The notes below the pieces were generated by a model. It was given only the letters and a program-made list of their open reading frames with translations. It made no database searches and was not told the origin of the DNA. From Rhodospirillaceae bacterium (GTDB lineage Bacteria > Pseudomonadota > Alphaproteobacteria > Rhodospirillales > JABHCV01), in the NCBI GenBank assembly GCA_018671895.1, contig JABHGV010000008.1, forward strand, positions 1 through 64,000: 64,000 nucleotides of DNA. Direction: 5' to 3'. Made by a program: the position numbers and the translations under genes. This document shows positions 1 through 64,000 of this stretch, piece by piece (within the stretch, counting starts at the first letter, position 1; each line of letters starts with the position of its first letter).

Positions 1-167
1 CCAAGGCCCATTTCACGGGACTTCTTATTCCTCGTAAACCGAAATACCCATGACTTCGTATCAAACTTGCTGACTTGTAAATACAGACCGCCGCCATCAG
101 CGTGGAAGCCTCTCTTGGTCTCCGCTTTGACGGTTAGCGCCGATAAACGATTAATTCTTTGAGCCAT
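1..167 (-). CDS. Tyrosine integrase, N-terminal part (runs off window)
   Basis: Reading leftwards from an ATG at 167, the protein begins MAQRINRLSALTVKAE and continues with ADGGGLYLQV and SWVFRFTRN. This is the N-terminal arm-binding region (DUF4102-like) of phage and island integrases of the P4 type. Only about 55 residues lie in the window, so the catalytic domain is not visible. In-frame ATGs also exist at 185 and 197, but the 167 start has an AGGA a few bases upstream. It lies about 160 bp beyond the 3' end of tRNA-Ser and points away from it, the usual arrangement for an island integrated at a tRNA gene. The island body would lie left of the window. Confidence 0.8.
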   Translation of the reverse strand, partial: MAQRINRLSALTVKAETKRGFHADGGGLYLQVSKFDTKSWVFRFTRNKKSREMGL

Positions 168-323
168 GTTCTTCCTATTACCCATGTGTCTACCCATGTT
201 ATGTTACTGGATTTAGACAAACATTGGCAACCACTAAAGAACAGCGGCGGACGCGGCAACCTTTATGGATAAAGGATACAGCCAATATTAAGTGATGGAT
301 AACATGGGGTTGAATAAGGTAAA

Positions 324-413
324 TGGCGGAGAGACAGGGATTCGAACCCTGGGTACTCGTGAGAGCACAACGGTTTTCGAGACCGCCCCGTTCGACCACT
401 CCGGCATCTCTCC
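324..413 (-). tRNA. tRNA-Ser (anticodon CGA)
   Basis: A 90-nt class II tRNA. The acceptor arms GGAGAGA and TCTCTCC pair over 7 bp, the discriminator is G and CCA is encoded (324-326). The anticodon loop is CTCGAAA, flanked by GCGGT and ACCGT, giving anticodon CGA (reads UCG). A long variable arm and the T-loop GTTCGAATC are present. It is the probable attachment site of the island whose integrase starts at 167. Confidence 0.95.
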
Positions 414-481
414 GCAGTTGAAATTGCTGGATTTTTTTGTTCCGCAATAATATTTGCCACCGGATTTGCCACCGGCAGTGG

Positions 482-601
482 TCAGGTGGCGTTTTTTAGC
501 GCGCTCCGTAGCGCCGTGTCCACCTTTTCCGCAGCTTCTTTTTGAAGCCCTGGCACCAGATGCAAATACAGATCCATCGTAATGCTGATGCTCTCCCAAT
601 T
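482..601 (-). pseudogene. 3' remnant of a second tyrosine integrase
   Basis: Just upstream of the tRNA on the same strand, one frame reads ESISITMDLYLHLVPG, then QKEAAEKVDTALRSAL, and ends at TGA (482-484). This matches the C-terminal end of tyrosine recombinases, including the catalytic Tyr region (normally LGHxSIxxTxDxYxH). The frame is closed upstream by TGA at 602-604 and the usual LGH is disrupted, so only the last 35-40 codons survive. It is a relic, distinct from the integrase at 1-167. Longer open frames here are fortuitous; one runs through the tRNA. Confidence 0.65.
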
Positions 602-681
602 TCAGGAATATCTCAGCCTGTTTAAGCCTGTGCCGGCGAAGCCCAGTCATCACAAAACTTCATGACGATGGCATCAAGAGG

Positions 682-3258
682 TCAGAGCTGGTTTTCTTCT
701 GAAAACACCGTTTTGAGGGGGTGAATTTGATGAGCAAGCGTTTCCAATGCTTTGGCAATCTTTTGATCCTTGCCTTTGGTGAAAGCGGCTATCTCGGCGT
801 CATCCTTTACAATATGGTTGAACAGCCAATCCTGTAAGAATTTGTGCAGTTCCTCACGCGACTTTGGGCTGGGGCTCTTTAGCCATTCATCCATCATACC
901 AGATACATGCAATCGCAAGGCTTTATGACCCGCTTGATGCTGATTGAATTCGGGAAATTCGCAGGCCCTCATGATCGCCTCCTCACGCTGGAAGTGATAT
1001 TGGGTATAATCGAGAAGTTCGTCGAAGACCTGGCTCAAATCCTGATCGTCAAAATCAGTTGAGCCAACTTTGTCTATTATCGACAGAAGAACCCGATGAT
1101 CGTTATCAACGGCCTCAACTCCGGTACGTACAACATTGACCCAAATCCCCGCATCTGAATTTGATGCCAAGGGAAGTTCAATCCAAAATGTACTGCCAAC
1201 GCCATTTTCGCTTTCGAAGCCCAGGCGTCCACCCAGTCTCTCTACAAGTAACTTGGTAACGGTCAGACCGATTCCTGTTCCTTCCCTGGCGATCATGGGG
1301 TCTGCTCCCAGTCGGTGGAACATCTGGAAAACGCTGTCATGGTCTTTTTCGGCAATACCAACCCCGGTATCCTTCACAGTAAATCGCATGAAACCATCAT
1401 CGGTTTCCAAACCGTCCACGATCACCTTGCCATCAATCTTGTTGTACTTGACCGCATTCGACAGAAGGTTGAGTAAGGCTTGCTTGAATCGAACCCGATC
1501 AGTTCTCAGCAGGGGGGCATTCTCTTTGCCCAGGGTGTTGATAATTTTCACACCTTGGGACTCGCCAAGCGGCAGCGACAAGGCGACGCATTCTTCAGCA
1601 ACGTCGTATCCGTTCAACACCTCGAAAGAAAAATCAATCTTGGAAGCTTCAATTCTAGCCAGATCGAGGACTTCGTTTATCAATTGAAGAAGGTGGTCTC
1701 CACCTTCCAAAATGCTTTCAACGTGGACATTTTGTTTCTCTGACAAAGGGTGTTGGGGGTCGAATTGCAACAACTGCGCAAATCCCAAAACAGCATTTAA
1801 TGGGGTCCGCAATTCATGGCTCATGCTGGCCAGAAATTCCGATTTCGCCTTGTTGGCTTCTTCCGCTTCGTTTTTGGCCTCTAACAATCGTTCTTCGGAG
1901 CGTTTGCGTTCGGTAATATCATCGTGGATAGCGACAAAATGTGTAATTTCCCCATCGGCATTCATAATAGGGCTGATCGTCTGATTAACGATAACCAACG
2001 AGCCATCCTTGCGTTGGTTGATCATCTCACCATTCCAGGTACGACCGCTTAGAATGAGCTCCCACATTTCGGCTATTGCCTCAGCAGAAACCAACCCGGA
2101 TTTCAGGATGTTTGGGTTTTTTCCGACAACTTCGTGAAATTCGTATCCAAATTGTTTACAGAAGGCGTCGTTCACCCAAACAATTCTGGAATCAAAATCG
2201 GTAATAAGAGCCATATTGGCGGATGTTTCCAGGGCCGTTCCAAGCAACGTTAATTGTTCCTCGGCCTGTTCGGCCGTTGCACGTTGGCGATAAACGATGA
2301 ACGCCAACAACAGCAATACCGCCAGACCGCCAGCCATAACGATGGAAAAATCTGTTGCCTCGCGCAACCAGGGTGCAAGTGTCTCATCGACATTCAGGAC
2401 CACGGCAACGACAAAGGGCCAACGGGTGGTCGCGCGATAGCTGACAATACTCTCAGCTCCCATCACGTAGTCATCAGCCTGACGGAACGTCCCCCATTCA
2501 CGTTGTGGCAAATATGTTTTAAACAGCGGATGATTGGCGTGGCTGGTACTGTCGATGAATCTCGAAATATTTCCTCCACGCACCAATAATTCGCCGTCAT
2601 ATCTGTAATAGGCGATATGCCCCCGACGTCCGACGTCCAGGGCGTTGATCTGCTCTTGCAAAAATCCAGGGTTGATCACTGCGATCGCGACCCCAAGGAA
2701 CCCGCCGATATCGTCGTATACGCTACGGGCAGCAATCAGGTGCCAAAAATCTGTGTTGGGTTCGGCCGCCTGATTATCGCCCAATAGTCGTCCCGCATAG
2801 GGCTTGCTGATAAGCAATGAGGGCATAGTGCCCGACAGGGCTTGCTGGAAATAGGCTTCATGGGCAACGGACAAATCAGGAATTACGCCACGGCGAGAAA
2901 TATTCGTGACCATTCCCAAGGTATCGGCAAAGGCGACCTCGCGCACTTGGGGGGCTTCATCCAGCAAGGACGACAGGAAAGCTCTACCTTTCTGCCCATT
3001 TGCCCATCCTCCCGGTTTCATGCCAGCAGCAACACTGGTTAATATCAGATCAACAGCCTGGATTGTTCGGTTGTTGGCATCTTCACTGGCGCGCGCAAGA
3101 TTTTCTGCCGCCGTCTCGCTTGTCAGAATTGCACGTTCCTTGCCTTGCCATAACTGGTATGACCACACGCCAACAAACGCCACGGCAACGACAAATGCAA
3201 AAAGCAATACGCCGTAGCGACTACCTAACCAGGACCGTTTGGAAAGGGAAAACTGCAA
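682..3258 (-). CDS. Cache/PAS sensor histidine kinase with C-terminal hemerythrin domain
   Basis: An 858-residue membrane sensor kinase. A first membrane segment near residues 14-34 and a second near 304-326 bracket a periplasmic double-Cache region. A PAS domain follows (about 335-455), then HisKA with phospho-His 481 in MSHELRTPLN, then a HATPase domain with LLNLLSNAVKYN and an intact GTGIGL loop. The last 150 residues form a bacteriohemerythrin: DNDHR, YHFQREE, HQAGHK and NHIVKDD supply the His, Glu and Asp ligands of a di-iron site. No receiver domain or adjacent regulator is present. The only suitable start is TTG at 3258; starting later would remove the first membrane segment. It is divergent from the binding protein at 3392. 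Redox or oxygen control of kinase output is inferred from hemerythrin chemistry. Confidence 0.88.
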   Translation of the reverse strand: MQFSLSKRSWLGSRYGVLLFAFVVAVAFVGVWSYQLWQGKERAILTSETAAENLARASEDANNRTIQAVDLILTSVAAGMKPGGWANGQKGRAFLSSLLDEAPQVREVAFADTLGMVTNISRRGVIPDLSVAHEAYFQQALSGTMPSLLISKPYAGRLLGDNQAAEPNTDFWHLIAARSVYDDIGGFLGVAIAVINPGFLQEQINALDVGRRGHIAYYRYDGELLVRGGNISRFIDSTSHANHPLFKTYLPQREWGTFRQADDYVMGAESIVSYRATTRWPFVVAVVLNVDETLAPWLREATDFSIVMAGGLAVLLLLAFIVYRQRATAEQAEEQLTLLGTALETSANMALITDFDSRIVWVNDAFCKQFGYEFHEVVGKNPNILKSGLVSAEAIAEMWELILSGRTWNGEMINQRKDGSLVIVNQTISPIMNADGEITHFVAIHDDITERKRSEERLLEAKNEAEEANKAKSEFLASMSHELRTPLNAVLGFAQLLQFDPQHPLSEKQNVHVESILEGGDHLLQLINEVLDLARIEASKIDFSFEVLNGYDVAEECVALSLPLGESQGVKIINTLGKENAPLLRTDRVRFKQALLNLLSNAVKYNKIDGKVIVDGLETDDGFMRFTVKDTGVGIAEKDHDSVFQMFHRLGADPMIAREGTGIGLTVTKLLVERLGGRLGFESENGVGSTFWIELPLASNSDAGIWVNVVRTGVEAVDNDHRVLLSIIDKVGSTDFDDQDLSQVFDELLDYTQYHFQREEAIMRACEFPEFNQHQAGHKALRLHVSGMMDEWLKSPSPKSREELHKFLQDWLFNHIVKDDAEIAAFTKGKDQKIAKALETLAHQIHPLKTVFSEENQL

Positions 3259-3307
3259 TTTACTGAAACCCTGATTTCTTTCGAAAATTGACTTTGGATA
3301 TTTTTAC

Positions 3308-3313
3308 TATAAT
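3308..3313 (+). promoter_or_regulatory. Candidate -10 box for the binding-protein gene
   Basis: TATAAT at 3308-3313 lies about 80 bp before the ATG at 3392. A TTGACT at 3288-3293 would be its -35, but the spacer is only 14 bp, so the promoter may use another -35. The 133-bp gap also has to hold the promoter of the divergent kinase. Confidence 0.35.
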
Positions 3314-3391
3314 AAAAAACCGTAGAATACTGCCCGAAACAACACAGCCTTTCAACACACCCCGATAGGCACATTTAATAAAGGCCCCGTT

Positions 3392-4183
3392 ATGATCAGA
3401 CTATATAAATCTTTTATCGGCGCATTGACTTTAATCATTTTTACAACAGCTCCAGTGGTTGCCGGAAACCTGGAACGCATCAAGGCGGAAAGCACTCTCC
3501 GCGTTTGTCATTGGCCTGCATATTACGCCATTTCGTTTCACAATTCCAAAAACGGAAAGCTTGAAGGCATCGACATTGGCCTCGCGCGCGAACTGGCAAG
3601 CGACCTTGGCGTTAAACTTCAATTTGTTAAAACCAGTTTTGCGACCTTCATCAAAGATATCCAGGCTGATAAATGCGATATCGCGATGTTTGGCGTTGGC
3701 ATCACTGAATCCCGCGCCAAACACCTGGATTACAGCGATCCTTATCTGCGCAGTGATATTTACGCCATCGTCACCAAGAACCATTCAACCCTGAAGAATT
3801 GGGACGATATGGACAAGGATGGCCATATCCTGGTGGTGCAAAAAGGCACTTTTATGGAAGACGCCGCGAGCGCATTCAAAAATGCCTCGATCTTGTCAGT
3901 AGTGAAATTTCAGCAGAGAGAAAAAGAAGTTCGTTCTGGCCGTGCCGACGCCTTCCTGACAGATTTTCCTTACGGCAAGAAAATACTCGTAACCTATGAT
4001 TGGGCAAAGTTGCTCGAACCCAGCGCGCCATTCCATAAAACTGAATACGCCTATGCCATCAATAAAGGCGATCCGGAATGGCTGGCCTACATCAACGGTT
4101 TCGTGGGCAGAATCAAAAGCGATGGACGCCTGAAAAAGCATGCCCAGGATAATGGGCTGTTGCCGATTGCCATACTGGATTAA
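3392..4183 (+). CDS. Periplasmic substrate-binding protein, family 3
   Basis: A 263-residue protein with a Sec signal peptide (basic start, hydrophobic stretch to about residue 24, cleavage after APVVAG). The mature part has the family 3 solute-binding layout: TLRVCHWPAYYAISF, then GIDIGLARELASDLGV, then the hinge-region motif CDIAMFGVGITESRAKHLDYS. Such proteins normally bind amino acids or related small solutes and feed an ABC importer or a sensor. No permease or ATPase gene is adjacent, so it is an orphan here. Its only neighbour is the divergent hemerythrin kinase, whose periplasmic region could be a partner; that is inference. Confidence 0.85.
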   Translation: MIRLYKSFIGALTLIIFTTAPVVAGNLERIKAESTLRVCHWPAYYAISFHNSKNGKLEGIDIGLARELASDLGVKLQFVKTSFATFIKDIQADKCDIAMFGVGITESRAKHLDYSDPYLRSDIYAIVTKNHSTLKNWDDMDKDGHILVVQKGTFMEDAASAFKNASILSVVKFQQREKEVRSGRADAFLTDFPYGKKILVTYDWAKLLEPSAPFHKTEYAYAINKGDPEWLAYINGFVGRIKSDGRLKKHAQDNGLLPIAILD

Positions 4184-4475
4184 CTGAAATGGGGCCTCTA
4201 TCGATTGCCTGAGGCGTCGTTAAAACGGGCCCCACTTCTGCCACTAGCCTAATAAAGTATGCTTTCCTAAGCATAACGGACATTCATCCAAACCCGCAGC
4301 AAGGGCAAGCGGCGGGAAAAGGCCCGTCAACCGGACATTAACATGGTATCGCAAGCCGCGCTTTCGGTGTTGACATGCGGCGGTTTAGGGGTATATTTCG
4401 GCCTCCTTTTTCAAGGGGTCCGGCGTTAGGCGCTTAATAGCCCCCGTTCATGTTTATATGTAAGTGGTAAAGACA
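4184..4475. other. Intergenic region before rplU
   Basis: This 292-bp gap holds an inverted repeat (TGGGGCC at 4190-4196 with GGCCCCA at 4228-4234; no T-tract follows, so terminator activity is doubtful) and the rplU promoter at 4370-4397. Nothing else is recognised. Confidence 0.6.
4370..4397 (+). promoter_or_regulatory. Sigma-70-type promoter of rplU-rpmA
   Basis: TTGACA (4370-4375), a 16-bp spacer and TATATT (4392-4397) make a near-consensus promoter. It leaves a leader of about 70 nt before the L21 start at 4476. Confidence 0.7.
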
Positions 4476-4976
4476 ATGTTCGCAGTCATCAAAACCGGTG
4501 GAAAACAGTACAAAGTCACCGAAAACGACGTTATTTGCGTCGAAAAACTTGCCGCCGAGGCCGGATCCACGGTGTCGCTTGACGATGTACTGATGATCGG
4601 CGAGAGCGGCAAGGCCGCCAAGACCGCCGCCGGTGATCTTGGTAAAGCCGCCGTATTCGCCGAAGTGATCGAACAGTCGCGCGCCGACAAGATTGTCGTC
4701 TTCAAGAAAAAGCGCCGCCATAACTATCGCCGCAAGGCTGGTCATCGCCAGGATCAGACGGTTCTGCGTATTACCGGCATCAGCGCCACGGGCACCAAGC
4801 CTGCCGCTAAAAAGGCCGCGCCGAAGAAAGCACCGGCCAAAACAGAAGATAAAAAGGCAGAGGCTAAAAAGCCTGCCGCAAAGAAGGCAGCGCCGAAGAA
4901 AGCAGCCGCTAAAAAGGCAGCGCCGAAAAAAGCAGCGCCTAAAAAGGCCGCCGCCAAAAGCAAGACGAAGGAATAG
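4476..4976 (+). CDS. rplU: 50S ribosomal protein L21 with Lys/Ala-rich tail
   Basis: The first 100 or so residues are a standard L21 ([14 protein letters not shown] at the start, then [19 protein letters not shown]), which binds 23S rRNA in the large subunit. The start at 4476 gives the conserved N-terminus; a GTG at 4464 would add four residues. After position about 105 comes a tail of about 60 residues made of imperfect repeats of the type [15 protein letters not shown], extending the usual 103-residue protein to 166. The tail is strongly basic and resembles histone H1-type tails. rpmA follows 5 bp later. Confidence 0.95.
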
Positions 4977-4981
4977 ATTAG

Positions 4982-5242
4982 ATGGCACATAAAAAAGCAG
5001 GTGGTAGTTCCCGAAACGGTCGCGATACCGCTGGTCGCCGTCTTGGCGTCAAGAAGTTCGGTGGCGAGACCGTCGTTGCAGGCAATATCATCATTCGCCA
5101 GCGTGGTACCAAGTGGCACCCCGGTGAAAATGTTGGTATCGGCAAGGATCACACCATCTATGCCCTCATCGAAGGCAATGTGAAATTTCATCACAAGACC
5201 TCCGGTCGTGTGTATGTTGCTGTGGAGCCATCTGCCGCTTGA
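4982..5242 (+). CDS. rpmA: 50S ribosomal protein L27
   Basis: An 86-residue L27, a large-subunit protein near the peptidyl-transferase centre. It begins [16 protein letters not shown] and contains VKKFGGETV and [15 protein letters not shown], all hallmarks of L27. The N-terminus needs no processing, unlike Firmicutes L27. It is co-transcribed with rplU and followed by an intrinsic terminator. Confidence 0.97.
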
Positions 5243-5274
5243 GGTAGATGCGCGGCCATTCGCTCGAGAGTTTC

Positions 5275-5303
5275 AAGGGGAATGGTTAGCCATTCCCCTT
5301 TTT
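5275..5303 (+). terminator. Rho-independent terminator after rpmA
   Basis: A perfect 11-bp stem (AAGGGGAATGG at 5275-5285, CCATTCCCCTT at 5290-5300) with a TTAG loop runs into a short T-run. It separates rplU-rpmA from obgE. Confidence 0.88.
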
Positions 5304-5305
5304 GA

Positions 5306-7487
<2,182 letters not shown>

Positions 7488-7491
<4 letters not shown>

Positions 7492-8762
7492 ACACCAATG
7501 AAAACACCGATATCGCAGCCCTGATGCAAGGCATGGGCAAGGCCGCCAAGGCCGCCGCCAGTGAATTAGCTTCGGCCTCGACCGCAGCCAAGAATACGGC
7601 CCTGACGGAATCGGCCAAGGCCTTGCGCGACAGCAAGGCGGCTATTCTTGACGCCAACGCCAAAGATATGGCGGCGGGCGAGAAGAAAGGCCTGAAGGGC
7701 TCGTTCCTCGACCGTTTGATGCTGGACGACGGGCGTATCGAAGCGATGGCCGCAGGGCTCCAAGCGATCGCCGAACTGGCCGATCCCGTCGGCGTTCGTT
7801 TAAGCGACTGGGACCGCCCCAATGGTCTGCATATCGAGCGGATCAGCACGCCCTTGGGCGTGATCGGCGTTATTTATGAATCCCGGCCCAACGTCACGGC
7901 GGATGCCGGGGCGCTGTGCCTGAAATCCGGCAATGCGTCGATCCTGCGCGGCGGCTCGGAAAGCTTTCATTCGTCCGCGGTCATTGTCACCTGCCTGAAA
8001 CAGGGCCTGAAGGCGGCGGGTTTGCCAGAAGACGCGATCCAACTGGTGCCGACGGCCGACCGTGATGCGGTTGGCGAACTGCTGCGGCTGGTCGAATATG
8101 TCGATGTCATTGTGCCGCGCGGCGGAAAGTCCCTGATCGAGAGGATCACGGCTGAAAGCCGGATCCCCATGTTCAAGCATCTGGAAGGCATCTGTCATAC
8201 CTATATCGATGATGGGGCCGACACAGACATGGCGAAAAATGTCGTGCTCAACGCTAAGATGCGCCGCACCGGCATTTGCGGGGCAACGGAAACCCTGCTG
8301 GTGGCGCGCACGGTTGCGCCGACCCTGTTGCCCGGTATCGTCGATGCCTTGGTCGATGCCGGATGCGAAGTGCGTGGCGATACTGACGCCGTCGCTATCG
8401 ACGGACGCATCGCGGCCGCTTCCGATGATGACTGGGACACAGAATATCTGGATGCCATTATTTCCGTCGCCGTCGTCGATGGTGTTGATCAGGCCATCGC
8501 CCACATTGGCGAACACAGCTCGCAACACACAGAAGCCATCATCACCGAGGATTCCAAAGCGGCAGAAGAATTCCTCAATCGGGTCGACAGTGCCATTGTC
8601 ATGGTCAATGCCTCGACCCAGTTCGCCGATGGCGGCGAATTCGGCATGGGGGCCGAAATCGGTATCTCGACGGGCAAACTGCATGCTCGCGGGCCGGTCG
8701 GGCTCGAACAATTGACAAGCTTCAAATACGTCGTTCGCGGAACCGGGCAATGCCGACCGTAA
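7488..8762 (+). CDS. proA: Gamma-glutamyl phosphate reductase
   Basis: NADPH-dependent reduction of gamma-glutamyl phosphate to glutamate-5-semialdehyde, second step of proline synthesis. The 424-residue protein has the aldehyde-dehydrogenase-like fold, with [20 protein letters not shown] and the catalytic Cys region [15 protein letters not shown]. It is coupled to proB by ATGA overlap and overlaps the nadD start by 13 bp. Confidence 0.97.
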
Positions 8763-9340
8763 ACGCCTTAAAAGGCCAGCGCATAGGCCTGCTCGGCGGT
8801 TCCTTCAATCCGGCCCACGAGGGACACCTGCACATCAGCAAACTGGCGCTGGACCGATTGGGGCTGGATGCGGTGTGGTGGATGGTCAGCCCGCAGAACC
8901 CGCTGAAATCGACGGATGACATGGCAGGATTTTCTGAACGCATGGGGCAGGCGGCACAGGTTGCGGCGGATGACCACCGAATCATCGTTACCGGAATCGA
9001 GCGTGAACTGGGCACGCGCTTCACCGTTGATACGGTTCAGGCCCTGAAACGCAGGTTTCCCAGGGTCCGCTTCGTCCTTGTCATGGGCGCGGATTTGCTG
9101 GCCGAAGTGCCAAAATGGAAAAACTGGTGCGGCCTGTTCAATGCCGTTCCCATTGCGGTTTTCGCGCGGCCCTCGTATTCTTATCAAGCGTTGTCAGGCA
9201 AGGCGGCGCGGCGTTTCGGGACGAAAAGAGTTTCCCGTTCCCGCTGGTCCACCCTGGTCAACATGCGTCCACCGGCGTGGGCGTTCCTGCGGACGAAGGA
9301 ACATTCACAGTCAGCGACACGTATCCGCGCCGGACGGTAA
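8750..9340 (+). CDS. nadD: Nicotinate-nucleotide adenylyltransferase
   Basis: Joins nicotinate mononucleotide and ATP to form deamido-NAD. The 196-residue protein has the nucleotidyltransferase signature [15 protein letters not shown] and the second motif SATRIRAGR at the very end, in place of the common SSTxIR. The start is within the last codons of proA. The nadD-rsfS-rlmH order is the standard alphaproteobacterial one. Confidence 0.93.
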
Positions 9341-9355
9341 ACAAATACAAACGAT

Positions 9356-9369
9356 AGGAGAAGACCATA
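9356..9369 (+). promoter_or_regulatory. Ribosome binding site and unusual AUA start of rsfS
   Basis: AGGAG at 9356-9360 lies 6 nt before ATA at 9367-9369. The frame is closed upstream by TAG at 9355-9357, and no ATG, GTG or TTG occurs before GTG 9418. The conserved RsfS N-terminus (VELLKLVEKTLDDDKAE) begins upstream of 9418, so ATA is the best-placed start. Confidence 0.55.
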
Positions 9370-9756
9370 CCTCGACCGAAAAAGACGCCGCCAACGGCAG
9401 TAGAACTACTGAAGCTGGTGGAGAAAACGCTGGATGACGACAAGGCCGAAGGGCTGCTCGTTATTGACCTGTCGGGAAAGTCATCCCTGACCGATTACAT
9501 GATAATCGCCAGCGGCACATCACAGCGCCATGTCGGTGCCATGGCCCAAAACATCAGTGAAAAAGTAAAAGCCAGTGGCGTAGACGGCATTGCCGTCGAG
9601 GGCATGCGGACGTGCGACTGGGTTCTGGTTGATGCCGGCGACGTCATTGTTCATCTGTTCCGCCCGGAAGTACGCAAGTTCTACAATCTGGAAAAGATGT
9701 GGGGCGTACCAGCACCGGACGACGCGGACGAAACGGCGGAAGCGACAAGCATTTGA
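9367..9756 (+). CDS. rsfS: Ribosome silencing factor RsfS
   Basis: RsfS binds L14 on the large subunit and blocks subunit joining when nutrients are scarce. From the proposed ATA start the protein has 129 residues. The core (DYMIIASGTSQRHVGAMA, then GMRTCDWVLVDAGDVIVH, then VRKFYNLEKMWG) is typical of the family. A GTG start at 9418 would cut the first conserved helix (LLKLVEKTLDD), so it is less likely. It sits 26 bp after nadD. Poor initiation at AUA could keep the level low; that is inference. Confidence 0.9.
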   Translation: MPRPKKTPPTAVELLKLVEKTLDDDKAEGLLVIDLSGKSSLTDYMIIASGTSQRHVGAMAQNISEKVKASGVDGIAVEGMRTCDWVLVDAGDVIVHLFRPEVRKFYNLEKMWGVPAPDDADETAEATSI

Positions 9757-9781
9757 GAGTGAAAATGAGCAAACCCGAAAG

Positions 9782-9805
9782 TCCGAAAGACTTCTTTCTT
9801 TCGGA
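9782..9805 (+). terminator. Stem-loop after rsfS
   Basis: TCCGAAAG (9782-9789) and CTTTCGGA (9798-9805) form a perfect 8-bp stem with an 8-nt loop, 26 bp after the rsfS stop. Only TTTG follows, so it may be a weak terminator or a processing hairpin. Confidence 0.45.
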
Positions 9806-9811
9806 TTTGAG

Positions 9812-9884
9812 AAGGCCGCGACTGCGGACCGCCGCTCCTGCGGCGAGCCAAGGGGCGAGTAGCCCCGCCCGGCGCTTGAGGGGC
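9812..9884 (+). repeat. Intergenic repeat, copy A
   Basis: Carries the GC-rich arm (GCGACTGCGG) and the 39-bp core (9846-9884: AGCCAAGGGGCG...GCTTGAGGGGC) shared with copies at 30991, 53823, 57090 and 62081. It ends 5 bp before the rlmH start, so it forms the rlmH leader and could hide or expose its ribosome binding site. Confidence 0.8.
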
Positions 9885-9889
9885 TATTT

Positions 9890-10354
9890 ATGCGATTGCT
9901 GATAGCCGCTGTGGGTCGCGCCAAGGCTGGCCCCGAACGCGACTTGTTCGACCATTACCGGGGCCGCATCCGGCCACCATTCTCCCTTGATCTCAAAGAA
10001 GTAGAAGAAAAGCGCTCCCTCAGCACGTCTGAAATGAAACAGCGCGAGGCCGAGTTGCTGACCTGCGCGGTGCCTACGGGTGCCATCGTCGTCGCCATGG
10101 ACGAGCGCGGCAAGCAGCTTTCCAGCATCGATTTTGCGGGCAAACTGGGTGGCTGGCGCGATGGGGGCGAGGGCGATGTAGCCTTTATGATTGGCGGTGC
10201 CGACGGGCTCGATGCATCGGTTCGCGACACCGCCCGGATGACCCTGTCGCTGGGGGCGGCGACCTGGCCGCACATGCTGGTTCGCGGTCTTCTGGCGGAA
10301 CAGATTTACCGGGCGCAATGCATCCTCGGCGGGCACCCGTATCATCGAGAATAA
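9890..10354 (+). CDS. rlmH: 23S rRNA pseudouridine-1915 N3-methyltransferase
   Basis: A 154-residue SPOUT methyltransferase that modifies pseudouridine 1915 in helix 69 of 23S rRNA. Recognised by MRLLIAAVGRAKAGPE at the start, the SAM-binding knot VAFMIGGADGLD and the C-terminal GLLAEQIYRAQCI with GGHPYHRE at the end. It follows rsfS as in most alphaproteobacteria but is separated by a repeat element. Confidence 0.95.
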   Translation: MRLLIAAVGRAKAGPERDLFDHYRGRIRPPFSLDLKEVEEKRSLSTSEMKQREAELLTCAVPTGAIVVAMDERGKQLSSIDFAGKLGGWRDGGEGDVAFMIGGADGLDASVRDTARMTLSLGAATWPHMLVRGLLAEQIYRAQCILGGHPYHRE

Positions 10355-10403
10355 GATTTCTTTTAAAGGTTTTTTAGCTCCTATCTGACGTATATTGGCA
10401 GCC

Positions 10404-11957
10404 ATGACACGCACAACAAACAGACCGAAACCGGTCGTCCTTTGCATCCTCGACGGTTGGGGCCACAGGGTCGAGACCAACAACAACGCTATCGCGCTGG
10501 GCAATACCCCCAATTGGGACCGTCTGGTCGAGACGGTGCCGAAATCCCTGCTGCAAGCATCATCGGCGGACGTCGGCCTGCCCGATGGCCAAATGGGCAA
10601 TTCAGAAGTCGGCCACACCAACCTGGGTGCCGGTCGTGTCGTCTTGCAGAATTTGCCGCGCATCAATGCGGCGCTGGCCGCAGGCACCCTGGCGGGGCGC
10701 CCGGCGATGACGGGTCTTATTGAAAAATTAAAGGCAACCGGCGGCACCTGCCATGTCATGGGGTTGATGTCGCCCGGCGGCGTTCATTCCCATCAGGACC
10801 ACATGGTGGCGCTGGCCGAAATTGTCGCCGCCGCCGGTGTGCCGGTCGCGATCCATGCGTTTCTTGATGGCCGTGATGTGCCGCCAAAAAGCGCCGCCGA
10901 ACAGATGGCCGACTTCCTTGGCAAGACCGATCCCATCGATAATGTCTCGATGGCAACGGTCAGCGGGCGATTCTATGCCCTGGACCGTGACACCCGCTGG
11001 GAACGGGTCGAGCAGGCCTATGCCGCCATGGTCGATGCCCGTGGCGAAACCGCGGCCAACGGGGGCTCTGCCATCGAAGCGGCTTACGCGCGCGACGAGA
11101 CAGATGAATTTGTGCTGCCGACGGTCATCGATGGCTATGGCGGCATGAACAGTGGCGACGGCTTGCTGGTTGCCAATTTCCGTGCCGACCGGACGCGCGA
11201 GATACTGTCGGCCCTGGTTGATGCGGATTTCGACGGCTTCTTGCGGTCCCGGGAAATCACCTTTGCCGCCTGTACCGGAATGATTCGCTACGCCGCTAAC
11301 ATGGACGCGCATTTTGAAACCCTGTTCCCGCTGGAACAGCTGAATAATATTCTCGGCGATGTCGTTTCCGATGCCGGGCTAACCCAGTTGCGCATCGCCG
11401 AAACCGAAAAATACGCCCATGTGACGTTCTTCTTTAACGGCGGGCGTGAACAGGGATTCACGGGGGAAGAACGCATTCTGGTGCCGTCGCCGCGTGTTGC
11501 CACCTATGACATGACGCCGGAAATGTCGGCCTATGAAGTCACCGACAAGTTGATTGAGGCCATTCGCGGCGATCATTTTGATGTCATCATCGTCAATTAT
11601 GCGAACGGCGACATGGTTGGCCATTCCGGTGTGCTGGAAGCCGCCATCAAGGCGACCGAGACGGTCGATGCCTGCATCGGCAGGCTGGAAGCGGCGGTCG
11701 ATGTCGCCGGTGGCGTGTTGCTGGTGACTGCCGACCATGGCAATTGCGAACAAATGTGGGATGCCACCCAGGACCCGGAACAGGCGCACACCGCGCACAC
11801 CACCGACCCGGTACCGCTGTTGATGGTTAACGCACCCGACTACGTAAAGGGTCTGGCCGATGGCGTGCTTGCCGATATCGCGCCGACCATGTTGCGCCTG
11901 ATGGATATCGCGAAACCGGACGAGATGACCGGCAGTTCCCTGATTGAAGAGGGATAG
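10404..11957 (+). CDS. gpmI: 2,3-bisphosphoglycerate-independent phosphoglycerate mutase
   Basis: Interconverts 3- and 2-phosphoglycerate in glycolysis and gluconeogenesis using two Mn ions. The 517-residue protein has the alkaline-phosphatase-type core: LCILDGWG at the start, the catalytic Ser in GQMGNSEVGHTNLGAG, FLDGRDVPPKSA, NFRADRTREI and the metal ligands in VTADHGNCEQM and AHTAHTTDPVP. ATG 10404 is preferred over the TTG at 10395. It starts the group that continues with the envC-like gene 8 bp after its stop. Confidence 0.97.
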   Translation: MTRTTNRPKPVVLCILDGWGHRVETNNNAIALGNTPNWDRLVETVPKSLLQASSADVGLPDGQMGNSEVGHTNLGAGRVVLQNLPRINAALAAGTLAGRPAMTGLIEKLKATGGTCHVMGLMSPGGVHSHQDHMVALAEIVAAAGVPVAIHAFLDGRDVPPKSAAEQMADFLGKTDPIDNVSMATVSGRFYALDRDTRWERVEQAYAAMVDARGETAANGGSAIEAAYARDETDEFVLPTVIDGYGGMNSGDGLLVANFRADRTREILSALVDADFDGFLRSREITFAACTGMIRYAANMDAHFETLFPLEQLNNILGDVVSDAGLTQLRIAETEKYAHVTFFFNGGREQGFTGEERILVPSPRVATYDMTPEMSAYEVTDKLIEAIRGDHFDVIIVNYANGDMVGHSGVLEAAIKATETVDACIGRLEAAVDVAGGVLLVTADHGNCEQMWDATQDPEQAHTAHTTDPVPLLMVNAPDYVKGLADGVLADIAPTMLRLMDIAKPDEMTGSSLIEEG

Positions 11958-11965
11958 CCCCACCC

Positions 11966-13171
11966 ATGACCCCATTTCGCGTCCTGTTCGCCCTTCTTGT
12001 TGTGGTCCCCATGGTTTTTGGGGGCTTCGGTTATCAGGCATTGGCCGAGGCCGATAAAAGCAAGCTGGAAAAGGTCGAGCGCGCCATTGATGCGAAACGC
12101 AAACAACAAGATGCGCTGAACAAAAAATCAGCATCGCTGGAAAGCGACCTGAAACGTTTGAAAGAAGATAGCGTTCAGGCGGCGTCTGCCATTCAGGACC
12201 ATGAAACGTCCATTCTCGACCTTGAAGACCGGCTCAAGGTTCTGGGCACGGCCGAACGTGAAAAGGCCGATAACCTGAAGGCCCGGCGGGGACAGTTCGT
12301 CAACGTCCTGATGGCGGTGCAGAAAATGGCCCGATTCCCGACGGAAGCCATGATCGCCGCCCCCATGTCGCCGTCTGAAACTGTGCGGGGCGCGATCCTG
12401 CTGCGCGCCGCCGTGCCAGAGATCGAGGCCAGGACGCTGGGGCTGCGTCGCGATATCGAAGAACTGGCGGTTGCCCGAAAGCTGACCAATGAAAAACGCC
12501 AACAGCGCGCAACGGAACTGGCGGGGCTGGCACGACAACAAAAGAAAATGGATTCCCTGCTTAAGCAAAAAGCAAAACTGAAAAGCCGGACCGACCGGGA
12601 TTCAAAAGCGGTTGAACGCCGCATGAAGGCGTTGGTCCGGGAAGCCAAAAGCATGCGCGACCTGATTGCCAGGCTTGATGCCGACAGGCGCAAGCGGGCG
12701 AAGCAGACAAAGAAAAATTCGAAAACGACGACAGTCAAAAGAATGCCGAATCCGGCCAGGGATATTTCCCGGTCGCGGGGCAAACTGCCCTATCCGGCGG
12801 TTGGGCGGCTGGTTGGAAAATATGGACAGACAACGGAAACCGGGCTGACCCGCAAGGGTATTACCATCGAGACCCGCGCCAACGCTCAGGTTGTTGCACC
12901 CTATGACGGGCTGGTGGTCTTCGCCGGTGCCTTCAAGGGCTATGGGCAACTCTTGATCATCGAACATGGCGAGGGATATCATAGCCTGCTCGCGGGCCTG
13001 GCCCGCATCGACAATACAATCGGGCAGCAAGTGCTTTCCGGCGAACCGGCTGGTATTATGGGTAGCCCGAAAAAAAGCCCCCCGATTCTGTACGTGGAAC
13101 TACGGCGAAACGGTCAACCCATCAATCCCCTGCCATGGCTGGCGGCGCGCAAAAGTAAGGTAAACGGATGA
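11966..13171 (+). CDS. EnvC-like murein hydrolase activator
   Basis: A 401-residue exported protein: signal peptide to about residue 28, a long coiled coil (about 30-250, rich in K, E, R, Q and A) and a C-terminal LytM/M23 domain (about 285-395). The zinc ligands of active M23 peptidases are missing: HxGxD is replaced by RKGITIE, and the HxH motif by ILYVELR. This is the EnvC pattern, in which the domain activates amidases during septum splitting. It overlaps ctpA by 4 bp, the conserved alphaproteobacterial envC-ctpA pair. Confidence 0.88.
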   Translation: MTPFRVLFALLVVVPMVFGGFGYQALAEADKSKLEKVERAIDAKRKQQDALNKKSASLESDLKRLKEDSVQAASAIQDHETSILDLEDRLKVLGTAEREKADNLKARRGQFVNVLMAVQKMARFPTEAMIAAPMSPSETVRGAILLRAAVPEIEARTLGLRRDIEELAVARKLTNEKRQQRATELAGLARQQKKMDSLLKQKAKLKSRTDRDSKAVERRMKALVREAKSMRDLIARLDADRRKRAKQTKKNSKTTTVKRMPNPARDISRSRGKLPYPAVGRLVGKYGQTTETGLTRKGITIETRANAQVVAPYDGLVVFAGAFKGYGQLLIIEHGEGYHSLLAGLARIDNTIGQQVLSGEPAGIMGSPKKSPPILYVELRRNGQPINPLPWLAARKSKVNG

Positions 13172-14496
13172 AAAACAAAATGTTCCTGGCGATTGTCTCT
13201 GCGGTTGTCCTGTTTGTGACGCCAGTTCTGGCAGATGATCACGACAAGGCCGAAGCCAAGAAAACAACCAAGGCCGAAACCTATCGCCTGCTCAACCTGT
13301 TTGGTGACGTGTTTGAAAGGGTTCGTTCCGATTATGTCGAAGAAGCGACCGACGAGGAACTGATCGAAGCGGCGATCACCGGCATGCTGTCATCGCTGGA
13401 CCCGCACTCCAGTTTCCTGAATGCCGATGGCTACCGCGACATGCAGGTCCAGACGCGGGGGCGCTTTGGCGGCCTTGGCATCGAAGTGACCATGCAGGAC
13501 GGGCTGGTCAAGGTTGTCTCGCCCATTGACGACACCCCGGCGTTCCGTGCCGGCATTCAATCGGGCGACCTGATTTACAAGCTTGATGAAGAAGCCGTTA
13601 TGGGCCTGACCCTGGCCGAAGCCGTCGAGCGGATGCGTGGCAAGGTTGGCACCGACATTATCTTGGGCGTTCGCCGCAAGGACCAGGATGACTTCGACGT
13701 CACCATAACCCGGGCGGTTATCAAAATTCGTTCTGTGCGTTCGCGCATGGAAGGCAAGATCGGTTATTTACGCATTACCTCGTTCAGCGCCCAGGCCTAT
13801 GCCGGGGTCAAGAAGGCGATGGCGAAGTTCCGCGACGAAGTGGGTGACGACCTGCAAGGGGTCGTGCTCGACCTCAGGAACAATCCCGGCGGCCTGCTTG
13901 GTCAGGCGGTCGATGTGTCAGACGCCTTCATGGAAAGGGGCGAAATAGTCTCGACCCGTTCGCGCCAGCCGGAAGATACCCAGCGCTATAACGCAACGCC
14001 GGGCGATCTGGCAGATGGCCTGCCCATTGTTGTGCTGCTCAATGGTGGTTCGGCCTCGGCTTCTGAAATTGTTGCCGGTGCCTTGCAAGACCACAAGCGG
14101 GCGATCTTGTTGGGCACCAAGTCCTTCGGCAAAGGCTCAGTGCAGACAATCATTCCATTATCCGGCCAAGGCGCCATGCGCCTGACGACGGCGCGATATT
14201 TCACCCCGTCGGGGCGCTCCATTCAGGCCGTCGGTATCGAGCCGGATATCAAAGTCGAACAGGCGAAACTGGAAACCGTTACCCGGCCCAAGGGACGTCG
14301 TGAAGCGGACCTGCGCGGCGCACTGGAAAACGGCAACAAGAAAAAAGATGCCGACAAGGATACCAAAAGCGATAGCAAGGCGGACGCAAGTAAAGACAAG
14401 AAAGACGCCAAGCCGCAGGATTATCAATTGGCCAGGGCGCTTGATCTGATCCGGGGCGTTTCCATGTTCCAGGGTGCTGTTTCGGCGAAACAATAA
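13168..14496 (+). CDS. ctpA: Carboxy-terminal processing protease (S41)
   Basis: A 442-residue periplasmic serine protease. A signal peptide (cleavage near PVLADD) is followed by a PDZ domain (about 90-175, with GRFGGLGIEVTMQDG) and the S41 domain, with the nucleophile Ser in NGGSASASEIV and the Lys base in KSFGKGSVQT. A Lys/Asp-rich linker precedes the C-terminal helix. Known roles are trimming envelope proteins and controlling peptidoglycan hydrolases. Coupled to the envC-like gene and 18 bp before the deacetylase. Confidence 0.95.
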   Translation: MKNKMFLAIVSAVVLFVTPVLADDHDKAEAKKTTKAETYRLLNLFGDVFERVRSDYVEEATDEELIEAAITGMLSSLDPHSSFLNADGYRDMQVQTRGRFGGLGIEVTMQDGLVKVVSPIDDTPAFRAGIQSGDLIYKLDEEAVMGLTLAEAVERMRGKVGTDIILGVRRKDQDDFDVTITRAVIKIRSVRSRMEGKIGYLRITSFSAQAYAGVKKAMAKFRDEVGDDLQGVVLDLRNNPGGLLGQAVDVSDAFMERGEIVSTRSRQPEDTQRYNATPGDLADGLPIVVLLNGGSASASEIVAGALQDHKRAILLGTKSFGKGSVQTIIPLSGQGAMRLTTARYFTPSGRSIQAVGIEPDIKVEQAKLETVTRPKGRREADLRGALENGNKKKDADKDTKSDSKADASKDKKDAKPQDYQLARALDLIRGVSMFQGAVSAKQ

Positions 14497-14514
14497 TGTT
14501 GGACAGGTGACGTC

Positions 14515-16044
14515 TTGAAACTGCCCTTCAAAATTCCAAGCTTCAAAATTCCAAGCTTCAAGCTTCCGAAGTTCGGCAAGAAAAAAGCCGACGATGACGA
14601 AGATGATGACGACTTCGAGGGTTTCGAAGGCCTTGATGATATGGACGATGCGGGCGGCTCCGATGACGCGGCGGCGTCAGAAGGGGCAGGTGGGGCAGGC
14701 GAATCAGAAGCTGCCGAAGCCCCAGCCGAGGCTCCCGATGAAACTCCTGCCGAGGACCCTCCAGCCGAAGAACTCGCAGCTGACGGTGGCGATGAAGATG
14801 CGCCGGGCGGTGATGCCGGTGATTCTTCTGAGGAAACCGTTGGCGATGGTGATGAACTGGAAGTTCCAGACTTCGGCGATGACGACGATACCCCCGATTT
14901 CGGCGACGATGATGATGACGAAGACGGCGAGGGCGGCGGAGGCTCTAAAAAGAAACGGCTGATGATGATCGGCGGCGGCGTTTTCGTCGTGCTGCTGCTT
15001 GGCGGTGGCGGGGCCTGGTATTTCATGTCCGGTGACGATGGGGAAGAAAAATCCATGCGCGCCGACATTGACCCGGACGTACCACGCGTCGAAATGGCAA
15101 TCGCACCGAAAAAACGGGCTTCGGGCGGGCTTAACGCCATCGCCGCCGGGGCCAAGGGTCCGGGTGCCGGGGCTCAGATAGCCGCAGTGTCTGAGGGTGC
15201 CTTCGCATCAATAGCACCCCCGGTCAGTGCCGATGCGGCCCTGGCCGTTGCCAGTGATGAAACCCTGGTTGAACAGACGCCGCAGGGGCCTATACCGAAA
15301 ATTGCCGATGATGGCCGCAAGCCATGGCAGGTGTATGGCAAGCCGTTTCAGGCAGCCGACGGCGAGCGCCGCCTGGGCCTGATCGTCGCCGGCCTTGGTT
15401 TAAGCCGTGCCGCGACGGAAGCCGCGATCAGCCTGTTGCCGGGCAGTGTGACGCTGGCCTTTGATCCTTATGCCGACGGTTTAATCGACTGGGCGGCGAA
15501 AGCGCGCCAGGCCGGTCACGAGGTGCTGATGATGGTGCCGCTGGAATCAAGCGCGTTTCCTCACGAAGACCCCGGCCCAATGGCTTTGACGACGACCAAT
15601 GATGCGGATGAAAACCGCTTCCGTCTGGAATTTATCCTGTCGCGCATGTCCGGCTACGTCGGCGTGCTGACCACCATGGGCTCACAGTTTGCTCAATCGG
15701 ACGAGCATCTGCGGACGTTCCTCGAAGAAATCAACAATCGCGGTTTGTTGCTGGTTGAAGGCAAGAACGAAGCCTCGACTCTGGCGACGACGGTGGCGGC
15801 GGAAATCGGCTTGCCGCGAGCCGCAGTTGATGTAGTCCTCGACGAAACACCCAGCAAAGCGTCCATCGACAGAAGCTTCGGCGATGTTGAAGAAATTGTC
15901 ACCGAAAGCGCCGTCGGCGTCGGCGTCGCCGAGCCTTATCCGGCTTCTATCGAGCGTATTCTCGCCTGGGCCACGGCCTTGAAGGACAAGAAGATCGCGC
16001 TTGCCCCGATCACCGCCATTGTCGGAAGACAGCCCGTAAAATGA
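14515..16044 (+). CDS. Divergent polysaccharide deacetylase-like membrane protein
   Basis: A 509-residue protein starting at TTG (14515); no ATG or GTG precedes the repeats. It opens with FKIPSFKIPSFKLPKFG, then a long Asp/Glu/Ala-rich stretch (about 20-145), a membrane segment (about 149-168) and a C-terminal divergent polysaccharide deacetylase domain (about 285-505). In that domain GLIVAGLGLS replaces the metal-binding VIDDLG, and LTTMGS replaces NNHMGS, so catalysis is doubtful; other alphaproteobacterial members show similar losses. It overlaps rppH (ATGA). A role in cell-envelope remodelling is inferred from envC and ctpA upstream. Confidence 0.82.
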   Translation: MKLPFKIPSFKIPSFKLPKFGKKKADDDEDDDDFEGFEGLDDMDDAGGSDDAAASEGAGGAGESEAAEAPAEAPDETPAEDPPAEELAADGGDEDAPGGDAGDSSEETVGDGDELEVPDFGDDDDTPDFGDDDDDEDGEGGGGSKKKRLMMIGGGVFVVLLLGGGGAWYFMSGDDGEEKSMRADIDPDVPRVEMAIAPKKRASGGLNAIAAGAKGPGAGAQIAAVSEGAFASIAPPVSADAALAVASDETLVEQTPQGPIPKIADDGRKPWQVYGKPFQAADGERRLGLIVAGLGLSRAATEAAISLLPGSVTLAFDPYADGLIDWAAKARQAGHEVLMMVPLESSAFPHEDPGPMALTTTNDADENRFRLEFILSRMSGYVGVLTTMGSQFAQSDEHLRTFLEEINNRGLLLVEGKNEASTLATTVAAEIGLPRAAVDVVLDETPSKASIDRSFGDVEEIVTESAVGVGVAEPYPASIERILAWATALKDKKIALAPITAIVGRQPVK

Positions 16045-16535
16045 CCGTCGATCCGTTGAAAGAAATGCCTTACCGGCCTTGTGTCGGGGCGCTGTTGTTG
16101 AACCGGGCAGGCGAGGTGTTTGTGGCGCGCCGCATCGACACGCCCGATGGCTGGCAAATGCCTCAGGGCGGCATTGATGACGATGAGTCTCCGCTGGATG
16201 CCGTGCTGCGTGAACTGGCGGAAGAGACCGGCGTCACCTCGGTCGAAGTGCTCGGGGAAAGTTCCGGCTGGCTGCAATATGATCTGCCTGACGAATTGAT
16301 CGGCAAGGTTTTGGGTGGAATCTACCGGGGCCAGCGTCAGAAGTGGTTCGCACTGGGCTTTACCGGTGATGAGTCAGAAATTGATCTCCAAGCACATGAT
16401 GAAGTTGAATTCGATGACTGGAAATGGGTCCAGATGGCGGATTTGCCGGATATGACGGTATCCTTCAAACGCGACCTGTATGTGGAAATTGTGCAGGAAT
16501 TCGACCACTTTGGGAAAGCGTGCATAAAAACATGA
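16041..16535 (+). CDS. rppH: RNA pyrophosphohydrolase
   Basis: A 164-residue Nudix hydrolase that removes pyrophosphate from 5'-triphosphate RNA and starts mRNA decay. It has YRPCVGALLLNRAGEVF, WQMPQGGID and the Nudix box (GG then REL then EET, residues about 38-60), and the typical QKWFALGFTG. Its neighbours fit the conserved ctpA-deacetylase-rppH order. The stop overlaps the exchanger gene. Confidence 0.93.
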   Translation: MTVDPLKEMPYRPCVGALLLNRAGEVFVARRIDTPDGWQMPQGGIDDDESPLDAVLRELAEETGVTSVEVLGESSGWLQYDLPDELIGKVLGGIYRGQRQKWFALGFTGDESEIDLQAHDEVEFDDWKWVQMADLPDMTVSFKRDLYVEIVQEFDHFGKACIKT

Positions 16536-17497
16536 TGTATCTGCAGATAATTGCAGGCTTTGTGTTCCTGCTCGGCGGCGCCGATATTCTGGTGCGCGGC
16601 GCGGTCGGATTGGCCAAGCACTGGAATGTTTCGCCGCTGGTCATTGGCATGACGATCATCGCTTTTGGTACCTCTGCGCCGGAATTTCTGGTCAGTATGG
16701 ATGCGGCGCTGGCTGGCTCTTCGGCGATGGCGCTGGGTAATGTCGTCGGCTCGAACGTGGCCAACATGTTGTTGATTCTGGGTGTGACGGCGATCCTGAA
16801 ACCGATTTCCGTCGCCCCGTACTCGATGATGCGTGATGGCCTGATGCTGCTGTTCGGTAGCCTGTTGTTCGGCTGGTTCGTGTTTGTTGGTGATGTCGGC
16901 ATCCCGGAAGGCTGTGTGCTGCTCGCCTTGTTCGCCTTTTTCATCGGCCATGCCTGTTGGAGCGAAACCCACGGTGCGGCGTCGGCTTCTGACATCTATA
17001 TTCACGAGGTCGAGGAATACGAGGATATTAAAGGCTCGTTGCGCGTCATGTGGATGCTGTTGCTGGCGGGGCTGGCTGGGGTCATTTTTGGTGCCGATCA
17101 ACTGGTCAAGGGCGGGGTCGAGGCTGCCCGGTCCTTTGGCGTCGCTGAAGAGGTGATTGGCCTGACAATACTCGCGTTTGGCACTTCGTTGCCGGAATTG
17201 GCGGCCTCTGTGGTCGCGGCCATGCGCGGGCACACAGATGTGGCACTGGGCAACGTCGTCGGCTCTAACATGTTCAATACCCTGGCCGTTGTTGGCGGGG
17301 TGGCGGTGATCACGCCCCTGCATGTTCCGGCACAGATTGTCGGCTTCGATTTGTGGGTGATGCTCGGGGTGACGGTATTGCTGCTGCCCTACCTGATCGG
17401 TGGCTGGCGGCTGACCCGGCCCGTCGCCATAGTCTTTCTGCTGGGCTATGCGGCCTATGTGATGGTTCAGGTGACGGGCGCCCCGAACCTTATCTGA
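16532..17497 (+). CDS. Calcium/sodium antiporter, CaCA family (YrbG-like)
   Basis: A 321-residue inner-membrane protein with about 10 membrane segments and the two inverted alpha repeats of the CaCA family: GTSAPEFLVSM with GNVVGSNVANM in the first half, and GTSLPELAASV with GNVVGSNMFNT in the second. The central loop is acidic (HEVEEYEDI). The start at 16532 overlaps the rppH stop; 16535 is the alternative. Substrate is probably Ca2+ against Na+ or H+, from the family. Confidence 0.88.
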   Translation: MMYLQIIAGFVFLLGGADILVRGAVGLAKHWNVSPLVIGMTIIAFGTSAPEFLVSMDAALAGSSAMALGNVVGSNVANMLLILGVTAILKPISVAPYSMMRDGLMLLFGSLLFGWFVFVGDVGIPEGCVLLALFAFFIGHACWSETHGAASASDIYIHEVEEYEDIKGSLRVMWMLLLAGLAGVIFGADQLVKGGVEAARSFGVAEEVIGLTILAFGTSLPELAASVVAAMRGHTDVALGNVVGSNMFNTLAVVGGVAVITPLHVPAQIVGFDLWVMLGVTVLLLPYLIGGWRLTRPVAIVFLLGYAAYVMVQVTGAPNLI

Positions 17498-17540
17498 ATC
17501 CATCCTTGAAACGGACCCGTCGATCAATCATTGTCCGGGG

Positions 17541-18311
17541 ATGTCCGATAAAACAGCTCCCGTAGTCCTGATTACCGGTGCCGCCCGGCGTATTGGCCGT
17601 GCGTTGGCGCTTGGTCTTGGCCGTGACGGCTGGACGGTCGTCGTTCACTACAATGCGTCTTCCGATGATGCCGACGATGTCGTCAGGGCGATAACAACGG
17701 ACGGCGGACGGGCAGTTGCCGTGCAGGCGGACCTGTCCAATGAGGCGGAAGCCGAGACCTTGGTATCGCGGGCCGTCGATGCGGCCGGGCCGTTGACCTG
17801 CCTGATCAATAATGCCTCGCTGTTTGAAGAAGATAACGTGCACAGCGCCGACAAGGCGTCGTGGGACGCCCACATGCAGATCAACCTGCGCGCGCCGTTT
17901 ATTCTGACCCAGGCATTTGCCGCCCAGCGTCCCGATGGGGTGCCAGGCAACGTCATTAATATTATCGACCAGCGGGTCTGGAACCTGACCCCGCATTTTG
18001 TCTCTTATACGGTCAGCAAATCCGGGCTGTGGACCCTGACCCAGACCCTGGCGATGGCTCTGGCACCCGATGTTCGCGTCAATGCAGTCGGTCCGGGCCC
18101 AACATTGCCCAGTTCCCGACAAAGCCAGCAGGATTTCGATGAACAATGTGCATCGTTGCCATTGGGCCACGCCGTAAATGTCGATGAAATCGTTGACGCA
18201 GTACGCTATATTCTCGGCGCGTCGTCGATGACGGCACAAATGATAGCTCTCGACGGCGGCCAGCATCTCGTCTCGGCACCGTCTTTGGTAGACACGGGGG
18301 CGGAGGAATAA
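17541..18311 (+). CDS. SDR oxidoreductase, pteridine-reductase type
   Basis: A 256-residue short-chain dehydrogenase. It has the cofactor loop TGAARRIGRA, whose Arg pair is typical of pteridine reductase and FolM-like enzymes and suggests NADPH. NNAS, the catalytic pair in YTVSKSG, and PGPTLPS are also present. It ends 1 bp before folB, so reduction of dihydromonapterin or a related pterin is the likely job. That function is inferred from motif and neighbour. Confidence 0.8.
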   Translation: MSDKTAPVVLITGAARRIGRALALGLGRDGWTVVVHYNASSDDADDVVRAITTDGGRAVAVQADLSNEAEAETLVSRAVDAAGPLTCLINNASLFEEDNVHSADKASWDAHMQINLRAPFILTQAFAAQRPDGVPGNVINIIDQRVWNLTPHFVSYTVSKSGLWTLTQTLAMALAPDVRVNAVGPGPTLPSSRQSQQDFDEQCASLPLGHAVNVDEIVDAVRYILGASSMTAQMIALDGGQHLVSAPSLVDTGAEE

Positions 18312-18312
18312 C

Positions 18313-18723
18313 ATGGAACTGGTGCAACCACGCAATATCGCCGATGCCCGCGCCGCCATCCGTCATGTCTTTGTCCGTGATCTGGAACTGAAATGCTCCA
18401 TTGGTGTGCACAGTCATGAAAAAGATGCCCCGCAGCGGGTCCTGATTAACCTTGATCTGGCGGTCCGCGAGGGTGAAACCAACGGGCAATTGAACGACGA
18501 TATTGAAAATGTCGTCTGTTACGAGGCACTTACCAATGGCGTGCGCGAGATCGTCGCCGACGGTCATGTCAATCTGGTCGAAACCCTGGCCGAAGACATC
18601 GCCGCAATGTGTCTGGAAGACACCCGAGTTCGCTCGGCGCGGGTGCGGGTCGAGAAACTGGACGTGTTCACGGAAGCAACCAGTGTCGGGGTCGAAATCG
18701 AACGCTTTAATCCGGACCTTTAA
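18313..18723 (+). CDS. folB: Dihydroneopterin aldolase
   Basis: A 136-residue enzyme that cleaves dihydroneopterin to 6-hydroxymethyldihydropterin in folate synthesis. It has IRHVFVRDLELKCSIGVHSHE, the substrate-site YEALTNGVREIV, and NLVETLAEDIAAMC. It overlaps nothing but follows the SDR by 1 bp, forming a two-gene pterin unit. Confidence 0.9.
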   Translation: MELVQPRNIADARAAIRHVFVRDLELKCSIGVHSHEKDAPQRVLINLDLAVREGETNGQLNDDIENVVCYEALTNGVREIVADGHVNLVETLAEDIAAMCLEDTRVRSARVRVEKLDVFTEATSVGVEIERFNPDL

Positions 18724-19091
18724 TTCCTTCTAACCCTTTGCAAAAGATAGATTCATCAGGTGGAATCCGTCCAAGTTGTGCACAGGGGTATTTTTCGCCT
18801 TGTTTCGATTCAATAACATTCCAGTAAAATGACCGTCCCCAGGCACTCGCAATCTGGTTCTATTTTTACTCAATGAAATCAACGGGTTATAATACTGCAC
18901 GTTTTTTAGGCAAAGCGGTGGAATCGACGGTTTAGAAGGGGTCATTTCGTCCGAGTCTGGGTTATCAACAGGGTTATCCACAAAATCAGTGGATAGATAT
19001 CGGCGCTTCCGGTGATCACGAAACAAGGGCGCTTAGCTGAGTATGCAGTGGGGACGTTGACGCGCTCGCCGGGTGCGTTAAAACAGAGATC
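18724..19091. other. AT-rich intergenic region with DnaA-box-like sites
   Basis: This 368-bp gap lies between two plus-strand genes. It holds TTGTGCACA (18776-18784), TTATCAACA (18962-18970) and the perfect DnaA box TTATCCACA (18974-18982). It also contains a 7-bp inverted repeat TATCCAC/GTGGATA (18975-18981 and 18989-18995) and several A/T runs. No credible reading frame was found. Confidence 0.5.
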
Positions 19092-20978
19092 ATGACCAGT
19101 AAAAACTCCAATGATGACGCAACGCCGGATGCCGATGTGGCCCCCGATGGTGTTGATGTTATTAAGGGATATCTGAAGACCTTGCCAGCGGCACCGGGTG
19201 TCTACCGGATGGTTAACGGGCCCGGCGATGTGCTCTATGTCGGCAAGGCCAAGAGCCTGGCCAAGCGGGTCGCCAGCTATACCAACCTGAAGCGTCAGTC
19301 GAACCGCCTGCGCCGGATGATCTCCGAAACGCATTCGATGGAGTTCGTGACCACCCATACAGAGGCCGAGGCGCTGCTGCTGGAGGCCAACCTGATCAAG
19401 CGTTACCGGCCGCGCTATAATATTCTGCTGCGCGACGACAAATCGTTCCCGAAGATCCTGCTGACTGGCGGCCATTCGTTCCCCCGCGTCGTCAAGCACC
19501 GGGGCGCTGAAACCGGCAAGGGGGACTATTTCGGGCCCTTCGCATCGGTGTGGGCGGTCAACGAAACGGTGACTGTTCTGCAACGGGCGTTCCTGCTAAG
19601 GACTTGTTCCAACAGTGTTTTTTCAAATAGATCACGGCCATGTCTGCTGTTTCAGATCAAGCGCTGTTCGGCGCCGTGCGTCGGGCGCATCGGCGAGGAT
19701 GAATACGGGGCATTAGTGGCGGAGGCGCGCGCTTTTCTGAGCGGCGATAGTCAGAAAATCCAGCAGGGGCTGGCGGTGCGCATGCAACACGCCAGCGACG
19801 ATCAGGACTACGAGGCCGCCGCTATTTTCCGCGATAGGATTCAAGCGCTTACACGCATTCAGGCACATCAGGATATCAACCTGAGCGGGGTCGGGGACGC
19901 CGATTTGATCGCCGCGTTTCAGGATGGTGGCAATTCCTGCATACAAGTGTTTTTTTTCCGCGGAGGGCGGCATTTCGGAAACCGTGCATACTTCCCCAGC
20001 CACGCGGCGGACGATACTGAAGCCAAAATCCTGGAAGCCTTTATCGGCCAGTTTTACGACAACAAGGAATCCCCCCGACGGATTCTGGTTTCCCACAAAC
20101 TGGAAAACCAGACATTGATCGCCGATGCCCTTGGCGTCAAAGCGGATCGCAAAGTCGAGGTCAGTTGTCCCGAGCGCGGCGACAAACGCAAATTGATCGG
20201 GCACGCGCTTGCAAATGCGCGGGAAGCTTTGGGCCGACGCCTGTCTGATAGTGCCTCGCAGCGCCGCTTGCTCGACGGGCTGGCCGATGCGCTGACCCTT
20301 GATGCGCCGCCGGACCGCATCGAGGTCTATGACAACAGCCATGTATCGGGAACGTCGGCAATTGGCGCGATGATCGTTGCCGGGCCGGACGGCCTGATGA
20401 AGAACGCCTATCGCAAGTTCAACATCAAGAACAAGGAGATGGCGCCGGGGGACGATTACGCGATGATGCGCGAAGTGCTTGAGCGGCGATTTGCACGGGC
20501 GATCAAGGAAGACCCGGACCGCCGCGGCGATCAATGGCCCGATCTGGTGCTTATCGACGGCGGCGCCGGGCAATTGGGGGTGGCGTTGGAAGTGTTCAGT
20601 GCGTTGGAGATCGACGATGTCGCTGTCGCCGGTATCGCCAAGGGCGTCGAGCGCAATGCCGGACGCGAGAGAATTTTCCTGCCCGGTCGCGATCCGATCA
20701 GCCTGAAGCCCCGCGACCCGGTGCTGTATTTCCTGCAACGCCTGCGCGACGAGGCCCACCGCTTCGCCATCGGCGTACATCGGGCAAAGCGCGGCAAGGC
20801 GCAGCAGAAATCGCCGCTGGACGGGGTTCCGGGAATCGGTCCGAAACGCAAGAAGGCGCTGTTGCATCATTTCGGTTCGGCCCGCGCCGTCTCCGATGCC
20901 GGTCTGGCCGATTTGGAGGCCGTTGACGGCGTCAGCCGCGCCATGGCCAGAAAAATCTATGACTGGTTTAATGGATAA
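19092..20978 (+). CDS. uvrC: Excinuclease ABC subunit C
   Basis: A 628-residue nucleotide-excision-repair nuclease that makes both incisions around a lesion bound by UvrB. It has the GIY-YIG domain (PGVYRMVNGPGDVLYVGKAK), a UVR motif (about 215-250), the RNase H-like C-terminal nuclease (EVYDNSHVSGTSAIGAM, VLIDGGAGQLG) and a terminal helix-hairpin-helix region (GVPGIGPKRKKALLHHFGS). The N-terminal 30 residues before IKGYLKTLPAAPG are variable. Confidence 0.97.
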   Translation: MTSKNSNDDATPDADVAPDGVDVIKGYLKTLPAAPGVYRMVNGPGDVLYVGKAKSLAKRVASYTNLKRQSNRLRRMISETHSMEFVTTHTEAEALLLEANLIKRYRPRYNILLRDDKSFPKILLTGGHSFPRVVKHRGAETGKGDYFGPFASVWAVNETVTVLQRAFLLRTCSNSVFSNRSRPCLLFQIKRCSAPCVGRIGEDEYGALVAEARAFLSGDSQKIQQGLAVRMQHASDDQDYEAAAIFRDRIQALTRIQAHQDINLSGVGDADLIAAFQDGGNSCIQVFFFRGGRHFGNRAYFPSHAADDTEAKILEAFIGQFYDNKESPRRILVSHKLENQTLIADALGVKADRKVEVSCPERGDKRKLIGHALANAREALGRRLSDSASQRRLLDGLADALTLDAPPDRIEVYDNSHVSGTSAIGAMIVAGPDGLMKNAYRKFNIKNKEMAPGDDYAMMREVLERRFARAIKEDPDRRGDQWPDLVLIDGGAGQLGVALEVFSALEIDDVAVAGIAKGVERNAGRERIFLPGRDPISLKPRDPVLYFLQRLRDEAHRFAIGVHRAKRGKAQQKSPLDGVPGIGPKRKKALLHHFGSARAVSDAGLADLEAVDGVSRAMARKIYDWFNG

Positions 20979-21047
20979 CAAGAAAATCTATGACCGCACC
21001 CAAGGTCTTCGTTTGATGGAAGTTTGATCTGTGGTTACACTGCCCGA

Positions 21048-21620
21048 ATGAACGTCAATATTCCGAATATCCTGACCTTTTCGCGCATCGTCGCAGCACC
21101 GGTCGTCTCCGTGCTGATGTTCATGCCGCCGCCGCTGGGTAATTGGGTCCCGTTTGCGGTCTATGCGTTTGCCTGCGTGACGGATTTCTTTGATGGCTAT
21201 CTGGCCCGGGCCTGGCATCAGCAATCGGCGCTGGGGCGTTTCATGGACCCGATCGCCGACAAGCTGCTGATCGCCGCCGTGCTGCTGATGCTGGTCGCCA
21301 CCGACCGGATAACCGAGATGACCATCCTGCCCGCCGCCGTCATTTTGTTTCGGGAAATTCTGGTGTCGGGACTGCGCGAGTTTCTGGCCGAGGTTCAGGT
21401 CCGCGTCCCGGTAACGGTGCTGGCAAAGTGGAAAACCTTTATCCAGATGCTGGCGCTGGGGTTCCTGCTTGTCGGGTCCGCCGGACCGGATTTCGGACCG
21501 GTGACAACCGAGGAAATCGGCATTGTCGGCATATGGCTGGCCGCTGTGCTGACCGTTGGCACCGGCTATGACTATCTGAAAGCAGGCCTTCGCCATATCA
21601 CCGAGACCGATAGTCAATAG
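21048..21620 (+). CDS. pgsA: CDP-diacylglycerol-glycerol-3-phosphate phosphatidyltransferase
   Basis: A 190-residue inner-membrane enzyme of phosphatidylglycerol synthesis. The CDP-alcohol phosphotransferase signature D-x2-DG-x2-AR-x8-G-x3-D-x3-D is complete, in DFFDGYLARAW followed by GRFMDPIADK. The start at 21048 (MNVNIPNILTFSRI) gives the standard N-terminus. uvrC-pgsA followed by moaD/moaE is a common alphaproteobacterial order; here mobB and moeA are inserted. Confidence 0.93.
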   Translation: MNVNIPNILTFSRIVAAPVVSVLMFMPPPLGNWVPFAVYAFACVTDFFDGYLARAWHQQSALGRFMDPIADKLLIAAVLLMLVATDRITEMTILPAAVILFREILVSGLREFLAEVQVRVPVTVLAKWKTFIQMLALGFLLVGSAGPDFGPVTTEEIGIVGIWLAAVLTVGTGYDYLKAGLRHITETDSQ

Positions 21621-21630
21621 GGGGCGACCT

Positions 21631-22158
21631 GTGAAAATATTCGGTATGGTTGGGTGGAGCGGCAGCGGCAAGACGACGCTGATGGTTCGTCTGTTGCCGG
21701 AACTGATCGCGCGCGGAATTTCGGTGTCGACCATGAAACACACTCACCACAATGTAGACCTGGACCAACCGGGCAAGGATTCTTACGAACATCGTGAGGC
21801 CGGGGCGCATGAAGTGCTGATTGCCTCGTCGAACCGCTGGGCGTTGACGCGCGAACTGCACGACGAGCCGGAACCGGACATGGACGAACTGATCGCGCGT
21901 ATGGAGCCGGTCGACCTGTTGCTGATCGAAGGCTTCAAGAAACACCGTCATGCAAAGCTGGAAATCCATCGGGCCGATACCCAGAAGTCATTGATCGGCA
22001 GCGACGAGCCGACCATCGTCGCCATTGCCAGCGACGAGCCACTGGATGATGTCACGGTGCCGGTGCTGGATTTGAATGACGTCGCCGCCATCGCCGACTT
22101 TATTGTCGATTTCAACGGGATTGGCGGCAAGAAAGGTCAGGCCAATGACACAGCTTAA
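21631..22158 (+). CDS. mobB: Molybdopterin-guanine dinucleotide adaptor MobB
   Basis: A 175-residue GTP-binding adaptor that helps MobA attach GMP to the molybdenum cofactor. It has the P-loop GWSGSGKTTL and the MobB motif STMKHTHHNVDLD, then LLIEGFKKHRHAKLEIHR. It starts at GTG 21631, preceded by GGGGCGAC. It overlaps moeA by 14 bp. Confidence 0.93.
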   Translation: MKIFGMVGWSGSGKTTLMVRLLPELIARGISVSTMKHTHHNVDLDQPGKDSYEHREAGAHEVLIASSNRWALTRELHDEPEPDMDELIARMEPVDLLLIEGFKKHRHAKLEIHRADTQKSLIGSDEPTIVAIASDEPLDDVTVPVLDLNDVAAIADFIVDFNGIGGKKGQANDTA

Positions 22159-23428
22159 GGACGATTGTTTCGCATCGGGCGATGAACTGATGGGGTTGGA
22201 TACGGCGCTTCAGCGGTTATCCGACAGCCTTGATGCCGTCGTCGACGTTGAGACCATTGCGCTCACTGAGGGTGTCGGGCGTATTCTGGCCCGTGACCAG
22301 ATCGCCGGACGCGACGTTCCGGCCCACGACAATTCTGCCGTCGATGGCTATGCGGTCTGGTTCGATGACCTGACGCCGGGGGGCGAAACCCGCCTTCAAG
22401 TCACCGGTCGGATTACCGCTGGCCACCCGCTGGACCGGGCGCCCCGACCGGGCGAGTGCTTGCGCATTTTTACCGGGGCTGCGATGCCAACCTCGCCTGA
22501 CGGTGGGCCTGATACCGTGTTCATGCAGGAAGACGTAGAGGTCGATGGCGATCATGTGATCCTGCCCGATGGCCTGACACAGGGATCGAACCGGCGCTTC
22601 CGTGGCGAGGACATAAAAACCGGCACGACCATTCTGAATGCCGGGCAACGGCTGCGCCCGCAAGAAGTCGGGCTGGCGGCATCCGTCGGCATTGACGCCT
22701 TGCCGGTTTATAAACGACTGAGCGTGGCGGTGTTTTCCACCGGCGATGAAATTCGCGACCCGTCTGACGAGGCACCGGAAGGCTGCGTCTTCGATGCCAA
22801 CCGGTTCTCGGTGATGGGGTTGCTCAGCCGCCTTGGCTGCGATGTCACCGACCTTGGCATTCTGCCAGACAATCTTGATTCCATAACCGATGCGCTGAAG
22901 GGCGCGTCAGCCAAACATGATTTGTTGATTACATCGGGCGGGGTTTCCGTCGGCGATGAAGACCATGTGAAACCGGCGGTAGAAAGCCTCGGGCGTCTCG
23001 ATTTCTGGCGGCTGGCGATCAAGCCGGGACGGCCCATCGCGCTCGGTACAATCAACGGAGGCAACGTTTCGGATACGGTGTTCGTTGGACTGCCCGGAAA
23101 CCCGGTCGCCGCCATGGTGACGTTCATGCGCGTCGTCGCCCCGGTGGTCAAATTGCTGTCCGGCGAGCCGATCCGCCCGCCGCATCTGTTTGGTGTCACC
23201 GCCGCCTTTACCCACAAGAAAAAGAGTGGTCGGCGCGAATGGGTGCGCTGTCGCCTCGAGGTGGCGGACGATGGGACATTGAAAGCCGTCAAACATCCGT
23301 CCGGCGGTGCCGGGGTGTTGTCGTCGATGGTATTTTCCGATGGACTGGTTGAACTGCCGGAAGACCAGACCGATGTTAAAGAGGGCGAGCAGGTTCAGTT
23401 CCTGCCGTTTACGGAGGTTTGTCCATGA
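22145..23428 (+). CDS. moeA: Molybdopterin molybdenumtransferase
   Basis: Inserts molybdate into adenylated molybdopterin. The 427-residue protein shows DVPAHDNSAVDGYAV, the CRIFTGAAMP-type motif (RIFTGAAMPTS), FSTGDEI and the catalytic-site sequence TSGGVSVGDEDHV, then KPGRPIALG and GLPGNPVAAM. The start at 22145 lies inside the end of mobB. It overlaps moaD (ATGA). Confidence 0.96.
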   Translation: MTQLKDDCFASGDELMGLDTALQRLSDSLDAVVDVETIALTEGVGRILARDQIAGRDVPAHDNSAVDGYAVWFDDLTPGGETRLQVTGRITAGHPLDRAPRPGECLRIFTGAAMPTSPDGGPDTVFMQEDVEVDGDHVILPDGLTQGSNRRFRGEDIKTGTTILNAGQRLRPQEVGLAASVGIDALPVYKRLSVAVFSTGDEIRDPSDEAPEGCVFDANRFSVMGLLSRLGCDVTDLGILPDNLDSITDALKGASAKHDLLITSGGVSVGDEDHVKPAVESLGRLDFWRLAIKPGRPIALGTINGGNVSDTVFVGLPGNPVAAMVTFMRVVAPVVKLLSGEPIRPPHLFGVTAAFTHKKKSGRREWVRCRLEVADDGTLKAVKHPSGGAGVLSSMVFSDGLVELPEDQTDVKEGEQVQFLPFTEVCP

Positions 23429-23676
23429 AACTGGTGTATTTCGCCTGGGTCCGTGAAAAGGCCGGCTTGTCGACCGAAGACGTGACGCCGCCTGCTGACG
23501 TCACCGATGTCGCCGGACTGATCGACTGGCTGAAAGGCCGGGGCGAGGGCTATGGCGAAGCTTTTGCCGATCTTGACCTGGTCCGCGTCGCCGTCAATCA
23601 AAGCCACGTCGATCTGGATCATGCGCTGGCCGCATCCGACGAGGTCGCTTTTTTCCCGCCGGTCACGGGGGGCTGA
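23425..23676 (+). CDS. moaD: Molybdopterin synthase small subunit
   Basis: An 83-residue ubiquitin-like sulfur carrier whose C-terminal Gly-Gly (FFPPVTGG) is thiocarboxylated and donates sulfur to precursor Z. Begins MKLVYFAWVREKAG. Coupled to moeA by overlap and 3 bp before moaE. Confidence 0.96.
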   Translation: MKLVYFAWVREKAGLSTEDVTPPADVTDVAGLIDWLKGRGEGYGEAFADLDLVRVAVNQSHVDLDHALAASDEVAFFPPVTGG

Positions 23677-23679
23677 CCG

Positions 23680-24141
23680 ATGATCCGGGTACAGACGGAA
23701 GACTTCGATTTAGGTGCCGAAATCGCCCGGATGACCGATGGCAAGACGAGTATCGGCGGCATCTGTTCTTTTTCCGGGCTGGTCCGCGATATTGTCGGCG
23801 AGGCGGGCGACACCGGCGTCGCGGCGATGACGCTGGAACATTATCCGGGCATGACCGAAAAGGCGCTGCAAGAAATTGAGGCCGAGGCGCGGGACCGTTG
23901 GCCGCTGGACGACGTGTTGATCGTTCACCGATATGGGCGGCTTGAACCGGGCGACAATATCGTGCTGGTCATTGCCGCGTCCGCCCACCGCGACGCGGCG
24001 TTCGATGCGTGCCGGTTCCTGATCGACTGGTTGAAGACCAAGGCACCGTTCTGGAAACTGGAAGAAACCACCGACGGCACCAACTGGGTCGAGGCGAAAG
24101 AATCAGACGACACGGCGGCGGATCGCTGGAATAAGGACTAG
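23680..24141 (+). CDS. moaE: Molybdopterin synthase large subunit
   Basis: A 153-residue catalytic subunit that uses MoaD-thiocarboxylate to build molybdopterin. Motifs include GGICSFSGLVRD, MTLEHYPGM, HRYGRLEPGDNIV and the catalytic Lys region LKTKAPFWKLE. Together with mobB, moeA and moaD it forms a cofactor operon with no molybdoenzyme in the window. Confidence 0.96.
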   Translation: MIRVQTEDFDLGAEIARMTDGKTSIGGICSFSGLVRDIVGEAGDTGVAAMTLEHYPGMTEKALQEIEAEARDRWPLDDVLIVHRYGRLEPGDNIVLVIAASAHRDAAFDACRFLIDWLKTKAPFWKLEETTDGTNWVEAKESDDTAADRWNKD

Positions 24142-24150
24142 GATACTACC

Positions 24151-24972
24151 ATGAGCGATGACAACGGTTGGCCGGTCAAAGCGTACAAGAACATCGATTT
24201 CCTGAAACGGCGCGAGGCGCGCACCATGCGCATCCTGTCGGAATACATGGAACCGGAAACCCGTTTCGAAGATCAGAACATCAGCGACACCATTGTCTTT
24301 TTTGGATCCGCCCGGGCGACGGCGGCAAAAGACGCTCGCGCCAAGCTGAAAGCGGCCAAGGCCCATGGCGACGCCCATCAGATTGAGACGGCGGAACGTA
24401 GCCTGGTGATGTCGCGTTATTACGAAGACGCGCGTAAACTGGCGAAACGGTTGACCAAATGGTCAAAGGGGCTGGAAAAAGGGCGGCGGCGTTTCGTCGT
24501 TTGCACCGGCGGCGGGCCGGGCCTGATGGAGGCAGCCAACCGCGGCGCATCGGAAGCCAATGGGCTGAACATCGGGCTTAATATCTCGATCCCGCACGAA
24601 CAGGTGGAAAACCCCTATGTCTCGCGCGAGCTGGAATTCGAATTCAATTATTTCTTCATGCGCAAGTTCTGGTTCACCTATCTGGCCAAGGCGTTGATCG
24701 CCTTTCCCGGCGGCTTCGGCACCATGGATGAATTTTTCGAGCTGATGACGCTGGTGCAAACCCGCAAACTGGGCAAGACCATGCCGATCGTGCTGTACGG
24801 CACTGATTATTGGGACAAGATCATCGACTTCGACGCGCTGGTCCGTTTCGGCACCATCTCGCCGGAAGACCTGGACCTGTTCAAGCGCCTGAACACGGTC
24901 GATGAAGCATTTGATTTTATCACCGGCGAGCTGAACAAGAAGGCGCTGAAGCGTCCGGGCGGTAGTCTTTAA
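24151..24972 (+). CDS. LOG family protein (TIGR00730-like Rossmann fold)
   Basis: A 273-residue protein with the two LOG-family motifs: GGGPGLMEAANRGA and FPGGFGTMDEFFE. The family includes cytokinin-activating phosphoribohydrolases and other nucleotide 5'-monophosphate nucleosidases; it was once mislabelled lysine decarboxylase. This is the longer form, with about 90 residues before the core. Substrate unknown here. Confidence 0.85.
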   Translation: MSDDNGWPVKAYKNIDFLKRREARTMRILSEYMEPETRFEDQNISDTIVFFGSARATAAKDARAKLKAAKAHGDAHQIETAERSLVMSRYYEDARKLAKRLTKWSKGLEKGRRRFVVCTGGGPGLMEAANRGASEANGLNIGLNISIPHEQVENPYVSRELEFEFNYFFMRKFWFTYLAKALIAFPGGFGTMDEFFELMTLVQTRKLGKTMPIVLYGTDYWDKIIDFDALVRFGTISPEDLDLFKRLNTVDEAFDFITGELNKKALKRPGGSL

Positions 24973-25066
24973 TATGAGCGCCCTGCGGGGCGACGCCTCT
25001 GGAAGTCAGACCATAACTGGGGGCAGGAGCTTTTAATTATGCGCAGCCTTCGGCTGGCGCGGCCTC
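24973..25066 (+). repeat. Intergenic repeat, copy F (partial) between convergent genes
   Basis: Contains a GC hairpin (GCGCCCTGCGGGGCG) and CTCTGGAAGTCAGA (about 24998-25011), the left half of the repeat family seen complete at 57090 and 62081. A second hairpin, GCGCAGCC TTC GGCTGGCGC (about 25040-25060), precedes the ppk2 stop and may end transcription from either side. Confidence 0.6.
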
Positions 25067-25912
25067 CTAGAAAATATCCGGAACGAAGGTCTGGTCCGAC
25101 AGCGGCGGGCGGATGTAGGACGCTTTTGGTGCCTTGCGTTTCGGCAAGCGCGGCTTTTTCGGGGCGACGTTCTGATAAGGGAACATGCTTAGAAAATGCG
25201 TGATGCAGTTAAGCCGGGCGCGTTTCTTGACGTCGGCGTCGACCACGTACCAGGGCGCCTGTTTGATATCGGTCAGTGAGAACATGTCGTCCTTGGCCTG
25301 CGAATATTCGGCCCAGCGGTTGCGGGCTTCCAGGTCCATGGGGCTGAGTTTCCAGTGCTTGGTCGGATCATCGACCCGGGCCTGAAAACGGCGTTCCTGT
25401 TCTTCGTCCGATACCGAGAACCAGTATTTAATCAGGGTGATGCCGGAACGCACGATCATCCGCTCGAATTCCGGGCACGAGCGCAGGAATTCGCGGTATT
25501 CGTCGTCGGTGCAGAAATCCATCACCCGTTCAACCCCGGCCCTGTTGTACCAGGAACGGTCAAGCAGGACGATTTCACCGGCTGCGGGCAGTTGCGACAC
25601 ATAACGCTGGAAATACCACTGGCTTTTTTCGCGCTCGGTTGGCGTGCCCAGCGCGACGACGCGACAAACGCGCGGGTTCAGGGGCTCGAGAATGCGTTTG
25701 ATGACACCGCCCTTTCCGGCGGCGTCGCGGCCTTCGAAGATAACGACGACCTTCAGGCCGTTGGCTTTCACCCATTCCTGCAGTTTGACGAGTTCGATGT
25801 GCAGGCGCGCCATTTCCTTGTTGTAGACTTTTTTCTTAAGGCGAGGGCGGGCATCCTCTTCGGGTGCGCCATCCGTTTTGGGTGACGGTTCTTTTGATTT
25901 CTTTTTGGCCAT
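25067..25912 (-). CDS. ppk2: Polyphosphate kinase 2
   Basis: A 281-residue cytoplasmic kinase of the PPK2 family, using polyphosphate to phosphorylate nucleoside diphosphates (or the reverse). It has Walker A FEGRDAAGKGGVIKR, the Walker B-type LLDRSWYNRAGVERVMDF and KYWFSVSDEEQ, typical of class I. A basic, low-complexity N-terminus precedes the domain. Nucleotide preference cannot be read from the sequence. Confidence 0.93.
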   Translation of the reverse strand: MAKKKSKEPSPKTDGAPEEDARPRLKKKVYNKEMARLHIELVKLQEWVKANGLKVVVIFEGRDAAGKGGVIKRILEPLNPRVCRVVALGTPTEREKSQWYFQRYVSQLPAAGEIVLLDRSWYNRAGVERVMDFCTDDEYREFLRSCPEFERMIVRSGITLIKYWFSVSDEEQERRFQARVDDPTKHWKLSPMDLEARNRWAEYSQAKDDMFSLTDIKQAPWYVVDADVKKRARLNCITHFLSMFPYQNVAPKKPRLPKRKAPKASYIRPPLSDQTFVPDIF

Positions 25913-25980
25913 CGCTGCTTCCCCTGTTCATGCGTTTAGACATGGTTCCACAAGGTCGCGCCAATCAGTAACGACGCTTG

Positions 25981-26871
25981 TCAGGTAACCTTGCCGACTG
26001 CCTTGTCGTAATCTTCCATCATCATCTTGCAGATGTCACCCGGAGTGAAATGATTTTCGTCAATTTCGCCGACGGGCGTGACTTCTGCCGCGGTGCCGGT
26101 CAGGAACACTTCGGTCGCATTGGCCAATTCGTCGGGCATGATGACGCGTTCGATAACCTCGATCCCGCGCGCACGGGCCAGATCAATAACCGTGCGCCGG
26201 GTGATGCCGTCCAGGAAGCAGTCAGGTGTCGGCGTGTGCAGTTTGCCGTCGCCCATGACGATGAAGATGTTGGCGCCTGTGGCCTCGGCAATCTGGCCGC
26301 GCCAATCGAGCATCAGCGCGTCGTCGTAACCCTCAGATTCAACGGCGTGTTTGGATAAGGTGCAGATCATGTACAGACCGGCGGCCTTGGCGTGCACCGG
26401 TTCGGTTTCCGGCGACGGCCGTTTCCACGGCGCGGTTTTCAGGCGGATGCCTTTCATACGGGCTTCGGGCGAGAAGTACGACGGCCATTCCCAGGTCGCG
26501 ATGGCAAGATGGATTTTCGAGGTCTGTGCGCTGACGCCCATCATTTCGCTGCCGCGCCAGGCGATCGGGCGGATGTATCCGTCGATGATATTGTTGGCCT
26601 TGCATGTTTCGATGCAGGCCGCGTCGATGTCGGCCACACTCCACGGTATGTCGAAGCCCAGTGTGTTGGCAGAGCCGACGAGGCGTTCGCTGTGTTCGGT
26701 CAGCTTGAAGATGTTGCCGGCATACATGCGTTCGCCCTCGAACACCGACGATGCGTAATGCAGGGCGTGGGTCAGCAAATGGACATTGGCGTCGCGCCAG
26801 TCGATCAATTCACCGTCAAACCAGATCAGACCATCGCGGTCATCGAATGCAGGGTGAGTGGTCTGTGTCAT
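25981..26871 (-). CDS. ilvE: Branched-chain amino acid aminotransferase
   Basis: A 296-residue PLP-dependent class IV transaminase for the last step of Val, Leu and Ile synthesis. It contains GLIWFDGELIDW, HYASSVFEGERMY, PIAWRGSEMMG, the PLP-Lys region HAKAAGLYM and the phosphate-site TVIDLARARGIEVIER. The first seven codons overlap the end of the palindromic element at 26851-27126, so the element supplied the start codon and N-terminal residues MTQTTHP. Confidence 0.95.
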   Translation of the reverse strand: MTQTTHPAFDDRDGLIWFDGELIDWRDANVHLLTHALHYASSVFEGERMYAGNIFKLTEHSERLVGSANTLGFDIPWSVADIDAACIETCKANNIIDGYIRPIAWRGSEMMGVSAQTSKIHLAIATWEWPSYFSPEARMKGIRLKTAPWKRPSPETEPVHAKAAGLYMICTLSKHAVESEGYDDALMLDWRGQIAEATGANIFIVMGDGKLHTPTPDCFLDGITRRTVIDLARARGIEVIERVIMPDELANATEVFLTGTAAEVTPVGEIDENHFTPGDICKMMMEDYDKAVGKVT

Positions 26872-27126
26872 CTAGATTGTATCCTTACGATCATTTTTCC
26901 CGTTTCCTCGGCAGGAGGGAGAGTGCAGGCGATGCGGCCCATCGGCAAGCTTTTCCGACGCCCCGAGGGAGCGGGAAAAGTGATCCGTAGGGCGGCACTG
27001 CGAGATTCCCGGTCGTTGTCGCGCGCCGCTTGTGGTGGATGGCACCACGGCGCAACGCGCTCCTAGCCGGAAACCTCGCAGTGCCGTCGTAAGGGTGCAA
27101 TCTAGACGGTACAGACCACTGACCAT
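26851..27126. repeat. Palindromic element 1, three-way-junction fold
   Basis: The 40-bp ends (26851-26890 and 27087-27126) are inverted repeats matching at 33 of 40 positions. Inside are two more long hairpins: arm A (26891-26911 with 26963-26983, 18 of 21) and arm B (26993-27012 with 27067-27086, about 18 of 20). Together they form a cruciform or three-way junction. The left end starts AGGGT. It fills the 369-bp gap between ilvE and the MarR gene, apart from the last 110 bp. Open frames inside it are not credible genes. Confidence 0.75.
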
Positions 27127-27192
27127 GTAATTTTCTTTCGTAAACAGCAGTTGTGGCAAAAGTATCTTGCGTTTTCTATCAAGTCCGGGCAT

Positions 27193-27215
27193 ATATGTCA
27201 ACAAGGCTGACATAT
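27193..27215. promoter_or_regulatory. Inverted-repeat operator before the MarR gene
   Basis: ATATGTCA (27193-27200), 7 nt, TGACATAT (27208-27215): a perfect 8-bp inverted repeat 25 bp before the MarR start. It is the probable autoregulatory site of the operon. Confidence 0.65.
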
Positions 27216-27240
27216 TTTTTTAGCGGCAGGACCACGTTTT

Positions 27241-27753
27241 ATGACCAAGGCAAAGCACAGGCAGGAAAAAGACGCGCCGATTAATGAAGAGGCCCTGCGT
27301 CAGGTCATTGAATTAATGTTTTTCGCCTATCGTGATTTTACCGCCGAGCCTGATGCCATTCTGGCCGAATACGGGTTCGGGCGCGCCCATCACCGGGTCA
27401 TTTATTTTGTCGGGCGCAACCCCGGCATCGCCGTCAATCAATTGCTCGATACCCTGAAGATCACCAAGCAGAGTCTGGCGCGTGTGCTACGCCAATTGGT
27501 CGATGAAGGCTTTATCGAACAGCGCACGGATGCCTTCGATGGCCGTCGCCGGTTGTTGTACTTGTTGGAAAAAGGTCAGCGCCTGGAACAAAAATTGACG
27601 GAGCGTCAGGCGCGACTCATTGCCCGGGCCTATGAAGAAGCCGGGGTTGGGGCAGCCGACAGTTTCCGCGCCGTGCTGCGCTGTATCATCAACTCCGATG
27701 ACCGCAGCCGGGTCGGTGGTGATATACTCGCCCGTGAAGAAAGGGAGGGCTAA
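27241..27753 (+). CDS. petP: MarR-family regulator, PetP-like
   Basis: A 170-residue winged-helix regulator. The MarR DNA-binding region is visible as GFGRAHHRVIYFVGR, KITKQSLARVLRQLV and the wing DGRRRLLYLLEKG. It overlaps the response regulator start by 1 bp. In Rhodobacter capsulatus PetP and PetR form such a pair and PetR is needed for cytochrome bc1 expression. PetABC homologues lie 26 kb away in this window. The PetP assignment rests on pairing and family resemblance. Confidence 0.75.
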   Translation: MTKAKHRQEKDAPINEEALRQVIELMFFAYRDFTAEPDAILAEYGFGRAHHRVIYFVGRNPGIAVNQLLDTLKITKQSLARVLRQLVDEGFIEQRTDAFDGRRRLLYLLEKGQRLEQKLTERQARLIARAYEEAGVGAADSFRAVLRCIINSDDRSRVGGDILAREEREG

Positions 27754-28448
27754 TGGACAACGAGGTTCCGCATATTCTGGTTATCGACGACGATGTACGG
27801 TTGCGTGATTTGTTGGTCCAGTTTCTGAGCGAGAATGGTTTTCGGGTGTCCGCGGCGTCTGATGCGGCCGATGCCCGGACCCGCATGGCCGGGTTGGTGT
27901 TTGACCTGTTGGTGCTTGATCTGATGATGCCCGGTGAAAGCGGCCTTGAATTTGCCGCGGACTTGCGACGTACCAACGCGGTGCCGATTTTGATGCTGAC
28001 CGCCATGGGCGAGGCCGAGAACCGTATCGAGGGGCTGGAAAAGGGTGCCGACGACTACTTGACTAAACCGTTCGAGCCCCGCGAGTTGCTGTTGCGCATC
28101 AACAATATTTTGAAACGGGTTCCGGTCACAGACGACCTGCCAGAGGAAATTCAATTGGGCGACGTGCTCTATAACACAGTCCGTTCAGAGCTGAGCCGCG
28201 AGGGCGAACCGATCCGTCTGACCGAGGTCGAGGCGGCTTTGCTGGGGGCGCTGGCCGGACGCCCCGGCGCGGTACTCAGCCGCGATGATTTGTGTGAAAT
28301 GACCGGGGGCACCGTGGGCAGTGGGGGCGGCGGGCGCGCCATCGACGTGCAGGTGACACGCCTCAGGCGCAAGATCGAAAACAATCCGAAGCTTCCCATT
28401 TACCTGCTGACCGTACGTGGCAAGGGCTACGTCTTGAGGCCAGACTGA
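27753..28448 (+). CDS. petR: OmpR-family response regulator, PetR-like
   Basis: A 231-residue regulator with a receiver domain (acidic cluster D12-D14, phospho-Asp 56 in LVLDLMMPGESG, Lys in YLTKPFEPRELLLRIN) and a C-terminal winged-helix domain. The wording of the receiver is very close to what I remember of R. capsulatus PetR. It is coupled at both ends: 1-bp overlap with petP and TGATG overlap with the kinase. Confidence 0.82.
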   Translation: MDNEVPHILVIDDDVRLRDLLVQFLSENGFRVSAASDAADARTRMAGLVFDLLVLDLMMPGESGLEFAADLRRTNAVPILMLTAMGEAENRIEGLEKGADDYLTKPFEPRELLLRINNILKRVPVTDDLPEEIQLGDVLYNTVRSELSREGEPIRLTEVEAALLGALAGRPGAVLSRDDLCEMTGGTVGSGGGGRAIDVQVTRLRRKIENNPKLPIYLLTVRGKGYVLRPD

Positions 28449-29752
28449 TGATCAAACGTTTCCTGCCCACCAGCCTGCTCGGCCGGTCGCTGATGATTAT
28501 CGTCATGCCGCTGATTCTGTTGCAGGTGATTGCCGGTCTGATTTTCTATGAAAGCCACTGGGACAAGGTGTCGCTCAGGCTGTCGCGCAACGTTGCCGGC
28601 GATATCGCCGGGGTGATCAACCTGATGCACATGTATCCGGGTGATATCAACCGCGCCAATATCGCCAATTTGGCGTCTGTCGACTTCGCCATGACGACGG
28701 AATTCCGCAATGGTGAGATCCTTAGCAAGACGGCTGCAAAACCGGCTGATGCCATGCAGGAAACCCTGTTCAAGGCCCTGCGCGAAGGGGTGCGGCTGCC
28801 GTTTCGGGTTGGCATGGACGACGATGGGCGCCATGTGGTGATCGACGTGCAATTGACCGACGGGGTGCTCAGGGTGGTCGTCAACCGCAAGCGGCTTTTC
28901 AGTTCGACGACCTATGTGTTCGTGATCTGGATGGTCGGCTCGTCGCTGATCCTGTTCGCCGTCGCCACCATCTTCATGCGCAATCAGGTCAAGCCAATCC
29001 GCCGTCTGGCCGAGGCTGCGGACGATTTTGGCAAGGGCCGCGATGCGCCTAATTTCAAACCGGAAGGGGCATCGGAAGTGCGCCGGGCGGCCGCCGCCTT
29101 CATCGCCATGCGCGAACGCATCGGTAGGCAAATCGAACAACGCACCGGCATGTTGTCGGGTGTTTCGCACGACCTGCGCACACCATTGACGCGGATGAAG
29201 CTGCAACTGGAAATGGCGTCGGCGGATTCCGGGCTTGAAAACATCAAGGACGACATATCGGAAATGGAGCACATGCTGGAAGAGTATCTGGCATTTGCCC
29301 GTGGCGAGGGCGGCGAGGAGGCGGTGCCGACGGACCTGGGCGGATTGCTCGATGACGTGGTCGGACGATCCCGGCGCAAGGGCGGGGTGATTGACCTGCA
29401 TGTAGAAAGCGATATCCGCATGCCGCTCAGGCCCAATGCGTTTCAGCGCGCGGTCACCAACCTGATTGAAAACGCGACGCGCTATGCCGACCACGTATCG
29501 GTCCGGGCCGGGCAGCGCGACGATGTGATCGAGATTACCATCGATGACGACGGCCCCGGCATCCCCGAAGCCCAGCGCGAGGATGTGTTCAAGCCGTTTT
29601 TCAGGATTGATCAGTCGCGCAATCTGGATACCGGCGGCGTCGGGTTGGGGATGTCCATCGCGCGTGATGTGGTGCGCGGCCACGGCGGCGATATCGAGCT
29701 GGCAGACGGCCCCGGTGGCGGTTTGCGGGCGCGTATCAGGCTGCCGGTCTGA
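28448..29752 (+). CDS. Sensor histidine kinase (EnvZ type)
   Basis: A 434-residue membrane kinase: membrane segments near residues 17-37 and 155-177, a short periplasmic sensor, HAMP, HisKA with phospho-His 241 in GVSHDLRTPLTRMK, and HATPase (NLIENATRYADHV, DDDGPGIPE, GGVGLGMSIARDVV). It is the cognate kinase of the PetR-like regulator by operon position. The signal sensed is unknown. Confidence 0.9.
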   Translation: MIKRFLPTSLLGRSLMIIVMPLILLQVIAGLIFYESHWDKVSLRLSRNVAGDIAGVINLMHMYPGDINRANIANLASVDFAMTTEFRNGEILSKTAAKPADAMQETLFKALREGVRLPFRVGMDDDGRHVVIDVQLTDGVLRVVVNRKRLFSSTTYVFVIWMVGSSLILFAVATIFMRNQVKPIRRLAEAADDFGKGRDAPNFKPEGASEVRRAAAAFIAMRERIGRQIEQRTGMLSGVSHDLRTPLTRMKLQLEMASADSGLENIKDDISEMEHMLEEYLAFARGEGGEEAVPTDLGGLLDDVVGRSRRKGGVIDLHVESDIRMPLRPNAFQRAVTNLIENATRYADHVSVRAGQRDDVIEITIDDDGPGIPEAQREDVFKPFFRIDQSRNLDTGGVGLGMSIARDVVRGHGGDIELADGPGGGLRARIRLPV

Positions 29753-30912
29753 TGGAGGTTATCGTCTGTACCGGCGAGGCGCAGGCCGATTGGGCGATTG
29801 TCCACATGAGCGACCTGCATCAGGGCTTCGTCAATATCGGCGTTGATGCCACCCATGTTCATCTGGTCGATGGCGATATGGATGGCTTTCGTCAAATGAT
29901 CGCGGCCAAACAAGCAGCCGGAGACAAATTCTTTATCGTCTCGCAAAACGGCGGGGCACCGGGAGACGGGGCAGCGAAATTCAATTTCGTCGGCGACCAT
30001 CCGCTCGACCATTATCAGACCATATCGGACCCATCTGAAAACGCCATTTACAGTTTCGTCGACCGTCGCCAGACGGACCTTGGCTGTTTGAGGTTGGACA
30101 ATCCGCCCAAGGCGATTTTCTGCCCGACCGGTGCACCAAAAGCCACCGCCGAGCCATTGGCCATGGCAGCGCGCGATATCGACATATTGTTTTCCGGCAG
30201 TATTTTCTTCGATCCCGACCGCGCCAGTTGGGGCACGCGCTTCGGCGACAATGATTTGCTGCGCGATATTTTTACCGACGCCGTCGATGCCTGCATCGAA
30301 GAATACGAAGACGCCTACCGGGCCATTGTGCGTGCGTGTGAAGCGCGTTCCGTCGATCCGCTGGAAATGGAATTCGATCTTCTGCGCTCGTTGTTCGGTC
30401 TGGTCGAGGGCTGCTGTCAGGCGCAACAGCGTCACCAGATCATCTCGTCGTTGCGCGATGTTAATGTCGTCGTCATGGGCGAGTTTCCCTCTAATGCGTT
30501 CGATGCCTCGGTCAATGTCGAACTGATCGGCTACAAATCCTTCACCGAGGCGCTGGAGATGATGGGGCGCTCCAAGGTGGCGCTGAATATCGTGCCAAAG
30601 TTTTCCGACGGCGCCCATGAGCGGATTTTCTATGGCATGGCGGCGGGTGCCGTAGTGCTGACGACGACCAGCGATTACGTCGCCGAGACCTTTACGGACA
30701 ATGAGAACATTTTATTCATCGAGCGCGGTGGAAAATTCGATGCCGCCGCCGTTGCCGATTTGTTGGCTGACACCAAGCGGCTCGACGAGATGACGGCAAG
30801 CGCGCGTGTCTTATTCGAGGCGGGTCATACTTGGGATGTTAGAGCGAAAGTGATCGTCGAGAAGATGGATTCCCGCCTGCGCGGGAATGACGAAGGAAAA
30901 ACGCGGGAGTGA
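29752..30912 (+). CDS. Glycosyltransferase-like protein coupled to the two-component operon
   Basis: A 386-residue protein with no signal peptide. Its C-terminal third (PKFSDGAHERIFYGMAAGAV, VVLTTTSDYVAETF, ENILFIERG) matches the CgeB-like GT-B glycosyltransferase domain (Glyco_trans_1_2). The first 200 residues are not recognised. The ATG overlaps the kinase stop (TGATG), so it is translated with a signalling operon, which is odd. The last 14 residues (MDSRLRGNDEGKTR) are encoded by a widespread REP-type repeat, so the native C-terminus is probably lost or extended. Confidence 0.65.
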   Translation: MEVIVCTGEAQADWAIVHMSDLHQGFVNIGVDATHVHLVDGDMDGFRQMIAAKQAAGDKFFIVSQNGGAPGDGAAKFNFVGDHPLDHYQTISDPSENAIYSFVDRRQTDLGCLRLDNPPKAIFCPTGAPKATAEPLAMAARDIDILFSGSIFFDPDRASWGTRFGDNDLLRDIFTDAVDACIEEYEDAYRAIVRACEARSVDPLEMEFDLLRSLFGLVEGCCQAQQRHQIISSLRDVNVVVMGEFPSNAFDASVNVELIGYKSFTEALEMMGRSKVALNIVPKFSDGAHERIFYGMAAGAVVLTTTSDYVAETFTDNENILFIERGGKFDAAAVADLLADTKRLDEMTASARVLFEAGHTWDVRAKVIVEKMDSRLRGNDEGKTRE

Positions 30913-30936
30913 CGGAGGAAAAACGCGGGAGTGACT
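30869..30936. repeat. REP-like hairpin and tandem repeat at the glycosyltransferase 3' end
   Basis: ATTCCCGC (30869-30876), CTGC, GCGGGAAT (30881-30888) is the common proteobacterial REP-type palindrome. Two tandem units of about 22 bp containing GGAAAAACGCGGGAGTGAC follow it. The stop codon of the upstream gene lies inside the repeat. Confidence 0.75.
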
Positions 30937-30947
30937 GAGGAGAATAT

Positions 30948-31029
30948 AACTCCTGTTGCCAATCTTGTTTTGACTTCCAGTGAACTAAAAAGCCAAGGGG
31001 CGAATAGCCCCGCCCGGCGCTTGAGGGGC
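30948..31029 (+). repeat. Intergenic repeat, copy B
   Basis: Has ACTCCTGTT, the module CTTGTTTTGACTTCCAG (30964-30980) and the 39-bp core at 30991-31029 (AGCCAAGGGGCGAATAGCC to TTGAGGGGC). Same order as copy C at 53733-53861. Confidence 0.8.
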
Positions 31030-31047
31030 AGCATAAATTTGCGCAAG

Positions 31048-31095
31048 AAAAAAGCCGCCCGAGGACTAGGGGGGGAAGGTGTCCTGCGGGCGGCT
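31048..31095 (-). terminator. Rho-independent terminator of the phasin gene
   Basis: Read on the minus strand: AGCCGCCCG, c, AGGAC, a C-rich loop, GTCCT, CGGGCGGCT, then TTTTTTC. A 14-bp interrupted stem with a T-tract, 46 bp after the phasin stop. A second perfect 8-bp hairpin (GTAAATCG at 31101-31108, CGATTTAC at 31120-31127) lies in between. Confidence 0.9.
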
Positions 31096-31140
31096 GGATC
31101 GTAAATCGTGGAGAAATCTCGATTTACTTGGTTTGTTTTC

Positions 31141-31617
31141 TTACTTCATCTTTTTGGCAAGGGCCTTGATCTCGTCCAGGCTCTCGGTCAGTCGGGCGTT
31201 GACGACTTCCGTCGCTTCGCTGTTCGACTTGGTGACCATGTCGGCCAGTTCCTGCATGTTGGCAAGGGCCTTGGTGAAGGCTGTCTGATACAGTTCGGCC
31301 TGTTTGGAGGCAGCGTCCTGGGCGGTTGCGGATTTGGAAATCACATCGAACGCCTTGGTCGCTTCGTTGAGGGAATCCTGAAGAATTTCAGCCTGACGTT
31401 CGGCGACCTGCTTCAGTCCTTCTGCTGCCGCTTTGTTGGCGGCGGTCAGGGCTTCGATGTTCTTGCGCTGACCAACGAACAGGGCGTCCATATCAAAGGA
31501 CGGAATCTTGTAGCCGGATGCCATTTTGGCGAACTCTTCAGCCATTTTGGCGGGGTCGAAATCGGCCATGAATTTGCTCGCATCGACGTTGAAAAACGGG
31601 TTGGTTTGCTTTGCCAT
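31141..31617 (-). CDS. Phasin family protein
   Basis: A 158-residue helical protein without signal peptide, rich in A, E, K and Q. It has FFNVDASKFMADFDPAKM, then the phasin core (QRKNIEALTAANKAAAEG, VAERQAEILQDSL, AELYQTAFTKAL). Phasins coat polyhydroxyalkanoate granules and control their size. No PHA synthase lies in the window. Two copies of a TGC-rich box lie upstream. Confidence 0.87.
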   Translation of the reverse strand: MAKQTNPFFNVDASKFMADFDPAKMAEEFAKMASGYKIPSFDMDALFVGQRKNIEALTAANKAAAEGLKQVAERQAEILQDSLNEATKAFDVISKSATAQDAASKQAELYQTAFTKALANMQELADMVTKSNSEATEVVNARLTESLDEIKALAKKMK

Positions 31618-31656
31618 TGTCTTGTACTCCTGAGTGAATTCTGTGTGTTCTGTTTA

Positions 31657-31733
31657 TGCTGCACTGCACAATAATGACAATATAGGCCCAGGAAACACAT
31701 TCGTCAAGGCTAATGTTGCACTGCACAATAAAT
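31657..31733 (-). promoter_or_regulatory. Two TGC-rich direct repeats upstream of the phasin gene
   Basis: TGCTGCACTGCACAATAATG (31657-31676) and TGTTGCACTGCACAATAAAT (31714-31733) agree at 17 of 20 positions and are 57 bp apart, 40 and 97 bp before the start codon. PhaR-type repressors of PHA genes are known to bind TGC-rich sites like these, so they are probable PhaR operators. Confidence 0.65.
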
Positions 31734-31795
31734 CATGCAGATTTTATTGAAATCCGCAGAAAACAAGGTGCTTCGAGGGGGTGTGGAGAGGCCGC

Positions 31796-32629
31796 TTAAC
31801 CGGCCAGTTCGCGCGACCGGGCGGTGGCGGCTGTGACGGCGCGTGTCATCAGGGCATCAAGACCGCCTTCGGCCATCAAAACATCCAGCGCGGCTGCCGT
31901 GGTGCCGCCGGGGCTGGTGACGTTTTGGCGCAGGGTTTCAGGGCTGTCGTCGGCGGCATCAAGCAATCCGCCTGACCCCGATACCGTGGCCCGGGCGAGT
32001 TCAGCGGCAAGGTCGGAGGGCAGTCCGGCCTCGACACCAGCCCGGGCCAGGCATTCGGTCAGCAAGAACACATAGGCCGGGCCACTGCCCGACACGGCGG
32101 TAACCGCATCCATCTGTGCTTCATCGTCAATGACTGCAACCTCGCCGACGGCCGATAACAACTCCCGACAGGCATTCATTTGTTGGTCGGTGACCGCGGA
32201 ATTGCCAACGCAGACGCTGATACCCCGGCCAACGGCGGCCGGTGTATTCGGCATGGCGCGGACTATCGATGGTCCCTCACCCGCCGCTTGATCCCCCAGC
32301 AAATTTTCGAAGAATCCAATGGTCTTGCCCGCCGCGATTGATAGAAACACCGTATCGGGGCCAGTAAAGCGGGAATAGGCGGGGACGACCTGATCCATGA
32401 CCTGTGGCTTGACGGCGAAGACGACGATATTGGCGGTGGCCTCTATAGCAAGCTCAGAAAGATCGGTGATGACGGTGACGCCAGCGGCGACCTTTGGTGT
32501 CGGGCCCGGTTCGATGATGGTCACAGTGTCAGGCGCGGTTCCGGATTCCAGCCAGCCGTCGAGCAGGGCCGAGCCCATTTTTCCGCATCCGACGAGCAGC
32601 AATTGAGGGTTAGAGTCCATTAATACCAT
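31796..32629 (-). CDS. proC: Pyrroline-5-carboxylate reductase
   Basis: A 277-residue enzyme for the last step of proline synthesis, using NAD(P)H. It has LLLVGCGKMGSALLDGWL, VFAVKPQVMDQV, the conserved RAMPNTPAAVGRG and the C-terminal signature SPGGTTAAALDVL. The start (ATG 32629, or ATG 32620) lies in a palindromic element: residues MDSNPQ come from its inverted-repeat end. proB and proA are 24 kb away. Confidence 0.95.
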   Translation of the reverse strand: MVLMDSNPQLLLVGCGKMGSALLDGWLESGTAPDTVTIIEPGPTPKVAAGVTVITDLSELAIEATANIVVFAVKPQVMDQVVPAYSRFTGPDTVFLSIAAGKTIGFFENLLGDQAAGEGPSIVRAMPNTPAAVGRGISVCVGNSAVTDQQMNACRELLSAVGEVAVIDDEAQMDAVTAVSGSGPAYVFLLTECLARAGVEAGLPSDLAAELARATVSGSGGLLDAADDSPETLRQNVTSPGGTTAAALDVLMAEGGLDALMTRAVTAATARSRELAG

Positions 32630-32872
32630 CCATTCCGCGTCAGCAGGTTTCGTCGTGGCGTAGGCGGTAAGGCGCAGGATACCCGACGGTTTTCAAGCCT
32701 TTCCAACACCCGCCACGGCGAAAACTGCGACGCCCTCCGGGTTTGACGGGGACGCTCCGCCTGCCACGGAGACAATGCTCGAATATGCTTTGGCATGTCC
32801 TTGTGCTTGTCTCCTTGCTTCCGAAACGTCCTCGTCAAACGGAATTGCATGAGATTAGTGGACTCTAACCCT
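32606..32872. repeat. Palindromic element 2 between proC and ybjN-like gene
   Basis: Ends AGGGTTAGAGTCCATTAAT (32606-32624) and ATTAGTGGACTCTAACCCT (32854-32872) are inverted repeats (18 of 19); weaker pairing continues inwards for about 30 bp (ATTCCG, GTTTCG). Length 267 bp, the same as the element at 37688. The right end is followed by AG, giving CCCTAG as at 37954. It fills the gap between the genes; internal frames are not credible. Confidence 0.72.
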
Positions 32873-32877
32873 AGACT

Positions 32878-33381
32878 TTACGCTTCGCCGACGGTGTCGA
32901 TCATCGCCGCGGCTATGGATTCGGTCGCCGACTTGCCGCCCCAGATGGCGTGCTGAAAGGCCGGATAAAAGCGTTCGCATTCCAGCAACGCGGTTTCCAC
33001 AACGTCTTCCATCTGGGCGATGTTTGGGCCCTTGGTGCCGCGAAACGGCAGGGAATGGCTGAACATGGGCAGTCCTTCGTCGTTCCAGATGCCGAAATGG
33101 CCGAGCCATAGTTTTTCGTTGATCAGGGCCAGCAGTTCATGGATTCGCTCGCGCCGGTTTTCGGGCACCCGCATATCAAACGCGCAGGTGAAATGCATCG
33201 CACCCGCGGCATCGTTCCAGGCGAAGAACATGCTGTAATCGCACCAGCGTCCAGGGGCCTGAACGGCCATTTCCTGTTCGCTGCGGCGGTCGAAAATCCA
33301 GTCGTTGTCGTCGACCAGCCGCTCGATGATATCAAGCGGGTGGTTGGTTGTCGTTTCCTGGGCGATGCTAATGCCGGTCAT
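32878..33381 (-). CDS. YbjN domain-containing protein
   Basis: A 167-residue cytoplasmic protein of the YbjN family, related in fold to type III secretion chaperones. Recognised by WCDYSMFFAWNDAAGAMHF, ALINEKLWLGHFGIWNDEG and PMFSHSLPF. It lies between ubiK and proC, the conserved order in alphaproteobacteria. Its biochemical role is not known. Confidence 0.85.
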   Translation of the reverse strand: MTGISIAQETTTNHPLDIIERLVDDNDWIFDRRSEQEMAVQAPGRWCDYSMFFAWNDAAGAMHFTCAFDMRVPENRRERIHELLALINEKLWLGHFGIWNDEGLPMFSHSLPFRGTKGPNIAQMEDVVETALLECERFYPAFQHAIWGGKSATESIAAAMIDTVGEA

Positions 33382-33590
33382 GAGCCTGTCTCCTCATGCG
33401 GTAATGCGAATCACAGCGATTCTTACCACTGGGCGGCCGGACGTCGGAAACCACGACATATGCTGCGTATCGCGACATATTGTAGAAATTCCCCTCCAAA
33501 CCACTAGGGGTAGCCTATCCAATTCGCGGACTCCGACGCAAGCGCCGTGTGCCTTGGTGGCATGATTGTTTGTGGATAAAAGGCTTGGAT

Positions 33591-33917
33591 TCAGGCCTTT
33601 TTCGCGCGTGGCTTGGCTTTCGCACCGGCCTTGCTTTTTGCCTTTTTGGCCGAAGATTTTGATTTTGCCTTGCCGCCGAGCTGTTTTTCCAGCGCCCGGA
33701 CGCGAATCTCGAGTTTTTCCTGCTCAGTGCGGGCCTTCGTTGCCACCGCCTTGACCGCTTCGAATTCATCGCGCGGCACCAGGTCTGCATCATCAAGCAG
33801 GCGTTGCATTTGCTGGCGGACCAGCGCCTGGGCGTCGTCTTTCAGTCCGGCCAGTGACGATGCGGCGCCACCGGCGACCTTGGCCAGGTCATCGAGAAGG
33901 CGATTGGATGTTTGCAT
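33591..33917 (-). CDS. Accessory factor UbiK family protein
   Basis: A 108-residue protein with an N-terminal helix and C-terminal coiled coil (BMFP family): MQTSNRLLDDLAKVAGGAA, REEF-like PRDEFEAVKAVA, LEIRVRALEKQL. It ends in a Lys/Ala-rich basic tail of about 28 residues. In E. coli UbiK helps the Ubi complex make ubiquinone. It is divergent from hldD and 209 bp before the YbjN gene; that gap holds no recognised feature. Confidence 0.82.
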   Translation of the reverse strand: MQTSNRLLDDLAKVAGGAASSLAGLKDDAQALVRQQMQRLLDDADLVPRDEFEAVKAVATKARTEQEKLEIRVRALEKQLGGKAKSKSSAKKAKSKAGAKAKPRAKKA

Positions 33918-34020
33918 GACTGGATCCCCATAAAGACTGAAGTGCTAAAAACTGACGTGTAAATGCCCGTAGCTGGCCGTCATTATGCGCTTAGGGCTTA
34001 TCGAAGGCAACCTGTGGTGC

Positions 34021-34049
34021 TTGCCCCGATGTTCCGGCGGCTTTATAAC
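34021..34049 (+). promoter_or_regulatory. Candidate promoter of hldD
   Basis: TTGCCC (34021-34026), a 17-bp spacer and TATAAC (34044-34049), ending 33 bp before the hldD start. A 12-bp perfect palindrome TTAAGGCCTTAA follows at 34051-34062 and could be an operator or start-site feature. Confidence 0.5.
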
Positions 34050-34082
34050 CTTAAGGCCTTAAGAAATAGCGGAAATAATCAC

Positions 34083-35069
34083 ATGTATGTTGTCACTGGC
34101 GGGGCCGGATTTATCGGCTCCAACATCGTCGCCGCCATCGAAGAGAGGGGCTTGGGCCCCGTCGTTATCAGCGATCGGCTGCGCGACGGCAATAAATGGC
34201 TGAATGTCGCCAAGCGCGCGCTGTCCGATCTGGTCGCTCCGGAAAAGTTGTTCGATTATCTGGGCGATAACGAATTCGGGATCAAGGGCATCATCCACAT
34301 GGGGGCGATATCGTCGACCACGGAAACCGATGTCGACCTGATTTTCGAAAACAATTTCCGGCTGACCCTGGATTTATGGAAATGGTGCACGGCCCATCAC
34401 GTGCCCTTCATCTATGCCTCGTCGGCGGCAACCTATGGCGATGGGTCGAACGGATTTGTCGATGATGGTGCGGGCGATGCCCTGTCGGGTCTGCGTCCAC
34501 TCAATCCCTATGGCTGGTCGAAGAATCTGTTTGATCGTCGGGTGGCGCGGGTGACCGCGAACGAAGAGCCGACCCCGCCGCAATGGGTCGGGCTGAAATT
34601 TTTCAACGTTTACGGTCCTAACGAATATCACAAGGGCTCGATGCAGAGCGTCGCATCGAAGGTGTTTCGCGATGTTGGCGAGGGAAAATCGGCCACTTTG
34701 TTTGAATCCCACCATCCCGATTACGAGCACGGCGGGCAACTGCGCGATTTCATCTGGGTCGGCGATTGCGTCGACGTGGTGTTGTGGATGATCGAAAACC
34801 CTGACGTGTCAGGCCTGTTCAACTGCGGCACCGGCAAGGCGCGGTCGTTCCTGGATGTGGTGACGTCTGTCTATGCCGCCATAGACAAGACCCCGGACGT
34901 CAATTTTGTTGAGACGCCGGTTGAAATCCGCGACAAGTATCAATATTTCACCGAAGCCGACATGAGCCGCCTGAAAGCGGTCGGTTACGACAAACCCTTT
35001 ACCTCGTTGGAAGATGGAATCGGTGCCTATGTTCGCGATTACCTCGCCGCCGACGATCCCTATCGCTAG
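34083..35069 (+). CDS. hldD: ADP-L-glycero-D-manno-heptose-6-epimerase
   Basis: A 328-residue extended-SDR epimerase making the heptose donor for the LPS inner core. It starts MYVVTGGAGFIGSN (Rossmann loop) and has HMGAISSTTETD, ASSAATYGDG, the catalytic YGWSKNLFD and FFNVYGPNEYHKGSMQSV. An upstream in-frame extension to 33963 is possible but lacks homology. lgt follows 11 bp later. Confidence 0.95.
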   Translation: MYVVTGGAGFIGSNIVAAIEERGLGPVVISDRLRDGNKWLNVAKRALSDLVAPEKLFDYLGDNEFGIKGIIHMGAISSTTETDVDLIFENNFRLTLDLWKWCTAHHVPFIYASSAATYGDGSNGFVDDGAGDALSGLRPLNPYGWSKNLFDRRVARVTANEEPTPPQWVGLKFFNVYGPNEYHKGSMQSVASKVFRDVGEGKSATLFESHHPDYEHGGQLRDFIWVGDCVDVVLWMIENPDVSGLFNCGTGKARSFLDVVTSVYAAIDKTPDVNFVETPVEIRDKYQYFTEADMSRLKAVGYDKPFTSLEDGIGAYVRDYLAADDPYR

Positions 35070-35080
35070 ATAAATTTTTC

Positions 35081-35878
35081 ATGAGCTTTTTGACAATTCC
35101 CTATCCCGTTATTGACCCGATCCTGCTTGAGGTCGGCCCGCTGGCCATTCGCTGGTATTCCCTGGCGTATATCGGCGGCTTGATGTTTGCCTGGTACTAC
35201 ATGGTCAAGCTGGCCAGCCGCGACCCCAATGGGGCGACCCGCGAAGACATTGACGATTTTATCGTCTGGGCGACGGTCGGTGTGATCATCGGCGGACGGC
35301 TGGGTTATGTGTTGTTCTATAATCCTGATTATTACATGGAAAATCCGTTGGCAGCGCTCAGATTGTGGGATGGCGGCATGTCGTTTCATGGCGGGGTTGT
35401 GGGCGTCGCTGCCGCGGGGGCAATTTTTACGAAGCGTCGATCGATCCCGATAGGACGCTTCGCCGATATTATTGCGTGTTCGGCCCCCATTGGCTTGTTG
35501 CTGGGGCGTTTGGCGAACTTTATCAACGGCGAACTGTATGGCCGGGTCACCGACGTTCAGTGGGCGATGGTGTTCCCGCGCGGTGGACCGGCGGCGCGCC
35601 ACCCAAGTCAGCTATACGAAGCGGCACTGGAAGGCCTGTTGCTGTTCGTGGTGTTGTATGCGCTGTCGCAAAAGGAAACCATCCGCAACCGTCCCGGATT
35701 CCTGACGGGAGTATTCCTGCTTGGATATTCAGCGGCCCGCGCTTTCGTCGAGCTGTTCCGCCAGCCGGACGCGCATCTGGGCGTACTTGCCGCCGGGCTG
35801 ACCATGGGGCAATGGCTGTCCATACCAATGCTGCTTGGCGGTTTGTATCTTGTCTTTCGTAAACACGGAAATGCCTGA
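35081..35878 (+). CDS. lgt: Prolipoprotein diacylglyceryl transferase
   Basis: A 265-residue inner-membrane enzyme with about seven membrane segments, adding diacylglycerol to the lipobox Cys of prolipoproteins. It shows WYSLAYIGGLMFAWYYM, GGRLGYVLFYN, WDGGMSFHGGVVG and the signature GRLANFINGELYGR. Its clients here would include the lipoproteins at 38027, 44630, 45316 and 46569. Confidence 0.97.
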   Translation: MSFLTIPYPVIDPILLEVGPLAIRWYSLAYIGGLMFAWYYMVKLASRDPNGATREDIDDFIVWATVGVIIGGRLGYVLFYNPDYYMENPLAALRLWDGGMSFHGGVVGVAAAGAIFTKRRSIPIGRFADIIACSAPIGLLLGRLANFINGELYGRVTDVQWAMVFPRGGPAARHPSQLYEAALEGLLLFVVLYALSQKETIRNRPGFLTGVFLLGYSAARAFVELFRQPDAHLGVLAAGLTMGQWLSIPMLLGGLYLVFRKHGNA

Positions 35879-35880
35879 CC

Positions 35881-36975
35881 ATGGAACTGTCCGCGCTTGA
35901 GAAAATACTGATCGACAAAATCGCCGAGGAAGGACCGCTTTCCATCGCCGATTTTATGGAACAGGCATTGGTCCACCCGGAACACGGCTATTATATGCGT
36001 CGTGATCCTTTTGGCGTTGATGGCGACTTCATCACGGCACCGGAAATCAGCCAGATGTTCGGCGAGTTGTTGGGCCTGTGGACGGCTATCAACTGGCAGG
36101 CCATGGGCCAGCCCGAAACTTTCAATCTGGTCGAACTGGGGCCGGGTCGCGGCACCCTGATGGCCGACATGCTGCGCGCAGCCGGGATCATTGCCGGATT
36201 TTCCGAAGCGGTTCGGGTGCATCTTGTCGAAGCCAGCCCGGTGCTGCGCGAGATGCAGGTTGAAAGCCTGAAGCCGTTCGATCTGGTTCAGCCTGTGCAA
36301 TGGCATGACCAATTCCAGCAGGTCCCGGGCGGGCCGCTGATTGTCATCGCCAATGAATTCTTCGACGCCCTGCCGATCAATCAGTATTTCCGCACCGGGG
36401 ATTATTGGTGCCCACGGGTCGTCGACGCCAAGCCCGATGGCGATGGCCTGTGTTTTGTTTTGCTGCCACCGCACGACACGCCGGACCTGCCGCCGGGGCT
36501 GAAGGATTCCCCCAACGACAAGGTGGTCGAGGTTTGCCCCGCCGCACTGGAATTGGTTGAGGCCATATCCGGGCGCATCGCGACAGACGGCGGTGCGGCG
36601 TTGATTGTCGATTACGGACACTCCGAAGGTGGTAGCGGCGAGACCCTGCAAGCGATCCGCAAGCATACCTATCACAATGTTCTGGATAATCCCGGCGAGG
36701 CCGACATCACCGCGCATGTCGATTTCGCCGCCCTTGGCCAACGGGTCTTTGCCAGTGGTGCGCGCGCCCATGGGGCGGTTCCCCAAGGCCGCTTCCTGCA
36801 ATTGCTGGGGATCGCCGAGCGGGCCAAGGCATTGGCCGCATCGGCAACCGAAGAGCAGGTCGAAGACTTGGGTAGCGCATTAAAACGTCTGGTCGATACC
36901 GACGAAATGGGCGAGTTGTTCAAGGTGATGGCGATCACCCGGCTCGATTTCCCGGTTCCGCCGGGCTTCGAATAA
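35881..36975 (+). CDS. SAM-dependent methyltransferase, NDUFAF7/MidA family
   Basis: A 364-residue protein of the COG1565 family. It has GPLSIADFMEQALVHPEHGYY, GDFITAPEISQMFGELLGLW, the SAM loop VELGPGRGTLMADMLRA and ANEFFDALPINQY. The eukaryotic member methylates an arginine of a complex I subunit; bacterial substrates are not established. It starts 2 bp after lgt and is followed by pgeF, a conserved alphaproteobacterial trio. Confidence 0.9.
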   Translation: MELSALEKILIDKIAEEGPLSIADFMEQALVHPEHGYYMRRDPFGVDGDFITAPEISQMFGELLGLWTAINWQAMGQPETFNLVELGPGRGTLMADMLRAAGIIAGFSEAVRVHLVEASPVLREMQVESLKPFDLVQPVQWHDQFQQVPGGPLIVIANEFFDALPINQYFRTGDYWCPRVVDAKPDGDGLCFVLLPPHDTPDLPPGLKDSPNDKVVEVCPAALELVEAISGRIATDGGAALIVDYGHSEGGSGETLQAIRKHTYHNVLDNPGEADITAHVDFAALGQRVFASGARAHGAVPQGRFLQLLGIAERAKALAASATEEQVEDLGSALKRLVDTDEMGELFKVMAITRLDFPVPPGFE

Positions 36976-36990
36976 CAGCATACTACTTGG

Positions 36991-37713
36991 ATGTTGACGG
37001 CGACCAACCTTTCAGGCCGGGCGGGCATCCGTCACGGCTTTCTGACCCGCACGGAAACCATCGATGATATGGCCGCCGAGCCTGATTGTCTGGTCACCGC
37101 CCGTCAGGTCCATTCCGACATTGCCGTCAACGTTCCAACGCCATGGAACACAGACGACGCGCCCGATGCCGATGCGCTGGTCAGCGATCGGGCCGGTATT
37201 GTGCTGGGAATTTTGACCGCAGACTGTGCGCCTGTGCTGTTCGCCGATGCCAGTGCCGGTGTTGTCGGCGCGGCCCATGCCGGATGGCGAGGGGCCCTGG
37301 GCGAGACGGGAAGCGGGGTTTTGGAATCCTGCGTCGCGGCAATGGTTGACCTGGGCGCATCTGTGGATGGTATTGATGCCGCCATCGGGCCGTGTATCGG
37401 CGCACAATCCTATGAAGTGGGGCCGGAATTCCATGCCGATTTTATCGACGACGATGGTGCCAACGCCCAGTTCTTCAAGCCATCAATAAACCCGGAACAC
37501 AATATGTTCGACCTTGGCGGCTATGTGACCGGCAGGCTCAGGTCCATGGGGCTGGCATCTGTCGAATTCCTGGACTGCGATACCCTTGGTGACGAGGCGC
37601 GTTTTTACAGTCATCGCCGCGGAGTGCTGTCGGGAAAGCCTGAAACGGGCCGTCTGCTGTCGGCGATTGGCATCAAGGGGAAGGCCAAGGGTCCAAACTC
37701 AGTCATCTTATGA
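36991..37713 (+). CDS. pgeF: Peptidoglycan editing factor PgeF (YfiH/LACC1 family)
   Basis: A 240-residue multicopper-oxidase-like (YfiH) protein; family members act as purine nucleoside phosphorylases and hydrolyse wrong UDP-MurNAc-L-Ser precursors. Metal-site motifs are present: CLVTARQVHSD, TADCAPVLFAD, AAHAGWRGALG and IGPCIGAQSYEVG. The C-terminus reads GKAKGPNSVIL, which is encoded by the end of palindromic element 3, so the original C-terminus was replaced or extended by a few residues. Confidence 0.93.
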   Translation: MLTATNLSGRAGIRHGFLTRTETIDDMAAEPDCLVTARQVHSDIAVNVPTPWNTDDAPDADALVSDRAGIVLGILTADCAPVLFADASAGVVGAAHAGWRGALGETGSGVLESCVAAMVDLGASVDGIDAAIGPCIGAQSYEVGPEFHADFIDDDGANAQFFKPSINPEHNMFDLGGYVTGRLRSMGLASVEFLDCDTLGDEARFYSHRRGVLSGKPETGRLLSAIGIKGKAKGPNSVIL

Positions 37714-37954
37714 GCTTTGGTTTGAGCGAAAATGTCGCGAGAATAGGAGTTTGGACGAGGGACATGTATGCATATTCGAGGACATAACGACGCAAACTCG
37801 CGGCATTTGCGCCAAATCCCTTTGGGACGGGGCTTTTTTGCCCCTGTATGTTGTTGTGAAAGGCTTGTGATGATGGCATCACGGCGCCTTCCACGCCTAA
37901 TCCAACAGCAAAACAGCTCCCGCGAAAGCCATAACATGACTGAGTTTGGACCCT
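37688..37954. repeat. Palindromic element 3 at the 3' end of pgeF
   Basis: Perfect 19-bp inverted ends: AGGGTCCAAACTCAGTCAT (37688-37706) and ATGACTGAGTTTGGACCCT (37936-37954), with weaker pairing inwards (TTATG, GCTTT). Length 267 bp. It contains hairpins such as GGGGC TTTTTT GCCCC (about 37837-37852) and GTGATG AT GGCATCAC, the first of which could terminate the pgeF transcript. Frames inside end in MTEFGP on either strand and are not credible genes. Confidence 0.78.
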
Positions 37955-37956
37955 AG

Positions 37957-38025
37957 ATGCCCTATATCCTGATGCTGATGGCGCTTGTGGTTTTGTCGAT
38001 GCTGAGCATGTGTGTGGTCGGTTGA
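37957..38025 (+). CDS. Possible 22-residue hydrophobic leader-like ORF
   Basis: ATG at 37957 to TGA at 38023-38025 encodes MPYILMLMALVVLSMLSMCV plus two residues, one potential membrane helix. It ends 1 bp before the lipoprotein start at 38027, so it could couple translation of that gene. There is no clear ribosome binding site because it begins 2 bp after the palindromic element. Support is positional only. Confidence 0.3.
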   Translation: MPYILMLMALVVLSMLSMCVVG

Positions 38026-38026
38026 G

Positions 38027-38968
38027 ATGACGATACGCATGATCATAACCGCCGTTATGGCGCTGTCGCTGGCGGGCTGTGCCAGCGAGGGCAAAAAGAT
38101 TGTGATTCCGAAACTTGCGCCCGCCGTGCAGGTGGCCAAGGTGACCGAGGTTCGCGTCGAACAGGTGTCCGGCCCGGCTGTGCCGATGGCAAAGCTGTTG
38201 ACGACCTCGGTCGTCGAGGGCTTGAGGGAACACGATGTGGTGGCGACGGAGAAAAAAGACGATATCAGCCTGTATGTGCTCAATGGCCGTGCAGAGGCCA
38301 ACTGGACCGACACCCGGGTTCCCTTTGTGATGCTGATTTACTGGACGCTTAAGGACATTGCCGGCAATCAGGTTGGCACCTATACCCAAGGCATCCGCGG
38401 GGCGCGCTGGAAATGGGAATACGGCGACCCGCTAATTATCCGGGCCGTCGGGCGCGGTGCGGCGAAACCGATCTCGTCGATGATCGCCGAAGAAGAAACG
38501 CCGTCCCTGCCGGTGCTGCTGATGGGGGCCGGGATGCTGGTTAATCAAGTCCAAGGCGCGCCGGGCAGCGGCAACAAGGCCCTGACCGCGGCGATCAAGT
38601 CGGCGCTGGGAAAGCTTGACGTGCTGATTACCGACGATAAGCGTCAGGCCAAGGTGCAATTGTCGGGCACTGTCACGGTGCAGGCCCAGGGCAATGACCG
38701 GGATCGTGTTGGCATTGTCTGGTTGGTGACGACGCCCGACGGCTTCGAGGTCGGTCGCGCGACCCAGGAAAATACGGTGCCGTCCGGCAGCCTGGATGGC
38801 GATTGGGACGAACAGGCAGGGCGAATCGCCAGCGCCGCGGTTGCCGGTATCGAGCGGATTCTTGGTCTTGGGGGTGGCAAAGGTCGTCGCACGCCGGGGA
38901 TCGGTGGCGCGCCGCCGCTGCTCGATTTGCCAACCCTGCCGGGGCGTGCGCCGCCACCGCCGGGCTAA
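38027..38968 (+). CDS. Predicted lipoprotein, unknown function
   Basis: A 313-residue exported protein with a lipobox ending LSLAGC (Cys 18), so probably membrane-anchored. The mature part contains EGLREHDVVATEKKDD, WTDTRVPFVMLIYWTLKD and GGKGRRTPGIGGAPP, with a proline-rich end. No family is recognised with confidence. The pattern of paired copies of a variable-strength 'subtract-and-compare' beta fold (residues 35-160 and 195-290) suggests two related domains. Start at 38027 is chosen for the signal peptide. Confidence 0.6.
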   Translation: MTIRMIITAVMALSLAGCASEGKKIVIPKLAPAVQVAKVTEVRVEQVSGPAVPMAKLLTTSVVEGLREHDVVATEKKDDISLYVLNGRAEANWTDTRVPFVMLIYWTLKDIAGNQVGTYTQGIRGARWKWEYGDPLIIRAVGRGAAKPISSMIAEEETPSLPVLLMGAGMLVNQVQGAPGSGNKALTAAIKSALGKLDVLITDDKRQAKVQLSGTVTVQAQGNDRDRVGIVWLVTTPDGFEVGRATQENTVPSGSLDGDWDEQAGRIASAAVAGIERILGLGGGKGRRTPGIGGAPPLLDLPTLPGRAPPPPG

Positions 38969-39097
38969 GACAGGCGTTTGTGGATTGTTTCGTCAGGTTT
39001 GCCGTTTACACGGATAGGGCACACTGATAAATTTCGCCCTGTCCTGAGCGGGGTCTGCTGATTCTTTAAATTACCGCCGGGCGGGGGATCACATAAG

Positions 39098-40030
39098 ATG
39101 AAAATCGTCGCCTGCAATTCCAACAGGCCTCTTGCCGAAGCCATTTCGGCATCGTTGAACCTGCCGCTCACGAAAGCCAGCGTCAGGCGGTTCTCGGACA
39201 TGGAAGTATTCGTCGAAATTCAGGAAAACGTACGCGGCGAGGATACCTTCGTCATTCAGTCGACGTCGTACCCGGCAAATGACAATCTGATGGAACTGCT
39301 GGTCGCCATCGATGCGCTGAGGCGCGGTTCGGCCCGGCGCATTACGGCGGTTATTCCGTATTTCGGATATGCCCGCCAGGACCGCAAATCAGGCCCCCGC
39401 ACGCCGATCTCGGCGAAGCTGGTGGCCAACATGATCACCACGGCGGGTGCCGACAGGGTCCTGACCATGGACCTGCACGCCGGTCAGATTCAGGGCTTTT
39501 TCGACATTCCCGTCGACAACCTGTATGCCGCCCCGGTGCTGACCAAGGACATGGATAAAGCCTTCGATGGTGCCGATACGGTGGTGATTTCGCCCGACGT
39601 CGGTGGCGTTATTCGGGCGCGTTCCATCGCCAAGCGACTGAACACGGACCTTGCCATTATTGACAAGCGGCGCGAGAGGGCCGGGGTCTCGGAGGTCATG
39701 AACATCATCGGTGATGTCGATGGCCGCAAATGTATTCTGGTCGACGATATCGTCGATTCAGCCGGCACACTGTGCAATGCCGCTGTGGCGCTGAAGGAAA
39801 AGGGCGCAGCCTCGGTTTCGGCCTATGTCACCCACGGGGTGTTGTCTGGCGGCGCGGTGGCACGGGTGACGTCGTCGCCCATGGATGACCTTGTCATTAC
39901 CGACAGCATCATGGCGACAGAGGCGGTTCGCGTGTCCCATAACATCAAGCAATTGACCATCGCACCCTTGATGGCCGAGGCGATCAAGCGAATCAGCGAC
40001 GAAAGCTCTGTTTCCAGTTTGTTCGATTGA
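39098..40030 (+). CDS. prs: Ribose-phosphate pyrophosphokinase
   Basis: A 310-residue enzyme making PRPP from ribose-5-phosphate and ATP, the precursor of purines, pyrimidines, His and NAD. It has [36 protein letters not shown], the flexible-loop [18 protein letters not shown] and the PRPP motif [18 protein letters not shown]. It is followed at 180 bp by rplY and pth, the usual alphaproteobacterial order. Confidence 0.97.
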
Positions 40031-40105
40031 TTGCTTAAACCCGCGATCAGCGTTTGACTGTCAGCCTTATACCCATTAAAAGACACGCCACTCCTTGGAA
40101 TCCTT

Positions 40106-40131
40106 TGGTTTAAGCATGTGGTTTAAGCATG
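40106..40131 (+). repeat. Two tandem 13-bp units before rplY
   Basis: TGGTTTAAGCATG at 40106-40118 and again at 40119-40131, followed by TGGTT. Possibly a slip duplication or a regulator site in the prs-rplY gap; nothing else in the gap is recognised except the rplY ribosome binding site AGGAGA near 40199. Confidence 0.6.
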
Positions 40132-40209
40132 TGGTTGACCTGAATATTTCAAAACGCCGACACCCCTGGAGGCCGGCACTTACAGAGTTGTTTTTTTAGG
40201 AGAATACCA

Positions 40210-40902
40210 ATGGCTCAAGCTTCTACGATGGGCGTTGAATTGCGCGAACGGGCAGGCAAGGGGGCAGCCCGTGCAACACGCAATTCAGGACGCGTCCCCG
40301 CCGTTATCTACGGCAACAAAAAAGACCCCGTTATGATTTCCCTCGATCCGGTCGAACTGACGCAGCAGCTGAAGGGCCCGGGCTTCTTTTCCCGTGTTTT
40401 CGAGCTTGATGCCGCTGGTGAAGCGCATCGCGTTCTGGCTCGTGATCTGCAACTGCACCCGGTGACGGACCGTCCCATGCATGTTGATTTCATGCGCTTC
40501 GGACCGAAGACTCGCCTCAACATTGATGTTGATGTGGTCTTCATAAACGAGGAAGAATCACCGGGTCTGAAGGGTGGCGGCGTTCTTAACATCGTTCGTC
40601 ATACGATCGAGCTCAAATGCTCGCCGGATCACATCCCGGAAAGTCTGACCATCGACCTGACCGGCCTCGAAGTCGGCGACAGCGTCCATGCCAGTTCGCT
40701 TGATCTGCCGGGCGATGTCGAACTGATCATCACCGACCGTGACTTCACCATCGTTACCATTGCCGCGCCGACCATCAACATCGAGCCTGAGATTGAAGAA
40801 GTCGAAGGCGAAGAAGGCGAAGAAGGTGCCGAAGGCGAAGAGGGTGCCGAGGGCGAAGAGGGTTCCGAAGGCGAAGGCAAGTCCGAAGAAAAGTCGGACT
40901 AA
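40210..40902 (+). CDS. rplY: 50S ribosomal protein L25/Ctc
   Basis: A 230-residue long-form L25 (CTC family) that binds 5S rRNA. The N-terminal domain (GKGAARATRNSGRVPAVIYG, DLQLHPVTDRPMHVDFMRF) is followed by the TL5-type C-terminal domain. The last 35 residues are a repeat-built acidic tail (EEGEEGAEGEEGAEGEEGSE). pth follows 21 bp later. Confidence 0.96.
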   Translation: MAQASTMGVELRERAGKGAARATRNSGRVPAVIYGNKKDPVMISLDPVELTQQLKGPGFFSRVFELDAAGEAHRVLARDLQLHPVTDRPMHVDFMRFGPKTRLNIDVDVVFINEEESPGLKGGGVLNIVRHTIELKCSPDHIPESLTIDLTGLEVGDSVHASSLDLPGDVELIITDRDFTIVTIAAPTINIEPEIEEVEGEEGEEGAEGEEGAEGEEGSEGEGKSEEKSD

Positions 40903-40923
40903 ACCGAACGAAGGGCGACCGTC

Positions 40924-41505
40924 ATGCTGTTGCTTGTCGGACTGGGCAATCCCGGTGGGGATTACGCCAACAATCGCCACAACATCGGGTTTATGGCGGT
41001 GGACGAGATTGTCCGCCGCCATTCCTTTACCCCGTTCAAATCAAAATTTTCGGGCGAGCTATCGGAAGGCCGCATCGGCAACGACAAGGTGCTGGCCTTG
41101 AAGCCCATGACCTATATGAATGAATCCGGCCGTTCCGTCGGCGCGGCGGCATCGTTCTACAAGATCGAACCGGCCGATGTGCTGGTCATTCACGACGAGA
41201 TTGATCTGGAGGCCGGTCGCATGCGCTGTAAAAGCGGCGGCGGCCACGCCGGTCATAATGGGTTGCGCTCCATTCACGCTCATATTGGTGATGCCTATCG
41301 CAGGCTGCGTCTGGGCGTCGGCCATCCCGGTGATCGGGGCCAGGTCAGCGACCATGTGTTGAAGGATTTCTCGAAGGCCGACAAGACCTGGCTTGAGCCC
41401 CTGCTGGACGGCATTGCCGACCATATTGGTTTGCTTGTCGACGGTGACGACGCCGGATTTTCCAACCGGGTCGCACTGGACCTGAATTCAAAGGATAACC
41501 ACTGA
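40924..41505 (+). CDS. pth: Peptidyl-tRNA hydrolase
   Basis: A 193-residue enzyme that recycles tRNA from stalled peptidyl-tRNA. It has [19 protein letters not shown] with the catalytic His, [36 protein letters not shown] and [10 protein letters not shown]. Overlaps ychF by 1 bp. Confidence 0.97.
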
Positions 41506-42605
41506 TGGGATTCAATTGCGGTATCGTCGGCCTGCCCAACGTCGGCAAGTCGACCCTGTTCAACGCCCTGACGGCGACGGCGGCGGCGGAAGCGGCGAAC
41601 TTCCCGTTCTGCACCATCGAGCCCAATACGGGCCGAGTCGCCGTGCCCGATCAGCGCCTGGACACCATCGCCGCGATTGGTAAATCGGCCAACATCGTGC
41701 CGACGCAGCTTGAATTCGTCGACATCGCCGGTCTGGTGCGCGGCGCATCGAAAGGCGAGGGCCTTGGCAACCAGTTCCTTGCCAACATTCGCGAAGTCGA
41801 CGCCATTATCCATGTGCTGCGCTGTTTCGAAGACGAAAACGTCACCCACGTCGAAGGCGGCATCGACCCTGTGCGCGACGCCGAAACGGTGGAAACCGAA
41901 TTGATGCTGGCCGATCTGGATAGCATGGAGAAACGGGTCACCCCGCTGACCAAGAAGGCGCGCGGCAACGACAAGGACGCTAGCGCCCTGCTGGTTCTGG
42001 TCGAACGCGTGCTGGTCGAATTACGCGACGGCAAACCGGCGCGCACGCTGGATGTTTCCGACGATGACAAAAAGGCCTTCCAGGGTCTGCAACTGCTCAG
42101 CGCCAAGCCGGTCCTGTATGTGTGCAATGTCGAAGAAGACGCGGCCGCTACAGGCAATGATTTCTCGGCCAAGGTCGCCACAATGGCGGCAGACCAGGGT
42201 GCCGGGTCGGTCAATATCTCGGCCAAGATCGAAGAAGAGGTCGCCGCCCTGGACGATGAAGCTGACAAGGCGGAGTTTCTCGAGGCTCTGGGGCTGGAAG
42301 AAACCGGTCTGGCACGTGTCATTCGCGCCGGCTACGAGCTGCTGCACCTGATTACGTTCTTCACCGTCGGCCCGAAAGAGGCCCGCGCCTGGACCGTGCG
42401 CCGCCATTCGATGGCGCCCCAGGCCGCCGGTGTCATCCATACGGATTTCGAGAAAGGTTTCATCAAGGCCGAAACCATTGCCTATGACGATTTCGTCGGC
42501 AACGACGGAGAGCAAGGTGCCAAGGATGCCGGAAAAATGCGTCAGGAAGGCAAGACCTACGTTGTGCAGGACGGCGACATCATGCTGTTTCGGTTCAACG
42601 TGTGA
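41505..42605 (+). CDS. ychF: Redox-regulated ATPase YchF
   Basis: A 366-residue Obg-like P-loop protein that prefers ATP and associates with ribosomes. It has CGIVGLPNVGKSTLFNAL, DIAGLVRGASKGEGLGNQFL, and the altered G4 motif NVEE typical of YchF. The C-terminal TGS domain ends VVQDGDIMLFRFNV. Coupled to pth. Confidence 0.97.
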   Translation: MGFNCGIVGLPNVGKSTLFNALTATAAAEAANFPFCTIEPNTGRVAVPDQRLDTIAAIGKSANIVPTQLEFVDIAGLVRGASKGEGLGNQFLANIREVDAIIHVLRCFEDENVTHVEGGIDPVRDAETVETELMLADLDSMEKRVTPLTKKARGNDKDASALLVLVERVLVELRDGKPARTLDVSDDDKKAFQGLQLLSAKPVLYVCNVEEDAAATGNDFSAKVATMAADQGAGSVNISAKIEEEVAALDDEADKAEFLEALGLEETGLARVIRAGYELLHLITFFTVGPKEARAWTVRRHSMAPQAAGVIHTDFEKGFIKAETIAYDDFVGNDGEQGAKDAGKMRQEGKTYVVQDGDIMLFRFNV

Positions 42606-42612
42606 GAGCCGT

Positions 42613-42749
42613 AGGGCAGTTCCGGGTTGTTTCGAATCACCCCTTGGTGATTCGTCAACCAAGGTAAAACTGCCCGATTAATGAATGTCGATCGGATTCA
42701 CAGGGTTGCTCAAACCTGGAGAATAGGTTTAATCAACCCTGATCCGATC
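42613..42749 (+). terminator. Two consecutive long stem-loops after ychF
   Basis: Stem-loop 1: GGGCAGTT (42614-42621), GGTTG (42625-42629), CGAATCACC (42633-42641), CCTT loop, then GGTGATTCG, CAACC and AACTGCCC (42668-42675). Stem-loop 2: GATCGGAT (42690-42697), AGGGTTG (42702-42708), AAACCT, loop, AGGTTT, CAACCCT and ATCCGATC (42742-42749). No T-tract follows, so they may be processing or leader structures for the copper genes rather than a standard terminator. Confidence 0.55.
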
Positions 42750-42812
42750 TGGCGGCGGGGTTTGACCCTTATCAAGGCACCGGTCAGGTCTTTCAGACAG
42801 CATTGCCCGTGA

Positions 42813-43232
42813 ATGAGTAAAAGGAATCGCAAGTTGTTGCAGGGTTTGGGAAAACGAAGGTTGAAGAGCCGCATCGGCGCGTGGGCTGGTCTGGCCGCGT
42901 TTTCCATGCATCTGTTCCTTGCCGTTGCCCAGTTTGTGCCAACGAAGGCCGCCGCCGACGTGCCGTCCGGCATGCCGTCGTTCCTTGTTATCTGCATGGC
43001 CTATGGCACCGCCGGCGATGCCAATACCGATGACCATCAGGGCGGCGAGCATCCGTCGTGCCCGGTGTGTACGGCCGAGGTTCTGGCCGGTGGCCTGCTG
43101 CCGGTGGTCACAGTCGAGCTCGCCACAACGTCCCTGCCGGGGCGTGTTGAGCTGGTACAGCTTTACGAAGCGCCTGCGAGCGGAAAAGTCACCTCTTATA
43201 GCAATCCGCGCGCGCCGCCGTTCTTCGTCTAA
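42813..43232 (+). CDS. DUF2946-type exported protein, copper-linked
   Basis: A 139-residue protein with a hydrophobic signal or anchor (GAWAGLAAFSMHLFLAVAQF) and the DUF2946 core: a HxxxxxxCPVC motif (GGEHPSCPVCTAE) with invariant Cys pair. Members usually sit beside copper uptake or oxidase-assembly genes, as here before PCuAC and SCO1. Metal binding by the His/Cys motif is inference. Confidence 0.7.
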   Translation: MSKRNRKLLQGLGKRRLKSRIGAWAGLAAFSMHLFLAVAQFVPTKAAADVPSGMPSFLVICMAYGTAGDANTDDHQGGEHPSCPVCTAEVLAGGLLPVVTVELATTSLPGRVELVQLYEAPASGKVTSYSNPRAPPFFV

Positions 43233-43347
43233 CGCTCCCTTAAACAAGTAAAACACACGTGCTTCCATCCATGTGCCGCGGCCATTGCCGTGACCGGACG
43301 GATGACGCGAACTCAACGAAGATCAGTAAATTTAGGATTCCAATAAA

Positions 43348-43845
43348 ATGAACAAGCTCAACACATTCCTCGCCGCTATGATCGCGGTGTATGCCTTCTC
43401 TCCGATCTCGGCGAATGCCGGCGATATCATGGTTATGGAGCCATGGGCGCGGGCGTCATCAAAAATGGCGAAATCCGCCGCCGCCTTTTTGGTTATTCAC
43501 AACAATGGCAAGCAGGCCGACACGTTGATTGCGGCTGAATCCGACATGTCCAAGCGCACCGAAGTTCACGAAAGCTACATGGAAAAGGACATCATGATGA
43601 TGCGTCATGTGGACACTGTCGTCATTCCAGCCGGTGGTATGGCGACGCTGAAGCCCGGTGGTTATCATGTCATGTTCATGGGCTTGAAAAAGCCGCTGGA
43701 TATGGGCACCACTTTTCCCCTGACCCTGGTTTTCGAGAAAGCCGGAAAGGTCACGGTCAACGTTAAGGTGCAGAAGGCAGGTGCCATGGGCGCCATGGGT
43801 TCAAAAGGTTCAATGGACCACTCGAAAATGAAGCACGCTCACTGA
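43348..43845 (+). CDS. Periplasmic copper chaperone PCu(A)C
   Basis: A 165-residue exported protein with signal peptide (cleavage after SANAG). The copper motif is complete and correctly spaced: His74-x10-Met85-x21-His107-x-Met109. The C-terminus adds a Met/His-rich tail (MGAMGSKGSMDHSKMKHAH), also likely to bind copper. It delivers Cu(I) for assembly of the CuA or CuB centres of cytochrome oxidase, with SCO1 next door. Confidence 0.92.
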   Translation: MNKLNTFLAAMIAVYAFSPISANAGDIMVMEPWARASSKMAKSAAAFLVIHNNGKQADTLIAAESDMSKRTEVHESYMEKDIMMMRHVDTVVIPAGGMATLKPGGYHVMFMGLKKPLDMGTTFPLTLVFEKAGKVTVNVKVQKAGAMGAMGSKGSMDHSKMKHAH

Positions 43846-43860
43846 TCATGCGATAACTCA

Positions 43861-43893
43861 CCTGTCGGTTCGGCGGTTTGTCGGGCCGACAGG
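43861..43893 (+). promoter_or_regulatory. Stem-loop between the copper chaperone and SCO genes
   Basis: CCTGTCGG (43861-43868) and CCGACAGG (43886-43893), a perfect 8-bp stem in the 75-bp gap. No T-tract; it probably protects or processes the mRNA rather than ending it. Confidence 0.45.
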
Positions 43894-43920
43894 CGGAGTT
43901 CTCACTTAAGGAAACTGAAT

Positions 43921-44508
43921 ATGAAACGCCCAATACTTTATGTCCTGTTCGCCGTCGCGATACTGCTTTCGGCACTGGTCGCGAAAAATTATTTCGACAG
44001 CCCTAACAAGATCGCTTCCGGGCCGACCATCGGCGGCAGCTTCACGCTTGTCGATCACAACGCCAAGGCCGTTACCGACGCTGATTTCAAGGGCCGCAAC
44101 ATGCTGATTTTCTTTGGCTATACCTATTGCCCGGATGTTTGCCCGACGGCCATGCAGACGATTTCAGATGCCCTGGATATCCTTGGTGATCGCCCGGATA
44201 TCGTGCCGGTGTTTGTATCTGTTGATACCAAGCGCGACACGCCCGAGGTGCTGAAATCCTATCTCGAGAATTTCCACCCCTCTATTGTCGGCATGACCGG
44301 CACACCCGAACAGGTGGTGGCGGCAGCCAAGGCCTATGGCGTCTATTACGCGATCGTCGAAGGGTCCTCAGGTGATCCGGACGATTACCTGATGAATCAT
44401 TCCTCGATCACTTATCTGATGGGACCAGATGGCGCGTTCATCACGCATTTCTCGCACGGCACCCCGCCCGACCAGATGGCCGAGAAACTGGACCGGATGG
44501 CTAAATAA
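43921..44508 (+). CDS. SCO1/SenC family protein
   Basis: A 195-residue thioredoxin-fold protein anchored by an N-terminal membrane segment (residues 5-21). The copper/redox site is intact: Cys70-PDV-Cys74 in YTYCPDVCPTAM and His160 in YLMNHSSITYL. It acts with PCu(A)C in building the CuA centre of cytochrome c oxidase. No oxidase genes lie in the window. Confidence 0.95.
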   Translation: MKRPILYVLFAVAILLSALVAKNYFDSPNKIASGPTIGGSFTLVDHNAKAVTDADFKGRNMLIFFGYTYCPDVCPTAMQTISDALDILGDRPDIVPVFVSVDTKRDTPEVLKSYLENFHPSIVGMTGTPEQVVAAAKAYGVYYAIVEGSSGDPDDYLMNHSSITYLMGPDGAFITHFSHGTPPDQMAEKLDRMAK

Positions 44509-44629
44509 TATCGCCCATGATGCGGATGATGCGTTCGCGAACTTGACTTGGGCGACGTTACTCTTGAAAATAGCATAAAGTTGTAACATTTAGTTACTCT
44601 GGCTTGTATAGACGTGGTCCGGGGGGGGC

Positions 44630-45319
44630 ATGAGATATATTCTTGGGGCGTTGATGTCGGTTGCGCTGCTTAGCGGCTGTGTGACCACTTCGTTTTATAC
44701 AAGCAAGAAACTGGCTCCTGAAACGAAACACATAGCCCTTGTGTCGCCAGATGTCGAGCTAAGCATCCTGAATGCGGGTGGCATGAATGAACCCCAGGCG
44801 GAATGGACAAAGCTTGCGGAAGAACATCTTTCCAACAGTATTCGCAAGAAACTCAAAACACTGAATGTGACGTTAGTTGATAACCAGACAACCAGGGAAT
44901 TACAGGCGGGTGATTCCCAAGAAGTCCAACTGATCAAACTCCACCAGGCCGTCGGCTCGACCATTCTTGAGCATCAGTACAACCAGCCATTCCGGCTTCC
45001 CAGTAAAAAAGGCAAGTTTGAATGGACTTTGGGTAAGGATGTCAGATACCTGAAAGAAAAGTACGGTGCCGATTATGCTCTGTTTATATACGTACGTGAC
45101 AGTTATACGAGTCCGGGACGTGCAACGGCCATCGTTGTCGCAGCTCTTTTTGGTGTTGGCATACAAGGCGGCGTCCAGATTGGCTTTGCCTCTTTAGTAG
45201 ATTTGAATTCCGGAGATATCGTCTGGTTCAACAGGCTGGCTAGAACGTCTGGAGACCTGAGGACGGAAAAATCATCCAGAGAAACAGTCTCGCTGTTATT
45301 GAATAATTTTCCACAATGA
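44630..45319 (+). CDS. Predicted lipoprotein, first gene of an AT-richer operon
   Basis: A 229-residue protein with signal peptide and lipobox ALLSGC (Cys 17). The mature part includes KLAEEHLSNSIRKKL and, near the end, ATAIVVAALFGVGIQGGVQ, a hydrophobic Gly-rich stretch, followed by VDLNSGDIVWFNR. The layout resembles lipoproteins with a Curli-assembly-like (CsgG/TolB N-terminal) alpha/beta fold, but I do not recognise a family. Stop overlaps the next ATG. Codon use is clearly more AT-rich than that of the neighbours. Confidence 0.65.
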   Translation: MRYILGALMSVALLSGCVTTSFYTSKKLAPETKHIALVSPDVELSILNAGGMNEPQAEWTKLAEEHLSNSIRKKLKTLNVTLVDNQTTRELQAGDSQEVQLIKLHQAVGSTILEHQYNQPFRLPSKKGKFEWTLGKDVRYLKEKYGADYALFIYVRDSYTSPGRATAIVVAALFGVGIQGGVQIGFASLVDLNSGDIVWFNRLARTSGDLRTEKSSRETVSLLLNNFPQ

Positions 45320-46569
45320 GAGTTTTCCTTAAATGCGGTTGTTTTTGTTTTGCTGCGGTTGTCTTGACTGCATGCCAGATGAACAAGGCGGTATATGAAC
45401 GCCCCTTGATCGATAACGATATTATTTTGAGTTCGGAATCAAAATCCTCAACGTCGGAATCTTATCCCTATTCAATTGCAAGCCTTCAACCCCAACAACG
45501 CCCTGACGTAAGTTCACTTGAAGCCGGATTATGGATGAGTGTGGAAAAGGCAGAAAAAAAATCTCAAACAGCGGGCAACAGGGTAACTGATAAAAAGCTC
45601 AACGATTATGTTCGCTCCATAGTTTGCCGTTTGGCCAAGGAATACTGCCAAGATATACGCATCTACATAATGCGCGTTCCAATGTTCAACGCTTCCATGT
45701 ACCCGAATGGAATGATGCATATATGGACAGGGTTGCTGCTGCGTGCGCGCAATGAGGCTCAACTTGCAACGGTCCTGGGTCATGAAATTGGGCATTACCT
45801 GCGAAGGCATTCACTGCAACGTTTCAAGACTTACATGAATACAAGCAACTCGCTGATTTTCGCCCAAATGGCATTGGCCGTTGCGGGTGCGCCAGCCGTG
45901 GGCGATATTATGAATATCGTTGCGAGGGGCAGTTTGGCAGCCTTTAGTCGTGACCACGAACGCGAGGCAGATGGCTATGGTTTGTTGCTTCTTGCAAAGG
46001 GGGGGTACGACCCCTTTGAGGCCTCGAAGATATGGAAACGTTCTATCCGGGAAGCTAAGGCAGACAAAAAATATTCGTCGCCATCGATTTTCAATTCCAC
46101 ACATCCACAATCAGAAGAACGAATGAAGGTACTTAATGACCTTGCGGGTCGTGTCTGGACGGATGAAACCGTTACGACAGGACTGGATGAATACAAGTCA
46201 GTCATTTTGCCGCTTCGCGCCAGCTTTCTGCGTGATGAACTTGATCAGCGGAACTTCAGCAGTACGGAAGAATTGCTGGAAATTCTTATTGAGGACGGGG
46301 CAAATTTATCCGAACTGCATTTTTTCAAAGGAGAAATGTACCGCCTTCGCAGGAAAAAAGGTGATCTGGACAAGGCCCTGAATTCTTACCGGGAAAGCCT
46401 CGCTCTCGGCAACCCGCCGTCGGTAGTGCACCGTCAAATTGGTCTGGCCTTGAGGCGTCAGGGCGATGCGCAGGGAGCAAAGGATTCTTTAAAGAAGTAT
46501 CTGGAATTAAATCCAGATGTCGAAGATGCAGGAGTGATCAGACAGATCATCGAGGAGTCTGAAGAATAA
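45316..46569 (+). CDS. M48-family metalloprotease lipoprotein with TPR tail
   Basis: A 417-residue protein with lipobox VLTAC (Cys 20). The peptidase domain (about 65-290) has the zinc motif LGHEIGHYLRRH (His156, Glu157, His160) and the third ligand in SRDHEREADGYG. The C-terminal 120 residues hold tetratricopeptide-like helices (LDKALNSYRESLALG, DAQGAKDSLKKYLELN), as in BepA-type proteins that survey outer-membrane assembly. It overlaps both flanking lipoprotein genes by a few bases, so the three act together. Confidence 0.85.
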   Translation: MRVFLKCGCFCFAAVVLTACQMNKAVYERPLIDNDIILSSESKSSTSESYPYSIASLQPQQRPDVSSLEAGLWMSVEKAEKKSQTAGNRVTDKKLNDYVRSIVCRLAKEYCQDIRIYIMRVPMFNASMYPNGMMHIWTGLLLRARNEAQLATVLGHEIGHYLRRHSLQRFKTYMNTSNSLIFAQMALAVAGAPAVGDIMNIVARGSLAAFSRDHEREADGYGLLLLAKGGYDPFEASKIWKRSIREAKADKKYSSPSIFNSTHPQSEERMKVLNDLAGRVWTDETVTTGLDEYKSVILPLRASFLRDELDQRNFSSTEELLEILIEDGANLSELHFFKGEMYRLRRKKGDLDKALNSYRESLALGNPPSVVHRQIGLALRRQGDAQGAKDSLKKYLELNPDVEDAGVIRQIIEESEE

Positions 46570-47147
46570 TGAGAAATGGAATATTTATTATTCTTGTCGC
46601 AACGATATTGAGCAGTTGTGGTGGGTATAAACTGGTAAACAAAGGAAAAGAAATAGAGGTCGGGAATTCCATGTTCACGACCCCGTTTAATGACTGGAAT
46701 AGCTCGAAAGACGGGGACGTTGTTCTATGGACGATGGACGGCCCCATGCTTCAGCAAATTATTTTTGTGAAAGGGGCTGAAGACGGTGACTACTTAATCC
46801 CTGTCCGGGTGAACGGGACACATACTCTGGACAAGAAAGTACCAAAATTTAAAAAAGATATGACGTCCATCGAAGTGGTGGAGCTGTTTGAATCGACTTT
46901 CAAACGGTTGGGCGCGCAGAATCTGGAAATCAGCAATGTTCGTCCTTATGAAGCCGCCAAGACGAAGGGGTTCCGTTTTGAGTTCGGATTTTTAACGAAG
47001 GACGGTTTGGCGAAAAGTGGTTCCACCTATGGAATCCTGAAGAACAAGCGCTTGTTCATGGTGATTTATTCTGGTGCAAATATTCATTATTACGACAAAG
47101 GCAAAGAGGATTTTGAGGGTATTGTTCGTTCCCTGCGCATTTTGTAA
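46569..47147 (+). CDS. Predicted lipoprotein, third gene of the M48 operon
   Basis: A 192-residue protein with lipobox TILSSC (Cys 17). The mature part has NSMFTTPFNDWNSSKDGDVV, LDKKVPKFKKDMTSIEVVEL and a C-terminal beta region (FRFEFGFLTKDGL, RLFMVIYSGANIHYYDKG). No family recognised. It starts on the last base of the protease stop codon (TAATG), so is translationally coupled. AT-rich like the two genes before it. A 24-bp gap separates it from the convergent FKBP gene. Confidence 0.68.
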   Translation: MRNGIFIILVATILSSCGGYKLVNKGKEIEVGNSMFTTPFNDWNSSKDGDVVLWTMDGPMLQQIIFVKGAEDGDYLIPVRVNGTHTLDKKVPKFKKDMTSIEVVELFESTFKRLGAQNLEISNVRPYEAAKTKGFRFEFGFLTKDGLAKSGSTYGILKNKRLFMVIYSGANIHYYDKGKEDFEGIVRSLRIL

Positions 47148-47171
47148 CTAGCCACAAGATTCTTTGGTGTG

Positions 47172-47921
47172 TTACGGCTGAACCACCGGGTTTTTTCCGG
47201 CCTGCCATTTTACGATGCCGTCGGTGACGTTATAAATCTTGGAGTAACCCAGTTCGTTCGATAGCGCATTGGACAAATATCCGGTGCGGTTGCCGGTGCG
47301 GCAGATCAGGATCACCGGCTCGTCCTTTTTGACATAGGTCGCAAGGCCATCGAGGAAGTCGGGGCTCAGGCGACCGGTCGCGTTAAACGACATCAAAAGC
47401 TTGCTGCCCTTAACGACGCCGGTCTGTTTCCATTCTTCGGGGCGGCGGATGTCGACGATCTTGGTGCCCTTGGCCAGCAGGTCTTTCAGTTCATCGTTGT
47501 TGATGTTGGTGAACGGCGGTGGTGTGACGGCGATCAGCGCGACCTCGAACTTCAGGGTCGCGTTGGGCGGAATGATCCCGCCCGCGCCTTTTTTGCCGTA
47601 TCCCAGTTCCGGCGGGATGATCAGCTCGCGCTTACCGCCGACCCGCATGCCCTGAACGCCCTGGTCCCAGCCGGGGATGACTTGTCCGCCACCCAGCGTG
47701 AAGCTGAAGGTCTTGCCCCGGTCGACGCTGGAATCAAACTTGGTGCCGTCGGTCAGCCATCCTGTGTAATGAACGTCGACGGTGGCGTACGGAGTCGCCA
47801 CAACGCCGTCACCCTTGATGATGTCTTTGATCTTCAAGTCAACAGGGGCGGCGATTGCTGCGGTTGCGAGGCCGATTAACAGCGAGAATGAGAGGGCGAA
47901 AAGTCTTGCAGAGCGGGTCAT
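47172..47921 (-). CDS. FKBP peptidyl-prolyl isomerase fused to a rhodanese domain
   Basis: A 249-residue exported protein. After a signal peptide (cleavage near AIAAP, residue 25) comes an FKBP domain (about 28-133: [46 protein letters not shown]). It is followed by a rhodanese domain (about 138-245: [22 protein letters not shown] with active Cys 207). Both active sites look intact. The pairing suggests a periplasmic folding factor with a sulfur-transfer or thiol function; that is inference. Confidence 0.9.
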
Positions 47922-48066
47922 TGATGGTCCTTGCGGCGGGTGGAATAAAAACAGCCGGGATTATAGGCAAATTTGCCGGTTCCGGTCGTGTCTTTTGTCG
48001 TCACAATCGCGTTATTCGTGCTAAAAGATGGGCCAACATATAAAGCCATACTTCAAGGGAGAGGTC

Positions 48067-48954
48067 ATGTCACAACCGGGTACACCCGTCGTTATCGGCG
48101 TTATTGGCGGCAGCGGCGTATATGACATCGATGGGTTGGAAAACACCCGCTGGGAGAAGATTTCTTCCAGCTTTGGCGAACCATCTGACGAGTTGCTGTT
48201 TGGTGAACTTGACGGCCAGCAGATGGTGTTTTTGCCGCGTCACGGGCGCGGTCACCGGATTCCGCCCAGTGAATTGAACTTCCGCGCCAATATTGACGCC
48301 ATGAAACGCGCCGGGGTGACGGAGATCATCTCGGTCAGCGCCTGTGGCTCGTTAAAAGAAGAACTGCCACCCGGACATTTCGTTATTGCCGACCAATTCA
48401 TCGACCGCACCTTCGCGCGGGAAAAAAGCTTCTTTTCGACCGGACTTGTGGCGCACGTGGGGCTTGGTGATCCGGTTTGCGCGCGTCTTGGCGATGCGCT
48501 GGAAGATGCGATCAAGGAGCTGGATATACCGTACAGCCGAGGCGGCACGTATCTGTGCATGGAAGGCCCGCAATTTTCGACGCTGGCGGAATCAAATCTA
48601 TATCGAAGCTGGGGCTGCGACGTGATTGGCATGACCAACATGCCGGAAGCCAAACTGGCGCGCGAGGCCGAGATTTGCTACGCCACCGTCGCCATGGTTA
48701 CCGATTACGATTGCTGGCATACAGACCACGACCACGTCACCGTCGATGCCATTATCAAGGTGCTGATGGATAATTCCGAAAAGGGGCGCTCGCTGGTCAA
48801 ACAGGCGGTACCGAAACTCGCCGGACGCACAGACACCTGTTCCGCCGGATGTCAGACGGCGTTGGAAACCGCCATCATCACCGCACCCGACGCACGCACC
48901 CCCGAAATGGTTGAAAAGCTGGATGCCGTCGCCGGACGGGTCCTGAAGGGATAA
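48067..48954 (+). CDS. mtnP: S-methyl-5'-thioadenosine phosphorylase
   Basis: A 295-residue purine-nucleoside-phosphorylase family enzyme that splits MTA into adenine and 5-methylthioribose-1-phosphate. It has [47 protein letters not shown], the substrate-site [15 protein letters not shown] and [19 protein letters not shown] 48067 is preceded by AGGGAGAGG. It lacks only 4 bp of touching mtnA. Confidence 0.95.
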
Positions 48955-48958
48955 ATCC

Positions 48959-50056
48959 ATGATCGTTAACGGCAAACCGCAACGTACCATCTGGCTTGGC
49001 GACGACGGTGTGACCGTCGAGATCATCGACCAGACCCGACTGCCCCATGAATTTATCATCGTCGAAATGAAGACCATGGACGATGCGGCCACCGCCATAT
49101 CCGACATGCTGGTGCGTGGCGCGCCGCTGATCGGGGCGACGGCGGCCTATGGCATGGCGCTGGCCATGAACAATGATTCGACAGATGACGGCCTGAAGAA
49201 CGCCTATGACGTTTTGCTGGCGACACGCCCAACGGCGGTCAACCTGCGCTGGGCGCTGGATGATTTGCTGGCGCTTCTTGAGCCTTTGGACGCCGGCGAA
49301 CGTGTCGCTGCGGCCTACACCCGCGCCGCCGAGATTGCCGACGAAGACGTCGAGATGTGCAGTTCGCTGGGCGAACACGGCCGCGGCATCATCGAGCAAA
49401 TCTGGAACGACAAGGGCAAGCCGGATCGCATCAACGTGCTGACCCATTGCAACGCCGGTTGGCTGGCGACCGTCGACTGGGGCACCGCCATGGCACCGGT
49501 GTACAAGGCGCATGATGCTGGAATTCCGGTGCATGTATGGGTCGACGAAACACGGCCCCGCAATCAGGGTGCATCGCTGACGTGCTGGGAACTGGGCCAG
49601 CACGGCGTTCCCCATACCCTGATCGTAGACAATGTCGGTGGGCACCTGATGCAGCACGGCGAGGTCGATGTGGTTATCACCGGCACCGACCGGACAACGG
49701 CTGCGGGCGATGTGTGCAATAAAATCGGCACCTATTTGAAGGCACTGGCAGCGGCTGACAATAACGTGCCGTTCTTTGTTGCGCTGCCCGGCCCGACCAT
49801 CGACTGGACCATTCTGGACGGCGTCGCCGATGTTCCCATCGAGCAGCGAGACCCCCAAGAAGTCACCCACCTGACCGGGCTTGGCAGCGATGGCGCGATT
49901 ACCACCATTGCCATTGCACCGCCCGACAGCCCGGCGGCCAACTATGCCTTCGACGTTACCCCGGCGAGACTGGTCACCGGCCTGATTACCGAACGCGGCG
50001 TGGCCCAGGCATCCGAAGAGGGACTGGCCGCGCTGTATCCGGAACGCGTGCAATGA
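48959..50056 (+). CDS. mtnA: Methylthioribose-1-phosphate isomerase
   Basis: A 365-residue enzyme converting methylthioribose-1-phosphate to methylthioribulose-1-phosphate (it can also take 5-deoxyribose-1-phosphate). It belongs to the eIF2B-like fold, with [33 protein letters not shown] and the catalytic Asp in [19 protein letters not shown]. The stop overlaps the PilZ gene (ATGA). No mtnB, mtnC or mtnD is nearby. Confidence 0.96.
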
Positions 50057-50436
50057 GCAATAAAAATGATACCGATAAACGCCTCCATTCACGCTATGCG
50101 ATGGATGAAAAGGTGCTGGTCGATTTTGGCAAGGAAACTGTCGAGGGAACCAGCGAGGATATTTCCAACGGCGGCATTTCCATCAAATCGGAAACCCCCA
50201 TTCCCAACGAGACGTTCGTCGAACTGCACATGGATTCCGTCGGCGATGTGGAAGGCCGCGTCGTGCGCAACTTCGATGGCGGGTTCGCCGTCGAGTTTGA
50301 TTCACTCAGCAAGGAAAGCATCCATCTGGAAGACAAGTTGAAAAATATGTTCGCCCCGAAAGAGCCAGACGACGAGCGCGGCAAGATGGAAGAAAAATTC
50401 AAGAATATGTTTATCAACGACGGGGACGAGACATGA
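50053..50436 (+). CDS. PilZ domain protein
   Basis: A 127-residue soluble protein with both c-di-GMP motifs: RxxxR as RLHSR (residues 10-14) and DxSxxG as DISNGG (36-41). The last 35 residues are charged and helical ([23 protein letters not shown]), with the FKNMF/LKNMF unit repeated. It overlaps mtnA and the aldolase gene by 4 bp each, so it is produced in step with salvage enzymes. Binding of c-di-GMP is predicted from motifs only. Confidence 0.88.
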
Positions 50437-52484
50437 AAAACGGGTGGTCCGACAAGGAAGCCAAAAAATACATCGGGCGCTATGGGCGTGATGGTGTTGG
50501 CAAGGATCTGGCGCTGCGCGTTTACACGTCCCGGCTGTTGGGGCTTGAACCGCGACTGGTTCTGCACGGCGGCGGCAATACGTCGGTAAAGACCAGGATG
50601 GTGGACGTACAGGGAAACCGTACCGATGTGCTGTGCGTCAAGGGCAGCGGTTGGGATATGGGCGATATCGAACCGGCTGGTTTGCCCGCCGTTCGCTTGG
50701 AAAATCTGTGTGAACTGATCGCGCTCGATCGCTTAAGCGACGAAGACATGGTCAACGCCCAACGCGCCAATTTACTCGACAGCACCTCGCCGAACCCGTC
50801 GGTCGAAACCCTGTTGCATGCCTTCCTGCCGCACAAGTTCATCGACCACACCCATTCCAACGCCGTTCTGTCGCTGACCGATCAGCCCGATGGCGATGCG
50901 CTCTGCCGGAAAGTCTATGGCAAATCCATGGGCTACGTTCCCTACATCATGCCGGGGTTCGCGCTGGCGAAAAAAGCCGTCGAGGTTTTCCGGCAAGACC
51001 CCACGGTCGAGGGATTGATCTTGTTCAAGCATGGCATTTTCACCTTCGGCGACACCGCCAAGCAGGCCTACACCCGCATGATCGACAAGGTGACGCTGGC
51101 CGAAAAGCGCCTGAAGAAGGGCAAAAAGAGAGTCTTCGTCGGGGCCAAGCTGCCGAAGCGCACCGCCACAGCAGCCCAGGTCGCGCCGATCCTGCGCGGG
51201 CTTGTTGCTTTGCCGGGCAGTTCTGAGGGATCGTACAAGCGCATGGTGATGGATTTCCGCACCAGCAAGACCGTTCGCGCTTTCGTCGATGGCAAGGACG
51301 TGAAGCGTTACTCCCAACAGGGCACCGCGACGCCTGATCACGTTATTCGCACCAAGCAGAAGCCGCTGATCGTGCCAGCTCCGGTTGCCGATGATCTGGA
51401 TGGATTTGCGCGGGGTGCGGCGCGTGCCTTGAAGGCGTATCAGAAATCCTATCACGCTTATTTCGAGCGCCAGAACAAGCGCCAAGAAACGCCGAAGACC
51501 GAACTGGACGCCATGCCACGGCTGATTTTGGTGCCGGGCCTGGGCCTGTTTGGCTTGGGCGCAAACGCCAAGGCCGCAGGAATTGCCGCCGATCTGGGCG
51601 AGACCAATGTCATGGTCATCACAGGCGCCGAGTCCATGAGTTCGTACAAGGTGATCGGCGAACGCGATTGTTTCGATCTTGAATACTGGTCGCTGGAACA
51701 GGCGAAGTTGGGCAAGGGTGCGGAAAAGCCGCTGGCCCGACAGGTTGCCGTGGTTACTGGTGGTGGATCGGGCATCGGGGCGGCCACCGCTCAGGCGTTT
51801 GCCGCTGTGGGTTGCGAAGTCGCCGTGCTGGACCGCGATATCAAGGCCGCCAAGACCGTGGCCGACAGCTTCGGCGGTCTCGCCATCGCCTGTGATGTGA
51901 CCAATGCTCGTTCTATAAACGCCGCGCTGGACAAGGTGGCCGCGACCTATGGCGGTGTCGATATCGTGGTATCGAATGCTGGTGCCGCGTGGCAGGGACG
52001 CATCGGCGATGTGTCCGACAAGGTGCTGCGTCAAAGTTTCGAGCTCAATTTCTGGGGTCATCAGAATGTGGCGAAAAAAGCGACCCAGATCATGCGGGCT
52101 CAAGGCACTGGCGGGTGCTTGCTGTTCAACACGTCGAAACAGGCGATCAATCCGGGGCCCGATTTCGGCCCTTATGGTTTGCCGAAAGCAGCCACCTTGT
52201 TTTTGATGCGCCAGTACGCGGTTGACCACGGCAGCGATGGCATTCGGTCCAACGCCGTCAATGCCGACCGTATTCGCTCCAACCTGTTGACCAACGACAT
52301 GATTGCCTCGCGCTCGAAGGCCCGTGGTTTGACCGAAAAAGATTACCTGTCGGGCAATCTGCTGGGCCGCGAAGTCACAGCCGAAGACGTGGCTAACTGT
52401 TTCGTCGATCTGGCGTGTGCGGAAAAAACCACAGCCTCGGTGGCCACCGTCGACGGCGGCAACATCGCGGCGGCGTTAAGGTAG
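50433..52484 (+). CDS. Bifunctional class II aldolase / short-chain dehydrogenase
   Basis: A 683-residue fusion. Residues 1-400 are a class II (zinc) aldolase: phosphate site around His45 (LHGGGNTS) and zinc ligands His139, His141 (FIDHTHSNAV) and His200 (FKHGIFTFGD). Residues about 430-680 are an SDR with TGGGSGIG (Thr442), SNAG and the catalytic Y581-x3-K585. Relatives (COG3347) are known as rhamnulose-1-phosphate aldolase/lactaldehyde dehydrogenases. Its strict coupling to mtnP and mtnA suggests cleavage of methylthioribulose- or deoxyribulose-1-phosphate to DHAP and an aldehyde that the SDR half then reduces or oxidises. Its stop is 1 bp from the convergent MFS gene. Confidence 0.88.
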   Translation: MKNGWSDKEAKKYIGRYGRDGVGKDLALRVYTSRLLGLEPRLVLHGGGNTSVKTRMVDVQGNRTDVLCVKGSGWDMGDIEPAGLPAVRLENLCELIALDRLSDEDMVNAQRANLLDSTSPNPSVETLLHAFLPHKFIDHTHSNAVLSLTDQPDGDALCRKVYGKSMGYVPYIMPGFALAKKAVEVFRQDPTVEGLILFKHGIFTFGDTAKQAYTRMIDKVTLAEKRLKKGKKRVFVGAKLPKRTATAAQVAPILRGLVALPGSSEGSYKRMVMDFRTSKTVRAFVDGKDVKRYSQQGTATPDHVIRTKQKPLIVPAPVADDLDGFARGAARALKAYQKSYHAYFERQNKRQETPKTELDAMPRLILVPGLGLFGLGANAKAAGIAADLGETNVMVITGAESMSSYKVIGERDCFDLEYWSLEQAKLGKGAEKPLARQVAVVTGGGSGIGAATAQAFAAVGCEVAVLDRDIKAAKTVADSFGGLAIACDVTNARSINAALDKVAATYGGVDIVVSNAGAAWQGRIGDVSDKVLRQSFELNFWGHQNVAKKATQIMRAQGTGGCLLFNTSKQAINPGPDFGPYGLPKAATLFLMRQYAVDHGSDGIRSNAVNADRIRSNLLTNDMIASRSKARGLTEKDYLSGNLLGREVTAEDVANCFVDLACAEKTTASVATVDGGNIAAALR

Positions 52485-52485
52485 A

Positions 52486-53685
52486 TTAAGCCACCTGCCT
52501 GCGGCGATGGTTGGCCAGCCACAGCACCGCGACGATGACAATACCGACAGGGCCGATGGCGGCGATGTTGACGGCGTTCCAATCCAGATAATGCAGGATC
52601 GTGCCCGAGAACAGCGACGCCACCGCCACTGTGCCGAACACCAGAAAATTGTTCAGCGCCTGAACCTTGGCCCGTTCCGTTTCCTCGTAGGTTTCCGTCA
52701 GCAGGATTGAGCCGCCGATAAAGGTGAAGTTCCAGCCCAGCCCCAGCAGCACCAGCGAGACCCAGAAATGCTCAATGCTGATGCCCGCCAGCGACACCCC
52801 GGCTGATGCGGCCAGCAGGATGCCGCCGGTGAGTATCACCTTCAGCACGCCGAGGCGTCGGCACAAGTCCCCGGTAAAAAACGCCGGGCCATACATGGCG
52901 ACGATATGCCACTGAATAACGAACGAGGCATCGTCGATAATGAAACCGCAGCCGATCATCGACAGCGGTGTCGCGGTCATCACCAGGCTCATCACGCCAT
53001 AGCCGATCATACCGCTGATGACGGCGACAATCAGGGCCGGTTGGCGGGCCAGTTCGCCAAGCGGTCGTCCGCCACGTTGGCGATCTTCCAGTTTCAGCTG
53101 AGGAATATTAACCCGGGACAGCAACCCCATTGAAAGGATGGCAAGACCGATAACGGTGATGTACGAACCGACGAAGGCGACGTCTTGCATCATGTCGTGG
53201 GTCAGCTTGACCAGTTCCGGCCCGGCAAAGGCAGCGACGACACCGCCCGCCATGACCAGCGAGATGGCGCGGCTTCTGAAATCGGCGTGGGCGACGTCGG
53301 CGGCAGCAAAACGATAGTAAAGGGCGAAACCGCCGTACACGCCAATGATGAAGGTGCCGAAGCTGAACAGCCAGAAATTTTCCTGATAAATGGCGAACGA
53401 TGCGACCGCCCCGCCGATGACACCGAACAGGGTGCCGAGCATGAAACCGGCCCGCCGCCCGATCCGCTTCATCAGCAACGAGGCCGGGATGGTGACCAGG
53501 GTCGAGGCGATGACGATGGTTGAAATGGGCAGGGTGGCGAGTGCTTTGTTAGCGGCCAGTTCGGCCCCGACCAGCCCGCTGAGGATGATCAGCATCGACT
53601 GGCTGGTCACATAGAACGCCTGGGCCACGGCCAGCACGATAACGTTGCGGCGGTCCCTTGAATGATCGTGCTCGGTGGTTGTCAT
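52486..53685 (-). CDS. Major facilitator superfamily transporter
   Basis: A 399-residue inner-membrane protein with about 12 hydrophobic segments. The loop between segments 2 and 3 has the MFS signature (LMKRIGRRAGFMLGTLFGV). The second half repeats the six-helix pattern, with a loop RRLGVLKVILTGG. Substrate unknown; YfkL- and arabinose-efflux-like families are the closest that I recognise. It is convergent with the aldolase gene, with 1 bp between stops. Confidence 0.85.
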   Translation of the reverse strand: MTTTEHDHSRDRRNVIVLAVAQAFYVTSQSMLIILSGLVGAELAANKALATLPISTIVIASTLVTIPASLLMKRIGRRAGFMLGTLFGVIGGAVASFAIYQENFWLFSFGTFIIGVYGGFALYYRFAAADVAHADFRSRAISLVMAGGVVAAFAGPELVKLTHDMMQDVAFVGSYITVIGLAILSMGLLSRVNIPQLKLEDRQRGGRPLGELARQPALIVAVISGMIGYGVMSLVMTATPLSMIGCGFIIDDASFVIQWHIVAMYGPAFFTGDLCRRLGVLKVILTGGILLAASAGVSLAGISIEHFWVSLVLLGLGWNFTFIGGSILLTETYEETERAKVQALNNFLVFGTVAVASLFSGTILHYLDWNAVNIAAIGPVGIVIVAVLWLANHRRRQVA

Positions 53686-53732
53686 TATATGTCGCGCATT
53701 TTGGTTTTCGCATCCTTCGGATGGCGCGTTCT

Positions 53733-53861
53733 CTGGAAGCCAGATTTAAAAGTGAACGAGGAGTCAGGTTTTCAAAGCCTGACTCCTGTTAACAAACTTG
53801 TTTTGACTTCCAGAGTCCCAAAAGCCTAGGGGCGAATAGCCCCGCCCGGCGACTGAGGGGC
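53733..53861 (+). repeat. Intergenic repeat, copy C (most complete inverted structure)
   Basis: Outer arms CTGGAAGCCAG (53733-53743) and TGACTTCCAG (53804-53813) enclose a perfect 10-bp hairpin AGGAGTCAGG (53759-53768) / CCTGACTCCT (53778-53787). The 39-bp core (AGCCTAGGGGCGAATAGCCC to GACTGAGGGGC) is at 53823-53861. It lies between the MFS gene and petC, a stretch with no other feature. Confidence 0.8.
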
Positions 53862-53865
53862 AGTA

Positions 53866-54639
53866 TTAGTGAACGCGTGCCCAGATTTTCCGTTTCAGGG
53901 CATACATCAGCACCGTCAGGAAGAACAGGAACACCATGACCTTGACGCCCATGCGTTTACGCTCTTCCAGTTCCGGGCTTGCCGTCCACGTCAGGAACAC
54001 CGAAACGTCTTTGGCGATCTGATCCTTGGTTGCCTTGGTACCGTCGGCGTATTCGACGCTGTCATCGTCGATTGGCGGCGGCATGGCGATCTGATTGCCG
54101 GGGAAGACACCGTTGTAGTACATGCCGTCGGCTAACTCGATGCCTTCGGGTGCTTCTTCGTGATAATCGGTCAGCACCGCGTACATATAGCTGGCGCCGC
54201 CCTTGCGGGCCTTGATCATCAAGGATAAGTCCGGCGGCAGGGCACCGTTGTTCGATGCTCGGGCCGCGTTGTCGTTGGCGTAGGGTGGAACGAAGCGGTC
54301 GGCAAGGATGGCCGGACGCATGAACATTTCGCCTTCGTCGTCGGGGCCGTCCTGGACCTCGTATTCCCCGGCCAGTTCCTTGGCTTCGGCTTCGGTGAAA
54401 CCAATGTCCATCAGGTTGCGATAGGCAACCAGACGGGCCGAATGGCAACCGGCGCAGACTTCGAAGTAGACCTGGGTGCCACGTTTCAGCGCACCCCGGT
54501 CGAAGCTGCCGAAGATACCGTCAAAGGACCAATCCATTTTCGGGATAGGCCCGGCACCGGATGCATTTGCGGTGGCGGTCAGTCCGGTCATTACCAACCC
54601 TGCGGTAACGGCGGAGAAAAGGAGTTTCTTGAATGTCAT
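53866..54639 (-). CDS. petC: Cytochrome c1 of the bc1 complex
   Basis: A 257-residue haem protein. A cleavable signal peptide ends near ANASG; the haem site is Cys62-AG-Cys65-His66 and the Met ligand lies in NQIAMPPPI. A C-terminal membrane anchor (VMVFLFFLTVLMYALKRKIW) holds it in the inner membrane facing the periplasm. It passes electrons from the Rieske protein to soluble cytochrome c. Last gene of petABC, 3 bp after petB. Confidence 0.96.
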   Translation of the reverse strand: MTFKKLLFSAVTAGLVMTGLTATANASGAGPIPKMDWSFDGIFGSFDRGALKRGTQVYFEVCAGCHSARLVAYRNLMDIGFTEAEAKELAGEYEVQDGPDDEGEMFMRPAILADRFVPPYANDNAARASNNGALPPDLSLMIKARKGGASYMYAVLTDYHEEAPEGIELADGMYYNGVFPGNQIAMPPPIDDDSVEYADGTKATKDQIAKDVSVFLTWTASPELEERKRMGVKVMVFLFFLTVLMYALKRKIWARVH

Positions 54640-54642
54640 GAC

Positions 54643-55896
54643 TTATTCCTTCCCTTCGGCTTTAAGCACCGCTTCCGATATGGAATTCGGCACCGCGCGG
54701 GGTTTTTCCAGCTTGCCAAGCAGCGGGATGATGATGAGGAAATAGGCGAAGTAGAACGCCGTTGCTGCCTGTCCTAGCGGGACCAGGAAGCCTTCGGGCG
54801 GTTTCATGCCGACATAGCCCAAAATCAGGCAGTCGATGAAGAACAACCAGAAGAACTGCTTGAAGATCGGACGGAACTTGGCGCTGCGGACCTTCGAGCC
54901 GTCGAGCCACGGCAGGAACAACAGAACCAGGATCGATGCGAACATCGCAATGACGCCCAGAAGCTTGGCTGGCATAAAGAAGATGTCAAACGTGATCGCG
55001 CGCAGGATCGCGTAGAACGGCAGGAAGTACCATTCGGGCACGATGTGCGGCGGGGTCACCAGCGGGTTCGCCGGGATGTAGTTGTCAGGCTCGCCAAAGA
55101 AGTCAGGCGCGAAGAAGACAAAGCCCAGATAGAACATCATCAGCACACCGACGCCGAACAGATCCTTGATCGTGTAGTACGGGTGGAACGGGATGCTGTC
55201 GCCTTCGCTTTTCATTTCGACGCCCAGCGGGTTCGATGATTTAACCGTGTGCAGTGCCCACAGGTGAACCACGACCAGTGCAAAGATAATGAACGGCAAC
55301 AGGTAATGCAGCGAGAAGAAGCGGTTTAGGGTCGGGTTATCGACCGAGAAGCCACCCCACAGCCAGTTGACGATCATCTCGCCAACCAGTGGTACGGCGG
55401 TGAACATGTTGGTGATGACGGTGGCGCCCCAGAAGCTCATCTGGCCCCAGGGAAGCACGTAGCCCATGAAGGCCGTTGCCATCATCGCCAGGATGATAAA
55501 CACGCCGATCATCCACAGGATTTCGCGCGGTGCCTTGTAAGAACCGTAATACAGGCCGCGCAGCAAGTGGATGTAGACGATGATGAAGAACATCGATCCG
55601 CCATTCATATGCAGATAGCGCAACAGCCAGCCATAGTTGACGTCGCGCATGATGCGCTCGACGGAATCAAATGCCATCGATGTGTGCGGTGTGTACTGCA
55701 TGGCCAGCACGATGCCGGTCATGATCATGATGACCAGAACGAACAGTGCCAGGGAGCCAAAGTTCCACCAGTAATTCAGGTTCTTCGGCGTCGGGTAATC
55801 GACGGCGCTGTCCTTCATCATGGTGAAGACGGGCAGGCGGACGTCAATCCATTGAACGAGAGGGTTTTTCCAGTTCGGCGTATGTGATGTGCTCAT
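54643..55896 (-). CDS. petB: Cytochrome b of the bc1 complex
   Basis: A 417-residue protein with eight membrane helices and two b haems that oxidises ubiquinol and reduces quinone. It shows [16 protein letters not shown] and [50 protein letters not shown] and the Qo-site [13 protein letters not shown] with the PEWY motif. It follows petA after 13 bp. Confidence 0.97.
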
Positions 55897-55909
55897 TTTT
55901 TATATGTCC

Positions 55910-56461
55910 TCAGCCGATGCGGATGTTGGTGTCATCAAGGAACGTGTAGCCCGGAACTTCCATGTTCTTCGGCGCCGGACCCTTGCGGATGCGCCCCGAC
56001 GTATCGTAGTGCGATCCGTGGCACGGGCAGAACCAGCCGCCATACTCGCCTTTCGGCTCGCCGGTCTTCTGGCCCAGGGGGATGCAGCCCAGGTGCGTGC
56101 AAACGCCGACCATGATCAGCCATTCGGGTTTTTGTACCCGGGCTTCGTCGGTTTCGGGATCGGGCAGGGCAGCCGTGTCATCGGCTTCGGCCTCTTTGAT
56201 TTCTTCTGCGCCACGGTGGCGAACAAAGACCGGCTTGCCGCGCCACACAACGGTGATCGACTGTCCGACTTCGATCGGGGACAGGTCGACCTCGGTCGAC
56301 GACAGGGCCAGCACATCGGCGGCCGGGTTCATGCTGTCGACGAGCGGCCACATGGCCAGCCCGGTGCCGACGACACCAACGGTGGACGTCGCGATCAACA
56401 GAAAGTCGCGACGGTTTTCTTCGGCCTCGGCCGCAGGATTGGAACTGGTTGCATCAGTCAT
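55910..56461 (-). CDS. petA: Rieske iron-sulfur subunit of the bc1 complex
   Basis: A 183-residue protein with an N-terminal Tat-like region and anchor ([17 protein letters not shown], an RRDF twin-arginine variant) and the 2Fe-2S site CTHLGC plus CPCHGSHYD. First gene of petABC. Upstream (56462-56623) is the shared promoter region with trmL; no box there is clear enough to name. Confidence 0.96.
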
Positions 56462-56623
56462 GGAATTGCCTCTGAATTGCCCGCTATTTGGGCGGTAAAG
56501 GGTTCTCTTTTTTTATAGGCTTTCCGCCGTATAAGGCGCTGTGGCGACAGGATATACTGCAAATTCCGCCAAAAAGCAAAGCCTAGATAAGGTGTTGCTA
56601 ATTTAAGAATTTCTGGAGTTGAC

Positions 56624-57070
56624 ATGCGCCTTGCCCTTTACCAGCCCGATATCCCTCAAAACGCAGGCACACTGCTGCGTACAGCGGCCTGTCTGGCGAT
56701 TTCCGTCGATGTGATCGAGCCATGTGGTTTCGTCTTTTCCGACAAACAATTTCGCCGTGCCGGCATGGATTACCTGAAAAACATGGATGTTGTCCGCCAC
56801 GACTCATGGGCGGCATTTGGGGATTCGTCCGAACGCCGGGGGTCCAGGCTGGTGCTGCTGTCGACCAGGGCCCAGACGGTTTATACGGATTTCGCCTTTC
56901 AAAGCGGCGATATTCTGATGGTCGGGCGCGAAAGCGCAGGCGTTCCAGATGATGTGTTTGGTGCCACAGATGCCCAGGTGCGGGTGCCGATGGTGGATGG
57001 TGCACGGTCTTTGAATGTCGCCATTGCCGCGGCCATGGTGCTGGGGGAAGCGCTCAGGCAAACAAACTAG
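56624..57070 (+). CDS. trmL: tRNA (cytidine-34-2'-O)-methyltransferase
   Basis: A 148-residue SPOUT methyltransferase that 2'-O-methylates the wobble base of tRNA-Leu isoacceptors. It has LYQPDIPQNAGTLLRTAACL, IEPCGFVFSDKQFRRAGMDY, MVGRESAGVPDDV and the C-terminal knot RSLNVAIAAAMVLGEALRQ. Divergent from petABC, a common alphaproteobacterial arrangement. Confidence 0.94.
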   Translation: MRLALYQPDIPQNAGTLLRTAACLAISVDVIEPCGFVFSDKQFRRAGMDYLKNMDVVRHDSWAAFGDSSERRGSRLVLLSTRAQTVYTDFAFQSGDILMVGRESAGVPDDVFGATDAQVRVPMVDGARSLNVAIAAAMVLGEALRQTN

Positions 57071-57089
57071 GTTTGTTTGCTTTTATGCT

Positions 57090-57207
57090 GCCCCTCAGTC
57101 GCCGGGCGGGGCTATTCGCCCCTTGGCTTTCGCCGAACGGTCGGCGGCCCGCAGTCGCGGGCTTGTAGAAAACCTGACTCCTGTAAAAATTAAAACCTGA
57201 CTTCCAG
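57090..57207 (-). repeat. Intergenic repeat, copy D
   Basis: Core at 57090-57128, GC arm CGCCGAACGG...CCCGCAGTCGCGGGC (57130-57163), CCTGACTCCT (57173-57182) and CCTGACTTCCAG (57196-57207), all on the minus strand relative to copies B and C. It lies between trmL and cca (convergent) and may act as a bidirectional transcript end. Confidence 0.82.
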
Positions 57208-57249
57208 AAGCCGCGCCGCGCAGCGCACCTAAAAAACAGTCATTCCCGC

Positions 57250-58542
57250 TCAGGCATTTATAATATTTTTCAGCTTCTCCAGACAGGCGTCGCGGTCGGC
57301 CTGAAAGTCGCCGTCCCGCCACCAGTCCTCGACTCCCTTTAACACCTCGCCGACACGCTCGCCCGGTTGCAGGCCCAAATCCAGTGCGTCGCTGCCCTTG
57401 ACCGGCAATGTCTTGGGCTTCCAGTCGTCGATGATCTTGATCACGCCCAACCAGGCGTCGGTGCGTTTGGACGGGTGTCGCGGGTTTTCCGCCATTTCCC
57501 CGGCCCACGCCAGCAAGGCGCGGTCGCGCACGCTTTCGGCCCCGGTTTGTTGCAGGGCGGCGCGGATTTCTTTTTCAGAAGCCTCGGGACTGGCCGAAAA
57601 ATCGTCGCGGGTCATGATGTTCAGGCGTTCGCGCTGATGGTTCGACAGGCGCAGGCGCTGCGCCAGTTCGCCGTGGCCGTCGGGGTCCACCTCGAGCAGG
57701 CTGGCCAGCCGTCGCAGGGTGTCGGGTGTAACCGTCTCGACCTTGATGGCGGTGGTTTCCATCCACGACATCATGCGCAGGCGGCCAAAATCGACCGCCT
57801 CGGGCAGGCAGTGTTCCAACACCCGCTCGCCGTTCATCAGCACGATGGTATCGGCCGGGTGCGGGGCATCCAGTATCCTCAGCAGCTCGTCGCGGACACG
57901 CTCTGATGACAGTTCCTTCAGCCGCGGTGCCAGCAGGCGACAGGCGGCCAGTGCGTCCTTGTCGGGCGGCGGATTGCCGAAGGTGGCGTAAAAACGGAAG
58001 TAACGCAGCAGCCTAAGAATATCTTCTTCGACGCGCTCGCGCGCCACGCCGACGAACCGCACCCAGCGGTTGCCCAGATCGTCCATGCCGCCGAGCAGGT
58101 CGAAAACATCGCCGTCGATATTGCTCGACAGGGTGTTGATGGTGAAATCGCGACGCTGGGCATCAATCAGCCAGTCTTCGGTGAAATCGACGGTGGCGTG
58201 GCGTCCATGGCTTTCGGTGTCAACGCGCAGGGTCGTTACTTCATAATGACGGGACCCGGCAACGACGGTGATGGTGCCATGGTCGATGCCCGTCGGGATC
58301 GCCTTGATGCCGGCCGTGGCCATCAGTTCCATCACCCGTTCAGGCGTTTCCGGGGTGGCGATGTCGACGTCGGTGACCGGTCGTTTCAAGATGCCGTCGC
58401 GCACACAGCCGCCGACGAACCGTGCCTCGTGACCATCGGCCATCAATGCCTTCATGACGGCAATGGTCTCAGGCGCGACCATCCAGTCTTGCGGATCCAG
58501 TTTGCCGATGGGGGTGTCGTGGGTGGCGCCCTGGGCCTTCAT
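57250..58542 (-). CDS. CCA tRNA nucleotidyltransferase / poly(A) polymerase family
   Basis: A 430-residue class II nucleotidyltransferase. The head has FVGGCVRDGILKR and the catalytic DVDIAT with two Asp, then QRRDFTINTLS and the RNA-binding signature EEDILRLLRYFRFYATFG. With only one such gene visible, CCA addition to tRNA is the likely role. Overlaps the DUF6111 gene by 4 bp. Confidence 0.92.
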   Translation of the reverse strand: MKAQGATHDTPIGKLDPQDWMVAPETIAVMKALMADGHEARFVGGCVRDGILKRPVTDVDIATPETPERVMELMATAGIKAIPTGIDHGTITVVAGSRHYEVTTLRVDTESHGRHATVDFTEDWLIDAQRRDFTINTLSSNIDGDVFDLLGGMDDLGNRWVRFVGVARERVEEDILRLLRYFRFYATFGNPPPDKDALAACRLLAPRLKELSSERVRDELLRILDAPHPADTIVLMNGERVLEHCLPEAVDFGRLRMMSWMETTAIKVETVTPDTLRRLASLLEVDPDGHGELAQRLRLSNHQRERLNIMTRDDFSASPEASEKEIRAALQQTGAESVRDRALLAWAGEMAENPRHPSKRTDAWLGVIKIIDDWKPKTLPVKGSDALDLGLQPGERVGEVLKGVEDWWRDGDFQADRDACLEKLKNIINA

Positions 58543-58829
58543 TGCCCGGCTTCCTTGCCCGGCGCGGGCTCTATATGGCCGGGGACGATTTTACCGTCCT
58601 TGGAATAGGGCGCTATGTATTCGCCTTCCGGGTCCATGCCGCCAAACATCACGGTTGCCACCAGGGCGGCCAGCATCAGCGCGAACCCGGCAACGATCAG
58701 TGCAAACCACGGCCCCTGGCTTAATGGTTCGGTGTCGTCGCCACGCCGCGCCGCCATTGTCGACCAGATCACATAGACCAGGGTCGGCAGCGCCAACGGC
58801 AATATATAGGTCAGAAGAATTCGCATCAT
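58539..58829 (-). CDS. Small membrane protein, DUF6111 type
   Basis: A 96-residue protein with two membrane segments (ILLTYILPLALPTLVYVIW and ALIVAGFALMLAALVATVMF) and a hydrophilic C-terminus with EGEYIAPYSKDGKIVPGHIE. It lies between a Nudix gene and cca with ATGA overlaps on both sides, the usual context of this uncharacterised alphaproteobacterial family. Confidence 0.8.
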   Translation of the reverse strand: MMRILLTYILPLALPTLVYVIWSTMAARRGDDTEPLSQGPWFALIVAGFALMLAALVATVMFGGMDPEGEYIAPYSKDGKIVPGHIEPAPGKEAGQ

Positions 58830-59431
58830 TGTTCGCTCAGTACCTGATACAGGTTGAACAGCATACCGGCTGTTGCCCCCCAGATGAAATGTTCGCCGTA
58901 CGGCATGGCATGAAAAGTTCGCTCATGGCCTTCGAAATCGCCGCTGTGACGCTGGTGGTTGGCGGCATCCAGAAAGAAAGCCAGCGGCACTTCGAATATT
59001 TCGGCGACCTCTGTCGGGTCCGGGCGCAGATCAAACGGCGGGGTGACGGTTGCGACCACAGGCGTCACGCAAAACCCGGTGCGGGTCTGGTAATCATCCA
59101 GGCGCCCGATAATGTCGATATGGCAGCGCGCCAGCCCGGTTTCTTCTTCGGTTTCGCGCAACGCCGTTTCTTCCGGCGTCTCGTCATGGGCTTCCATATG
59201 GCCACCGGGAAAGCTGATCTGACCCGGATGGTGGGCCAGATTTTCGGTGCGCCGGGTCAATAATATGGTGGTTTCGTGCGCGTGCTCAATCAACGCGACC
59301 AGCACCGCGGCGGGCACCAGTTCTTCATCAGAACGGGTGCCGGGGTTCAGGTCGTGATCACCGCGCGACGGCAGCCCGCCCGATGCCGGGCGGTGGTGGC
59401 GAATTTTTTCCTTATCAAAGGCATCTACCAT
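58826..59431 (-). CDS. Nudix hydrolase, CoA pyrophosphatase type
   Basis: A 201-residue hydrolase with the NudL-type extended signature: LTRRTENLAHHPGQISFPGG, then a Nudix box (GG, ETALRETEEETGL). CoA and its derivatives are the family's usual substrates. ATG 59431 is preferred; a GTG at 59458 would overlap the LysR gene by 17 bp. Coupled to the DUF6111 gene. Confidence 0.88.
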   Translation of the reverse strand: MVDAFDKEKIRHHRPASGGLPSRGDHDLNPGTRSDEELVPAAVLVALIEHAHETTILLTRRTENLAHHPGQISFPGGHMEAHDETPEETALRETEEETGLARCHIDIIGRLDDYQTRTGFCVTPVVATVTPPFDLRPDPTEVAEIFEVPLAFFLDAANHQRHSGDFEGHERTFHAMPYGEHFIWGATAGMLFNLYQVLSEQ

Positions 59432-59441
59432 GCGCGCTATT

Positions 59442-60359
59442 TTAGAGTGTTTCGACACATGTGTCCCAATCGGGTTCGGGGCCGAACCGGTTCGCCATGA
59501 AATCGACGAAGGCGCGAGTCTTGGCCGACAAGTGCCGGTTGTGGGGGTAGACGGCGTAGATGGACAAGTCGGTTTCCATGAACTCGGTCAAAACAGCTTC
59601 CAGACGGCCCGTGCGCAGGTCTTCGGCGACGATGAAGGTCGGGCTCAGAATGACGCCATGACCTTTCAGCCCCATGGCCCGGATGGCGTCGCCGTTGTTG
59701 GAGCGAAAGTCGCCGTTGATTTTTACCGGGATCGGATTGTCCGGCCCCTGGAACGACCATGTATTCCCCGTCGAGAGATATGCGTAGTTCAGGCAATTAT
59801 GCTTCGTCAGGTCTGTTGGGCATGTGGGAATGCCATGGGTGCGCCAATAATCGGGTGTCGCGCAAACAACCTGACGAAACGGGGCCAGACGGCGGGCGAT
59901 CATGCCTGAGTCGGGCAGACGCGCTATGCGAACGGCGACATCGAATCCCTCGTCAATCAGGTCGACAACGCGGTCGTTCAGGGTCATGTCAATGGTGATA
60001 TCGGGATAATCTGCCATGAAGCTGGCCAGCGCCGGGGCGATGTGCAGGCTGCCGAACGACATCGGCACGTTGATTTTCAAGTGGCCCCGGGTTTCGTCGT
60101 GCAGGGAGCTGACTGCATTTTCGGCATCTTCGATGTCGGAGACGATGCGCGACGCCCGCTCGTAAAATACGGTTCCGGCTTCGGTTGCCGATAAACGGCG
60201 CGTTGTCCGGTTTAAAAGGCGCACGCCCAAACGGTTTTCCAGCTTGGCGACTTGTTTGCTGACCGCCGATTTGCTCATGCCCAGATCGCGGGCGGCGGCG
60301 GAGAACCCCCCGGTATCGACGACGCGGACAAAAACGCTGAGACCATTGAGGGTTTCCAT
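59442..60359 (-). CDS. LysR-family transcriptional regulator
   Basis: A 305-residue regulator: N-terminal helix-turn-helix (GGFSAAARDLGMSKSAVSKQ, VAKLENRLGVRLLNRTTRR) and a periplasmic-binding-like effector domain (about 90-300). It is divergent from doxX-pirin and has a perfect inverted repeat in the shared promoter, so it most likely controls both itself and that pair. The inducer is unknown; related LysR-DoxX-pirin sets respond to quinones or oxidants. Confidence 0.92.
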   Translation of the reverse strand: METLNGLSVFVRVVDTGGFSAAARDLGMSKSAVSKQVAKLENRLGVRLLNRTTRRLSATEAGTVFYERASRIVSDIEDAENAVSSLHDETRGHLKINVPMSFGSLHIAPALASFMADYPDITIDMTLNDRVVDLIDEGFDVAVRIARLPDSGMIARRLAPFRQVVCATPDYWRTHGIPTCPTDLTKHNCLNYAYLSTGNTWSFQGPDNPIPVKINGDFRSNNGDAIRAMGLKGHGVILSPTFIVAEDLRTGRLEAVLTEFMETDLSIYAVYPHNRHLSAKTRAFVDFMANRFGPEPDWDTCVETL

Positions 60360-60385
60360 GGGGCGGGCCTTATTTGCTGCTGTCT

Positions 60386-60408
60386 ATTGTTTCGTTTAAG
60401 GAAACAAT
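60386..60408. promoter_or_regulatory. LysR-type operator
   Basis: ATTGTTTC (60386-60393), 7 nt, GAAACAAT (60401-60408): a perfect 8-bp inverted repeat with the T-N11-A core of LysR sites, 27 bp before the LysR start and 94 bp before doxX. Confidence 0.75.
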
Positions 60409-60501
60409 TATATTCATTTTCAGTATATTGTCGAATTATTATCACGGTCTTATCTTGTTCCCTGATATGAAATTAATCTCAACAGACAAGGAACAAGTCT
60501 T

Positions 60502-60921
60502 ATGTCCAACGAAACCAAAATCTCTTATGCGGCGTTATTGCTGCGTCTTTCCCTCGGCACCATGTTCGTCGCCCACGGACTGCTGAAGGTGCTCGTTTTC
60601 ACCCTGCCCGGAACCGTCGGGTTTTTCGAATCTATTGGATTTCCCGGATTTTTTGCTTATGTGGTGACTGCGGTCGAGATCGGCGGCGGGGCGATGCTGA
60701 TCGCGGGCGTTTATGTGCGCCCTGTGGCGCTGGCGATGGTGCCGGTCTTGCTCGGGGCCTGGCAGGTACACGCCGGAAATGGATGGTTGTTCACAGCCCA
60801 AGGTGGCGGTTGGGAATATCCGGCATTTCTGACAATGGCGACAGTGGTTCTGGCGCTATTAGGCAAAGGCGCATATGCGTTACAGTTGCCGGTCCGTACC
60901 GCCACCGCACAATCCATATAG
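60502..60921 (+). CDS. DoxX family membrane protein
   Basis: A 139-residue inner-membrane protein with four segments, beginning YAALLLRLSLGTMFVAHGLL and including the Gly-rich VVTAVEIGGGAMLIAGVYVR. DoxX proteins associate with respiratory or quinone-linked redox systems. It is followed 14 bp later by pirin, a frequent partner. Confidence 0.88.
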   Translation: MSNETKISYAALLLRLSLGTMFVAHGLLKVLVFTLPGTVGFFESIGFPGFFAYVVTAVEIGGGAMLIAGVYVRPVALAMVPVLLGAWQVHAGNGWLFTAQGGGWEYPAFLTMATVVLALLGKGAYALQLPVRTATAQSI

Positions 60922-60935
60922 GATAGGAGCCAGTC

Positions 60936-61634
60936 ATGATTGATGTTACTCCTCTGGAAGACCTGGGCCACGCTGATCACGGCTGGCTTGATGCGCGGCA
61001 TCACTTCAGCTTTGCCAATTATTACGACCCGGACCGTATGGGCTTCGGTCCGCTCAGGGTCTGGAACGACGATGTCATCAAGCCCGGCAAGGGGTTCCCG
61101 ATGCATCCCCACGCCGATATGGAGATCATCACCTATCTCCGCAAAGGCGAGATTTCCCACGAGGACAATCTGGGCAACAAGGGGGTGACTGTGGCCGGTG
61201 ACGTGCAGGTGATGAGTGCCGGAACCGGTATTGTTCATTCGGAATACAATCGGGGCGAGGTCGACACCGAACTGTTCCAGATCTGGATCGAAACCGACCG
61301 CGCGGGCCACGAGCCGCGTTGGGATGCGAAAAAATTTCCAGATGCCGGACGCGGCGCGGTGCTCGAGCCGTTGGCATCAGGGCGCAAGGGCCATGATGAT
61401 GCCCTGATGATCCATCAGGATGCGGCGTTGTTTGGTGCGACTCTGGAAGTCGGTGATAGCGTCACCCATACACTGGAGCCGGGCCGCAGGGCTTATGTCG
61501 TGGCGGTCGGCGGCGCCATCACGATAAACGGAACCGATGCCCCGGCGCGCGCCGGTGTCGCCGTATCAGACGAGACCGACATTGTCATCGTCGCCAAGGA
61601 ACCCGGCGAAGTGGTGCTGCTGGATTTGCCCTAA
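60936..61634 (+). CDS. Pirin family bicupin
   Basis: A 232-residue bicupin. The metal site is in the first cupin: FPMHPHADMEIITYL and the later MSAGTGIVHSEYN supply three His and a Glu. Some pirins have quercetinase activity and others act as redox regulators. The pair with DoxX, under LysR control, suggests defence against electrophiles or quinones; that is inference. Confidence 0.9.
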   Translation: MIDVTPLEDLGHADHGWLDARHHFSFANYYDPDRMGFGPLRVWNDDVIKPGKGFPMHPHADMEIITYLRKGEISHEDNLGNKGVTVAGDVQVMSAGTGIVHSEYNRGEVDTELFQIWIETDRAGHEPRWDAKKFPDAGRGAVLEPLASGRKGHDDALMIHQDAALFGATLEVGDSVTHTLEPGRRAYVVAVGGAITINGTDAPARAGVAVSDETDIVIVAKEPGEVVLLDLP

Positions 61635-61688
61635 CCTGTGATCCGGGGCTAGACTACCTGAAGGGAAAACAATCACCGGGAACCGGAC

Positions 61689-62072
61689 ATGCCATTCGTT
61701 GAACGAAATGCTGACGGCAAGATCGTCGCCGTCTATGCAAGCGCCACGAAAGAAGGCCTGCATGAAATGCAGACCGATGATGTCGAGTTGATTGAATTCC
61801 TGGCCGAGGGTGACGCTGACGCCGAAGCCAAGAAGGACATGATCGAGTCCGATCTGGGCTTGGCCCGTGTTCTCGAGGATTTGATCGATCTGCTGATCGA
61901 AAAGGGAGCCTTCCGCTTCACCGACCTGCCCGACGCCGCCCAGCGCAAACTGCTGGCCCGGCGTGGACTGCGCAAGGAATTCGCCTATGTCGAAACCCTG
62001 TTCGGCAAACAGGACGACGACGACAGCGAATACGACGACTACGAAAACGACGACGAAGAAGGATTCTTGTAG
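61689..62072 (+). CDS. Conserved small protein of unknown function with acidic tail
   Basis: A 127-residue protein beginning MPFVERNADGKIVAVYAS, with a helical middle (LARVLEDLIDLLIEKGAFRF, DLPDAAQRKLLARRGLRK) and an acidic C-terminus (DDDDSEYDDYENDDEEG). Similar proteins in alphaproteobacteria and betaproteobacteria carry the misleading name tryptophan synthase beta-like. No catalytic motif is visible. Confidence 0.75.
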   Translation: MPFVERNADGKIVAVYASATKEGLHEMQTDDVELIEFLAEGDADAEAKKDMIESDLGLARVLEDLIDLLIEKGAFRFTDLPDAAQRKLLARRGLRKEFAYVETLFGKQDDDDSEYDDYENDDEEGFL

Positions 62073-62080
62073 GATTTTTT

Positions 62081-62198
62081 GCCCCTCAGTCGCCGGGCGG
62101 GGATCCTCGCCCCTTGGCTTTCGCCGAACGATCGGCGGCCCGCAGTCGCGGGCTTGAAAGAATAAATCTATTGTCTAAATTTTAAGTCAGACTTCCAG
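62081..62198 (-). repeat. Intergenic repeat, copy E
   Basis: Core 62081-62119 (with GGATCC replacing GGCTAT), GC arm 62121-62154, then GTCAGACTTCCAG ending at 62198 and a GC hairpin (GGCCGCGCCACGCAGTGCGAC) to about 62221. Closest to copy D. It lies between the small acidic protein gene and gcvPB (convergent). Confidence 0.82.
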
Positions 62199-62228
62199 AG
62201 GCCGCGCCACGCAGTGCGACCACAAAAC

Positions 62229-63731
62229 CTATTCTTCCTTTTTCCAGCGCAGAACAGGTGCGCGCGCCGCCGCCGTTTCATCAAGACGCCGACGTGGTGT
62301 CAGACGCGGCGCTTCAAGGAAATGATCCGCATTTCCAGATTTGGCCATGGCCGTCAGTCCTTTAAGCGCATGGATGTATTGGTCCAGCGTTTCCAGACTT
62401 TCTGATTCAGTGGGTTCCATCAGCAACGCGCCGTGGACGACCAGCGGGAAGTACATGGTCATCGGGTGGAAGCCTTCGTCGATCATCGCCTTGGCGAAAT
62501 CCAGCGTCGTCACCCCGGTGTCTTTCAGAAAGCTGTCGTCGAACAGACATTCGTGCATGCACGGGCCATCGAATGACGGGCTTAAGGTGTCTTTCAGTTC
62601 GGCCAGCAGATAGTTGGCGTTCAGCACCGCGTCGGAACTGGCCTGACGCAGGCCATCTGAACCATGGCTCATCATGAAGGACAATGCCCGGATGAACATA
62701 CCCATCTGGCCGTGGAAGCCCTTGATGCGACCGAAGGATTTTTCGCCTTCTCCGTCCTTGTGTTCGACCAAATCGAAGCCGTCGTCGCCATGGACAACAA
62801 ACGGCAACGGCGCGAATGGCGCCAAGGGTTCCGATAGCACCACCGGCCCGGCACCCGGCCCACCGCCGCCGTGGGGCGTCGAGAAGGTCTTGTGCAGGTT
62901 GATGTGCATGCAATCGATGCCCAGATCGCCGGGCCTGATGCGGCCCATGATGGCGTTCAGGTTGGCCCCGTCGCAGTAGAAGAAGGCACCGGCGTCGTGC
63001 ACCGCGTCGGCGATTTTAATAATGTCGGATTCGAACAGCCCGCAGGTGTTCGGGTTGGTCAGCATGATACCGGCGACATCGTCGTCCAGTTTGCTGAGGA
63101 AAGCATCCAGATCGACCCGACCGCGGTCATTGGCGGGGATGGAATCGACGGAATATCCGCACGCGGCGGCGGTCGCCGGGTTGGTGCCGTGGGCCGATTC
63201 CGGGACCAGTACGCGGGTCCGCTGTTCGCCTTCGCCGCGGTCTTCGATGGCCGCCTTGATCGCCATCATGCCACACAGTTCACCCTGTGCGCCCGCCGCC
63301 GGAGACATGGCGACAGCCGGCATGTTGCAGGTCACTTTCAGCCAGTGGGCACAGGCATCAATCAGTTCCAGCGCGCCTTGCGTGGTCGATGTCGGCTGCA
63401 TGGGATGCAGGGATGCGAAGCCCGGCAGCCGGGCCATTTTCTCGTTCAGGCGCGGGTTGTGCTTCATCGTGCACGAGCCCAGCGGGTAGAAGCCGGAATC
63501 GATGCCGTAGTTTTTCTGACTGATGCGCGTGTAATGGCGCACGGTTTGCGGTTCCGACAGGTTCGGCAGGCCGATGGCGTCTTTGCGTTCGACACCGCCG
63601 AGATGGGTCTCGCTGGTCTGCGGTTCGCCCAGATCGACGCCGAGACGTCCCGGTGCGTCCTGTTCGAAAATCAGCGGCTGTTCCAGTTGCAGGCCGCGGT
63701 TGCCGGTGATGGTTTCAAGTTTATCGGTCAT
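62229..63731 (-). CDS. gcvPB: Glycine dehydrogenase (decarboxylating) subunit 2
   Basis: A 500-residue PLP enzyme, half of the two-subunit P protein of the glycine cleavage system. It has SQKNYGIDSGFYPLGSCTMK, PESAHGTNPATAA, LTNPNTCGLFE and the PLP-Lys site INLHKTFSTPHGGGGPG. ATG 63731 gives the usual N-terminus and lies 1 bp after the gcvPA stop. Confidence 0.96.
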   Translation of the reverse strand: MTDKLETITGNRGLQLEQPLIFEQDAPGRLGVDLGEPQTSETHLGGVERKDAIGLPNLSEPQTVRHYTRISQKNYGIDSGFYPLGSCTMKHNPRLNEKMARLPGFASLHPMQPTSTTQGALELIDACAHWLKVTCNMPAVAMSPAAGAQGELCGMMAIKAAIEDRGEGEQRTRVLVPESAHGTNPATAAACGYSVDSIPANDRGRVDLDAFLSKLDDDVAGIMLTNPNTCGLFESDIIKIADAVHDAGAFFYCDGANLNAIMGRIRPGDLGIDCMHINLHKTFSTPHGGGGPGAGPVVLSEPLAPFAPLPFVVHGDDGFDLVEHKDGEGEKSFGRIKGFHGQMGMFIRALSFMMSHGSDGLRQASSDAVLNANYLLAELKDTLSPSFDGPCMHECLFDDSFLKDTGVTTLDFAKAMIDEGFHPMTMYFPLVVHGALLMEPTESESLETLDQYIHALKGLTAMAKSGNADHFLEAPRLTPRRRLDETAAARAPVLRWKKEE

Positions 63732-63732
63732 C

Positions 63733-64000
63733 TTATTGGCCCCCGCCCAAAATTTTGGACAAGGCCATGCTGAGGGCGTCCATGTCACTGTTTGTCGTCA
63801 GTTCGGTTGCCGCCACGATCAACAGATTTTCCACATCGCCGTTGCCGGGATACAGGCGCGAGGCGGGAACCCCGCCAAGAATACCCATGGCCGCCAGTTC
63901 CTCGACGACATCTGCCGCCGATTTGGTAAGGCGCAGGGTAAACTCGTTGAAGAAGCTGTCGTTGATGACCTCGACGCCATCGACATTTTCCAGCTTGCCC
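63733..64000 (-). CDS. gcvPA: Glycine dehydrogenase (decarboxylating) subunit 1, C-terminal part
   Basis: The last 88 codons of gcvPA, running off the right edge. The visible sequence includes NVDGVEVINDSFFNEFTLRL, MGILGGVPASRLYPGNG, NLLIVAATELTTN and the end ALSMALSKILGGGQ. This is the standard C-terminus of the alpha subunit of the P protein, with gcvPB following immediately. Confidence 0.93.
   Translation of the reverse strand, partial: GKLENVDGVEVINDSFFNEFTLRLTKSAADVVEELAAMGILGGVPASRLYPGNGDVENLLIVAATELTTNSDMDALSMALSKILGGGQ

Follow-up and report, generated by a model that had tools for sequence, protein, structure and literature searches.

Comparative evidence for a weak, infC-like start codon of the ribosome-silencing factor gene rsfS in Alphaproteobacteria and its proposed link to initiation factor IF3

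Where does translation of rsfS begin when its reading frame offers no ATG, GTG or TTG ahead of the conserved core of the protein? This question is raised by the first 64,000 nucleotides of a contig from a Rhodospirillaceae bacterium (JABHGV010000008.1 of assembly GCA_018671895.1; this whole stretch is called the window), in which rsfS stands in the gene order nadD-rsfS-rlmH that is usual for, though not strictly defining of, the RsfS family (Table 1). An earlier note, made from the sequence alone, had proposed that rsfS starts at an ATA codon 6 nt behind an AGGAG, that the frame contains no canonical start codon before GTG 9418 and that this GTG already lies inside the conserved first helix; all three observations on which it built are borne out by direct reading of the sequence. 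Scores of 120.9 bits against TIGR00090 (cut-off 56.9) and 115.1 bits against PF02410 (cut-off 21.6), both above the curated cut-offs, place the product in the RsfS/iojap/YbeB family, and the gene is single-copy across the 98 contigs of the genome.

Table 1. Coordinates of rsfS, its candidate start elements and its neighbours in the window
Feature	Position	Strand	Remarks
nadD, gene 5' of rsfS	8750..9340	+	its stop ends 26 nt before ATA 9367
TAG stop in rsfS frame	9355..9357	+	closes the frame 4 codons 5' of ATA
Shine-Dalgarno element AGGAG of rsfS	9356..9360	+	spacer to ATA 6 nt; AAGGAG/AGGAG-type equivalents in relatives
ATA, near-certain start codon of rsfS	9367..9369	+	Ile triplet in the slot of relatives; class-wide frame control
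rsfS coding sequence, read from ATA	9367..9756	+	129 codons plus TGA; TIGR00090 and PF02410 matches; 23-sequence alignment
GTG, first canonical in-frame codon of rsfS	9418..9420	+	encodes V of LLKLVEK; rejected as start
TGA stop of rsfS	9754-9756	+	
rlmH, gene 3' of rsfS	9890..10354	+	

Among 60 genomes searched, including that of the window, 58 gave an rsfS match, and we read the best 30 loci (the window and 29 relatives) around the start slot. In 28 of these loci an Ile triplet aligns with ATA 9367 (ATA in 23, ATT in three and ATC in two); in the other two, L027 and L029, a Shine-Dalgarno-placed ATA lies, as judged by eye, 1 and 4 codons downstream. Several relatives also have a stop at codon -4 or -5 that closes the frame in the manner of the window's TAG. 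Within the order, relatives therefore have ATA, ATT or ATC and not ATG at the codon that the earlier note had singled out. Since ATA makes up only 4 of the 117 isoleucine codons in seven genes neighbouring rsfS (ATA 4, ATT 34, ATC 79), the preference for ATA in this slot does not reflect ordinary internal isoleucine coding. A canonical codon follows the slot within 8 codons in 7 of the 30 loci (L003, L004, L005, L006, L014, L016 and L027; an ATG in five of them) and may, as far as sequence can tell, serve as a nearby start there, although each would need a more distant Shine-Dalgarno element; the window has no such codon. We note that in a relative of 0.9 Mb the rsfS match (G046:C17:5465-5779) spans two in-frame TAA codons, be it by decay, sequence error or another cause.

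For the class as a whole, we compiled 228 alphaproteobacterial loci with 222 distinct rsfS genes; before counting, genes with identical sequence around the start were removed, as were L111 and L193, which repeat the window locus. The loci comprise the 30 near loci including the window, the best 80 named contigs, the 29 best class matches and further sets of 9, 68 and 12 relatives; the 68 were picked, mostly one per family code, only among the matches listed, so that divergent lineages are under-sampled and the sample is weighted toward relatives. In a codon-blind slot test, which takes the triplets at proper spacing after the best Shine-Dalgarno match in the rsfS frame and uses the two wrong frames as control, 217 of the 222 genes had a match in the true frame. 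Their best slots held ATA 74, CTG 43, ATC 21, ATT 17, TTG 12, ATG 2 and GTG 1 times, compared with wrong-frame counts (+1/+2) of 2/0 for ATA, 4/2 for CTG, 2/7 for ATC, 0/1 for ATT, 3/1 for TTG, 1/1 for ATG and 1/2 for GTG. This amounts to 155 slots outside AUG, GUG and UUG against 15 inside, with TTG, which IF3 accepts, likewise above background (12 versus 3/1). A looser rule that demands a Shine-Dalgarno-placed non-AUG triplet and no canonical one returned 155 of 222 genes, a count with about 15% noise given the 38/222 and 30/222 obtained in the wrong frames. At least one non-AUG call was found in 86 of 104 family codes, only canonical calls in 7 and neither in 11. The Shine-Dalgarno spacing of 185 calls ranged from 4 to 9, which in part reflects the 4-10 that the search rule allowed.

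A FastTree phylogeny of 223 RsfS rows, built on alignment columns from codon 17 on, could be labelled for 167 rows; a clear slot call was absent in 56 rows and canonical in 13. The tree implies at least 21 triplet changes among the ATA, ATC and ATT rows and 9 between these rows and CTG, counts that are inflated by tree error because RsfS is short. Of the named contigs that the tree includes, 17 of 18 Rhodospirillales gave ATA, ATC or ATT and 19 of 27 Hyphomicrobiales gave CTG, and none of the 8 Sphingomonadales gave such a call. Mutating ATA to ATG takes a single transition, yet ATG occupies only 2 of 217 slots. We propose that the weak rsfS start is maintained by selection, its slot shifting among AUA, AUC, AUU and CUG (the latter notably in Hyphomicrobiales) and shunning AUG; avoidance of AUG, conservation of the slot and the infC-like type of start are apparent in the sequences themselves. 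In seven of the eight Sphingomonadales loci (L045, L064, L082, L087, L091, L095 and L102), rsfS seems to be ATG-started with an AGGAG-like element 14-15 nt upstream, and this distant Shine-Dalgarno element is perhaps another route to weak initiation. Separately, records titled Mesoflavibacter and Candidatus Kuenenia (the pair L049/L046) carry an alphaproteobacterial-type rsfS, which suggests that these public assemblies are mislabelled or contaminated.

The weak start is not a general habit of the class, and the tested hibernation and assembly factors do not share it either. Under similar Shine-Dalgarno rules, calls with only non-AUG triplets were made for 1 of 96 rlmH, 11 of 101 nadD, 2 of 30 hpf and 1 of 30 rbfA genes, though the stretches scanned were shorter for these genes than for rsfS, which lowers their chance rate and makes the wrong-frame comparison the fairer control. 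ATA occupied the slots of two nadD, one rlmH and no hpf or rbfA genes, with no enrichment comparable to that in rsfS. Outside the class, 49 rsfS genes of other Pseudomonadota gave one call with non-AUG triplets only, 23 with canonical triplets only, 4 with both and 21 with neither, and their best slots held TTG 6, ATG 4, GTG 3 and ATT 1 times.

The earlier note had drawn an analogy to infC, the gene of IF3, and this analogy has been strengthened. The infC gene of the window genome (L161, G000:C90) has a start region reading AGAGGAGCTATTACA-ATA, with its Shine-Dalgarno element in place and an in-frame ATG 5 codons downstream. Among 107 alphaproteobacterial infC genes found by profile search, the slot behind the best Shine-Dalgarno match held ATA 73, ATC 26, ATT 1 and ATG 0 times, where 2.9, 2.6, 3.1 and 4.0 were expected, and infC of these organisms thus appears to start at AUA or AUC. 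Of the 88 genomes in which both genes could be read, 78 gave a non-AUG call for rsfS; in 77 of the 78, infC stood at ATA, ATC or ATT by a positional tally that is biased to isoleucine triplets (the slot tally was used for infC alone). Across the 88 matched genomes infC is nearly invariant at ATA or ATC, which leaves hardly any scope for co-variation of the two start types. Alike weak starts of rsfS and infC suggest one common control. We also note that the context ATA-GCG-AGA of infC in the window genome resembles the ATA-(CCA/GCA)-CGA of several rsfS genes.

Public annotation places rsfS starts elsewhere. The four annotated alphaproteobacterial records that we examined (L450, L451, L452 and L454) start at ATG or GTG and none at a CTG behind a Shine-Dalgarno-like stretch: the annotated start is an ATG 5' of that stretch in S. 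meliloti and Rhizobium sp. NLR16a, a downstream ATG in Rhizobium sp. Q54 and a GTG inside the core in Qingshengfaniella. All three Rhizobiaceae records have a purine-rich, Shine-Dalgarno-like stretch followed by CTG-ACA-ACA, and in a Methylobacterium record the rsfS region carries no annotation. Judged from sequence, the two upstream ATGs of S. meliloti and NLR16a may be genuine starts. If our reading holds, gene callers restricted to ATG, GTG and TTG would annotate a conserved gene from the wrong start codon.

To our knowledge, few bacterial genes keep a start codon that is discriminated by IF3, and CUG is among the codons so discriminated. This discrimination is reportedly the subject of Sussman 1996 and Sacerdot 1996. 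IF3 is described to repress starts other than ATG, GTG and TTG, with infC autoregulating via its ATT (PMC5472188), and IF3 destabilises 30S complexes on such other start codons as the basis of infC self-regulation (PMC5472188, PMC8266586). RsfS, as described for the S. aureus protein, binds uL14 and thereby blocks 50S joining (PMC7125091), and IF3 and RsfS were found to rise together in an E. coli delta-rimM mutant and were proposed to guard as partners against premature joining (PMC13246957). E. coli rsfS (ybeB) starts with UUG and its translation was left unchanged by polyamines (PMC10917681), so the joint rise of IF3 and RsfS in that organism is independent of the codon type discussed here.

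Our favoured reading, which we regard as probable, is that rsfS of the window is translated from AUA 9367, that this weak start is selected and that it ties the RsfS level to the balance between IF3 and ribosomes. Initiator fMet-tRNA would be used at AUA 9367 in vivo, and the good Shine-Dalgarno element would offset the imperfect pairing of AUA with this tRNA. IF3 would discriminate against the rsfS start triplets of these species, and RsfS synthesis would be held low and coupled to the IF3-to-ribosome balance like the synthesis of IF3 itself. With too little IF3 for the 30S subunits present, the two anti-association factors (IF3 on the 30S, RsfS on the 50S) would be made in larger amounts, and with plentiful IF3 the synthesis of both would be throttled; we infer, in short, that the 50S anti-association factor is controlled like its 30S counterpart. 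A bolder step would add that RsfS slows 50S joining and so gives IF3 time to reject weak-start 30S complexes on rsfS mRNA. This would create a single start-codon homeostat in which IF3 represses infC and rsfS via AUA, AUC, AUU or CUG and RsfS represses its own mRNA, a scheme that we put forward tentatively and hold to be somewhat doubtful as a whole; if true, RsfS would be regulated at the very step that it blocks. With a class-wide IF3-discriminated start in rsfS, a ribosome-silencing factor would be linked to initiation fidelity and IF3 and RsfS would have a simple route to a joint rise; which genes besides infC are under IF3 thereby becomes a question that can be put to ordinary laboratory strains.

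The main rival accepts AUA as the start and takes it as a fixed brake on RsfS without any dynamic link to IF3, on the argument that too much of a factor that inhibits subunit joining does harm. It can point to S. aureus, where reporters with AUU and AUA starts reached, in poor medium, about 10% of the level seen with AUG and where cvfC1 was medium-independent (PMC13009471), and to other possibly weak designs such as TTG in 12 of 217 slots, the Sphingomonadales ATG with a Shine-Dalgarno element 14-15 nt away and the UUG of E. coli (PMC10917681). We nevertheless find a fixed brake unlikely, given that rsfS mostly uses triplets outside AUG, GUG and UUG (155 versus 15), though GTG or TTG would lower expression too, and that these triplets match the infC type. 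Distinctly less probable is translational coupling, in which ribosomes ending nadD would reinitiate at the weak rsfS start and nadD translation would be the main control: nadD lies directly 5' on the same strand in all 85 non-AUG loci where it was found, and its stop precedes the rsfS start by 26 nt in the window and by a median of 47 nt, but these distances are broad (9 to 176 nt from the 10th to the 90th percentile), the rsfS genes in question were called by their own Shine-Dalgarno elements and coupling would leave the avoidance of ATG unexplained.

That AUA 9367 is the start of rsfS is near certain from the comparison with relatives, which strongly supports what the earlier note had suggested. 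A canonical start such as GTG 9418, which would give a protein 17 residues shorter, is very improbable even though its Pfam score is nearly equal (114.8 versus 115.1 bits) and 58 of 222 class relatives have GTG at codon 17. No Shine-Dalgarno element was found before this GTG, the codon is ATC, GTC, GTT or the like and thus no start codon in most relatives, and leucine is conserved ahead of it at codons 13, 14 and 16 in 26, 28 and 23 of the 30 near loci, respectively, partly via synonymous codons; at codon 14, for example, the most frequent third base is present in 13 of 30. Moreover, 14 of 204 rsfS genes with a visible upstream stop lack ATG, GTG and TTG from that stop through codon 30, and a canonical start would cost them the first helix. 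The fragmented state of the window's assembly might invite the idea that an ATG was misread as ATA, as the earlier note had itself considered, yet this error reading is refuted by the ATA, ATT or ATC that fills the slot in 29 other loci (displaced in two), and we give it practically no credence.

A read-through fusion of nadD and rsfS was rejected since TAG 9355 is in frame and nadD lies in a different frame; where the upstream frame is open, as in some relatives, this is not conserved and lends no support to such a fusion. A structured leader was likewise rejected as the main feature (z -0.01 for the window region); start regions of rsfS are less structured than those of rlmH (mean MFE -14.1 versus -24.4 kcal/mol), which is partly an effect of base composition. 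A scan for sigma-70-like promoters between positions 8600 and 10000 found none. On the other side of the gene, rlmH follows rsfS in 85 of the 86 loci inspected, and the intervening gap of the window (9757-9889, folded as 9757-9892) folds far more stably than its shuffled versions (z -4.24, 0 of 200 shuffles) and contains a hairpin of 12 pairs that may be an attenuator, a processing site or a repeat element.

The best reading of these comparisons is that rsfS constitutes a putative class-wide addition to the infC-type, IF3-discriminated genes that is new to the open-access literature searched: by comparison, its start lies outside AUG, GUG and UUG, the Shine-Dalgarno element is correctly spaced (6 nt in the window), and the arrangement is conserved across related species with AUG avoided, except in Sphingomonadales and some families. 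Among the titles, abstract openings and passages covered there, a non-AUG start of rsfS other than the UUG of E. coli does not appear. The closest parallel is infC itself, which shares the near-cognate start, the good Shine-Dalgarno element and a ribosome anti-association factor as product, with a putative ATA-started copy in the window genome. RsfS differs in acting on the 50S subunit, in that control by IF3 would be expected for rsfS by analogy and in the use of CUG in one large branch, and we know of no role of RsfS in start codon selection.

Elsewhere, infC starts at ATT in E. coli, at ATC in Streptomyces and at AUA in S. aureus (PMC5472188, PMC13009471). Streptomyces sigR, which starts at GTC and is repressed by IF3, resembles rsfS as a gene other than infC with a conserved non-canonical start, whereas it encodes a sigma factor, is conserved in this respect within Streptomyces and owes its place to experiment where for rsfS we argue from sequence comparison (PMC5472188). 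In Staphylococcus, ccpN (AUA) and cvfC1 (AUU) likewise combine conserved AUA or AUU starts with a strong Shine-Dalgarno element and lowered expression, but they encode other proteins, belong to Bacillota and were mapped by retapamulin profiling, in a paper whose main text does not contain the word RsfS (PMC13009471). E. coli rsfS (ybeB; PMC10917681), finally, is the same gene and also uses a minor start codon, but its UUG falls within the set that IF3 tolerates.

Follow-up and report, generated by a model that had tools for sequence, protein, structure and literature searches.

The palindrome at the 5′ end of ilvE in the window (the whole 64,000-nucleotide stretch analysed here) is most probably a copy of a MITE-like alphaproteobacterial family which IS630-family transposases would move in trans, and which entered ilvE at codon 2 long ago. 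We assign this reading, in which ilvE would now be translated by stop and restart, a probability of about 0.82. The mobility of the element and its supply of the ilvE start are both well supported by comparison of copies and of ilvE genes. Two traits of the family are unusual: its conserved folded core is combined with ends that can apparently be swapped to suit different transposases, and it has repeatedly inserted just after start codons, with a putative restart inside the element. The family may thereby illustrate how mobile DNA can spare the genes that it hits.

Extent and fold of the palindrome

A preliminary description of the window reported a 276-bp palindrome at 26851–27126 whose left end supplies the ilvE start. 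The palindrome was confirmed by inverted ends of 41 nt at 26850–26890 and 27087–27127, which are 83% complementary and enclose a second inverted pair, and by a DNA fold of −88.1 kcal/mol against −49.9 ± 3.8 kcal/mol for 100 dinucleotide shuffles (z = −10.0, no shuffle being equal). Its borders had to be corrected, since the outer 6 bp or so on each side are flank. Comparison with other copies places the mobile unit at 26857–27120 (264 bp, AGTGGTCTGT...ACAGACCACT). Matches in a sequence search of 40 relatives span bases 13 to 276 of the query, which is the same interval; most related copies are 264–267 bp long, and the aligned copies share the border pattern ct/AGTG...CACT/ag (slashes marking the borders).

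The left terminal inverted repeat (34 nt, 26857–26890) reads outward into the ilvE start on the minus strand. The right-hand mirror copy noted earlier proved to be the second terminal inverted repeat of the element (34 nt, 27087–27120). Between them, on the plus strand, lie arm 1 (26891–26983), a long hairpin whose core is the most conserved part (CTCGGCAGGAGGG...GGCGATG...CATCG...CCCCGAG), a small junction hairpin (26984–26992) that is CCC/GGG in the majority of copies, and arm 2 (26993–27086), the second long hairpin. Both long arms had been described before, while the junction hairpin had been missed.

From 31 diverse copies we obtained one consensus fold, made up of a 34-bp stem of the two ends, arm 1, the small junction hairpin and arm 2. 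Double compensatory changes were found in 65 of its 99 pairs. Covariation in the ends is expected for any terminal repeats. In the arms it points either to selection for hairpin formation or to imperfect palindromes being corrected from a template, two causes that the present data do not distinguish. The multi-arm fold is the conserved body of the element, and its role may lie in transposition or at the RNA level.

Members of the family

BLASTN against the window's own genome (2.5 Mb in 98 contigs, one of which carries the window element) gave a single copy. The genome is akin to marine Rhodospirillales MAGs, the order being named after the titles of related loci. The search of the 40 relatives gave copies of at most 83% identity in other families of the order, and the relatives' genomes hold many copies each. 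A covariance model (R1) built from arm 1, with at most 15 candidates scored per genome, matched at least 86 of the order's 248 genomes at E ≤ 0.01; in the class it matched 26 of 337 genomes at E ≤ 1e-5. With this model the own genome yielded the window copy and three diverged copies. These diverged members (G000:C85:11083, C32:37371 and C72:30683) have other terminal repeats; the two that were measured are 265–268 bp long and differ in their ends.

The plasmid and phage collections searched contained no match to the element, and the core pattern occurred in only three viral contigs. Rfam gave nothing above threshold, with sub-threshold matches of plant and animal miRNAs to the stem only. The hairpin family is absent from Rfam and from the open literature searched, and an earlier description elsewhere is possible. 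The family is apparently undescribed and widespread across Alphaproteobacteria.

The members have the features by which MITEs are recognised: they are small, non-coding and dispersed, with terminal inverted repeats of 34 nt (usually 23–26 of 26 positions complementary), TA duplication and empty sites. The suggestion of a MITE-like transposable unit in the preliminary description was borne out by the dispersed copies, by their CTAG/TA insertion sites and empty sites, and by the matching IS630 ends described below.

Insertion sites and target duplication

Among 62 unique copies, TA stands beside the left border in 48 and beside the right border in 49; both sides have it in 36 copies and neither side in one. 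CTAG is found at the left end in 41/62. Insertion into TA with a preference for CTAG is the pattern expected of the IS630/Tc1-mariner group, and IS630 itself is known to prefer CTAG (Tenzen and Ohtsubo 1991, cited in PMC2170065).

At two clean empty sites the duplication is seen to be 2 bp long. At pgk, the congener G097 has gcgccATGACGAGGTTC where the occupied site reads ATGACTAG-element-CTAGGTTC, and at a gene for a YbbP-like permease, G001 has ATGAGGGTTAGCGCG against ATGACGGCTAG-element-CTAGCGCA. A 4-bp CTAG duplication was considered and rejected, because it would disrupt the reading frame of ilvE and because the duplication measures 2 bp at each of the two empty sites. The window copy no longer has TA at either border, and a TA duplication at this site is therefore inferred. 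At another locus (L028:1713), a related AATACC-type element ends exactly at the apparent recG start, where the duplicated TA supplies the A of the ATG.

IS630-family transposases

The candidate mobilisers found in the order and class are proteins of the IS630 family (NF033545; DDE_3) whose elements end at CTAG. Several of the terminal-repeat types of the MITEs, the window's type included, match ends adjoining such transposases. The ends of L208 (GTGTCCTG...) are of a type that MITEs in the same genome carry; those of L209 and L268 (GTGGATAGAATCTAAC..TGGTACCC) match a MITE end type, and that of L310 (GTACAGCCCAGCGG) matches a MITE end in 20 of 24 positions. The L322 end (GTGGTCTGCATCATCTAATTT) is of the window's type and agrees with other MITE copies of that type in 20–21 of 24 positions. 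The L324 end (GGGTCCAGACTCATT) is of the type of L288, another copy of the element in the window's own genome. Scores of the IS630 partners against MITE ends were 18–21 of 24, and those of IS630 copies with other ends 10–13 of 24. The transposase of L322 shares 80% identity with that of L321 and only about 30% with that of L208 (P0001); the end types therefore belong to different IS630 lineages. In L322 the transposase is split into two overlapping frames (147–1318), which suggests programmed frameshifting.

When end copies were paired within G037 or within the retrieved loci, no autonomous partner emerged; the IS630 partners were located through IS630 searches in other genomes. In the own genome no IS630 gene was detected, and the window copy is therefore probably immobile at present. 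On these matches of ends and target sites, IS630-family transposases would move the element in trans, by cut-and-paste into TA with CTAG preferred.

The ilvE locus

The gene for branched-chain amino acid aminotransferase (ilvE, 25981–26871, minus strand, 296 aa) scored above cut-off with NF005726 and TIGR01122. Close relatives start this gene with ...gagaaagataattacATG-NNN-NNN-CCN-...-TTC-GAC-GAC, that is, with ATG plus 15 nt and then GAC-GAC, and the window reads ...gaaagaaaattacATGGTC-element-CACCCTGCATTCGATGAC. Removal of the element and one TA restores the relatives' length at the ilvE start. The empty-site comparison with related ilvE genes, which lack the element and keep the native ATG and a short leader, places the insertion directly 3′ of the native ATG. 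By the same comparison, the ancestral ATG is the one at 27124–27126 (minus strand), now separated from its gene.

The present ATG (26871–26869, minus strand; MTQTTHPAFDDRDG...) does lie in the left end as described before; the element contributes the first five codons, and this ATG is not ancestral. The earlier description was right that the ilvE start comes from the palindrome; the native ATG on its far side and the recurrence in other genes had been overlooked. The ATG at 26871 is the only in-frame one that gives a complete IlvE, and the sequence of this protein is intact, sharing about 81% identity with the IlvE of relatives. The frame from the native ATG runs open through the element for 84 codons (26872–27126, minus strand) and is closed by a TAG (26872–26874) immediately 5′ of the new ATG. 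A putative Shine-Dalgarno box, AAGGA, lies 10 nt 5′ of the new ATG (26882–26886, minus strand). The ends of the L322 transposon have an outward ATG too; the ATG therefore belongs to the IS630 end type and did not evolve in ilvE.

Upstream, the 110 nt 5′ of the native ATG are 66–77% identical to those of relatives in the family. The likely native promoter consists, on the minus strand, of a −35 box TTGACA (27196–27201), kept in relatives, and a −10 box TAGAAA (27173–27178) at a distance of 17 nt, kept in close relatives; TTGACA-N17-TAGAAA is conserved in most of these relatives. A palindrome at 27194–27214 (TATGTCA-ACAAGGC-TGACATA) overlaps the −35 box, between ilvE and a divergent MarR-like gene at 27241. 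Its TTGACATATATG is kept in most relatives and looks like a conserved operator. Genes for the MarR-like regulator, a response regulator and a sensor kinase stand in a row at 27241–29752, divergent from ilvE.

Recurrence in other genes and translation

We then sought split genes as ORFs with an in-frame ATG inside an element end, and checked their gene families. Four further genes are split near their start with the native ATG kept: pgk (L051), an NrfD/DsrP-like gene (L118), a YbbP-like permease gene (L067) and ftsQ (L061). A second species, G088, has the pgk junction as well. In all four the native frame stays open for 84–90 codons, and the element ATG, which lies −8 to +3 nt from the stop, is in the gene frame; with ilvE this makes five split genes, all chosen by an in-frame element ATG. 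The same arrangement as in ilvE in at least four other genes suggests that the ends of the element allow continued translation of a split gene. Among the insertions scanned there was no mid-gene insertion with both halves in one gene family. For annotation this carries a warning, as the starts that ilvE and pgk now have in the affected genomes are not ancestral.

By this arrangement, ribosomes would start at the native ATG, traverse the element in the 84-codon open frame, terminate at the TAG and reinitiate at the ATG next to it, which has an AAGGA box, so that ilvE would still be made. Stop-restart translation is what we infer from the sequence. Within genes, CTAG is almost always read in the phase NCT-AGN, and the entry and exit frames are therefore predictable. 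The overlap of stop and ATG (TAGATG, ATGA, TGATG) would put the ribosome back in the original frame.

Alternative explanations

Could the structure instead be an RNA element controlling ilvE, as was also proposed in the preliminary description? The strong covarying fold at the ilvE 5′ end would suit a conserved cis-acting riboregulator, but about 30 ilvE genes of relatives lack such a structure at the site and have a short native leader, the element also occurs at unrelated genes, and Rfam gave no match above threshold. We regard a conserved ilvE riboregulator as refuted and its probability as very low; a secondary regulation in this single species may exist. Just as improbable is a chimeric assembly in which a repeat was falsely attached to the start of ilvE. 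Assemblies often break at repeats, and this one is in 98 contigs, but the genome has only one copy of the subtype and so no repeat to drive a false join, both flanks are the true ilvE flanks, and comparable insertions in other genomes are located within contigs. The data fit a mobile element, and neither a riboregulator nor chance.

A more serious contender, to which we give somewhat less than an even chance, accepts the mobile element and holds that ilvE translation depends entirely on ribosomes initiating independently at the element ATG with its AAGGA, the open native frame being incidental. Such initiation would suffice without any restart. AAGGA lies 10 nt 5′ of the new ilvE ATG, pgk and ftsQ have AGGGG-like stretches before their new ATG, and open frames are frequent in DNA of high G+C. 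The entry frame NCT-AGN is open up to the last 60 nt in 59–65% of 54 copies, only moderately better than the other frames (31–44%; shuffled, 16%), and these percentages are non-independent because the copies share descent. However, in every one of the five split genes the native ATG is retained and its open frame of 84–90 codons ends beside or overlapping the new ATG, and the strong fold could mask an internal site unless ribosomes open it. Stop-restart, our preferred reading for ilvE, may be extended to a transposon transparent to translation: CTAG would fix the phase, the open body and the stop-restart ends (TAGATG, ATGA, TGATG) would keep genes that are hit just after their start codon, essential ones included, working, and the core would pass between end types and hence between IS630 transposases. 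We offer this extension tentatively, with the odds somewhat against it. In G037, copies with three end types have cores that are 91–95% identical while their ends are 29–50% identical, and within each copy the two ends agree with each other. The terminal repeats may have been exchanged around a conserved core, or the cores may have been homogenised by gene conversion. The latter, a concerted evolution in which each lineage of terminal repeats is old, has nearly an even chance and would account for such similar cores despite three end types in one genome. It requires that conversion tracts halted repeatedly at the same border of arm and terminal repeat, on both sides.

Comparison with known elements

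By its features the element may be classed as an IS630-type MITE, nearest to RUP in its mode, modular like BOX, supplying a start like MITEAba12 and tolerated in genes like the Rickettsia palindromic elements (RPE); in the open literature we found no described family joining all these traits, and an earlier description elsewhere is possible. RUP of Streptococcus pneumoniae, for which IS630-Spn1 is the proposed mover, is likewise a small non-coding repeat with a TA target and IS630-matching ends (PMC2229807). However, RUP has 107 bp and short end matches, whereas the element here has 264–267 bp, 34-nt ends, two long arms and several end types for different IS630 lineages. MITEAba12 of Acinetobacter has an outward start codon in its terminal repeat which gives the neighbouring gene its first residues, MQQS (PMC6382973), but it has 113 bp, a weak fold, a 9-bp duplication, ISAba12 as parent and stops in all frames, and stop-restart was not described for it. 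RPE are palindromic mobile elements tolerated within genes (PMC2229807, PMC10969869); they are read in frame within one protein, whereas here the frame stops beside a new ATG. Correia/NEMIS share TA at the termini and a strong hairpin (PMC2229807), but are of 107/155 bp, from Neisseria, with 24-bp ends.

The CIR repeats of Caulobacter and other alphaproteobacteria are intergenic, with hairpins and TA at the termini (PMC2229807), but lack terminal inverted repeats and carry a methyltransferase-site motif. Membership in CIR was rejected, as the GANTC sites lack conservation in this family (scattered, in 7 of 31 rows). BOX of S. pneumoniae has paired end modules with a variable number of inner modules (PMC3049150), much as some copies here gain hairpins of about 63 nt and some lose the core; host and end modules are different, and the likeness is one of architecture only.

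Among such variants, L115, L093, L107 and L204 carry extra G-rich hairpins of about 63 nt nested in either long arm or in both, with total lengths of about 330 or 390 bp. Some copies without the core are 78-bp forms consisting of the ends only. At L119, two of these ends-only forms of 78 bp (2177–2254 and about 2780–2859; ATACCAAGGGGCGCTGATCAT) bracket an apparent GcrA-type gene, resembling a small composite transposon.
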